NCBI GenBank assembly: GCA_003644385.1
Contig: QNCD01000005.1
Span: forward strand, 1 to 43,849
DNA: 43,849 nt
Reading direction: 5' to 3'
From: Candidatus Omnitrophota bacterium
GTDB lineage: Bacteria > Omnitrophota > Gorgyraeia > Gygaellales > Profunditerraquicolaceae
The notes beneath the pieces are model-generated. The model worked only from the letters and a program-made list of their open reading frames with translations. It had not been told where the DNA came from and made no database searches. A program made the translations under genes and the position numbers. Positions 1 to 43,849 of this stretch are shown here, piece by piece (the first letter of the stretch is position 1; each line of letters begins with the position of its first letter).

Positions 1-2
1 CT

Positions 3-440
3 TTAAAGGGTGTCTATTGCGGATTCTGTCAGGAATCGCCGCATTATCGATGGAATACGGTATTGACTAAACAGGAAATTATAAACAAGTTTAATCGATT
101 TGGTGAGAGGCTGGGCGACTTGAGAGACATTAGTATTTTAGAACGGGATAAATCATCAAGGATAAATAAATTAAAAATAACTACTTCCAATCAAAGTTTC
201 GAAATAACGGTAAAAGAATTTCGCGATATTATCGGGCCCGATATTATAAAGAGTTCGACCTTTGATTTAAGCCTTACAAACACAAGAGTATTTTTTGAAG
301 GTAAAGGTTGGGGCCACGGAGTGGGAATGTGTCAGTGGGGCGCTTATTTTATGGCAAAGCAGGGTTATACCTACCAGAGAATTCTTAGTTATTACTATCC
401 TGGTTCGCGGCTGGCGGCAATCGATAAAATTAAACCTTAA
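3..440 (+). CDS. SpoIID/LytB-domain protein, C-terminal part (5' end outside window)
   Basis: Frame is open to the window edge (LKGVYCGFCQESPHYRWNTVLTKQE...). C-terminal GKGWGHGVGMCQWGAYFMAKQGYTYQRILSYYYPGS is a typical SpoIID/LytB signature. The ORF-track start at 63 is probably not a real start. Confidence 0.85.
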   Translation, partial: LKGVYCGFCQESPHYRWNTVLTKQEIINKFNRFGERLGDLRDISILERDKSSRINKLKITTSNQSFEITVKEFRDIIGPDIIKSSTFDLSLTNTRVFFEGKGWGHGVGMCQWGAYFMAKQGYTYQRILSYYYPGSRLAAIDKIKP

Positions 441-445
441 TTAAT

Positions 446-1438
446 ATGAAATTATCTGACTTCGACTATTTCTTACCTAAAGAGTTAATCGCCCAATATC
501 CCCTAAGAGAACGGGAGATGGCCAGGCTTCTGGTGCTTAAGCGAAAGAGCGGTAAAATCGAGCACCGTTATTTTAAAGATGTAACAGAGTATTTTAAAAA
601 AGATGACCTTTTAGTATTAAATGATACGAAAGTATTACCGGCGCGTTTGATCGGTTCAAGGCAAACTGGAGGTAAGGTTGAGCTTCTACTGCTTGAGAAT
701 AAAGAAGGTTTAAAATTTAGCGCCCTGATTAAGCCCGGCCGCCTGAAGCTTAATGAAAAGATTATTTTTAACGGTACCGGTTTAAGTTGCAAGATAACTG
801 GAAAGAAAGAGGTAACTTTTCATGCCGAAAGCCTCCAGCAGATATACGCGCACGGCTTGATGCCGCTTCCTCCTTATATAAAAAGAAAACCCGAGGAATC
901 CGACTTTAGCGATTATCAGACGGTTTATGCCAGGAAACAAGGTTCGGTTGCTTCGCCGACAGCAGGTTTGCACTTTACCCGGGATTTATTGGAAAAAATC
1001 AGATCTTTGAATGTAAACTCTGCTTATATTACTTTACATGTCAGCTACGCTACTTTTAAACCGGTAAGATGCGAAGATGTTGCCAGCCACACCATGGAAA
1101 AGGAATATTACCAAATCAGCGATCAGGCGCTTCAATTAATAGAACAGACGCGCAAAAATCAAAAACGAATTATTGCCGTAGGCACAACCAGCTGCCGTAG
1201 CCTGGAAGCAAATTTTCTTTCGAATAAAAAAGAAGGATTTACAGATTTATTTATCTATCCAGGATATAAATTCAGTGCAGTGGATTGCTTGATTACTAAT
1301 TTTCATCTTCCGCGCACTACACTTTTTATGTTAGTTTCGGCTTTTGCCGGCACAGAGTTAGTTAAAAAGGCTTACCAGGAAGCAATTGACAGGAAATACA
1401 GGTTTTATAGTTACGGCGACGCCATGTTGATTCTTTAA
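446..1438 (+). CDS. queA: S-adenosylmethionine:tRNA ribosyltransferase-isomerase
   Basis: DFDYFLPKELIAQYPLREREMARLLVL; TAGLHFTRDLL; HVSYATFKPV; adjacent to tgt. Confidence 0.97.
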   Translation: MKLSDFDYFLPKELIAQYPLREREMARLLVLKRKSGKIEHRYFKDVTEYFKKDDLLVLNDTKVLPARLIGSRQTGGKVELLLLENKEGLKFSALIKPGRLKLNEKIIFNGTGLSCKITGKKEVTFHAESLQQIYAHGLMPLPPYIKRKPEESDFSDYQTVYARKQGSVASPTAGLHFTRDLLEKIRSLNVNSAYITLHVSYATFKPVRCEDVASHTMEKEYYQISDQALQLIEQTRKNQKRIIAVGTTSCRSLEANFLSNKKEGFTDLFIYPGYKFSAVDCLITNFHLPRTTLFMLVSAFAGTELVKKAYQEAIDRKYRFYSYGDAMLIL

Positions 1439-1497
1439 ATTAAAGTCACAAGGACACAAAGTCACAACGTCAGAAGTGCTACCGTTATTACTTGTGA

Positions 1498-3371
<1,874 letters not shown>

Positions 3372-3386
3372 AAGGGAGAAATAAAA

Positions 3387-3734
3387 ATGAACAAAATCAA
3401 ACTCGTAGAGCAGGAATATACCAAAAAAGAAATACCCAAGTTTAACGTAGGTGATACGGTCAGGATTATGGTTAAAATTATGGAGGGACCGGATAAGACC
3501 AGGCTGCATCCTTTTGAGGGAGTGGTTATTGCTAAGCGCGGCTCAGGAATAAGGGAGAATTTTACGGTAAGAAAAGTTTCTTACGGAGAGGGTATTGAGC
3601 GCGTTTTCCCTTTATATTCGCCCGGAATCGAACGCATCGAAGTAATTCGTAGCGGAAAAGTAAAAAGGGCAAAGCTTTATTATTTAAGAAAGAAAGTAGG
3701 AAAGCAAGCTACTAAAATTGAAAGCAAAGATTAA
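3387..3734 (+). CDS. rplS: 50S ribosomal protein L19
   Basis: [13 protein letters not shown]...[37 protein letters not shown]; follows trmD as is common. Confidence 0.96.
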
Positions 3735-4353
3735 AAATAATAAACCGGATTTTTACTACGAAAAAAAGCTTAAAAGAGCAGGTTACGGATTAATCATCGG
3801 AATAGACGAGGCCGGCAGGGGCCCCTTAGCAGGGCCGGTAGTGGCGGCGGCAGTTGCGCTTAAGGCGGGTGAGCGTTTTAAAAATCGTATAGACGATTCT
3901 AAAAAATTAACTCAAGTTTACCGTGAACAGGCTTTTAAAGAAATATCCGAATATTCCTTATACGGTATCGGTATAGTAGAAGAAGGAATGATTGATTTTT
4001 TTAATATTTTGGCGGCTACGCGCATGGCAATGGAGCAGGCGCTCTTTACGCTGCTGGATAAAATAGGAAATCCTGCTAAACAAAATCCTCATATCATCGT
4101 AGACGGCAACGTAAAATTAAACATAGCGTTTCCTTATACTAATATTCCCGGAGGGGACGCAAAATCCAAAAGTATTGCTTGCGCTTCTATCTTGGCTAAA
4201 GTAGTGCGGGACAGGATTATGGTTTTATACGATAAATTGTATCCCGAATACGGCTTCCGTAGGCATAAGGGTTACCCTACAAGGATGCATAAATTCGCTT
4301 TAAGAAGGTTTGGCCCTTCCGGAATCCATAGAAAAACTTTTTGCCTTGTCTAA
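3718..4353 (+). CDS. rnhB: Ribonuclease HII
   Basis: [52 protein letters not shown]. Probable TTG start overlapping the end of rplS. Confidence 0.93.
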
Positions 4354-4726
4354 AGAGAGTTTAAATTTAGGAAAAGCAGCAGAGGAAAGGGCAGTCGGAG
4401 TTCTAAAGGAATCCGGTTACAAAATATTATTCAGAAATTACCGCAACAAATTAGGCGAAATAGACGTTATTGCTCTTGATAGAGACACAATCTGCTTCGT
4501 AGAAGTAAAATCCAAAAAATCAATCAGATTCGGTTTACCGCAGGAAGCTTTGGCCAGGGTTAAGCAGAGAAAAATTTTGCGCGTAGCCCTGTCTTTCCTC
4601 AAAGAGAATAATCTATTGGAGAAAAAAGCAAGGTTTGATGTTGTTGCGCTAGAATTTTACCAGGATAAAGAAAAACCGAAGTTAATCAAAGGCGCATTCC
4701 AGGTGGAGGAAAGTTATGCTTTCTGA
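4310..4726 (+). CDS. YraN/UPF0102 family nuclease-like protein
   Basis: GKAAEERAVGVLKESGYKILFRNYRNKLGEIDVIALDRDTICFVEVKSK. Exact start uncertain (TTG; possibly 4346). Confidence 0.88.
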   Translation: MALPESIEKLFALSKESLNLGKAAEERAVGVLKESGYKILFRNYRNKLGEIDVIALDRDTICFVEVKSKKSIRFGLPQEALARVKQRKILRVALSFLKENNLLEKKARFDVVALEFYQDKEKPKLIKGAFQVEESYAF

Positions 4727-6410
4727 TATCGAAATAGCGCAGTCGGCAAAAAAAGAACCCATCCTAGAGATAGCCCGCAAGTTAAATATTGATCGTAAAT
4801 TCCTTATCCCTTATGGTAATTATATCGCCAAGGTTGAGTTAGATATTTTGAAAGAAATAGAAAATAAGCCTAAAGGGAAATACGTTTTAGTTACTGCAAT
4901 CACTCCTACGCCTTTGGGCGAAGGAAAGACCGTGACTACCATCGGTCTTTCTATGGCTTTAAATAAATTAGGCAAGCTTACTACTACCTGTATCAGGCAG
5001 CCTTCGCTCGGTCCGGTTTTCGGCATAAAAGGAGGCGCTGCCGGCGGAGGTTATGCCCAAATTTTGCCGATGGAGGATTTTAATCTCCATTTTACCGGAG
5101 ATGTGCATGCCGTGGGTTTAGCACATAATTTAGCCGCGGCATATCTAGATAACTCATTTCTAAAAGGAAATAAGCTTAAAATCGACCCGGAAAGAATATA
5201 CTGGCGACGGGTAGTGGATGTAAGCGACAGATTTTTAAGAAACATAAAGATCGGCCTGGGTGGTAAACTGAACGGAATCCCCCGGGATACGGGTTTTGAT
5301 ATTACGGTTGCCTCTGAAGTTATGGCTATTCTGGCATTAAGCCGCGGATTAAAGGATTTAAGGAGTCGCCTCGATAAAATTATTTTAGCTGATTCTACGG
5401 AAGGTAATTCAATAACTCCGAAAGACATAAAGGTCTCCGGTAGCATGGCTGCTCTTTTAAAAGATGCTATAAAACCCAACCTGATTCAAACCTTGGATAA
5501 TACTCCTTGTTTTGTGCACGCCGGGCCTTTTGCTAATATTGCCCATGGAAACAGCACAATTTTAGCGGATATGATCGCATTGCCGATATCGGAATTTGTG
5601 GTTACCGAAGCCGGATTTGGAGCTGATTGCGGCGCGGAAAAATTCTTTAATATAAAATGCCGCGCAAGCGGGCTTGTGCCGGATGTAGCGGTAATTGTCT
5701 GCTCTATCAGGGCGCTAAAGGCGCACAGCGGAAAATTTAATATTGTCGCCGGAAAGCCTCTGGATGAGGGTCTGATAAAAGAAAACATTCCCGCTTTAGA
5801 GGAAGGGATTTGTAATTTAGAAAAGCACATAGAAAATGTTAAATCATTTGGTGTTCCGGCGGTAGTGGCAATTAACAGATTCAGAGCCGACACGGACAAA
5901 GAAGTAGAATTCGTAAAAAAGAAAGCGTTGGAATTCGGCGCTGACGGATGCGAAACAAGCGAGGTCTGGCTTAAGGGCGCAGAGGGCGGAGTAGATTTAG
6001 GCAGGGCAGTGATTAAAGCGGCCGAGTTACCTAAGAAATTCAATTTCCTCTATCCGTTGAACCTGCCGATAAAAGAAAAAATTAGAAGCATCGCCACAAA
6101 GATTTACGGCGCCAAAGATGTTGAATATTCGGAGTTAGCAGAGGGTAAGATTAAATTATTCACCGAGCGCAAATGGGATAACCTGCCTATATGCATGGCC
6201 AAGACGCATCTTTCTTTATCGCATGACCCCACGTTAAAAGGCAGGCCGCGCGATTTTGTTTTACCGATAAGGGATATTCGGCCTTCAATCGGTGCTGGAT
6301 TTTTATATCCGCTTTGCGGAACTATGCAGACTATGCCGGGGCTGCCAAGTCATCCTGCAGGCGAGAAGATAGATATTGACGAAGCAGGAAATATTACAGG
6401 TCTTTTTTAA
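4716..6410 (+). CDS. fhs: Formate--tetrahydrofolate ligase
   Basis: TAITPTPLGEGKTVTTIGLSMAL; RQPSLGPVFGIKGGAAGGGYAQILPMEDFNLHFTGD; MAKTHLSLSHDP; TMPGLPSHPAGEKIDID. Confidence 0.97.
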   Translation: MLSDIEIAQSAKKEPILEIARKLNIDRKFLIPYGNYIAKVELDILKEIENKPKGKYVLVTAITPTPLGEGKTVTTIGLSMALNKLGKLTTTCIRQPSLGPVFGIKGGAAGGGYAQILPMEDFNLHFTGDVHAVGLAHNLAAAYLDNSFLKGNKLKIDPERIYWRRVVDVSDRFLRNIKIGLGGKLNGIPRDTGFDITVASEVMAILALSRGLKDLRSRLDKIILADSTEGNSITPKDIKVSGSMAALLKDAIKPNLIQTLDNTPCFVHAGPFANIAHGNSTILADMIALPISEFVVTEAGFGADCGAEKFFNIKCRASGLVPDVAVIVCSIRALKAHSGKFNIVAGKPLDEGLIKENIPALEEGICNLEKHIENVKSFGVPAVVAINRFRADTDKEVEFVKKKALEFGADGCETSEVWLKGAEGGVDLGRAVIKAAELPKKFNFLYPLNLPIKEKIRSIATKIYGAKDVEYSELAEGKIKLFTERKWDNLPICMAKTHLSLSHDPTLKGRPRDFVLPIRDIRPSIGAGFLYPLCGTMQTMPGLPSHPAGEKIDIDEAGNITGLF

Positions 6411-6463
6411 GTGAGCTTTCAGTCTTTAGCTTTCAGCTGAAGGCTGATAGCTGATAGTTAGAT

Positions 6464-7033
6464 ATGTACGCGGAAGATTCTATCAAGCAATACTTGGATG
6501 ATCTATCAGCACGCCTGCCTGCTCCGGGCGGAGGTTCGGCAGCGGCTTTAGCTGCTTCATTGGGCGCATCTTTAATCAGTATGGTGGCTAATTTTACATT
6601 AGGAAAGCCTAAATACGCTAAATACGAAAGCGAAATCGAGGCAGTTTTAGGAAAGTCTGAAGAATTAAGACAGGAATTTTTAAAATTGGTAGATTTAGAT
6701 GTTACTGCATATAAGAGTAAGGATTTAAAAGAAGCACTGAATGTGCCTTTAATGGTCTGCCGCCTGTGTCTGGAGGCAATCAGGTTATGTCCGCCTTTAA
6801 TTAAGAAAGGCAATGTCAATTTAATCAGCGATGTGGCAGTAGCTGCGGTTCTGCTGGAGTCAGGATTTGCCTCTGCTAAGTTTAATGTGGAAATAAATTT
6901 AAAATATATGAAAGGCAAAGAAGATAATAAATTAATCCGTAACCTGGAAAAAGAAATAAAGTGCAGCGAGAAAATAATCAAAAAAACGCGCCTAGAAACG
7001 GAGGAGAAAGTTGGCAAAACTATTAGAGGGTAA
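6464..7033 (+). CDS. fchA: Methenyltetrahydrofolate cyclohydrolase (FchA/FTCD cyclodeaminase family)
   Basis: LSARLPAPGGGSAAALAASLGASLISMVANFTLGK is the cyclodeaminase-family signature; located between fhs and folD. Confidence 0.88.
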   Translation: MYAEDSIKQYLDDLSARLPAPGGGSAAALAASLGASLISMVANFTLGKPKYAKYESEIEAVLGKSEELRQEFLKLVDLDVTAYKSKDLKEALNVPLMVCRLCLEAIRLCPPLIKKGNVNLISDVAVAAVLLESGFASAKFNVEINLKYMKGKEDNKLIRNLEKEIKCSEKIIKKTRLETEEKVGKTIRG

Positions 7034-7856
7034 ACCGATTGCCCAAAAAATAAAAGAAGGGATAAAACAGGAGATTTCTGCGTTAGGGAAAAAACCGGTA
7101 TTAGCCAGCATCCAGGTGGGGGGGGATGCCGGGGCAGAGGCGTATGCAAAATCCCAGAAAAAAACCGCGGATGCCCTGGGAATAGAATATCAATTTCATA
7201 AATTAGCCCAGGATACCATTGAAGACAAGCTCGTAGGATTTATAAATCAGTTAAACGTAGATGAATCCATAAACGGCATTATTATTCAGATGCCGCTTCC
7301 TGCACACATAGATTATAAAAAAATCAGCCAGTTTATTTCGCCAGAGAAGGACGTGGAGGGGATACACCCGGCTAATATCGGTAAGATAGTTTTCGGCAAA
7401 GCAGATTTATTACCCTGTACTCCTGCAGCAGTGATGGAATTACTGAATGAAACCGGTATGGACCTATACGGCAAAGAAGTGGTAATGGTCGGACACAGCG
7501 AGATTGTGGGTAAACCCATAGCTCTTTTGCTATTGGATAAATTCGCTACGGTTAGTGTTTGTCATATCGGAACTTCCAAAGCCGGTAAATTAGAGGAGCA
7601 TGTTAAAAAAGCAGAATTTTTAATTGTCGCTGTGGGCAAAGCCGGTTTAATTAAGGGCGAATGGGTAAGAGAGGGCGCGGTAGTGATTGATGTAGGGATA
7701 AACCGTGTAGAAGGTAAGATTGTCGGCGATGTAGAATTTGAAGAGGCAGAAAAACGCGCTTCAATCATTACTCCGGTTCCCGGCGGAGTCGGCCCTTTAA
7801 CCGTAACCATGCTGATGCGCAATTTACTTAAGGCCGCTAAGTTACAACAGAAATAA
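7011..7856 (+). CDS. folD: Bifunctional methylene-THF dehydrogenase/methenyl-THF cyclohydrolase
   Basis: SINGIIIQMPLPAHID; EKDVEGIHPANIGKIVFG; VVMVGHSEIVGKPIALLL; TPVPGGVGPLTVTMLMRN. Confidence 0.96.
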   Translation: MAKLLEGKPIAQKIKEGIKQEISALGKKPVLASIQVGGDAGAEAYAKSQKKTADALGIEYQFHKLAQDTIEDKLVGFINQLNVDESINGIIIQMPLPAHIDYKKISQFISPEKDVEGIHPANIGKIVFGKADLLPCTPAAVMELLNETGMDLYGKEVVMVGHSEIVGKPIALLLLDKFATVSVCHIGTSKAGKLEEHVKKAEFLIVAVGKAGLIKGEWVREGAVVIDVGINRVEGKIVGDVEFEEAEKRASIITPVPGGVGPLTVTMLMRNLLKAAKLQQK

Positions 7857-7910
7857 GTATTAATTTTTGTTCTTTTTAGGTTCATTAAATATGAGTTTTA
7901 ATTAATTTTT

Positions 7911-8079
7911 AGCGGGTGGCTTGGATTGATTTCAAGCAGGGCGTCCGAGGAGCCCGAGTGGGCACGGATCACCCGCTACTACATGTTAGTGAGAGCGAGG
8001 GGCCGTAGGCGAGCGCAGTTTTGCCTCGCAGGGGCAAAACAAGCGTCCCCGCGAGAAACAAGCCAAGACAGGATCCGCT
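7911..8079 (+). other. ~169-nt structured element, copy A (directly upstream of metF)
   Basis: Terminal stem AGCGGGT/ATCCGCT (one G-U). Inner hairpin GTTTTGCC-TCGCAGG-GGCAAAAC at 8018-8040. Alignable end to end with the reverse complement of 38554-38721, with compensatory stem changes. Confidence 0.7.
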
Positions 8080-8095
8080 CACCATGGAGTAAGAA

Positions 8096-8965
8096 ATGAG
8101 TTTTAAGGAAAAAGTACAGTCCGGTAAGTTTGTGGTGACTTCGGAGATCGGGCCGCCAAAAGGTATAGAGACCAAGGTTCTTTTAGAAGATGCCGAGCTT
8201 ATTCGTAATAAAGTAGATGCAATTAATGTTACGGACTTACAGAGTTCGGTGATGCGTTTAGGGTCCCTGGCAGTCTGCAGTTTATTAAAGGAGCGGGGAT
8301 TTGAGCCGATATTCCAGGTTACCTGCCGCGACCGTAACCGCCTGGCACTGCAGTCGGATATTCTTTCTGCGGCAAGCCTGGGTATTGAAAATTTATTGCT
8401 TTTAACCGGTGACCATACTACCTTAGGAGATCATCCGGATGCAAAGCCGGTATTTGATCTGGACTCGGTTCAATTATTGGACGTGGTAAGAACGCTTCAG
8501 CAGGGCACAGATATGAAGGGCAATAAATTGGAAGGCCAGGCCCCGAAGTTCTTTATGGGCGCAGTGGTTAATCCCGGAGCAGATCCTCTGGAGCCTCAGA
8601 TTATGAAGATGGAGAAAAAAATCGCCGCCGGAGCCCAATTCTTCCAAACCCAGGCGATTTATGATATTAAAATATTCGAGAATTTTTTAGATAAAGTCAA
8701 GCGTTTGAACGTCCCGATACTAGGAGGAATCGTCTTATTAAAATCAGCAGGAATGGCTAAATATATGAATAAGAATGTCGCCGGAGTGACGGTGCCGGAT
8801 AATTTAATCAAAGAGATGGAAAGTACAAAGGATAAAGTAGCAACATCTATCGAGATTGCCGCCAGATTAATTAAGGAATTAAAACCCATGTGCCAGGGCA
8901 TCCATATCATGCCTATCGGCTGGGATAAAATAGTGCCCAAGGTACTTGATGCCTCGGGATTATAA
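8096..8965 (+). CDS. metF: Methylenetetrahydrofolate reductase, MetF-like
   Basis: FVVTSEIGPPKG, NVTDLQSSVMRLGSLAVCSLL, PIFQVTCRDRN, LLLTGDH, GAQFFQTQAIYD; part of the THF-pathway cluster. SD GGAG upstream. Confidence 0.9.
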   Translation: MSFKEKVQSGKFVVTSEIGPPKGIETKVLLEDAELIRNKVDAINVTDLQSSVMRLGSLAVCSLLKERGFEPIFQVTCRDRNRLALQSDILSAASLGIENLLLLTGDHTTLGDHPDAKPVFDLDSVQLLDVVRTLQQGTDMKGNKLEGQAPKFFMGAVVNPGADPLEPQIMKMEKKIAAGAQFFQTQAIYDIKIFENFLDKVKRLNVPILGGIVLLKSAGMAKYMNKNVAGVTVPDNLIKEMESTKDKVATSIEIAARLIKELKPMCQGIHIMPIGWDKIVPKVLDASGL

Positions 8966-8989
8966 ATTAAGAGTTTATTTTCAATAGGG

Positions 8990-11900
8990 ATGGCTAAAAT
9001 AGTAATCGTCGGTAATTCTGCTGCGGGTTTTTCCTGCACCGAAACATTAGTAAGACATTCACCAGATCATGAAATCACGGTGATTTCTCAGGAGCCCGGC
9101 CTGCCCTATAAAAGAGATTTATTAATTGATTATCTTGATAGCAAAGTAAAAGAAGAGGAACTTTTCTTTTGTTCCCGCGATTTTTATGAAAAGAATAAGG
9201 TTAAACTTATAAATGACAGCAAAGTTGTCAGGGTAGATACCAGGAAGAAACAGGTAGTACTTAAGAATAATAATAAGATCGGTTATGATTACCTGGTGGT
9301 GTCAACCGGGGCAAGGGCGCGCATTCCTGATATTCCCGGTAAGGGCAAAGACGGAGTTTACAGTCTTTATACCTTAGAAGATGCACAAAAGTTCAAGCAA
9401 CAGTTAATTTTGGCTGATACGCTTTGCCTGGTCGGAGAAGCGGAATTATGTTCGCGTTTTTTAGGGGCCTCCAGCGTGAAAGATAAGCATACAAAAATTA
9501 TCAGCTCCCCTAAGCCCGAATCTTTTTCGGCCGGCGAAAACGTAGAATGGCTGGATAACTTAGAGATTACTGAGATTATCGGTGAAGGGGCTCAGCTAAA
9601 GGCCTTTAAGTTAAATAACGGCAAAGTAATCGCAACACCGCTGATTTTATTTATAGGTAATTATTTTGCCGCAACCGATTTTTTAAAAGAATCGGGAATC
9701 GTTACTGACCAGGGTTATATTTGTACAGATGAGGCAATGCGCACGAATATCGAAAATATTTTCGCCTGCGGCAGTGTCTCTAAAATAAAAAATCAACTTA
9801 TAAAATGTAAATCCCGCGGGGATGCGGCTAACGAAGGGGCTAAGGCCGCTTCGACAATCGTCAGCCTATTGGAAAGGAGTAATAACGCTATGTCGGAAGT
9901 ATTAGTGCAGCTGGGCAGCAAGGGTGCGGATACGCTATTAAGCCTTACACGCCAATCTTTAGAAAAGTTAATTGCCGAGAAAGGTAAAGACGCAAAAGTA
10001 GGTTTTCCGGAAACCAATTATTATCTGCCGTTGGTAGATGCTCTTTTGAATATCGAGGTTAAGACTTTAGGGGATTGCCTTTTAGCTTTAGCTGAAGCTG
10101 AAAAGTTAAATAAAAATATTGCTGCAAAAAGCGGCTTAGTCATAGCGAGTTTAGGCGGGATCCTGAATAAGGGGGTAGCTACCTTAGTCTGTGAGGAGAT
10201 TCTGGCAGCCTTGGAGGTATTGAATAATAATCATCCTAACCAGGGATTTACCGGGTTTATCCCGGATAATATTTTACGTTCGCTGGGGATTCAGCTGGTA
10301 GATGGAAGAATTGCCGGTATTGCTGTAATATTGGGTCCGGCTAAAGACGAGGAGGCGGCAGTAAAATTAGTCAGAGATTTCCAAACCAAGGGCATCGTCA
10401 GCCTCCTGGCTGGTAGTATTGAGGGCAAAACTTTCAAGGCTCAGCTGGAAAGCCAGGGTGTTGAATTAGGCCTTGAGAATTATATTGTGCCTTTAGGGGA
10501 AGATTATTTATCCGCAATTTACGCGGTAAATTTCGCGGTCAGGGCTCCGTTGACTTACGGAGGGCATAAGCCAGGACAATGGGGCAAAATTGCCGATTAT
10601 ATCCGTAATCGTGTTCCCGCTTTTGTTTTACTTTTGGGCCACGTTGATGAAGTTTTAGTAGCTACCGGATTGGGGGCATTAGCTTTTGGTTTACCGATTA
10701 TAACCGACTTAGAAGTGCCGCAGCTAGGTAAAATCGATACTACACGTTATGAGGCATTAGTTACTGAGAAAGATTATAGCAATTTGGTCTCCAAATGTAT
10801 ACTTACCAGGGGAATAAAAGTTAAATTAGCCAAGGTGGATGTACCTGTGCCATATGCAGCAGCCTTTGAAGGTGAGCGTGTTAGAAAAGAACAATTACAC
10901 GCCGAATTCGGCGGTAAGGTAAGCACTGCCTTTGAGTTTTTGATTACCAAAAATCTGGATGAGGTCGAAGACGGTAAAGTTGAAGTTGTCGGGCCGGATA
11001 TCGACCAGTTGGAGAAAGGCAGCAAGTCTATGCCTTTAGCGATTGTCGTAGAAGTTGCCGGAAGAAAAATGCAGAAAGATTTTGAGCCGATTCTAGAGCG
11101 CCAGGTACACCGCTATACTAATTATGCCATGGGCCTGATGCATATCGGCCAGAGGGATATGAACTGGATAAGGATATCCAAGGATGCTTTTAATAAGGGT
11201 TTTCGTTTAAAGCATATCGGCGTAATTTTACACGCTATGATACACGAGGAATATAATGCTATAGTAGATAAAGTCCAGGTGAAAATTTACAGCAAGTCCG
11301 AGGATGTGGAAAAATTATTGCCCCAGGCAAGAAAAGTTTTTGACGAACGCGACGCGCGCTTAAGCGGTATGACCGATGAAAGCGTAGATACCTTTTATAG
11401 CTGTATGCTCTGCCAGAGTTTTGCCCCTAACCACGTCTGCATTATTACTCCCGAGCGCTTAGGGTTGTGTGGAGCATATTCCTGGCTCGACGGAAAAGCC
11501 TCTTACGAAATTACCCCTACCGGCCCAAACCAACCGGTATTAAAAGGAGAACTTCTTGACGCGAAATTAGGGCAGTGGAAGAATATCAATGATTTTGTTT
11601 ATCAGAAGTCAAACAAAAGCATTGAAAAAGTAAGCATGTATTCGCTGATGGAGTTTCCGCAATCATCCTGCGGATGTTTTGAGTGCATTGCTGCGATAAT
11701 CCCTGAGGCAAACGGGGTTATGATTGTGCACCGCGATTATTCCGGAATGACTCCCTGCGGAATGAGCTTTACTACTCTGGCGGGTTCAGTAGGGGGTGGG
11801 GTGCAGACTCCCGGATTTTTAGGAATCGGTAAATTATACATTATCAGTAAGAAATTCATTTCTGCAGAAGGGGGTTTAAAGCGGGTAGTCTGGATGCCCA

Positions 11901-12073
11901 AAGAGTTAAAAGAACTTTTGGGAGATAAGTTAAAGAAGGCTGCTGAGGATATAGGTATGCCTGAATTAGCAGATAAAATTTGCGATGAAACCCAGGCTAC
12001 TACCTCTGAAGAGCTTTTAAACTTCTTAAATAAGGTCGGCCATCCTGCTTTGAATTTACCGGCAATGATTTAG
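8990..12073 (+). CDS. acsB: Fusion: N-terminal FAD/pyridine-nucleotide-disulfide oxidoreductase-like domain (~300 aa) plus complete acetyl-CoA synthase / CODH-ACS beta subunit (~727 aa)
   Basis: N-terminus: KIVIVGNSAAGFSC, YDYLVVSTGARARIPDIPG, TNIENIFACGSVSK. C-terminus: GFPETNYYLPL, FEGERVRKEQLHAEFGG, GPDIDQLEKGSKSMPL, CMLCQSFAPNHVCIITPERLGLCGAYSWLDGKASYEI and SSCGCFEC (cluster A ligands), GFLGIGKLYIISKKFISAEGG. No stop codon between the domains. Confidence 0.93.
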   Translation: MAKIVIVGNSAAGFSCTETLVRHSPDHEITVISQEPGLPYKRDLLIDYLDSKVKEEELFFCSRDFYEKNKVKLINDSKVVRVDTRKKQVVLKNNNKIGYDYLVVSTGARARIPDIPGKGKDGVYSLYTLEDAQKFKQQLILADTLCLVGEAELCSRFLGASSVKDKHTKIISSPKPESFSAGENVEWLDNLEITEIIGEGAQLKAFKLNNGKVIATPLILFIGNYFAATDFLKESGIVTDQGYICTDEAMRTNIENIFACGSVSKIKNQLIKCKSRGDAANEGAKAASTIVSLLERSNNAMSEVLVQLGSKGADTLLSLTRQSLEKLIAEKGKDAKVGFPETNYYLPLVDALLNIEVKTLGDCLLALAEAEKLNKNIAAKSGLVIASLGGILNKGVATLVCEEILAALEVLNNNHPNQGFTGFIPDNILRSLGIQLVDGRIAGIAVILGPAKDEEAAVKLVRDFQTKGIVSLLAGSIEGKTFKAQLESQGVELGLENYIVPLGEDYLSAIYAVNFAVRAPLTYGGHKPGQWGKIADYIRNRVPAFVLLLGHVDEVLVATGLGALAFGLPIITDLEVPQLGKIDTTRYEALVTEKDYSNLVSKCILTRGIKVKLAKVDVPVPYAAAFEGERVRKEQLHAEFGGKVSTAFEFLITKNLDEVEDGKVEVVGPDIDQLEKGSKSMPLAIVVEVAGRKMQKDFEPILERQVHRYTNYAMGLMHIGQRDMNWIRISKDAFNKGFRLKHIGVILHAMIHEEYNAIVDKVQVKIYSKSEDVEKLLPQARKVFDERDARLSGMTDESVDTFYSCMLCQSFAPNHVCIITPERLGLCGAYSWLDGKASYEITPTGPNQPVLKGELLDAKLGQWKNINDFVYQKSNKSIEKVSMYSLMEFPQSSCGCFECIAAIIPEANGVMIVHRDYSGMTPCGMSFTTLAGSVGGGVQTPGFLGIGKLYIISKKFISAEGGLKRVVWMPKELKELLGDKLKKAAEDIGMPELADKICDETQATTSEELLNFLNKVGHPALNLPAMI
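9871..9892 (+). promoter_or_regulatory. Internal Shine-Dalgarno and ATG for possible stand-alone AcsB (ATG at 9890, in frame)
   Basis: ggaaAGGAGtaataacgctATG. 9890 is codon 301 of the 8990 ORF. The downstream product would be 727 aa, starting MSEVLVQLGSKGADTLL. Confidence 0.6.
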
Positions 12074-12095
12074 GCTTTTTAAGTGCATTTTTTTC

Positions 12096-12932
12096 TTGAT
12101 TTTTTGTTTTTTTTCCTATATATTACACATGGTAATGTCAATTTATCCCTCAAGAAGCCTTTCCTTTATTTTAGCAGGGTTAATATTTTTTTCACCTTTA
12201 TGCTTATCTATTCTAAAAGCCGCGGATGATGCCGGGCTCTTAGCAAATCAAGCAAAGATTTACCGGGATCAGGGGTTTGCATTACAGGAAAAGGGTAATT
12301 TAGAGGAAGCTCTTTCTTATTATCAAAAGGCCTTGATTATCGATCCGACCTATGTGGTGGCTTACAACGATGTGGGAATTATTTTTGAAGGAATGGGTTA
12401 TAAGGATCAGGCTAAAGATATGTACCTGAAAGCAATCGACCTGGATCCCCGCTACCCTAATAGTTATTCTAACCTGGCTATGCTTTATGAGGAGGAGAAA
12501 GATTATGCCCGGGCAATAGTCTGCTGGGTTAAAAGGGCAACTTTGGGAGATCCCGATGATCCCTGGGCAGAAGCTGCGCGCAGGAGGCTTGAGGAAATAG
12601 CCAGAGTTTTTCCCGGCGCCTATGGTATTATCGGCGATTCTGAAGCAGCTTCATATTTAGGTTCGCCAGCTGCTTCGGATAAATTGCAGGCATATTCCCA
12701 ACCGTCGGGCAAGGTAAGTTTATTCAGGAAAGATCCGGCAGGGGCGCGGGACGTTTTTAAGACGGATAGCCGCACCAATGCCCTTACTTATCTTAACCGC
12801 GCAAAGCAGAATTTCGCCCGGGGTGAATACGTCCTGGCATTAAAGGAGGCGACAGTAGCGGAGTATATGGATCCCTCCAACAAGGAAATCAGCGCCTTTG
12901 TAAACAAGGTGCGCAAGGCGCTTTTTCAATAA
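12096..12932 (+). CDS. TPR-repeat protein with N-terminal signal/TM segment
   Basis: GFALQEKGNLEEALSYYQKALIIDPTYVVAYNDVGIIFEGMGYKDQAKDMYLKAIDLDPRYPNSYSNLAMLYEE is a classical TPR pattern. Confidence 0.88.
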   Translation: MIFCFFSYILHMVMSIYPSRSLSFILAGLIFFSPLCLSILKAADDAGLLANQAKIYRDQGFALQEKGNLEEALSYYQKALIIDPTYVVAYNDVGIIFEGMGYKDQAKDMYLKAIDLDPRYPNSYSNLAMLYEEEKDYARAIVCWVKRATLGDPDDPWAEAARRRLEEIARVFPGAYGIIGDSEAASYLGSPAASDKLQAYSQPSGKVSLFRKDPAGARDVFKTDSRTNALTYLNRAKQNFARGEYVLALKEATVAEYMDPSNKEISAFVNKVRKALFQ

Positions 12933-13059
12933 ATCCGTTCCTTTTAGCATTTTTAAGAAAAGTGTGGCAATTAACTGCAGATATCACACCCTATTAAACT
13001 CCTTATATTATTAATGGCGGCTGTTTATTTCTTTAATCAACTTTAATGGATTAAACTTC

Positions 13060-15603
13060 ATGAGCAAAAATAGCCTGTTTTTAATTGACGCGAATGCATT
13101 CTGCTATAGGGCATTTTACGCCATAAAGAACCTTGCGACTTCTTCAGGGCAGCCAACGAATGCAGTCTATGGTTTTACCAATATGCTTAATAAGATATTA
13201 AAAGAAAAAAAGCCGAAGTACCTGGCAGTCTGTTTTGATGTATCGCGCAAGACTTTCAGGCAGAAAAAATTTAGCGATTATAAAATCCAGCGCCCGCCCA
13301 TGCCGGAGGATCTTTTAAGCCAGATACCGATAATCAAAGAGGTAATTTCTGCTTACAGGATTACTATTTTCGAAAAAGATGGCTATGAGGCAGATGACAT
13401 CATTGCCACCATTAATAAAAAGGCAAAGAAAGAGGGTCTCGACGTTACTATAGTAAGCTCTGATAAGGATATTTTACAACTGGTGGATAAAGAAACAAAG
13501 GTATTCAGCCCCTATAAAGACGAAGGTGTAACTTACGACGCCAAAAAGGTTGTGGCGCGTTATCAGGTAAGCCCCCGCGATATACCCGATATTATCGCTT
13601 TGATGGGGGACGACGCAGATAATATTCCGGGCGTAGCGGGAATTGGAGAGAAGACAGCAGTCAGCCTGATTAAGGATTTTGGTTCGTTGGATAAAATGTT
13701 AAAGAATATCGATAAAATCAAGCAGGAAAAGCTGAAAAATGCGATTAGGGATAATCTTGATAAAATAAGACTGAGCAGGGAGCTGGCAGTTTTGGATGAC
13801 AATGTGGATTTAAGTTTTGAAATAGATAAATTAGAAGTCTCTGAGCCGGATTACAAAGAATTGACCAGAATATTTAAGAATCTAGAGTTTAAGTCTTTTC
13901 TAAAGGACTTGCCTTCGCAAGATGAAGGCCCGCTGCCTGAAGAGAAAGAGGTCAGTTCCGACCTGAACAGATTAAATTCTCTTTTAAAAATTAAAGACGA
14001 ACTGATATTGGCAGGCCAAGACGCTAAATATTTTTACTTCTATTGTGAAAATGAGGTTTTTAAAGCTCCGGCAAAGAATAAAGAAACAAAGATTATATTA
14101 TCCAATCCTGCTGTAAAAAAAATAGGCCACGATTTAAAAAAAATAAAAACCACATTAGCTAAATCGAATATTATGCTGGAGGGTTTGTATTTTGATACTA
14201 TGGTAGCCGCTTATTTGCTTAATCCCTCTAAGTCAGGCTATGAGCTTAACGAAGTGGTCTGGGATTATCTGGGCAAGTCTATCAAGCCGGAGGCGCTGGA
14301 TGCTTTAAAAACAGTAAGTTATATTAAAGAACTCAGGCCAAAGCTGGGCAGAGAGCTCCAAGATAAGAAACTCAGCAGCCTTTTTAAGGATATAGAAATG
14401 CCTTTGGTCTCGGTTTTAGCGGATATGGAAATAACCGGCATTAAAATAGACCTGAAGCTGCTTGCCGGTGTCTCTAGAGACTGCGAAAAAAAATTAACTA
14501 CCCTGATTAAAGAAATCTATGGCCTCTCAGGTTGCGAATTTAATATTAATTCTCCCAAGCAGCTGCGCGAGGTCTTATTCGAAAAGCTTGAATTACCGGT
14601 AGTCAAGAGAACCAAGACCGGGCCGTCAACCGACGAAGAGGTATTAAAAAAACTTGCGGCTAAACATAATCTTCCGGCCTTATTACTGGAATATCGCCAA
14701 CTGGTCAAGATTAAAACTACCTATGTTGATGCACTGCCGCAATTAATTGATTCCAGGACTGGAAGGTTGCATTCTTCTTTCAACCAAACCGTAACCGAAA
14801 CCGGAAGGTTAAGTTCCAGCTCACCCAACCTGCAAAATCTTCCCATAAAAACGGAATTAGGCAGGAATATCAGGAAGGCAGTGGTTGCTTTTGAAAAGGA
14901 TAGCTTTATTTTATCCTGCGATTATTCGCAGATTGAGTTAAGGGTTTTAGCGCATATTTCAGAAGATGAGAATTTAATCAGCGCTTTTAAAAACAATAAA
15001 GACGTTCACAGGATGACTGCCGCCTTAATCTACGAAGAGGATGAGCAAAATATCAATGAAGATATGCGCAATACCGCCAAGAGGATCAACTTCGGGATTA
15101 TTTACGGTTTAAGTTCTTACGGGCTTTCGCGCGACCTGGGAATTGATTTAGCCCAGGCGCAGTCTTTTATCGACGCTTATTTTTTAAGGTATCCTAAAGT
15201 AAAGGATTATACGCTTAAACAGATCGAGGAGGCCAGAGGCAGGGGTTTTGTAACCACTATTTCCGGAAGAAGAAGGTACCTTCCGGAAATAAACAACAAA
15301 AATATGGCTATGCGCCAGATCGCCGAAAGGCAGGCGATAAATACGCCTGTACAGGGCTCTGCCAGTGACCTGATAAAGATGACGATGGTGGGCATCTCTA
15401 AAGAAATTAAAAAGAAAAATCTAAGGTCTAAGATGATTTTACAGGTTCATGATGAGCTGGTCTTTGACGTTCCGGAGCAGGAGAGGGATAATTTCATAAG
15501 TCTGGCAAGAGAACGCATGGAAAATGTTTTGGAATTAAAGGTTCCCATAAAGGTCGATATGAAAATGGGGAAAAACTGGTTGGAAATGGAGGTAGTAAAA
15601 TGA
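13060..15603 (+). CDS. polA: DNA polymerase I
   Basis: 5' nuclease domain (LFLIDANAFCYRAFYAIKNL; GDDADNIPGVAGIGEKTA) and family A polymerase motifs (SCDYSQIELRVLAHIS; RRYLPEI; QVHDELVFDVP). Confidence 0.97.
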   Translation: MSKNSLFLIDANAFCYRAFYAIKNLATSSGQPTNAVYGFTNMLNKILKEKKPKYLAVCFDVSRKTFRQKKFSDYKIQRPPMPEDLLSQIPIIKEVISAYRITIFEKDGYEADDIIATINKKAKKEGLDVTIVSSDKDILQLVDKETKVFSPYKDEGVTYDAKKVVARYQVSPRDIPDIIALMGDDADNIPGVAGIGEKTAVSLIKDFGSLDKMLKNIDKIKQEKLKNAIRDNLDKIRLSRELAVLDDNVDLSFEIDKLEVSEPDYKELTRIFKNLEFKSFLKDLPSQDEGPLPEEKEVSSDLNRLNSLLKIKDELILAGQDAKYFYFYCENEVFKAPAKNKETKIILSNPAVKKIGHDLKKIKTTLAKSNIMLEGLYFDTMVAAYLLNPSKSGYELNEVVWDYLGKSIKPEALDALKTVSYIKELRPKLGRELQDKKLSSLFKDIEMPLVSVLADMEITGIKIDLKLLAGVSRDCEKKLTTLIKEIYGLSGCEFNINSPKQLREVLFEKLELPVVKRTKTGPSTDEEVLKKLAAKHNLPALLLEYRQLVKIKTTYVDALPQLIDSRTGRLHSSFNQTVTETGRLSSSSPNLQNLPIKTELGRNIRKAVVAFEKDSFILSCDYSQIELRVLAHISEDENLISAFKNNKDVHRMTAALIYEEDEQNINEDMRNTAKRINFGIIYGLSSYGLSRDLGIDLAQAQSFIDAYFLRYPKVKDYTLKQIEEARGRGFVTTISGRRRYLPEINNKNMAMRQIAERQAINTPVQGSASDLIKMTMVGISKEIKKKNLRSKMILQVHDELVFDVPEQERDNFISLARERMENVLELKVPIKVDMKMGKNWLEMEVVK

Positions 15604-16988
15604 AAATAGTGATTTGCTCTTCGGAAGTGGTACCGTTTGCAAAAACAGGTGGCCTGGCTGATGTTTCCGGGGCCTTGCCTTTGGCTCTGGAAAAACTGGG
15701 ACACGAAGTAATTATCGTAATGCCCAAGTACAAGGGTATAGAAGCTCCAAAGTATAACCTGAAAAAAGTAATCCCCGGGGTTTATTCTACAACTGAAGGC
15801 AAGGGCATTAAGGTTTATTTTATAGAAAACGACGCTTATTTTATGCGCGACGGCCTTTATGTTGATAAAGACGGCGATTATAAAGATAATCTGGACAGGT
15901 TTTCATATTACTCAAGGCAGACTCTGGAATTACTGCCGCAGATAAATTTTAAGCCCGATATAATCCATATCCACGATTGGCAGGCCTGTCTGGTTGCGAT
16001 ATTCCTGAAAAATCTATATAAAGATAAGCCTTTTTATAAAGGCATAAAAACCTTGCTTACCATACACAATATCGGTTACCAGGGGCTATTTGCCAAGGAA
16101 GAATTTCCAAAGTTAGGCCTGGATTGGAGCCTCTTTAGCATGGACGGATTAGAGTTTTTCGGAAAGATTAATCTTTTAAAAGGCGGGATCATATTTTGCG
16201 ATTTGGTGAATACAGTCAGCCCTACTTACAGTAAAGAGATACAGGCTGGAGAGTTCGGGTTTGGGCTGGAGGGTATTTTAACAAAGCGTAAAAAAGACCT
16301 CTACGGCGTATTAAACGGCCTGGATTATTCGCTTTGGAATCCGGAGACAGATAATTATATTGCCAAAAAATTCTCCGCGAAAAATATAGAGGATAAATAT
16401 AAGAATAAAGAGGAGTTACAAAAAATCTGTTCTTTGCCGGTTAAAAAGGATATTCCGCTTTTCGGTATAGTATCGCGGCTGGCTGAGCAGAAGGGTTTTG
16501 ATATATTAGCCCAGGCAATAGAAAAAATTTGCTCTATGGAGTTACAATACGTTATTCTGGGAACAGGAGATTTAAAATACCATGAGCTCTTGAGCAAAAT
16601 CGCCAAGAAATACCCTAAGGTTGTTTCCCTGCATCTAAAATTTGATAATGCCCTGGCGCATAAAATATACGCAGGTTCTGATATATTCGTGATGCCTTCT
16701 AAGTACGAACCCTGCGGACTGGGGCAAATGATCAGCCTAAGGTATGCTACAATTCCTCTGGTTTTTAAGACCGGCGGATTGGCTGATACTGTAACTAAGG
16801 AAAACGGTTTTGTATTTGATAAGTACAAGAAAGAGGATTTGATTAAAACTCACGAGGCAGCAGTCAAGGCATTTAAAAATAAAAAGAAATGGCCCGCGCT
16901 GGTTGAGAAAGCAATGCAATATAATTTTTCCTGGGAGGAATCTGCCCGCAAATACGTCCAGATGTATGAAAAGGCAAAAAGAAAATAA
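15600..16988 (+). CDS. glgA: Glycogen/starch synthase (GT5)
   Basis: SSEVVPFAKTGGLADVSGALPLALEKLGHEV; HIHDWQA; LTIHNIGYQGLF; MPSKYEPCGLGQMISLRYATIPLVFKTGGLADTV. Confidence 0.96.
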   Translation: MKIVICSSEVVPFAKTGGLADVSGALPLALEKLGHEVIIVMPKYKGIEAPKYNLKKVIPGVYSTTEGKGIKVYFIENDAYFMRDGLYVDKDGDYKDNLDRFSYYSRQTLELLPQINFKPDIIHIHDWQACLVAIFLKNLYKDKPFYKGIKTLLTIHNIGYQGLFAKEEFPKLGLDWSLFSMDGLEFFGKINLLKGGIIFCDLVNTVSPTYSKEIQAGEFGFGLEGILTKRKKDLYGVLNGLDYSLWNPETDNYIAKKFSAKNIEDKYKNKEELQKICSLPVKKDIPLFGIVSRLAEQKGFDILAQAIEKICSMELQYVILGTGDLKYHELLSKIAKKYPKVVSLHLKFDNALAHKIYAGSDIFVMPSKYEPCGLGQMISLRYATIPLVFKTGGLADTVTKENGFVFDKYKKEDLIKTHEAAVKAFKNKKKWPALVEKAMQYNFSWEESARKYVQMYEKAKRK

Positions 16989-17574
16989 AAAAATAGTCAT
17001 CGGTATCACCGGAGGCCTGGGAACAGGAAAGAGCACGGTTGTCAGGATGCTTAAATCATACGGTGCCGCAGTAATTGATGCCGATCAGATTGCCCATGGG
17101 ATAATTAAGCCCGGTAAAAAGATTTATTTGAAGCTGGTTGAGACTTTTGGCAAGAAAATCCTCGGCAGGAATAAGAATATTGACCGCAAAAAATTAGCCA
17201 GAGCCGCTTTTAGAAATAAGAATTCACTCAGGAAATTGAATCTGATTATGCATCCCGAAATAATTCAGGCTATAAAGGAAGGGATAAAGAAATCTCCTCG
17301 AAAAGCGGTGGTTGTAGATGCGCCTTTATTGATTGAGGCGGGTTTAAGGGGGTTAGTAGATAAGATAATCGTGGTCAGAGCAGAGAGGGAAACACAATTA
17401 AAGAGATTACTGGGTAAACGCCGGCTTACCAAAAAAGATATAGCAAGAAGAATAAAAGTGCAGATGCCTTTAGAAAAAAAGTTCTGCTTTGCAGATTTCA
17501 TTATAGATAACAGCGGTTCCAGAGAAAAGACCCGCAGGCAGGTAGCAGGAATCTGGAAAACTTTGGAAAATTAG
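16966..17574 (+). CDS. coaE: Dephospho-CoA kinase
   Basis: IVIGITGGLGTGKSTVVRMLKSYGAAVIDADQIAH; VVDAPLLIEAGL. ATG at 16966 (overlapping glgA) is preferred over 16903. Confidence 0.94.
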   Translation: MKRQKENKKIVIGITGGLGTGKSTVVRMLKSYGAAVIDADQIAHGIIKPGKKIYLKLVETFGKKILGRNKNIDRKKLARAAFRNKNSLRKLNLIMHPEIIQAIKEGIKKSPRKAVVVDAPLLIEAGLRGLVDKIIVVRAERETQLKRLLGKRRLTKKDIARRIKVQMPLEKKFCFADFIIDNSGSREKTRRQVAGIWKTLEN

Positions 17575-17585
17575 GAAAGGTAGAC

Positions 17586-17703
17586 TGGATATCCCTTGCA
17601 ACTCATTAATAGAATAGGGTTGCTCGGGATCAATTCGCAGACGGCCTTACGACCTACGACTTACGTCACTACGTTCCGTAAGTCGTCTGCTCATTGAAGG
17701 AGG
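17586..17703 (+). promoter_or_regulatory. Structured leader motif, copy 1 (upstream of rho)
   Basis: P1 ATCCC/GGGAT (17591-17595/17626-17630); P2 GCAAC/GTTGC (17598-17602/17619-17623); CAATTCG (17631-17637); P3 hairpin 17638-17689; CTCATTG (17690-17696); then AAGGAGG. Confidence 0.75.
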
Positions 17704-17708
17704 CTATT

Positions 17709-18965
17709 GTGGAAAAGTTAGATATCGGGAATCTTAAACAAATAAAAATTACCGAGCTGAATAAACTGGCCAGGGATTTCAATATAAACGGCATAAGCGG
17801 GCTGAAAAAACAGGACCTGATTTTTAAAATCCTGCAGGCCCAGGCAGAAAAGGAAGGGCTGATGTTCGGCGAGGGGATCCTGGAGGTGTTGCCTGAAGGG
17901 TTCGGCTTTTTAAGAAGCCCGAATTATAATTATCTACCCTGTCCCGATGATATTTATGTTTCTCCGTCACAGATAAGGAAGTTCGATTTAAAAACCGGAG
18001 ATACGGTCAGCGGCCAGATCCGTCCGCCTAAAGAGGGAGAGAAATACTTTGCCCTTTTAAAAGTGGAAGCGGTAAATTTTGAAAATCCGGAGGCAATAAA
18101 GGATAAGGTGCTTTTTGATAACCTTACACCCATCTATCCTCACGAGCAGTTTAACCTGGAGACTAAGCCCGATGATATATCAATGCGAGTGATGGATCTG
18201 CTTACTCCTATAGGCAAAGGACAGCGTGGTTTAATAGTGGCCCAGCCGTACAGCGGAAAAACCGTGTTATTGCAGAAGATTGCTAACGCTATAACCACGA
18301 ACACCTCGGATGTCACCTTGATAGTTCTGTTGATAGACGAAAGGCCCGAGGAGGTTACCGATATGCAGCGGCACGTAAAGGGCGAGGTAATCTCTTCTAC
18401 TTTTGACGAAGCGCCGGAAAGGCACGTACAAGTCGCTGAGATTGTCTTAGAAAAAGCCAAAAGGCTTACCGAGCATAAAAAGGACGTAGTAATCCTTTTG
18501 GATAGCATAACGCGCTTAGCGCGCGCTTATAATGCGGTAGTCCCGCACAGCGGAAAGGTTCTCTCTGGAGGTATTGATTCCAATGCCCTTCAGAAACCAA
18601 AGAGGTTTTTCGGCGCAGCGCGCGCAATTGACGAAGGAGGAAGCCTGACTATAATTGCTACTGCCTTGGTAGATACCGGCAGCCGCATGGACGAGGTTAT
18701 TTTCGAAGAATTTAAGGGGACCGGGAATATGGAGCTGCAGCTTGACAGGAATCTCTTTCAGCGCAGGATCTATCCGGCAATTGATATAAAGCGTTCAAAT
18801 ACCCGGCATGAAGAACTGCTGCTTAAGAATGAACGCCTGCAAAAGGTCTGGATATTAAGAAAGGTATTAAACGAGCTGAATAATGTGGAAGCAATGGAGC
18901 TTTTAATAGAAAAGTTAAGCAAAACAAAAAATAACGAAGAGTTTCTAAACAGCATGAACCAATAA
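17709..18965 (+). CDS. rho: Transcription termination factor Rho
   Basis: [86 protein letters not shown] start at 17709 sits 5 nt after GGAGG. Confidence 0.97.
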
Positions 18966-19019
18966 GTGAGACCGCGACTTATGGAACGCAAATGAACATA
19001 AGTCGTGAGTAAGAATCTA

Positions 19020-19121
19020 ACTCCTCGCATTCAAAGGTATATTACCGGATGCTCGGAGACAATTCGGCCATACAACTTAGCTTCACTTGCGTTCGCTAAG
19101 TTGTGGCCTCATTGAAGGAGG
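19020..19121 (+). promoter_or_regulatory. Structured leader motif, copy 2 (upstream of rpmE)
   Basis: P1 CTCC/GGAG (19021-19024/19055-19058); P2 GCATTC/GGATGC (19027-19032/19047-19052); CAATTCG (19060-19066); P3 hairpin GCCATACAACTTAGC...GCTAAGTTGTGGC; CTCATTG (19108-19114); then AAGGAGG. Confidence 0.75.
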
Positions 19122-19129
19122 AAGTTTAA

Positions 19130-19330
19130 ATGAAAGATAAGATTCATCCCAAATATCAGGAAAGTGTTATTGTCTGCGCCTGCGGAAATACGATCCACAC
19201 GCGTTCAACCAAGCCGAGTATCAGGGTGGAGATCTGTTCCAACTGCCATCCTTTTTTTACCGGTAAGCAGAAATTTGTGGATTCTGCCGGCAGGGTTGAT
19301 AAGTTTATGAAGAAATACGGCAAAAAATAA
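19130..19330 (+). CDS. rpmE: 50S ribosomal protein L31
   Basis: [59 protein letters not shown]. Confidence 0.96.
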
Positions 19331-19344
19331 GTTTTAAAATTATT

Positions 19345-20418
19345 ATGTTTGAGCGGCTAAGAAAATCCGAAGAGCGCTACCAGGAATTGGAGCAGACTCT
19401 GGCAGATCACCAGGTAATTTCCGACAAAGAGAAGTACAACAGGCTGGCTAAGGAATTATCGCATCTTAAGGATGAGGTCTTTTTATTCCGGGAATATAAA
19501 AAAATCTGTACTGAGCTGGAAAACATTCATCAGGTTCTCAAGGAGAAACACGACAACGAATTCATGGAGTTAGCCAGAAAAGAAAAACAGGATTTAGAAG
19601 AGAAGAAGACTGCTCTCGAAGAGAGGCTCAAAGAATTATTAGCCCGGGAAGAAGAGGGCTTGGATAAAGATATCATGATAGAGATACGTCCGGGTACCGG
19701 CGGAATGGAAGCAGCTTTATTTGTTGCCGACCTTTACCGCATGTATACAAAATACGCCGCAACAAAAAACTGGGAAACAGAAGCAATGTCAATGAACGCA
19801 ACCGAATTGGGGGGTTTTAAAGAAACGGTTTTCAGCGTAAAAGGAAAAGACGCCTATAAGCGCCTGAGGTTTGAAAGCGGCGTACACCGTGTGCAGCGCG
19901 TTCCCGCCACGGAAACGCAAGGTAGAATTCATACCTCCACGGCCACAGTTGCGGTATTAGTTGAGCCGGAAGATATGGAGCTGGTAATAGACGCTAAGGA
20001 TTTAAGAATAGATACCTATCGTTCTTCAGGCCCGGGCGGCCAGCATATGCAAAAGACCGACTCGGCAGTAAGAATTACCCATATACCCACCGGGATAGTA
20101 GTTTCGTGCCAGGATGAGCGCTCACAGACAAAAAATAAGAATAAGGCAATGCGTATTTTACGCGCAAAGCTTCTGGATAAGAAGGAGCAGGAGGATTTAA
20201 AAAAGAGGTCAGCGGAAAGAAAATCGCAGATCGGCACCGGAGACCGCAGCGAAAAGATCCGTACCTATAATTTTCCCGACCGTAGGGTAACCGACCACCG
20301 TATTAATTTAACTTTATATAAGTTGGAAGCTATCATGGAAGGGGACCTTGATGAATTATCATCAGAGCTGATTAAAGCAGCAGAGGAAAAAGCAAGAGAG
20401 AATAAGGCCGAAAAATGA
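19345..20418 (+). CDS. prfA: Peptide chain release factor 1
   Basis: [66 protein letters not shown] (GGQ motif). Start TTG/ATG near 19345. Confidence 0.96.
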
Positions 20419-21248
20419 ATGAAGCAGAATTATTATTTACCCGTCTTCTAAATTGCGACCGGCAGTATTTATACCTAAACCGGGATTTAGTTTTAGGTGA
20501 AGAGACTTCCTGCGCTGCTAGCTCGGCCTTAAGAGAAAGGATTAAGGCCAGGCCTATTCAGTATATCTTAGGTAAGGCGGATTTTATGGGATTAGAATTC
20601 CGGGTTAATCCTGATGTGTTGATACCAAGGCCGGAGACGGAGATACTGGTAGAGACGGCGATAAAAAAAAGTACGGAGTACGGAGTACAGAGTACAGAGG
20701 TTAATATTTTAGATATAGGGACGGGGTCGGGGTGTATTGCGGTGAGCCTAGCTAAATTTTTAGATAAGGTTAAAATAACCGCGACCGATATTTCAGCTAA
20801 GGCTTTGAAAGTAGCTCGGGAAAATGCTGTGTTAAACGATGTTAGCGAAAAAATAGATTTTATTAAAAGCGATATTTTTCCTCCCTACTTGCTACACTCT
20901 GCCTGTCCGCCAGCAGGCAGGGCAGCCTACGAAATAATCGTAAGCAATCCTCCTTATGTAGTTTCTTCGGATATTGATAAGCTGCAGCCGGAGATACAAT
21001 ACGAGCCGCGTATAGCTTTAGAGGCAGGCAAAGATGGATTAGGCTTTTACAGAAGGATTATCAGCGAATCACACAATTATTTAAAAAAAGAAGGCCTCTT
21101 GATTTTAGAGATGGGTTTCAGGCAGGCAAAGGCAATAAAAGAAATTTTGCACAAGAGAGGAAAATTTGAGGTATTAGAAATAATTAAAGATTACAGTGAT
21201 ATAGACAGGGTTGTAGTAGCAAGATTGATAAGCGAAAATGAGGAATAA
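20415..21248 (+). CDS. prmC: Release factor glutamine methyltransferase
   Basis: [60 protein letters not shown]; follows prfA. Confidence 0.95.
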
Positions 21249-22510
21249 TGGATAAGTTGGTTATTGAAGGCGGGGTAAAGCTAAAAGGAGAGGTATCAGT
21301 ATCCGGAGCCAAGAATTCGGTTTTACCGATACTGGCGGCAACGCTTCTAACTGATGAAAAGTGCGAAATTAGCGGAACACCTAATTTGCATGATACTATT
21401 ACTATGCTTAAGATCCTGCGTGCCCTTGGAAAGAATACTGAATTTAAAAATTCAACTGTAAGGATCAGCCACAATAAACATACAAACTTTGTTGCCGATT
21501 ATAAGCTTGTCTCTACTATGCGCGCTTCATTCTGTGTTTTGGGGCCTTTGATTGCCAAGTTGAAAAAAGCCAGGGTATCTCTGCCTGGCGGATGCGTAAT
21601 CGGCATAAGGCCGGTTGATTTACATATTAAAGGAATAAAGAGTCTGGGTGTTGATATAGATATTCAGTCCGGTTACGTAATAGCCAAAACAAAACAACTT
21701 AGAGGTTCTCATATATATTTAGGAGGAATTTACGGCTCGTCGGTTTTAGCTACGGATAATGTGATGATGGCGGCAACCCTGGCCAAAGGCAAGACTATAA
21801 TCGAATCCGCAGCCTGCGAGCCGGAGGTTGAAGATCTGGCGGAATTTTTGATTAAAATGGGGGCAAAGATAAAAGGCCATGGTACCCCGATCATAGAGAT
21901 CGAGGGAGTAAAAGAGTTACACGGGGCAGCCCATACGATTATTCCGGACAGGATTGAAGCAGGAACATTTTTGATTGCTGCTTTAATTACCGGCGGGGAT
22001 ATTACCATAAAGGGCGCCTTATATAAACATTTAGGAGCAGTAATTGATAAATTACGCCAGGCAGGGGCATATATTATTAATTCTGACCATTCTATCCGCG
22101 TGCGCAGGAAAACCCGGCTTAAACCGGTAAACGTGACAACGCTGCCTTATCCGGGATTTCCTACTGATATGCAGGCGCAGATTCTAAGCCTGATGGGGAT
22201 TACTCCCGGCATAAGCGTGATTACCGAAAAAATTTATCCGGACAGGTTCATGCACGTAGCCGAACTTAACCGCATGGGCGCGCACATTCAGAGAGAAGGG
22301 CCGCATGCTATCGTAGAAGGGGCAAGGAGATTATCCGGAGCGCCGGTAATGGCTTCGGATTTACGTGCATCAGCATCTTTGGTATTAGCCGGCCTGGTAG
22401 CCAGTGGCAGGACCGATGTTTCCAGGATTTATCATTTAGACCGCGGGTACGAAAATCTGGAAATAAAGTTACAAAAATTAGGAGCACGGATCCGGAGGGG
22501 AAAAGAATGA
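21248..22510 (+). CDS. murA: UDP-N-acetylglucosamine 1-carboxyvinyltransferase
   Basis: [71 protein letters not shown]. Confidence 0.96.
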
Positions 22511-23070
22511 TATTAATGATCGATAATTATGACTCTTTTACCTATAATCTTGTGCAGTATCTGGGAGCCCTGGGAGAAAATGTAAAGGTATTCAGAAACG
22601 ACAAGATCAGCATAAAAAGAATTAAGCAGCTTAACCCTAAAAAAATCGTGATCTCACCCGGCCCGGGAAGGCCTGAGAACGCCGGTATCTCCTGTGCGCT
22701 AATAAAAGAATTAAGCGGTAAGATTCCTATCCTGGGTGTTTGTCTTGGTCATCAATGTATCGGATATGTTTTCGGCGGCCGGATTATCGGGGCAAGAAGG
22801 CTGATGCACGGAAAGACCTCAAAAATCTACCATAACAAGAAGACTATTTTTAAGGGTATACCCAATCCTTTCCAGGCAACCAGGTATCACTCTTTGATCG
22901 TTCAGAGAAATACTTTACCTGACTCACTGGAGATAATCGCTCAGACAAAGGAAAGGGAGATCATGGGTTTAAAACATAAAGATTACCCGGTTTGGGGGGT
23001 ACAGTTTCACCCGGAATCTATTTTAACCAAAGCCGGCATGAAGATCCTGAGTAATTTTCTTAGATTATGA
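22507..23070 (+). CDS. trpG: Anthranilate/aminodeoxychorismate synthase glutamine amidotransferase
   Basis: [64 protein letters not shown]. Could equally be called pabA. Confidence 0.93.
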
Positions 23071-24077
23071 TAAAAGAAGCCGTTGAAATCCTGTCTCAAA
23101 AAAAGAATTTGTCCGCAGAACAGATGCGCCAGATAATGGAAGAGATAATGACCGGCCAGGCTGAGAAAGGGGATATTATTTCTTTTCTTTTAGCCATGAA
23201 TAAAAAAGGCGAGACAGTAGAAGAGCTGACAGCCGCTGTTTCGGTAATGCGCGCTCATGCCGTAAAAATTAAACCACTGGCAAATTTAATTTTGGACACC
23301 TGCGGAACAGGAGGGGACAAAAAAGGCACTTTTAATGTTTCTACGGCAGTGGCATTCGTTGCCTGTGCAGCGGGTATCACCGTAGCCAAACACGGCAACC
23401 GCTCAGTGTCGAGCTCCTGCGGCAGCGCCGATATTCTTGAGGCCCTGGGCGTAGATATCAACATGAATAAGGAAAAAATCCAGCAGTGCCTGGATGCAAT
23501 CGGAATCGCTTTTTTATTTGCTCCGAATATGCACCCGGCAATGAAATACGCTATGCCGGCAAGAAAAGAGATAAAAGAGAAAACCATGTTTAATATTCTA
23601 GGGCCGTTGACTAACCCTGCCGGCGCCACGCACCAGTTAATCGGAGTCTATGATAACCGCTTCCGTGAAATATTGGCTGAGGTTTTAGTCAGCCTGGGGA
23701 CAGTGCATGCTATGGTGGTGCATTCAAAAGAGGGGCTCGATGAAATAAGCACCGCAGAAGTAACCTATGTATCCGAAGCTAAAGATTCAAGGGTGCATAG
23801 TTATGCCATAAATCCGCAATCACTGTGTTTTAGAAAAAACACTTTAGAGCAGCTTAAAGGAACAACCGCTTTAGAAAACGCCCGGATTTTGATTGAGATT
23901 TTTAAAGGAGAAAAAAGCCCTTACCGGGATATAGTGATTTTGAATGCAGCAGCAGCGATTTATGTTGCTGATAAGGCCGGCTCATTAGAAGAAGGGATAA
24001 AGCTGGCCGCTGAATCAATTGATTCCGGGAAGGCTTTAACAAAATTAGAGGAGCTAAAGGAGTATTCGCGCAAATGA
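23067..24077 (+). CDS. trpD: Anthranilate phosphoribosyltransferase
   Basis: [67 protein letters not shown]. Confidence 0.96.
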
Positions 24078-24934
24078 GCAAAGACGTCTTAAAGGAGATA
24101 GTCTTAAAGAAAAAAGAAAAAATCCTGATTGCAAAACAGCAGTTACCGGAAGAACTTTTGACTGTAAAGGTAAAAGATTTGGCCCCTGCCAGGGCTTTTA
24201 TCGCAGCACTTAATAAACCGAGGCAGATTACGCTGATTGCAGAAATCAAAAAACAATCCCCCTCCGCAGGCCTGTTGCGCGAAGATTTCAATCCGGTTGA
24301 GATCGCAAAAGCCTATCAGGAAGCAGGGGCCCATGCGGTTTCAGTATTAACCGAAGAGGATAATTTTTCCGGAGATATCAACTACATCAATCAGGTAAAG
24401 GCAGCAGTCAATTTACCGATATTAAGAAAGGATTTTATCCTCCAGCCCTACCAGATTTATGAATCGCGGTATTTCGGAGCTGACGCAGTGCTTTTGATCG
24501 CCGATATCCTGACTAAAGAACAATTAACGCAGTTAATCCAGCTGGCTGATAGCCTTGGTCTTGATTCTCTGGTTGAGGTGCATACCGAAAAAGAACTGAA
24601 GAAGATACTAAGTTTAAAAATTGCGCCTCTTGCTGCAGGGCCGGAACCCGAAGGAGCAATTAAGAAAAGCAAGGACAAAGAAAAGAAATTTATTGATTTT
24701 GCCATCGGGATTAATAACCGCGATCTGCATACCTTGGAGGTTGACCCGAAGATAACCGAGAAGCTTTACATATTGATTCCCAAGGAAAGGACCGTAGTTG
24801 TAGAGAGCGGTTTAAAGAGTTCGCAGGATGTTTTATTCTTAAAGATATTGGGAGTAAACGCGGTATTAATCGGTAGCGCCTTTATGCAGGCGCCGGATAT
24901 CATAGCTAAGGTACATGAGATGATGGGGTGGTAA
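24074..24934 (+). CDS. trpC: Indole-3-glycerol phosphate synthase
   Basis: LIAEIKKQSPSAGLLREDFNPVEIAKAYQEAGAHAVSVLTEEDNFSGD; LPILRKDFILQPYQIYESRYFGADAVLLI; IGINNRDL. Confidence 0.96.
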   Translation: MSKDVLKEIVLKKKEKILIAKQQLPEELLTVKVKDLAPARAFIAALNKPRQITLIAEIKKQSPSAGLLREDFNPVEIAKAYQEAGAHAVSVLTEEDNFSGDINYINQVKAAVNLPILRKDFILQPYQIYESRYFGADAVLLIADILTKEQLTQLIQLADSLGLDSLVEVHTEKELKKILSLKIAPLAAGPEPEGAIKKSKDKEKKFIDFAIGINNRDLHTLEVDPKITEKLYILIPKERTVVVESGLKSSQDVLFLKILGVNAVLIGSAFMQAPDIIAKVHEMMGW

Positions 24935-24973
24935 TTTTAAGTACGGAGTACAGCGTACAGAGTACAGAGCAAA

Positions 24974-25591
24974 ATGGTTAAAGTAAAGATTTGCGGGATT
25001 ACTAATTTGGCAGATGCAGTAAAGGCGGTGATTTTAGGCGCAGGCGCCCTGGGTTTTGTCTTTTATAAGAAGAGCCCGCGCTACATCGCCCCTAAAAAAG
25101 CAAAAGAGATAATTAAGCTGATGCCGAAAAGAATTCTTAAAGTAGGCGTTTTTGTCAATGCAAAAGAAAAAAGCATAAAAGATATTGCGCGTACTTGTAA
25201 ATTAGACTTATTGCAGTTCCACGCAGATGAAACCCCGGAATTCTGTAGCAAGTTTAAAGGATACAGGATTATCAAGGCATTCAGAGTAAAAGGAAAAATA
25301 GATTTAAAAAGAATCGCTGAATATAAAACCTATGCTTATCTTTTTGATACTTTCTCCAAAACAAAATTCGGGGGTACGGGTAAGGCATTTAACCGTAAAG
25401 CGCTAAAAGATATCCATAAGTTAAAACAAAAAGTATTTCTTTCTGGCGGCTTAAACGCAAGGAATGTAAAACAGGCAGTTAAAACCGTGCGCCCTGACTG
25501 GGTGGATGTTTCAAGCGCCGTGGAGACCTCACCCGGCAGAAAAGACTACAAAAAAATCCGTGATTTTATCAAGGGGACGTTTCTCATATAA
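24974..25591 (+). CDS. trpF: Phosphoribosylanthranilate isomerase
   Basis: KVKICGITNLADAVKAVILGAGALGFVFYKKSPRYI; LDLLQFHADETPEFC; LSGGLNARNVKQAV; VDVSSAVETSPGRKD. Confidence 0.95.
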   Translation: MVKVKICGITNLADAVKAVILGAGALGFVFYKKSPRYIAPKKAKEIIKLMPKRILKVGVFVNAKEKSIKDIARTCKLDLLQFHADETPEFCSKFKGYRIIKAFRVKGKIDLKRIAEYKTYAYLFDTFSKTKFGGTGKAFNRKALKDIHKLKQKVFLSGGLNARNVKQAVKTVRPDWVDVSSAVETSPGRKDYKKIRDFIKGTFLI

Positions 25592-25669
25592 GCAACCTCT
25601 TGAATTATAAAAAGTTACAAAAATTTCTGCACAGAGTTTATATATTTTAAAAACATTGTCGTAAGCCGG

Positions 25670-25698
25670 TTGACAGAAATAGATAATTTACCTATAAT
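25670..25698 (+). promoter_or_regulatory. Sigma70-type promoter for trpB
   Basis: Consensus TTGACA (25670-25675), 17-nt spacer, TATAAT (25693-25698), 32 nt upstream of the trpB ATG. Confidence 0.8.
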
Positions 25699-25729
25699 AA
25701 ACCAAAGTATTTATTAGGAGAAATAAAAG

Positions 25730-26908
25730 ATGTTACCGGATAAAAAAGGACATTTTGGGAATTTCGGCGGAAAGTTTGTGCCTGAGACACTGATGTCTGC
25801 TCTAGGCGAACTTGAAAAAGAATATTCTTTAGCAAAAAAGGACAAAAAATTCAAGGCGCAGTTTGCTTATTATCTTAAGGATTACGCCGGCAGGCCCACG
25901 CCTTTATATTTTGCCAGAAGGTTAAGCGAATTATTGGGTATGAGGATATATCTCAAGCGCGAAGACCTGCTGCATACCGGTGCGCATAAATTAAATAATA
26001 CCCTGGGCCAGATATTGTTGGCTTTAAGGATGAAGAAAAAGCGCATTATTGCCGAGACCGGCGCCGGCCAGCACGGAGTAGCTACAGCAACAGTGGCAGC
26101 TTTATTCGGCCTTGAATGCGATGTCTATATGGGTACAGAAGACATCGAGAGGCAAAGGATAAATGTCTTCAGGGTGAAGCTGTTGGGCGCAAGGGTGATT
26201 CCGGTAAAAAGCGGCTCCAGGACCCTAAAAGATGCCACTACAGAAGCAATCCGCGACTGGGTGACTAATGTCAATACTACTCACTATATTATCGGTTCAG
26301 TAGTCGGGCCGCATCCTTATCCGATGATGGTGCGCGACTTCCAGGCTGTTATAGGCAGGGAGGCGCGGCAGCAAATATTAGCCAGGGAAAAAAGGCTTCC
26401 TGATTATCTGGTTGCCTGCGTCGGCGGCGGAAGTAATGCCATAGGGCTCTTTCATGCCTTTTTCAAAGATAAAAAAGTAAAATTTATCGGAGTAGAAGCA
26501 GCCGGTTTCGGCTTGGCTTCAGGTAAACACGCTGCCACTTTAGTCAAAGGAGGGGTGGGAGTCTTACATGGGACAAAATCCGCTTTATTAGAAGATAAAT
26601 TCGGCCAGATTAATACCGCCCATTCAATTGCCGCGGGTTTAGATTATCCCGGCGTCGGACCGGAACATGCTTATTATAAAAAAATAGGCCGGGCCGATTA
26701 TGCGGCAGTGGACGACAAACAGGCCTTAGAAGGCTTCGGGCTATTATCTGAAACCGAAGGGATCATCCCTGCGCTTGAGCCGGCGCACGCAATTTATTAC
26801 TTAAAGAAGTTAAAGGCAAAAACAAAGAAAAATTCTCTGGTAATCCTTTGTCTTTCCGGTAGGGGGGATAAAGATATACATTTAATAAGCGAGAAATTAA
26901 AACTATGA
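25730..26908 (+). CDS. trpB: Tryptophan synthase beta chain
   Basis: [79 protein letters not shown]. Confidence 0.97.
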
Positions 26909-26964
26909 ATCCCGCCACCGGGTGAAATAGATTTATAAATTTTTGAATACTTAAGAGGACCAGG

Positions 26965-27753
26965 ATGAACCGAATCGATAAGAAATTTAAAGCGCTAAAA
27001 AAAGCAAAGAAAAAAGCATTCATTATTTTTATCACCGCAGGCTTTCCGGATTTAAAAACCACTGAGAAGCTGATTTTAAGCCTTGGTGATTCGGCAGCCG
27101 ACATTCTGGAACTCGGAGTTCCCTTTTCCGACCCCTTAGCTGATGGGCCGATAATTCAGGAATCGTCGCAGGCAGCTTTAAAAAAAGGGACTAATCTGAA
27201 CCGGATTTTGAATCTGGTAAAGAAGGTGCGCAAACATACCCAGGTCCCTATTTGCCTGATGACATATTACAACCCCATATATTGCTTCGGCGAAGAAAAA
27301 TTCATTAAAGCCGCCAGCCAGGCAGGCGTAGACGGAGTAATCATCCCTGATTTGCCGCCTGAAGAGGCAGGCGAATTTATTAAGACCGCAAACAAATCCG
27401 GATTGCATAATATTTGTTTTCTTTCGCCTACTAGCGCAAAAGAGCGCGTCGGCTACATTTCTAACAAAGCAAAAGGCTTCATTTATTACGTTTCTTTAAC
27501 CGGCGTAACCGGGCCGCGCAAAGCCTTGCCTAAAGACCTGATCAGCCACCTGAAATCTATCAGGAGAAAGATTAAAAAGCCGCTTTGCGTAGGATTCGGA
27601 ATTTCCGCGCCTGCCCAGGTCAGGCAGATACAGAAAGTAGCCGACGGAGCAATCGTAGGAAGCGCGATTGTCAAGCAGATAAAGAATAATATAGGTAAGC
27701 CTGATTTAGTAAAAAAAGTAACCCTTTTTGCAGAAAAATTAGCCCGCGCATAA
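26965..27753 (+). CDS. trpA: Tryptophan synthase alpha chain
   Basis: FITAGFPDLKTT; DILELGVPFSDPLADGPIIQESSQAAL; DGVIIPDLPPEEA; GFIYYVSLTGVTGPR. Confidence 0.97.
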   Translation: MNRIDKKFKALKKAKKKAFIIFITAGFPDLKTTEKLILSLGDSAADILELGVPFSDPLADGPIIQESSQAALKKGTNLNRILNLVKKVRKHTQVPICLMTYYNPIYCFGEEKFIKAASQAGVDGVIIPDLPPEEAGEFIKTANKSGLHNICFLSPTSAKERVGYISNKAKGFIYYVSLTGVTGPRKALPKDLISHLKSIRRKIKKPLCVGFGISAPAQVRQIQKVADGAIVGSAIVKQIKNNIGKPDLVKKVTLFAEKLARA

Positions 27754-29016
27754 ATGTATAACAAGAAGATTTTAGATAACGGCTTAAAAATCATATCTCA
27801 CCTGATGCCGGATAAGCTCTCCGTTGCCGTGGGAGTCTGGATTAAGGTCGGCGGAAGGTATGAGCCTTTTAAGCTGAAGGGAATTGCGCATTATCTGGAG
27901 CATTTGATTTTTAAAGGAAGCAAAAAATACTCCTGCCGCAAAATAAAAGAATCTATCGAAGGCGTGGGCGGGTCTTTAAACGGTTTTACTTCCGAGGAGC
28001 TGACTTGCTTCTTGGCCAAGGTCCCCAGGCAATATTTAGGCCTGGCCCTGGATATTTTGACCGATATGACCCTCAACCCTTTATTGCGCAGGGAAGAGGT
28101 GGAAAAGGAGAGGGCAGTAATCCTGGAAGAAATAAAAATGTATATTGACCAACCCAGAAGCCATAAATACGAGCTCCTGGATGAATTGCTTTGGCCAAAC
28201 CAGCCCCTAGGCATGCCGATTATCGGCACAGTAACATCGGTTTCCGGGATTAACCGCGAAAAGCTGCATGCTTTTCAAAAACAATATTATACTGCTTCAA
28301 ATATCATAATCAGTGTAGCAGGGGCATTTAACCAGAACAAACTGGTAAAGAATATCGCCGATAAATTCCGTATTTTTAAACCTGCTGTTGTAACTTCCTT
28401 TTCGCATGCCAGGCAGGAGCAGGATAAGCCGCGCTTTAAGCTTCTGCACAAAGCAACCGAGCAGACCCACCTGGCGATCGGGTTTCACGGTTTAGACCTG
28501 AAACACCCGTTAAGATTTGCCCTGTCATTATTAAATATAATACTGGGAGCAAATATGTCCAGCCGGCTTTTTAATGAATTAAGGGAAAAAAGAGGCCTGG
28601 CTTATGAGATCGGTACACAGGTAAAATATTTTCTCGATACCGGCGCATTTATCATTCACGCCGGAATCGATAACCGCAAGGTCTCAGAGAGTATCGCTTT
28701 AATTTTAAAGGAACTGAGAAAGCTTAAAACTAATCCGGTAACCAAGAGTGAATTCAGGCGCGCCAGAGATTTCTTCAAGGGCCAGATTATGCTTGCGCTT
28801 GAGGATACGCTTGACCATATGCTCTGGGTCGGAGAATCAACCGCTACTTTAGATAAAGTTTTTACGCTAAAAGATATTATCAGGGAAGTGGACAGGATAA
28901 GCCCGGGAGACCTTAGAAAATTAGCCAAAGATATTTTTCGGGAAAAGAGCCTGAACCTGGCGTTAATCGGCCCGCTTCAAGAAAAAGAAATTCAGAAAAC
29001 GCTTAAACTGAATTAA
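27754..29016 (+). CDS. M16 family zinc peptidase
   Basis: HYLEHLIFKGSKKY (HxxEH) with downstream glutamate region; KERAVILEEIKMYIDQP; SSRLFNELREKRGLAYEI. Confidence 0.94.
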   Translation: MYNKKILDNGLKIISHLMPDKLSVAVGVWIKVGGRYEPFKLKGIAHYLEHLIFKGSKKYSCRKIKESIEGVGGSLNGFTSEELTCFLAKVPRQYLGLALDILTDMTLNPLLRREEVEKERAVILEEIKMYIDQPRSHKYELLDELLWPNQPLGMPIIGTVTSVSGINREKLHAFQKQYYTASNIIISVAGAFNQNKLVKNIADKFRIFKPAVVTSFSHARQEQDKPRFKLLHKATEQTHLAIGFHGLDLKHPLRFALSLLNIILGANMSSRLFNELREKRGLAYEIGTQVKYFLDTGAFIIHAGIDNRKVSESIALILKELRKLKTNPVTKSEFRRARDFFKGQIMLALEDTLDHMLWVGESTATLDKVFTLKDIIREVDRISPGDLRKLAKDIFREKSLNLALIGPLQEKEIQKTLKLN

Positions 29017-29017
29017 G

Positions 29018-30019
29018 ATGCCTTTTGCCTTGCCTTTACCAGTAATATTAATAATCATCGCCGTACTTGCCTTTTTTTCTTTTTTCTTTTCTGCTTCTGA
29101 GACCGCGGTGATCGGTTTAAGTAAAATCCGCCTGCGCAATATGGTGGCCAAGGGCATCCGCTCGGCAAAAAATATCCAGCGCCTGATTACCAAGCTGGAT
29201 AAATTTATTGCCGCTATATTAATCGGCAATGATTTCGTCAATATCGGAATCTCAGCCATCATAACCGCGATATTCGTGCATCTCCTCGGTTATCACTGGG
29301 GTGTTTTGACAGCTACTCTTGTTTCTTCTTTATTTGTTTTGATTTTCTGCGAGATCACCCCGAAGATCCTTGCTACCAAACATACTGAAAAAATCGCGCT
29401 TTTTACCGCTCCGTTTATGGAGCTGGCGATAAAAATATTCCATCCTCTGATTTTTATCTTTACTTCAACAAGCAATCTGATCTTAAGGGCATTGAGAACA
29501 AAGCCCACTAAAAGGTCTCCGCTGATCACCGAAGAGGAGATTCGCCTGATGATTGAGCTGGGCAAGGAAGAGGGGGTCTTAAGCGACGAGGAAAGAAAAA
29601 TGCTGCACCGTATTTTTTTATTCGGCGACATCAAGGTAAGAGAGGTTATGGTGCACAAGGATAAAATGGTGGCGGTAAATATAAATTCCAGCGAAGAGGA
29701 GGTAATGAATATTTTTGTCGAGCAGGGCCATGCGCGCATCCCGGTTTACGAGGGGTCACTGGATAAAATAGTCGGTATTATCTACGCCCGCGACCTGCTT
29801 TATATACTGCGCGATAAGAAGCTGTTTGTGTTGCGTGATTTGGTGCATTCGGCTTATTATGTCGGAGCAAATGCCAGGGTTAATGATGTTTTAAAGAAAT
29901 TCCAGGTGGACAGAATACAGATTGCTATTGTGGTTGATGCTCAGAAAAACACCCTGGGGCTGGTGACGCTGGAAGACCTAATGGAGGAGATAGTCGGGGA
30001 GATCGAGGAAGAGAAGTAG
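29018..30019 (+). CDS. CNNM (DUF21) plus CBS-pair membrane protein, hemolysin C/CorC-like
   Basis: N-terminal TM helices with SASETAVIGLSKIRLRNM; CBS pair VREVMVHKDKMVAV...HARIPVYEGSLDKIVGIIYARDLL...LGLVTLEDLMEEIVGEIEEE. Confidence 0.9.
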   Translation: MPFALPLPVILIIIAVLAFFSFFFSASETAVIGLSKIRLRNMVAKGIRSAKNIQRLITKLDKFIAAILIGNDFVNIGISAIITAIFVHLLGYHWGVLTATLVSSLFVLIFCEITPKILATKHTEKIALFTAPFMELAIKIFHPLIFIFTSTSNLILRALRTKPTKRSPLITEEEIRLMIELGKEEGVLSDEERKMLHRIFLFGDIKVREVMVHKDKMVAVNINSSEEEVMNIFVEQGHARIPVYEGSLDKIVGIIYARDLLYILRDKKLFVLRDLVHSAYYVGANARVNDVLKKFQVDRIQIAIVVDAQKNTLGLVTLEDLMEEIVGEIEEEK

Positions 30020-30031
30020 CGTATGAAAAGA

Positions 30032-30060
30032 TTGACATAGGTAACAAGCTATGGTATTAT
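30032..30060 (+). promoter_or_regulatory. Sigma70-type promoter upstream of the DUF5679-like/rsfS unit
   Basis: TTGACA (30032-30037), 17-nt spacer, TATTAT (30055-30060). Confidence 0.65.
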
Positions 30061-30123
30061 TTTTTAAGAATAAAAATATATTTAATTACAGCTGTAGTAA
30101 GAAGCTAAAAAGGAGGAAGAGAA

Positions 30124-30273
30124 ATGGCAGAAACAGGATATTGCGTAAAATGCAAAGCTAAGAAAGAAATGAAGGATGAGCAGAAAGTGACTATGAAGAA
30201 CGGCCGCCTGGCAGTAAAAGGAAAATGCCCTGATTGCGGAACCGGCATGTATAAGATTTTAGGGAAAAAATAA
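30124..30273 (+). CDS. Small two-CxxC (zinc-ribbon-like) protein, DUF5679-like, 49 aa
   Basis: Read directly (not in ORF track): MAETGYCVKCKAKKEMKDEQKVTMKNGRLAVKGKCPDCGTGMYKILGKK, preceded by aaaaaggaggaagagaaATG. Confidence 0.85.
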   Translation: MAETGYCVKCKAKKEMKDEQKVTMKNGRLAVKGKCPDCGTGMYKILGKK

Positions 30274-30282
30274 CGATAGATT

Positions 30283-30380
30283 ATCCTCGCGCCTGAATAC
30301 TTAGATTAAAGGCGCTAGGGATCAATTCGTCCCCGTTACTTTGTTTCGCAAAGCAAAACAGCGGGGACTCATTGCGGAGG
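30283..30380 (+). promoter_or_regulatory. Structured leader motif, copy 3 (upstream of rsfS)
   Basis: P1 ATCCT/GGGAT (30283-30287/30318-30322); P2 GCGCC/GGCGC (30289-30293/30311-30315); CAATTCG (30323-30329); P3 GTCCCCG...CGGGGAC; CTCATTG (30368-30374); then CGGAGG. Confidence 0.75.
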
Positions 30381-30740
30381 AATTCTCTAATAGAAGCAAA
30401 AGATATAGCGCTACGTGTAGCCGGGGTAGCCAAATCCAAGAAAGCCCAGCGCGTGCTTGCGCTGGATATGCGCAAAATCTGCACTTTTTGCGATTACTTT
30501 GTGATTTTAAGCGCTACCTCCTTGAAGCAGGTTAATGCCTTTGCCGAGGCTATCACTGAGGATTTGGCAAAGATTAGGATAAAATCTCTCTCAAAGCGTG
30601 ACTCTCATAATGATTCAGGCTGGGTGGTTTTGGATTACAGCAGTGTGATAGTACACATCTTTTTTAAACCGCTGAGAGAGTTTTATTCTTTGGAGCGCCT
30701 GTGGGCGGACGCAAAGCGGATGAGATTGCCCCGCGTTTAA
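30372..30740 (+). CDS. rsfS: Ribosomal silencing factor RsfS
   Basis: AQRVLALDMRKICTFCDYFVILSATSLKQVNAFAEAI...DSGWVVLDYSSVIVHIFFKPLREFYSLERLWADAKR. The start shown (TTG 30372) lies inside the leader and RBS; the true start is probably near 30390. Confidence 0.9.
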   Translation: MRRNSLIEAKDIALRVAGVAKSKKAQRVLALDMRKICTFCDYFVILSATSLKQVNAFAEAITEDLAKIRIKSLSKRDSHNDSGWVVLDYSSVIVHIFFKPLREFYSLERLWADAKRMRLPRV

Positions 30741-30817
30741 AGTGTTAATATCTTAAACTTGCCCGGGCCCAAAACCTTACCTTTTAATTTCACACCCGTT
30801 TTAATAGTAAAATCAGC

Positions 30818-32458
30818 ATGAAAGAGGATACCGCAAAATTACTGATAGAGATAATCGCCAAAGCCCTGGCTGATTTAAAGCCGCATGAGCTTAGCGCAAA
30901 AGATATCCTCCTGGATATCCCGGCAAATAGCAGGTTCGGGGACCTTACCACCAATATCGCCCTTAGATTAAGCAGTTCACTGAAGCAGCCTCGCCTGAAA
31001 ACCGCCGCAGTGGCAGCCGAGAGTATAAAAAATCATTTAGCGGATTCAGCTTTAAAGGATTATATCGAAGAAGTAAAGGCAGAGGGCGCGGGATTCGTTA
31101 ATTTTTATTTTAATAATAAATATTTTTATGAGTGCCTCAAGGAAGTAATCGAAAAGGGCGAAGACTCCCTTAAGCCCGCATGCGCGGAAAAAAAGAATAT
31201 CCTGATTGAGTTTGTCAGCGCCAATCCCACCGGCCCTTTATCAGTGGCCCATGCCCGCCAGGCAGCAGTCGGAGACGTACTGGCTAATATTTTAGCTTTC
31301 TGCGGCTTCAAAGTAAAAAAAGAATATTATCTGAATGATGTCGGCAACCAGATCAACACCTTAAGCAATTCTGTTTCTTTACGCATAAAGGAGCTGGCAG
31401 GTGAAAAGATAGATTTTCCCGAAGAGCACTATCAGGGAGAGTATATTTATGAAATAGCCAAAAGCGCGCTTGAGCACAAAATTAAACCGGAAGCTTCAGG
31501 CGATTTTGCGGTGAAATACATACTTGATATAATCAAAAAAGAATTGAGCGACTTCGGGGTCAGATTTGATTTCTGGTACAGCCAGAAGGAGCTGGAGAAG
31601 AGCAAAAAAATAGAAAAGGCGCTGGAATTTTTAAAAAAGAAGGATTTTATTTATGAAAAAGAAGGAGCATCCTGGTTTAAATCCACGTATTTCAATGACG
31701 ATAAAGACCGGGTAGTAATAAAGAGCGACGGCAGTTATACATATTTAGCTCCGGATATTGCTTATCACCAGGATAAATATAAACGCGGATTTGATTTGTT
31801 AATTAATATCTGGGGCCCGGATCACCACGGATATATAAACCGGCTTAAGGCAGCGGTTATGGCACTCGGTAAAGAAGCGGAAACTCTTTCCATTATTATT
31901 GTGCAGCTGGCTTCGATATTTAAGGCGGGTAAGCCGCTGCAGATGTCTACGCGCAAGGGCCAGTATATCACTTTAAGAGAGGTGCTGGATGAGGTAGGAG
32001 TGGATGCTGCCAGATTCTTTTTTTTAATGCGGCGCACTTCCAGCCACCTGAATTTTGACCTAGAAATAGCCAAGAAGCAGACGCCGGAGAACCCGGTGTA
32101 TTATGTGCAGTATGCTCATGCCAGGATTTCAAGTATCCTGCGTAACAGCACTATCAAGGTAAACCGTAAAGGCCTTGACCTGACATTGCTGAAAGAAAAA
32201 GAAGAGATAGAGTTGATCAAAAAGATATTACAGTTTACCTATATATTAGATATTATCAGTAAAACCCTGGACCCCTATATTTTAACCGTATACTTGCAGG
32301 AATTAGCCGAATCTTTCCACAGGTTTTATGACCGCCACCGCGTCTTAGGCGAAGATAGGGCGCTGAGTGAGGTAAGGCTGGCTTTAATCCAGGCAACCAA
32401 AACAGTGATTAGCCAGGGGCTGGATTTACTAGGTGTCTCCAAGCCTGAAAAGATGTAA
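30818..32458 (+). CDS. argS: Arginyl-tRNA synthetase
   Basis: IEFVSANPTGPLSVAHARQAAVGDVLANIL; YYLNDVGNQI; MSTRKGQYITLREVLDEVG; DPYILTVYLQELAESFHRFYDRHRVL. Confidence 0.97.
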   Translation: MKEDTAKLLIEIIAKALADLKPHELSAKDILLDIPANSRFGDLTTNIALRLSSSLKQPRLKTAAVAAESIKNHLADSALKDYIEEVKAEGAGFVNFYFNNKYFYECLKEVIEKGEDSLKPACAEKKNILIEFVSANPTGPLSVAHARQAAVGDVLANILAFCGFKVKKEYYLNDVGNQINTLSNSVSLRIKELAGEKIDFPEEHYQGEYIYEIAKSALEHKIKPEASGDFAVKYILDIIKKELSDFGVRFDFWYSQKELEKSKKIEKALEFLKKKDFIYEKEGASWFKSTYFNDDKDRVVIKSDGSYTYLAPDIAYHQDKYKRGFDLLINIWGPDHHGYINRLKAAVMALGKEAETLSIIIVQLASIFKAGKPLQMSTRKGQYITLREVLDEVGVDAARFFFLMRRTSSHLNFDLEIAKKQTPENPVYYVQYAHARISSILRNSTIKVNRKGLDLTLLKEKEEIELIKKILQFTYILDIISKTLDPYILTVYLQELAESFHRFYDRHRVLGEDRALSEVRLALIQATKTVISQGLDLLGVSKPEKM

Positions 32459-32463
32459 TTTTG

Positions 32464-34158
32464 ATGCAGACTCAGAACAGCAGAATATTTAAGATTTCCC
32501 ATCCCAATATAGAACTGCAGAGTGAATTAAGCCAGGGCCTGGGAATTTCCAGAACTCTCTCGCAACTTTTGATCAACCGCGGCATAAATAACAATATAGA
32601 GGCAAAGAATTTTTTAAAAGCCGACCTTAAATCCCTTCTTGATCCTTTTGATTTTTCCGGAATGAAAAAAGCAGTAGGGCTGGTTCAGGAAGCTAAAAAG
32701 AAAAAACAAAAAGTAATGCTTTTCGGCGACTATGACGTAGACGGGATTACTTCAATAGCTTTACTTAAATCCGTACTCATTAAGCTTGGTTTTAATGTCA
32801 GCCATTATATCCCGCACCGGATCAAGGAGGGTTATGGCTTGAATAAGCAGGCAGTAAATTTTGCCAAAAAACAGGGTATAAAATTAGTGATTACTGTAGA
32901 CTGCGGCACAAACAGCCCTAAAGAGATAAAAGAATTAAAACGCTCTAAAATAAAGGTAATTGTCACTGACCACCACCAGCCGCTTGGCGATAAAGACCTT
33001 GAGGCAGATGCCGTGATCAACCCTAAGCTAAAAAAATCAGGTTATGCTTTTAAGGACTTAGCCGGAGTGGGAGTAGCTTATAAATTCTGCCAGGCACTCA
33101 CCGGCCAGGAACTCTTTGAAGAATTAGACCTGGTTGCCCTGGGCACAATTGCCGATGTAGTGCCGCTTCGCGGAGAAAACCGGATAATAGTCAAAGAAGG
33201 CTTAAAGCAGCTTTCAAACAACAGGCGCCAGGGGATACTTGCCTTGATAGAAAACAGCCGCTTAAGAAAAAAAGAAATGACTGTGGAATTCGTCAGTTTC
33301 ATTTTAGGCCCGCGGATTAATGCCAGCGGACGCATGGATACTGCAGAGACAGCCTTAAAATTAATGATGACCTCAGATAAGGATGAGGCGGATATACTTG
33401 CCAAAACTCTGGAATCTTTTAACCGGCAGCGGCAGAAAATAGAAGAGCAGATTATGAGCGAGGCCCAGGATTTAATCAGCCGGGAGATTAATTTTAAGGA
33501 GCATAAAGTAATTGTAGTTGCTAAAGAGGACTGGCACCACGGAGTCTTAGGAGTAGTAGCTTCGAAACTGGCGGACAGGTTTTACCGGCCGACAGTAGTA
33601 ATTTCAATGGATAAAGAGGTATGCAAGGGCTCTGCGCGCTCAATCAAAAACTTTCATCTCTTTGATGCCTTAACCGACTGCCAGCAGTTTTTAACTACTT
33701 TTGGAGGCCATGAGCATGCTGCAGGCCTGACCATTAGCAGAAACCGGATTAAACACTTCCGGGATAGAATCAATACCCTGGCGAGTGAGCGCCTTAGCCT
33801 TGAGGATTTATTTCCTAAAATTGAAATTGATTTAGAATTGGATTTTGCGGATTTAACCACGCAGATTATTGAGGAGCTGAAATTGCTGGAGCCTTTTGGA
33901 GTGGGGAATCCTGAACCCTTATTTTTGACCCGCAACCTGAAGCTCAAAAGCGAAATCGCGGTTATGGGCCGGGATACAATAAAGTTCTGGGTTACTGACG
34001 GGATTTATACCTACCAGGCGCTTGGCTTTGGCATGGGCCGATTTAAAGAGAGTTTCCTGCAGGCAGAGGGCTTTGATTTGGTTTATACCCCTAAAATAGA
34101 CAACTGGCAGGGCCGCAATCAGATTATCCTGGAAATAAAAGACGTGTCTTTGCGTTAA
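32464..34158 (+). CDS. recJ: Single-stranded-DNA-specific exonuclease RecJ
   Basis: VMLFGDYDVDGITSIALLKSVL; YIPHRIKEGYGLN; TVDCGTNS; VTDHHQP; GPRINASGRMDTAETALKL; FGGHEHAAGLTI. Confidence 0.96.
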   Translation: MQTQNSRIFKISHPNIELQSELSQGLGISRTLSQLLINRGINNNIEAKNFLKADLKSLLDPFDFSGMKKAVGLVQEAKKKKQKVMLFGDYDVDGITSIALLKSVLIKLGFNVSHYIPHRIKEGYGLNKQAVNFAKKQGIKLVITVDCGTNSPKEIKELKRSKIKVIVTDHHQPLGDKDLEADAVINPKLKKSGYAFKDLAGVGVAYKFCQALTGQELFEELDLVALGTIADVVPLRGENRIIVKEGLKQLSNNRRQGILALIENSRLRKKEMTVEFVSFILGPRINASGRMDTAETALKLMMTSDKDEADILAKTLESFNRQRQKIEEQIMSEAQDLISREINFKEHKVIVVAKEDWHHGVLGVVASKLADRFYRPTVVISMDKEVCKGSARSIKNFHLFDALTDCQQFLTTFGGHEHAAGLTISRNRIKHFRDRINTLASERLSLEDLFPKIEIDLELDFADLTTQIIEELKLLEPFGVGNPEPLFLTRNLKLKSEIAVMGRDTIKFWVTDGIYTYQALGFGMGRFKESFLQAEGFDLVYTPKIDNWQGRNQIILEIKDVSLR

Positions 34159-34161
34159 ATT

Positions 34162-34389
34162 TTAGACCTTGGTGAATCCGCCCTTTTTAATGCACTGGGT
34201 GCAGATGTAGACTCTTTGCGGGTGGTTATCCACCAGAATACGGGTCCTTTGCAGATTTGGTAGGAAGGTGCGTTTATTGGCGCGGGCAACCTTGCTTCCG
34301 GTACCGCCTTTTTGCTTGATTTGGCCTTTGCGGGTGAGAGTTCTTCCGGCAACCGGGCCTTTTCCGCAGATATAGCAAATTCTTAGCAT
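34162..34389 (-). CDS. rpmB: 50S ribosomal protein L28
   Basis: MLRICYICGKGPVAGRTLTRKGQIKQKGGTGSKVARANKRTFLPNLQRTRILVDNHPQRVYICTQCIKKG. Confidence 0.93.
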   Translation of the reverse strand: MLRICYICGKGPVAGRTLTRKGQIKQKGGTGSKVARANKRTFLPNLQRTRILVDNHPQRVYICTQCIKKGGFTKV

Positions 34390-34416
34390 GTTCTTTTCTC
34401 CTCAATATGAAACTTA

Positions 34417-34444
34417 AGTATACTTCAAAATATAGTATTGTCAA
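34417..34444 (-). promoter_or_regulatory. Sigma70-type promoter for rpmB
   Basis: On the minus strand: TTGACA, 16 nt, TATACT, upstream of gaggagaaaagaacATG. Confidence 0.65.
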
Positions 34445-34452
34445 GGCAAAAA

Positions 34453-34510
34453 ATCGGGGACAGATCCCGCCATGCTATTGACTAGCTTGATAAGGGACCT
34501 GTCCCCACCG
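34453..34510. repeat. REP-like inverted repeat (GGGGACAGaTCCC ... GGGAcCTGTCCCC)
   Basis: cggggacagatcccgccatgctattgactagcttgataagggacctgtccccacc. Confidence 0.75.
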
Positions 34511-34518
34511 AAGAATCT

Positions 34519-34752
34519 ATGAAGAAAAAAGACCAGAAAGGGTATGTTCTTGTTTTGACCATATCGGGTTCCCAGGGGTTTAAGATTCCCCATATCCAGG
34601 CCAAGCTTACAGAAGCAAAAATTCCCTTTATTATTACCGAAAGGGATAATCAATTTTCATTGGCTAACTTTAGGACTGAATCTGTTTTTGAAGTTTCAGT
34701 GCAGAAGGAATTTAAACGGGAAGCAGTTATTCTCTTAAGGCAGTTTAGATGA
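34519..34752 (+). CDS. Hypothetical small protein (77 aa) bracketed by REP-like repeats
   Basis: MKKKDQKGYVLVLTISGSQGFKIPHIQAKLTEAKIPFIITERDNQFSLANFRTESVFEVSVQKEF. The composition looks like a real folded protein; family not recognised. Confidence 0.6.
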   Translation: MKKKDQKGYVLVLTISGSQGFKIPHIQAKLTEAKIPFIITERDNQFSLANFRTESVFEVSVQKEFKREAVILLRQFR

Positions 34753-34754
34753 TA

Positions 34755-34855
34755 AAAGGGACTGTTCCCGGGGACAAATCCCGCCATGCAAAAGGGACTG
34801 TCCCCGAAGGGGACTGTCCCTAACAAAGAATTAAAAGAGACCTGTCCCCACGGAC
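34755..34855. repeat. Cluster of GGGACTGTCCC-type REP-like palindromes
   Basis: aaagggactgttcccggggacaaatcccgccatgcaaaagggactgtccccgaaggggactgtccctaac...gagacctgtccccacgg; shares gggacAxATCCCGCCATGC with 34453-34510. Confidence 0.8.
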
Positions 34856-34878
34856 CGAAAGGATAATATACAAGGAAG

Positions 34879-35493
34879 ATGCCATTGTTACCGGTACTAA
34901 TTGTTATTCCGATAATCGGTATTTTATTATTTTTGTTAGATTTTATTCTTAATAAGCACTTTCCTGAAGTAAATATGGGAGTAGTGGCGTTTACCTCGGG
35001 TATTCTAATGCTCCTTATTATTACGACATTGAACTTTATCTGGGTTTTATCAAAGAATTATTTTATTATGTTCATAGCAGTCAGTTTTTTAAATTTTTTT
35101 ATTGGATGGATTATAGCCAGGCCGAAAGTCCTATATTTCCTTAGAAATTTATTAGGCGGGACAGTAGCAAAGACAGGCGCCCATCTTAGCGAAGATAGAA
35201 GACCTACATTTGCATGGCGTAAAACTTTTGAGGGAAAAGCAATACCTACTCCAATGGAAGTTAAAAAACATTTATGGCTTCACGGATTTTTAGCTTCTTT
35301 TATATCCAGCTCTTTACTTTTTTCACTTTATCTCAGTAATAGTTATGAACAAACATATATATTGCGTGGGATTTATTTTTTTCCTTTAGGAGCATTAAAG
35401 AGTAGTTTTCTTGGCTGGTGTTCGGTTTTATTTTTGATATTTATCTTTTCAGTTCTTGGTAGTTTGGGGGCTTTTTTCATTAAAAATAAATAA
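34879..35493 (+). CDS. Integral membrane protein of unknown function
   Basis: Multiple hydrophobic segments (LPVLIVIPIIGILLFLLDFIL; GILMLLIITTLNFIWVL; FIMFIAVSFLNFFIGWIIA; SSFLGWCSVLFLIFIFSVLGSLGAFFI). Confidence 0.7.
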   Translation: MPLLPVLIVIPIIGILLFLLDFILNKHFPEVNMGVVAFTSGILMLLIITTLNFIWVLSKNYFIMFIAVSFLNFFIGWIIARPKVLYFLRNLLGGTVAKTGAHLSEDRRPTFAWRKTFEGKAIPTPMEVKKHLWLHGFLASFISSSLLFSLYLSNSYEQTYILRGIYFFPLGALKSSFLGWCSVLFLIFIFSVLGSLGAFFIKNK

Positions 35494-35581
35494 GAGTTTG
35501 TTGCTATTCTCCGCTTGCCCCAAAGCGGCCGTAGGCAGTCCTGAGCGAAGCGAAGGATAAAGGAGCAGTTTAAGTAATGAA

Positions 35582-38488
35582 ATGAGCGATATATTACGAG
35601 GCCTAAACAAGGAACAGCTGCAGGCAGTCACCCACAAAGAGGGGCCGCTGCTGATTATTGCCGGTGCTGGAACCGGCAAGACTACAGTAATCACCCGTAG
35701 AATCGCCTGGCTCTTATCTGAGGGCCTGGCTAAAACCAATGAGATCTTAGCCCTTACCTTTACCGATAAAGCCGCTAATGAGATGCTTGAGCGCGTGGAT
35801 GTCCTGGTGCCTTACGGCTACACTGATATCTGGATCTCTACCTTTCATGCCTTTGGTGATCGCCTGCTGCGCGAAAACGCGATTGTTGCCGGCTTAAACC
35901 CGGATTTTAAAGTGCTTACCCGGCCTGAGGCAGCAGTCTTCTTTCGCGAGCACCTCTTTGAATTCGACCTTAACTATTATCGGCCTTTGGCAGACCCTAC
36001 GCGCTTTATTGAAGCGCTGATTTCGCTTTTTAGCCGGGCCAAAGACGAAGATATCTCACCCGAAGAATACCTTAAATTCGCTAAAGAACTGGCCATAAAA
36101 GCCAAGCAAGAGCCAACTGACTTGCCCCTGCAGGAGGAAGCCCAGCAACAGCTGGAAGTAGCCCGCGCCTATGCCAAATACCAGGAGCTTTTAGCTCGCG
36201 AAGGATTAATTGATTTCGGAAACCAATTTTACTTAGCGCTAAACCTGTTCAGAGAGCATCCGTTGATCCTTAAACGCTACCAGGAGCAGTTTAAATATAT
36301 CTTGGTAGATGAATTCCAGGATACCAACTACGCCCAATATCAGCTGGCCAAGCTCTTAGCCGGCGAGAAGCGTAATATCACTGTCACGGGGGATGATGAC
36401 CAGTGCATTTACCGCTTTCGGGGCGCAGCCTATTCCAACCTCCTAAATTTTATCAAAGACTTTGCTGACGCTAAAAAAGTGAGCATTATCCAGAATTACC
36501 GCTCTACTCAGCCGCTCTTAGATTCAGCCTATCAACTCATCCAGCAGAATAATCCTGAGCGCTTTGAAGTCAAAGCCGGGATTAATAAACAACTCTTGGC
36601 GCAAGCTAAATCAGGGTCAGCGCCAAGACACCTGCACTTTGATACTAATTCGACCGAAGCAGATAATGTGGCGAAGTTAATCAAAGACAAAGTAGCAAAA
36701 AAAGATTTTCAATTTCGCGACTTTGCCATCTTGGTGCGCTCTAATTCCGATGCCCAGGCCTATTTACAATCCTTAAATATGCTTGGAATTCCCTGGCAGT
36801 TTAGCGGCAATCAGGGGCTTTACGCGCGCGAAGAAGTGCGTATCTGCATTAATTTCCTGCGCGTCACTGCCAATCCTTCAGACTCAATCAGCCTGTATTA
36901 CCTGGTAAGCTCTGAGATTTATAAATTAAACCTGGCTGATCTGAGTCTGTGCAATCACTATGCCAAACGCAGGAACCGGCCGCTTTATCAAGTCTTACAA
37001 AACTTAGAGACAACCCCGGAGTTAGAGGGGGTGAGTGAAAAATCGCGCAAAAAAATCAAAGAGATCTTATCCGATATCGAGAAATACCTGAAAATGAGCC
37101 GCCAAGAGACCACTGGCCGGCTTTTGTACAGCTTCTTAAATGACAGCGGCTATTTAAAGAAACTTACCAAAACTCAATCTCTAGAAAACGAAACCAGGAT
37201 CCAGAACCTGGCCAAGTTCTTTAATATGGTGCGCGATTTTGAACTGGTGGCAAAAGAGGATAAGGTGATCTTCTTTGTTAATTACCTTAATTTATTAATC
37301 GAAGCCGGTGATGACCCCTCAACAGTAGAGGCAGACTTAGATACCGATGCAGTAAACGTGCTGACCATTCATAAGGCAAAGGGCCTGGAATTTAGAGTGG
37401 TCTTTTTAGTGAGCTTAGTGAACGGCCGTTTTCCCTGGCCGCACCGCAGGCAACCCATTGAACTTCCGGATGCCTTGATAAAAGAGATTCTTCCCAGCGG
37501 AGATTTCCACCTTCAGGAAGAGCGCCGGCTCTTTTATGTGGGAATGACCCGGGCAAAAGAGGAATTATACTTAACCAGCGCAGATGATTACGGAGGAAAG
37601 CGCCTGCGTCGGGTAAGCCAGTTTGTGATTGAGGCATTGGGGTTAGAGGCAAAAGAAAAAGAAAAGAAGAAGGCAAGCGCTCTTGAGGCAATCCAGCGTT
37701 TTGCCGCGCCAAAAGAATCTCCCAAAACCAAACGCAAAGCAATCCCCAAAGATAAACTCTTGTCTTTAAGTTACTATCAGATTGATGACTATTCAACCTG
37801 CCCTTTAAAATACAAATACGTGCATATCCTGCGCGTGCCAATCTTAGAACACCACACCGTAATCTACGGCAGGGCAATGCATGATGCAGTGACTAAATAC
37901 TTCCAATATAAGTTAGCCGGCAAAAAAATCCAGCAGGGAGACTTAATCGAGATCTTCCGCAAGAGTTTTGATCCGCAAGGTTTCCTTGATGAAAAGCATC
38001 AAGAGGAGCGTTCGCGCATTGGAAGTGAGGCGTTGGTGCGTTTCTTTAAAGCAGAAGAGCGGCGCGATTCCAAGCCTAAATTCATTGAGAAAGATTTCTC
38101 CTTTATGCTTGATGAGAATAAAGTAAGAGGCAGGTTTGATCGGGTGGATGAGGATAAAGAGGGTGCGGTGATTATGGACTTTAAAACCTCTGAAATCAAG
38201 ACCCAAAAAGATGCGGATAAGCGCACTAAAGAGAGCCTGCAGCTTTCGCTCTATGCCCTGGCGTATCAGAAGATTTTTGGGGAGTTGCCAAACCGGGTCC
38301 AGTTATACTTCCTTGAGTCAGGGATTATTGGTAGTGCTGAGATTCAGGAGAAAGATTTGGAGAAGATTAAAGAGAAAGTTAAAGAAGTTGCTGCCGGAAT
38401 CCGCCAGCAGAAATTCCAAGCTACGCCTGCCTATATGGCCTGTCAGTTTTGCGCCTACAACCAAATTTGCCCCTCCGCAAAGCTGTAG
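35582..38488 (+). CDS. UvrD/PcrA-like helicase with C-terminal PD-(D/E)XK nuclease domain (AddB/Cas4-like Fe-S cysteines)
   Basis: LIIAGAGTGKTTVITRRIAWLL; ALTFTDKAANEM; LVDEFQDTNYAQYQL; TVTGDDDQCIYRFRGA; TIHKAKGLEFRVVFL; nuclease RGRFDRVDEDKEGAVIMDFKT, QLSLYALAY; CPLKYKY...CQFCAYNQICPS. Confidence 0.92.
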   Translation: MSDILRGLNKEQLQAVTHKEGPLLIIAGAGTGKTTVITRRIAWLLSEGLAKTNEILALTFTDKAANEMLERVDVLVPYGYTDIWISTFHAFGDRLLRENAIVAGLNPDFKVLTRPEAAVFFREHLFEFDLNYYRPLADPTRFIEALISLFSRAKDEDISPEEYLKFAKELAIKAKQEPTDLPLQEEAQQQLEVARAYAKYQELLAREGLIDFGNQFYLALNLFREHPLILKRYQEQFKYILVDEFQDTNYAQYQLAKLLAGEKRNITVTGDDDQCIYRFRGAAYSNLLNFIKDFADAKKVSIIQNYRSTQPLLDSAYQLIQQNNPERFEVKAGINKQLLAQAKSGSAPRHLHFDTNSTEADNVAKLIKDKVAKKDFQFRDFAILVRSNSDAQAYLQSLNMLGIPWQFSGNQGLYAREEVRICINFLRVTANPSDSISLYYLVSSEIYKLNLADLSLCNHYAKRRNRPLYQVLQNLETTPELEGVSEKSRKKIKEILSDIEKYLKMSRQETTGRLLYSFLNDSGYLKKLTKTQSLENETRIQNLAKFFNMVRDFELVAKEDKVIFFVNYLNLLIEAGDDPSTVEADLDTDAVNVLTIHKAKGLEFRVVFLVSLVNGRFPWPHRRQPIELPDALIKEILPSGDFHLQEERRLFYVGMTRAKEELYLTSADDYGGKRLRRVSQFVIEALGLEAKEKEKKKASALEAIQRFAAPKESPKTKRKAIPKDKLLSLSYYQIDDYSTCPLKYKYVHILRVPILEHHTVIYGRAMHDAVTKYFQYKLAGKKIQQGDLIEIFRKSFDPQGFLDEKHQEERSRIGSEALVRFFKAEERRDSKPKFIEKDFSFMLDENKVRGRFDRVDEDKEGAVIMDFKTSEIKTQKDADKRTKESLQLSLYALAYQKIFGELPNRVQLYFLESGIIGSAEIQEKDLEKIKEKVKEVAAGIRQQKFQATPAYMACQFCAYNQICPSAKL

Positions 38489-38540
38489 GGACTGCCCCCG
38501 TCTTGGCTATAGACTGAATCCGAAGGGGACTGTCCCTAAC
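38485..38540. repeat. GGGACTGTCCC-type REP-like repeat
   Basis: tagggactgcccccgtcttgg...ccgaaggggactgtccctaacgaagc, same family as 34755-34855. Confidence 0.7.
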
Positions 38541-38553
38541 GAAGCATTAGCTT

Positions 38554-38721
38554 AGCGGGTCCTGCCTTGGCTGTGCTTTCGCGGGGACGTTTGTTGCGGC
38601 CCAGCGTGCCGCAACTGCACTCCGTTCCAGCCCTTCGCTCTCACTGACATTTTATAGCTGGCGAACCTTGCCCGCTCAGGGCTTCCACAGGCCCCGCTCA
38701 ACCACAGCCAAGTCACCCGCT
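38554..38721 (-). other. ~168-nt structured element, copy B (minus-oriented relative to copy A)
   Basis: Terminal stem AGCGGGT (38554-38560)/ACCCGCT (38715-38721); hairpin GTTGCGGC-CCAGCGT-GCCGCAAC (38593-38615). The reverse complement aligns with 7911-8079. Confidence 0.7.
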
Positions 38722-38786
38722 AATCTCCAGAGAAATCGCTTGATTTAAACTGCCAAATGCTGTAAAATTGTTACACACTTGCTTTA

Positions 38787-38816
38787 TTAACATTCAATAC
38801 AAAGGCGTGTTATAAT
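38787..38816 (+). promoter_or_regulatory. Putative sigma70 promoter for the 38907 lipoprotein gene
   Basis: TTAACA, 18 nt, TATAAT. Confidence 0.45.
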
Positions 38817-38839
38817 GGTTATGGGATAGGTGAAATTTA

Positions 38840-38880
38840 TAAGGCGATTCTCTAAGAAACAGAGAGTTGCCTTTATTTTT
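38840..38880 (+). terminator. Terminator-like hairpin in the 5' leader of the lipoprotein gene
   Basis: AAGGCGATTCTCT-aagaaac-AGAGAGTTGCCTT (13 bp including G-U) followed by TATTTTT. Confidence 0.6.
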
Positions 38881-38906
38881 AGAACTATTAATACAAAGGG
38901 GGGTGT

Positions 38907-39413
38907 ATGAAAGGAAAAGGAGTAATTGCAGTTTTGTTGCTATGCGCGTTCATCCTGACTGGATGTGCAAGTATTGTTGGGAAGGATATGTTTCCCTTAA
39001 CAATTAATAGTACTCCAGAAGGAGCAACAGTATCAATTAAAGATGAGAGTGGCATGAAAGTGTATACAGGAATAACTCCAGCTACCGTTGCATTAGCTGC
39101 CGGAGAAGCTTACTTTCATGCAAAGACTTACAATATTACTTTGTCTAAAGAGGGTTATATGGACCAGCATATTCAAGTAAAAGCAACTCTGAGTGGTTGG
39201 TATTTTGGTAATATTCTTTTTGGTGGCTTGATTGGCATGTTGATCGTTGATCCTATAACAGGAAAGATGTGGAAACTAAAAACCAATGTTTGGGGTGAAC
39301 TTACCCCTGAAGCTCAGCAAGGAGCTTCAAATCAAACTGAGCGAACATTGAAAATTGTGACATTGGATCAAGTTCCTCAGCACATGAGAAAGCATTTAGT
39401 AAGCCTTAATTAA
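38907..39413 (+). CDS. PEGA-domain-like lipoprotein
   Basis: Lipobox LTGCAS; STPEGATVSIKDESGMKVYTGITPATVALAAGEAYFHAKTYNITLSKEGY is PEGA-like. Confidence 0.75.
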   Translation: MKGKGVIAVLLLCAFILTGCASIVGKDMFPLTINSTPEGATVSIKDESGMKVYTGITPATVALAAGEAYFHAKTYNITLSKEGYMDQHIQVKATLSGWYFGNILFGGLIGMLIVDPITGKMWKLKTNVWGELTPEAQQGASNQTERTLKIVTLDQVPQHMRKHLVSLN

Positions 39414-39435
39414 TTTAATTATTCTGTTCTATATA

Positions 39436-39468
39436 GGGCTGGATTTAACCGTTCAGCCCTTTTTATTT
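39436..39468 (+). terminator. Rho-independent terminator
   Basis: AGGGCTGgatttaaccgttCAGCCCTTTTTATTT. Confidence 0.85.
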
Positions 39469-39479
39469 GAGAAGTAGCG

Positions 39480-39593
39480 GAAGATAGGGGACGTTTCTAG
39501 GGGTTGGAAGGGTTTGGAAATAAATAAGTTGCAAAGGATTTGAATTTGGACTTTGCCCCTCAGCGAATAAATACTCGTTGGGGGCTTTTTTAT
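39480..39593 (+). repeat. Direct repeat R1 (~114 bp, terminator-containing), left of the R-M module
   Basis: gaagataggggacgtttctaggggttggaagggtttggaaataaataagttgcaaaggatttgaatttggactttgcccctcagcgaataaatactcgttgggggctttt; near-identical to R2. Confidence 0.9.
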
Positions 39594-39677
39594 TGAAAAA
39601 AACCTGTTAGATTTTGCACCTTTTACGTCTATTATAGTAGAAAGAGAAAGTTGACGTATAGCTAAGGAGGTGGTAAA

Positions 39678-40565
39678 ATGAATTTAGATGAAATAGCTAA
39701 TAACCAACCTATTGTTATCATGCCTAGTGTTACACAAGTAAGATCATCCTATAGAAGAGACGTATTTTACCTAACTAAAGGCGTTTCTCATAAGTCTAGT
39801 TTGGAAGAAAAGAAGCATGGTATAGTTCTATTCAAGGGAAACTGTTTCGATATCCTTCCTACTATACCAGAGAATTCAATTGATATGATATTTGCTGATC
39901 CGCCATATTTTTTATCTAACGGCGGAATAACTTGCCATGCTGGTCGAATGGTTTCGGTAAATAAAGGTAAATGGGATGTTTCTAAAGGTATTGAAGAAAA
40001 TTTTATTTTTACTCAAAGATGGTTAAGAGAATGTCAAAGAGTTTTAACGCCAAATGGCACAATTTGGGTATCCGGCACAGCACATATAATTTATACTGTT
40101 GGCTCTGCGATGCAGTCATTAGGTTATAAGATATTAAACGATATTGCTTGGTTTAAAGTTAATCCCCCGCCGAATTTAAGTTGCCGTTATTTTACACATT
40201 CAACCGAAACCATTATTTGGGCTGCAAAAAATAAAGCAAGTAGGCATCATTTTAACTATTCCTTGATGAAGAAAATGAATAATAATAAACAAATGCTTAG
40301 TCTTTGGTCAATAAAAGCTCCTGGTCCCGCAGAGAAAATATATGGCAAACATCCTACCCAAAAACCAATAGAATTGTTAGATAGGATTGTTTTAGCCTCT
40401 ACAAGACCTGGGGATATAGTATTAGATCCTTTTAGTGGCAGCGGGACAACTGGTATTGCCGCATTTAAAGAAGGTAGGCAATATATAGGTATAGAATTGG
40501 AACAATCATATCTTGATGTTTCTATCAAGAGATTAAAAGATGCTTTCAAGGAGAAGGAAAAATGA
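39678..40565 (+). CDS. Beta-class DNA methyltransferase, DpnA (M2.DpnII)/HinfI-like
   Basis: Motif IV DPPYFLSNGG precedes motif I DPFSGSGTTG; NLSCRYFTHSTETIIWA, GKHPTQKP. By memory this closely resembles M.DpnA (GATC N6-adenine). RBS aaggaggtggtaaaATG. Confidence 0.88.
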   Translation: MNLDEIANNQPIVIMPSVTQVRSSYRRDVFYLTKGVSHKSSLEEKKHGIVLFKGNCFDILPTIPENSIDMIFADPPYFLSNGGITCHAGRMVSVNKGKWDVSKGIEENFIFTQRWLRECQRVLTPNGTIWVSGTAHIIYTVGSAMQSLGYKILNDIAWFKVNPPPNLSCRYFTHSTETIIWAAKNKASRHHFNYSLMKKMNNNKQMLSLWSIKAPGPAEKIYGKHPTQKPIELLDRIVLASTRPGDIVLDPFSGSGTTGIAAFKEGRQYIGIELEQSYLDVSIKRLKDAFKEKEK

Positions 40566-41092
40566 TTAGGGGCGGTAAGGGTGGATCTAAAACAGCTTTC
40601 TCTGGATTAAAGTTTGAATCTAGAGTAGCTATGAAGAATCTTTTAAATTCCCTTCCGGGCTATAATGTTAAAGACGAAACTGTTTATTTCAAAGGCCAAA
40701 AAGTCGCTGAATTCTATGGAAAGAATAAGTTATACAAAAATTTACTCGAGCCAAATAAAATTGATTATTCTGTAATAATTTCTAAAAAATTATTACCCGA
40801 TGAAGCAATCTTAATTTTAGCTGGAAAAACACTTTATATTATTGAAATTAAGTTTCAAGAGATAGCTGGATCTGTAGACGAAAAGTTACAAACCTGTGAT
40901 TTTAAAAATAAGCAGTATAATAAATTACTTTCTCCGTTAGGAATATCGGTTAAATATGTCTATGTTTTAAGTGATTGGTTTAAAAAGGATGTATACAGAG
41001 ATGTTTTAAAATATGTTGAGTCGGTCGGTTGTTATTATTTCTTTCACGAATTACCATTAAATTTCTTAGGCTTACCTGAACCCACAAAATAA
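40562..41092 (+). CDS. Putative type II restriction endonuclease (PD-(D/E)XK-like)
   Basis: IDYSVIISKK...LYIIEIKFQEIAGSVDEKLQTCDFK fits a D...ExK nuclease core; start overlaps the methyltransferase stop (aaATGa). Confidence 0.7.
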   Translation: MIRGGKGGSKTAFSGLKFESRVAMKNLLNSLPGYNVKDETVYFKGQKVAEFYGKNKLYKNLLEPNKIDYSVIISKKLLPDEAILILAGKTLYIIEIKFQEIAGSVDEKLQTCDFKNKQYNKLLSPLGISVKYVYVLSDWFKKDVYRDVLKYVESVGCYYFFHELPLNFLGLPEPTK

Positions 41093-41136
41093 TTTCTACT
41101 GTAATAAGGTGGCTGGTGAAGTTGAATTAACAAGAT

Positions 41137-41180
41137 CTCAAAGGCAATTCTTTAAAAGATAGGGTGTTGCCTTTTTTAAT
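41137..41180 (+). terminator. Terminator-like hairpin after the R-M module
   Basis: AAAGGCAATTCTTTaaaagatagggtgTTGCCTTTTTTAAT; resembles 38840-38880. Confidence 0.6.
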
Positions 41181-41185
41181 ATTAT

Positions 41186-41308
41186 ATGGATGAGCCGGAT
41201 TTTTGGGATTTTATGATGGATGGTGGGGATGAGTTGTTGAATAGCGAAGTCTGCCAGGTGTGCGGGGAGACGGTTTATTGGAATCAGGTAGAAGAAGTGG
41301 GTGGATGA
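41186..41308 (+). CDS. Putative 40-aa CxxC-containing micro-protein
   Basis: MDEPDFWDFMMDGGDELLNSEVCQVCGETVYWNQVEEVGG, read directly; not in ORF track; no strong RBS. Confidence 0.35.
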   Translation: MDEPDFWDFMMDGGDELLNSEVCQVCGETVYWNQVEEVGG

Positions 41309-41343
41309 AAGTAAGAGCCTAGCCAAGTGCCCCAAATGCGTTA

Positions 41344-41457
41344 GAAGATAGGGACGTTTCTAGGGGTTGGGAGGGTTTGGAAATAAATAAGTTGCAAAGG
41401 ATTTGAATTTGGACTTTGGCTCTCAGCGAATAAATACTCGTTGGGGGCCTTTTATTT
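41344..41457 (+). repeat. Direct repeat R2 (~114 bp), right of the R-M module
   Basis: gaagatagggacgtttctaggggttgggagggtttggaaataaataagttgcaaaggatttgaatttggactttggctctcagcgaataaatactcgttgggggcctttt. Confidence 0.9.
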
Positions 41458-41521
41458 AGCATTTTGAAACGAAAGTGGTATAATTAGCTAAGAAAAAGGC
41501 TCGTATAGATGGAGGTGTAGA

Positions 41522-41704
41522 ATGAAGCCAAAAGTGATTGTGGCAATTGTCCTGGGAGCTTTATTTTTTATTATTTTACTACAGAATATACAAGTAGCTT
41601 CTTTAAAGTTATTATTCTGGGAAATAAGCATGTCGCGGATTATTCTATTTCCGTTACTGATGCTTGCAGGATTTATTATAGGTTTTTTTGTCGGACGTAA
41701 GTAA
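41522..41704 (+). CDS. LapA/DUF1049-like small membrane protein
   Basis: MKPKVIVAIVLGALFFIILLQNIQVASLKLLFWEISMSRIILFPLLMLAGFIIGFFVGRK. Confidence 0.75.
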   Translation: MKPKVIVAIVLGALFFIILLQNIQVASLKLLFWEISMSRIILFPLLMLAGFIIGFFVGRK

Positions 41705-41736
41705 TGGGAATGGTTTTGGGGAAGATATAAAATGCT

Positions 41737-42735
41737 ATGCATAAAGTCAGGTATGAGATAGATCCGCATAACAGGTTGGTAGAAAAAAGTGCGGGATTGC
41801 GGGGCCTAAGAAAGGTTTTAGACGGCAGGTTTAAGGTTGGTAAGAAGAATAGTTTATCCTACCATGTCAAATCTGCGGTGCCTGCGGGTGCAAAGGCGCC
41901 GCATCAGGTTAAATTAAAAGGCAAATGGTCACTGAACAAGAACCATGACTTATGCCTTACTCTTGATAAGTGGAAGAGGCAGACTTTCGGGGATCAGCTG
42001 AGGCTGCAGGGCCAGATAGTTGATGTGCGCAAGAATTCTTTGCTCTTTGCGCTCAGGACCAGGAAAAGAGACAGGTCTACATCAATATACGCCTTAGAAC
42101 TTAGCGGCGTATGGAAGGCAGATAAGCATAACAGGTTGAACTTTAGAGTCAATAAGGGAAAAGATGAATATGATACCCTGAATTTTGACGGGATATGGCA
42201 GATCGGTAAGAATTATCAGATTATATATAGGTATAAGAAAAAAGACCTTCTGCGTAAAGTTAAGAAGACTCATACCCTGGCTTTTAAAGGGCACTGGGAT
42301 ATTTGGGATAAATACCGCTTATCTTATGTTATCGATAAAGCAAGTGGCTCAGTCTTTGATTTTAAAACTGGCTTAGGAATATTCAGGGATAAATATATTA
42401 AATACGAGGTGGGGGTGGGGTTATCGCGTAGAGCTTTGCTCGTTAAACGCAGCATTACTTTCTTTGGTAAATGGAAGATTAAGAAATCTGTAGGTTTGAT
42501 TTTTGAGATTGAAGAGGCCAGGAGAAAGATTCAGCAGATAGTTTTTGGCGCAGATGCCAGGCTTACTAAGCGGGATACGGTGGTATTTAAGTTAAAGAAT
42601 AACTTAAATCAGGGAGTAGGGTCAAGCTTAGAGCTTTCGCGGGACATTTTCAATAAAGAAGGCCAGGTATTCTTACGCTTGCTTAAATCCGGAAGCGAAA
42701 AAACAATTCTTGCCGGCTCTGGTTTCAGGTGGTAA
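41737..42735 (+). CDS. Repetitive beta-strand-rich protein of unknown function
   Basis: Recurrent LxFxGxW.(I/A)xKxxxLxYxxxK units (KLKGKWSLNKNHDLCLTLDK; ELSGVWKADKHNRLNFRVNK; NFDGIWQIGKNYQIIYRYKK; AFKGHWDIWDKYRLSYVIDK; TFFGKWKIKKSVGLIFEIEE). Confidence 0.75.
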   Translation: MHKVRYEIDPHNRLVEKSAGLRGLRKVLDGRFKVGKKNSLSYHVKSAVPAGAKAPHQVKLKGKWSLNKNHDLCLTLDKWKRQTFGDQLRLQGQIVDVRKNSLLFALRTRKRDRSTSIYALELSGVWKADKHNRLNFRVNKGKDEYDTLNFDGIWQIGKNYQIIYRYKKKDLLRKVKKTHTLAFKGHWDIWDKYRLSYVIDKASGSVFDFKTGLGIFRDKYIKYEVGVGLSRRALLVKRSITFFGKWKIKKSVGLIFEIEEARRKIQQIVFGADARLTKRDTVVFKLKNNLNQGVGSSLELSRDIFNKEGQVFLRLLKSGSEKTILAGSGFRW

Positions 42736-42745
42736 AAAGATAGGA

Positions 42746-42800
42746 GATAGGGGACGTTTCTAGGGTTTGCAAAGGTTTAAAAATAAAAAGGTTAGGAAGC
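42746..42800 (+). repeat. Partial third copy of the 114-bp repeat (R3)
   Basis: agataggggacgtttctagggtttgcaaaggtttaaaaataaaaaggtt matches the 5' half of R1/R2. Confidence 0.7.
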
Positions 42801-42828
42801 AATTTATTTTGAAGTTAAGGAGGTAGTA

Positions 42829-43215
42829 ATGGAAATAGCTAAAAAACTCGTCTTAATTCTGCTTGTTATGTCAATCGTTACACTCCAGTTAGGCTGTTCA
42901 ATGGTTATACCCCCTAAGCAGAGATTCAGCGTTACTGCTTCAGAGACAGATGCAAAAATCTATATTAATGGTGAATATATGGGTAAAGGTAATGTGCAAA
43001 CGAGAGTCAAGCGTAATAATGACGTATCAATTTTAGTGAAGAAGGAAGGATTTATTCCTGTGAGCAGGAATATCGGAACGGATTTCAGTCTTACCGGTAT
43101 TCTCGACGTCACATTTGGCTATTTTCTCGTAGTTCCTTTAATAGGATTATTTTTCCCGGGGTGCAGGTCATTAGAGCAGACAAATGTAGCTGTTGTGCTT
43201 GAAAAGGAAGAGTAG
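42829..43215 (+). CDS. PEGA-like lipoprotein
   Basis: Lipobox LQLGCS; FSVTASETDAKIYINGEYMGKGNVQTRVKRNNDVSILVKKEGFIP is PEGA-like. RBS aaggaggtagtaATG. Confidence 0.7.
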   Translation: MEIAKKLVLILLVMSIVTLQLGCSMVIPPKQRFSVTASETDAKIYINGEYMGKGNVQTRVKRNNDVSILVKKEGFIPVSRNIGTDFSLTGILDVTFGYFLVVPLIGLFFPGCRSLEQTNVAVVLEKEE

Positions 43216-43250
43216 GCAGGGGATTTTTTGTCAAAGGGCTAAAAGAAATA

Positions 43251-43278
43251 TTGCATAGTTTTGGGTCTGTGATAAAAT
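43251..43278 (+). promoter_or_regulatory. Putative sigma70 promoter for the PilZ gene
   Basis: TTGCAT, 16 nt, TAAAAT. Confidence 0.4.
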
Positions 43279-43304
43279 TGTTTAAAATATAAGAGAGCTT
43301 AGCT

Positions 43305-43682
43305 ATGGCAGATAAAGATCCGCAGAATCTAAGGAAGAAACCCAGGATAGAGCGGCATTTTATGATCCGCTATCAGCCGCAGGAGAACCCGACCGTCCAC
43401 AATCAGGGCGTATCGACTATTCAGAATATCAGCGAGACGGGATGTTTTTTTTACAGCGCTTGCCATTACAAAATCGGCGAGAAACTGGATGTAGAGATCC
43501 GTTTTCCGCTTATCGCAGAACCGGCGAAATTTGTGGCAGAGGTAAAGCGTTGCATAGAAGAAGACCCCAAGATTCCAAAATACGCCATCGGCATTCTTTT
43601 TATAGATGTAGATCAAGAGAAAAAAGACGCTTTTATTAAAACTTTGGACTTTTTTTTAAAAAAACGCTCTGGCAATAAGTAA
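43305..43682 (+). CDS. PilZ-domain protein
   Basis: RKKPRIERHFMIRYQ...GVSTIQNISETGCFFYSACHYKIGEKLDVEIRFP...FVAEVKRC...YAIGILFIDV: RxxxR and N-x-S-x-x-G PilZ pattern. Confidence 0.85.
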   Translation: MADKDPQNLRKKPRIERHFMIRYQPQENPTVHNQGVSTIQNISETGCFFYSACHYKIGEKLDVEIRFPLIAEPAKFVAEVKRCIEEDPKIPKYAIGILFIDVDQEKKDAFIKTLDFFLKKRSGNK

Positions 43683-43849
43683 AGCCGGATTTTACAGGTG
43701 GATGCAGCCACAAATTGCAGCTAATACATAGTATAAAATAAATTGCACGCTTTTATCTTTAAAGTTCTTTGACAATAAAGTTCTTTCAATAAAAATGGCA
43801 TACCCTAATGGTTGTTGTGCTTAATCAATAACCATTAGCCGTCCGCATA

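Follow-up and report, generated by a model that had tools for sequence, protein, structure and literature searches.

Why does AcsB, a central and highly conserved enzyme of carbon fixation that is usually studied together with CODH, carry an oxidoreductase-like domain at its N-terminus in an Omnitrophota bacterium? The question is raised by one gene in the window, by which we mean the whole stretch of 43,849 nucleotides analysed here. The gene (Table 1) is a single open frame of 1027 codons without internal stop, in which a domain of 300 amino acids, here called ox300, is joined in frame to AcsB. This reading of an earlier note on the same DNA was borne out by Pfam and NCBIfam: Pyr_redox_2 covers aa 3-264 (E 5.5e-33), and CODH_A_N (322-409), CdhC (618-773) and ACS_CODH_B_C (784-1026) follow on the AcsB side. 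NF040764 (CODH_ACS_al_bet) spans aa 311-1026 with 1001 bits against a cut-off of 800, and the complete AcsB occupies aa 302-1026. Its A-cluster Cys ligands (CxxCx8C...C) are present as YSCMLCQSFAPNHVC...C plus CGC, so that AcsB is full-length and carries all cluster A ligands, as the note had also claimed. According to structure alignments, the AcsB part is ~43-45% identical to the bacterial enzymes of C. autoethanogenum (6ytt), C. hydrogenoformans (7zkj/1ru3) and Moorella (1oao); it shares with bacterial AcsB the A-cluster ligands and the fold of the CODH-binding N-terminal domain (aa 302-620, TM 0.92 to 9g03_D). The peptide across the junction is LLERSNNAMSEVLVQ; free AcsB would begin MSEVLVQ. 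A search of the window genome (1.74 Mb, 175 contigs, 90.7% complete) found no second AcsB, and its AcsB therefore comes from this frame, either fused or via the internal start.

Table 1. Coordinates of the fused gene, its parts and the methyl-branch genes upstream of it in the window.
Feature	Position	Strand	Evidence
fhs (formate-THF ligase), methyl-branch cluster	4716..6410	+	
FTCD_C (formiminotransferase-cyclodeaminase-like), methyl-branch cluster	6464..7033	+	
folD, methyl-branch cluster	7011..7856	+	
metF (methylenetetrahydrofolate reductase)	8096..8965	+	Pfam, NCBIfam
ox300::AcsB fused open frame, 1027 aa	8990..12073	+	Pfam, NCBIfam, translation
ox300, shortened Pyr_redox_2 domain, 300 aa	8990..9889	+	
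Degenerate NAD-domain region, aa ~106-230; sole ox300 part kept in 32 short fusions	9305..9679	+	
Internal Shine-Dalgarno AAGGAG	9874..9879	+	
AcsB, 727 aa if internal ATG 9890 used; A-cluster ligands intact	9890..12073	+	
Out-of-frame TAG at the ox300 stop position of most separate-gene relatives (overlap of 16 nt)	9903..9905	+	

Relatives were sought in 58 related genomes and, by means of an alignment that covers the N-terminal domain of AcsB, in 85,462 species genomes; 80 loci were named as a result, almost all of them in assemblies of Candidatus Omnitrophota. Loci L087-L149 (51-78% identity) together with the window make up type A (64 loci), and L150-L166 (43-49%) make up type B. In type A, ox300 is a separate gene of ~300 aa upstream of acsB in 28 loci, mostly overlapping it; the whole of ox300 is in frame with AcsB in four (the window, L095, L119 and L130); and 32 loci encode a short fusion, in which AcsB carries a 117-165-aa extension matching only ox300 ~110-228. 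This remnant of ~115 aa is the former NAD domain, both FAD regions having been dropped. The earlier note had left it to such a search whether the architecture recurs in Omnitrophota or close homologues are always two genes; it recurs in these three further full fusions and 32 short ones. Across the phylum, 386 genomes were surveyed: 151 of them have an AcsB match at E <= 1e-30, and the short fusion was counted in 25, of which all except one belong to the family of the window.

In one of the 28 separate-gene loci (L104, also L032, of genome G002), the ox300 beside acsB is broken by a frameshift into two frames (hmm 2-144 and 165-291), the last ox300 stop falls in the acsB frame, and the gene is possibly a decaying ox300. 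In L034 (G034, oriented coordinates 4045-4065), a frameshift with stops interrupts acsB itself, which may be real or an assembly error. Inteins occur in AcsB of three other Omnitrophota genomes (L168:121-3903, minus strand; L169:1909-5697 and L170:1957-4641, plus strand), inserted exactly before the A-cluster CGC (PETS|C...N|CGCFE), so that removal restores PETSCGCFE. All three match Pfam Intein_splicing (E ~2e-10), two contain LAGLIDADG_3 and the third is a mini-intein; no paper title on an AcsB intein appeared in a brief literature search.

In sequence and in fold, ox300 comes closest to the NADH:rubredoxin and ferredoxin reductases, and it has the Pyr_redox_2 fold and the FAD motif GxSAAG in common with NROR (3klj), TodA (4emi) and putidaredoxin reductase (3lb8). 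This first FAD motif is kept (GNSAAG in the window; first G 32/32, last G 28/32). Unlike those reductases, ox300 is tied to AcsB, by fusion or as a coupled gene, and its NAD motif GxGxxG is lost; the motif reads GEAELC in the window, and its first G alone is conserved in ox300 and the remnant. The second FAD motif has mostly lost its final GD (ACGS in the window; S or A in most ox300 versus D in 13/14 paralogues), and the C-terminal Rubredoxin_C is absent from the window ox300 and present in both ~425-aa paralogues scanned. The ~425-aa paralogue lies upstream of type B (CODH-linked) acsB, with GGGLIG in nearly all copies and GD kept. Because the NAD motif is gone, NADH catalysis by ox300 is unlikely. 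The flavin-oxidoreductase domain of the earlier note thus stands as a Pyr_redox_2 match, but a shortened and degenerate one. In the thioredoxin reductase family, the redox-active CxxC sits in the NAD-like domain; no CxxC pair was found in this domain of the window (aa 106-230).

Purifying selection acts on the remnant (dN/dS 0.07-0.33). It had no match in Pfam, NCBIfam or PDB sequences, and a profile search of the PDB returned chance-level matches only. Its fold is predicted with pLDDT of about 80-90, and its best structural match outside ACS/CODH entries is ferredoxin-flavin thioredoxin reductase 6gna (E 1.6e-5), a ferredoxin-dependent relative of the ox300 fold, from which ox300 differs by lacking CxxC in the NAD-like domain and by its linkage to metF and acsB. 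In the AF2 model of the window protein (poor C-terminal half set aside), ox300 has pLDDT mostly of 85-98, and a continuous helix (276-331) is predicted from its C-terminal part into the first AcsB helix, with confidence of ~72-75 at the junction. The orientation of the domains is unsure in the models (pTM 0.51 and 0.59; linker pLDDT below 50 in the short fusion).

The separate genes suggest how the window fusion may have arisen. In these loci, the commonest distance from the A of the acsB start codon to the ox300 stop is exactly 16 nt, with the stop in the -1 frame; this TAG persists in the window, out of frame (ATGTCGGAAGTATTAG, 9890-9905). Past the conserved end of ox300 (ER), the window has a spacer of 12 nt compared with 11 nt in, for example, L131 and L139; in the full fusions L095 and L119 it is 12 and 9 nt, respectively. 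According to the relic TAG and the one-base-longer spacer, a net +1/-2 spacer indel would best explain the window fusion, rather than the loss of a stop between two operon genes that had been proposed earlier; the relatives' ox300 ends in the other frame and the TAG is still in place. Since retention of the TAG may simply reflect that AcsB begins Val-Leu-Val, the spacer indel is an origin that we infer. In the tree of the NAD-like domain, full-length fusions need three changes (bootstrap 3-4), the window lying beside the separate gene L136, L095 and L119 near the separate gene L106, and L130 elsewhere, and the short domain forms one clade with 100/100 support. In the AcsB tree, full fusions need four changes and short fusions are scattered (10 changes, six forced by well-supported branches). 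The full fusion thus appears to have had at least three origins, and the scatter of the remnant on the AcsB tree indicates that the domain was exchanged between AcsB lineages, or that the fusion was lost and regained.

Start strength was calculated as duplex energy with the anti-SD, the best nearby start being picked per locus, which favours finding one. The internal ATG of the window (9890, codon 301), preceded by AAGGAG, reaches -8.2 kcal/mol, compared with a median of -8.45 for stand-alone type A acsB, and is usable for AcsB as the earlier note had held. The fusion's own start at 8990, 25 nt past the metF stop, has a weak SD (-2.4 kcal/mol). Internal starts of the other full fusions have about -4.4 to -5.3 kcal/mol, and all four keep an ATG with SD <= -4, a value reached by ~30% of ordinary in-frame ATGs within AcsB genes. 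Conservation of the internal start, to which the note had also pointed, therefore holds in 4/4 full fusions, but extends to short fusions only in part: a good start is kept in about half of them and is lost or displaced in 11 (L092, L093, L098, L101, L103, L120, L121, L124, L135, L142 and L144). In these 11, N-extended AcsB is likely the only product, so the fused AcsB must work. Given its strong internal start and the weak one at 8990, two products are likely from the window, with free AcsB expected to outweigh the fusion.

The earlier interpretation was incomplete in that it missed the lack of CODH in these organisms. Neither PF03063 (Prismane/CODH) nor TIGR01702 had a match in the window genome, and TIGR01702 detected CODH in none of the ~63 genomes with ox300 or the remnant (type A), compared with 30/35 other genomes, partial genes at contig ends included (G034 and L140 stand for one genome, and some further ones may be double-counted). 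Prismane matches of 430-450 aa and ~560 aa, present in some of these genomes, were rejected as CODH; none came near the TIGR01702 CooS cut-off, and they are likely hybrid-cluster-protein-like. The tunnel-gating motif was dropped as a possible hallmark of CODH-less AcsB: it is the same in the CODH-linked loci fetched, but the pattern used to find them included it, so the comparison carries no information. No molybdopterin-type formate dehydrogenase was found in the window genome, which encodes AcsC, AcsD, AcsE, RACo and a CooC-like ATPase on one contig (C47) and MetV on another (C32). A partial pathway without CODH is already known in Omnitrophota: in Seymour et al. 2023 (PMC10066038), AcsA, CooS/F and formate dehydrogenase are missing and CO is proposed as substrate, and the window genome fits the partial Wood-Ljungdahl pathway given there for Velamenicoccus and relatives. 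The passages of that paper matched by term search make no mention of the fusion or an ox300 gene, and literature text searches, with most subscription papers outside their scope, yielded no description of an ox300-AcsB fusion.

Wherever metF was located in a type A locus, ox300 follows it. The distance from the metF stop to the start of ox300 or the remnant is 0-5 nt in most type A loci, longer in the window, and points to coupled translation in most relatives. The order in the two type B loci scanned is metF-cooS-ferredoxin-oxidoreductase-acsB. We also found ox300 directly after metF with acsB kilobases off (L064 in G051, L065 in G040), and G051 encodes the ~425-aa paralogue as well as ox300; ox300 thus looks like an old neighbour of metF. 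In the window, a 181-bp GC-rich, strongly folding sequence (7905-8085, z -2.7) lies between folD and metF; it recurs in the genome with 82% identity on contig C4 and 75% at window 38554-38723 (minus strand), and had no match in Rfam.

Could the fusion be an artefact, or a real frame whose fused product does not matter? Most relatives with full-length ox300 have two frames, a single base decides between the two states and the window comes from a 175-contig assembly, so that one miscalled base could have joined truly separate overlapping genes; but full fusions in three further genomes with differing spacers, the 32 short fusions and a junction without long homopolymer make such an error improbable, and the window fusion is real. 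Programmed -1 frameshifting, by which relatives would make the fusion that the window has hard-wired, accords with an acsB frame -1 to ox300 in 18 separate loci, but with a slippery heptamer in a workable stretch in only two of the 18 it is disfavoured and very improbable indeed. A somewhat better case, though still an unlikely one, can be made that only the free AcsB started at 9890 matters, the fused protein being a neutral result of read-through, as the contrast between the internal SD and the fusion's own start would have it. Against it stand the short fusions without a usable AcsB start, the purifying selection on the remnant and the repeated origin of the fusion, all of them evidence from relatives rather than from the window.

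A redox role for ox300 deserves more weight and is a possible, though not a favoured, reading. Here, ox300 would be a ferredoxin-dependent flavoprotein passing electrons to MetF or to reductive activation of AcsB, and the remnant a ferredoxin docking surface, which overlaps the docking role proposed below but assigns a redox function to full-length ox300. The resemblance of the fold to ferredoxin reductases, the match of the remnant to 6gna, the position after metF and the retained GxSAAG are all in its favour, but the remnant has no FAD regions, the GD motif is GS or GA in most ox300 and the NAD-like domain of the window frame lacks a CxxC pair. The FAD domain as the useful part of the fusion was ruled out by the 32 relatives that dropped it. 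Of the earlier idea that the fusion brings a flavin domain to ACS, the fusion therefore stands and flavin as the general role is unlikely; a flavin role is possible only in forms with full-length ox300.

Taken as a whole, the explanation that we consider rather probable combines an indel-made fusion, two products and a partner or docking domain for a CODH-less AcsB. An older, tightly linked metF-ox300-acsB set would have given the in-frame window fusion through a small spacer indel, with some ox300-AcsB made from 8990 and more free AcsB from 9890. The ox300 itself would descend from an NADH:ferredoxin-reductase-like flavoprotein; having lost the NAD site and the C-terminal domain, it would have come to serve AcsB as a partner in organisms without CODH, the partner subunit later becoming a domain. 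In solved CODH/ACS, the ACS N-terminal domain (residues 2-315) stays bound to CODH (PMC12289521). The extra domain sits at the N-terminus of that CODH-binding domain, or in the adjacent gene, directly after metF, from which we infer a partner that holds AcsB; and because many relatives keep only the degenerate NAD domain there, it is proposed as a docking or tethering module, not an NADH oxidoreductase, which would link AcsB to MetF or an electron carrier. Both the docking role and the identity of the partner are putative. The stronger version, in which a worn-down, non-catalytic flavoprotein domain replaces CODH on the ACS N-domain and ACS works without CODH (acetyl-CoA cleavage or free CO) in a MetF-linked assembly, is tentative and less likely than not.

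A comparable enzyme set without CODH is that of Dehalococcoides mccartyi, which, according to PMC7005905, has AcsB and AcsCD as here; its AcsB is proposed to cleave acetyl-CoA into CO, which leaves the cell, and a methyl group, thus supplying methyl groups (Zhuang 2014, cited there). D. mccartyi lacks MetF and AcsE, whereas the window genome has both. Compared with bacterial AcsB, the Omnitrophota form adds an N-terminal domain of 300 or ~115 aa in a genome where no CODH was found. The enzyme is known, its domain arrangement is new and tied to the loss of CODH, and the function of the added domain is putative. The series from separate through fused to reduced forms shows an oxidoreductase becoming an enzyme domain stepwise. 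The repeated joining of AcsB and ox300 in CODH-less Omnitrophota suggests that another partner has taken CODH's former place, and this large natural group, in which AcsB, CoFeSP and the methyl branch are kept, CODH is absent and AcsB is repeatedly joined to the same small domain, offers a testable route to how, and in which direction, ACS works without CODH.
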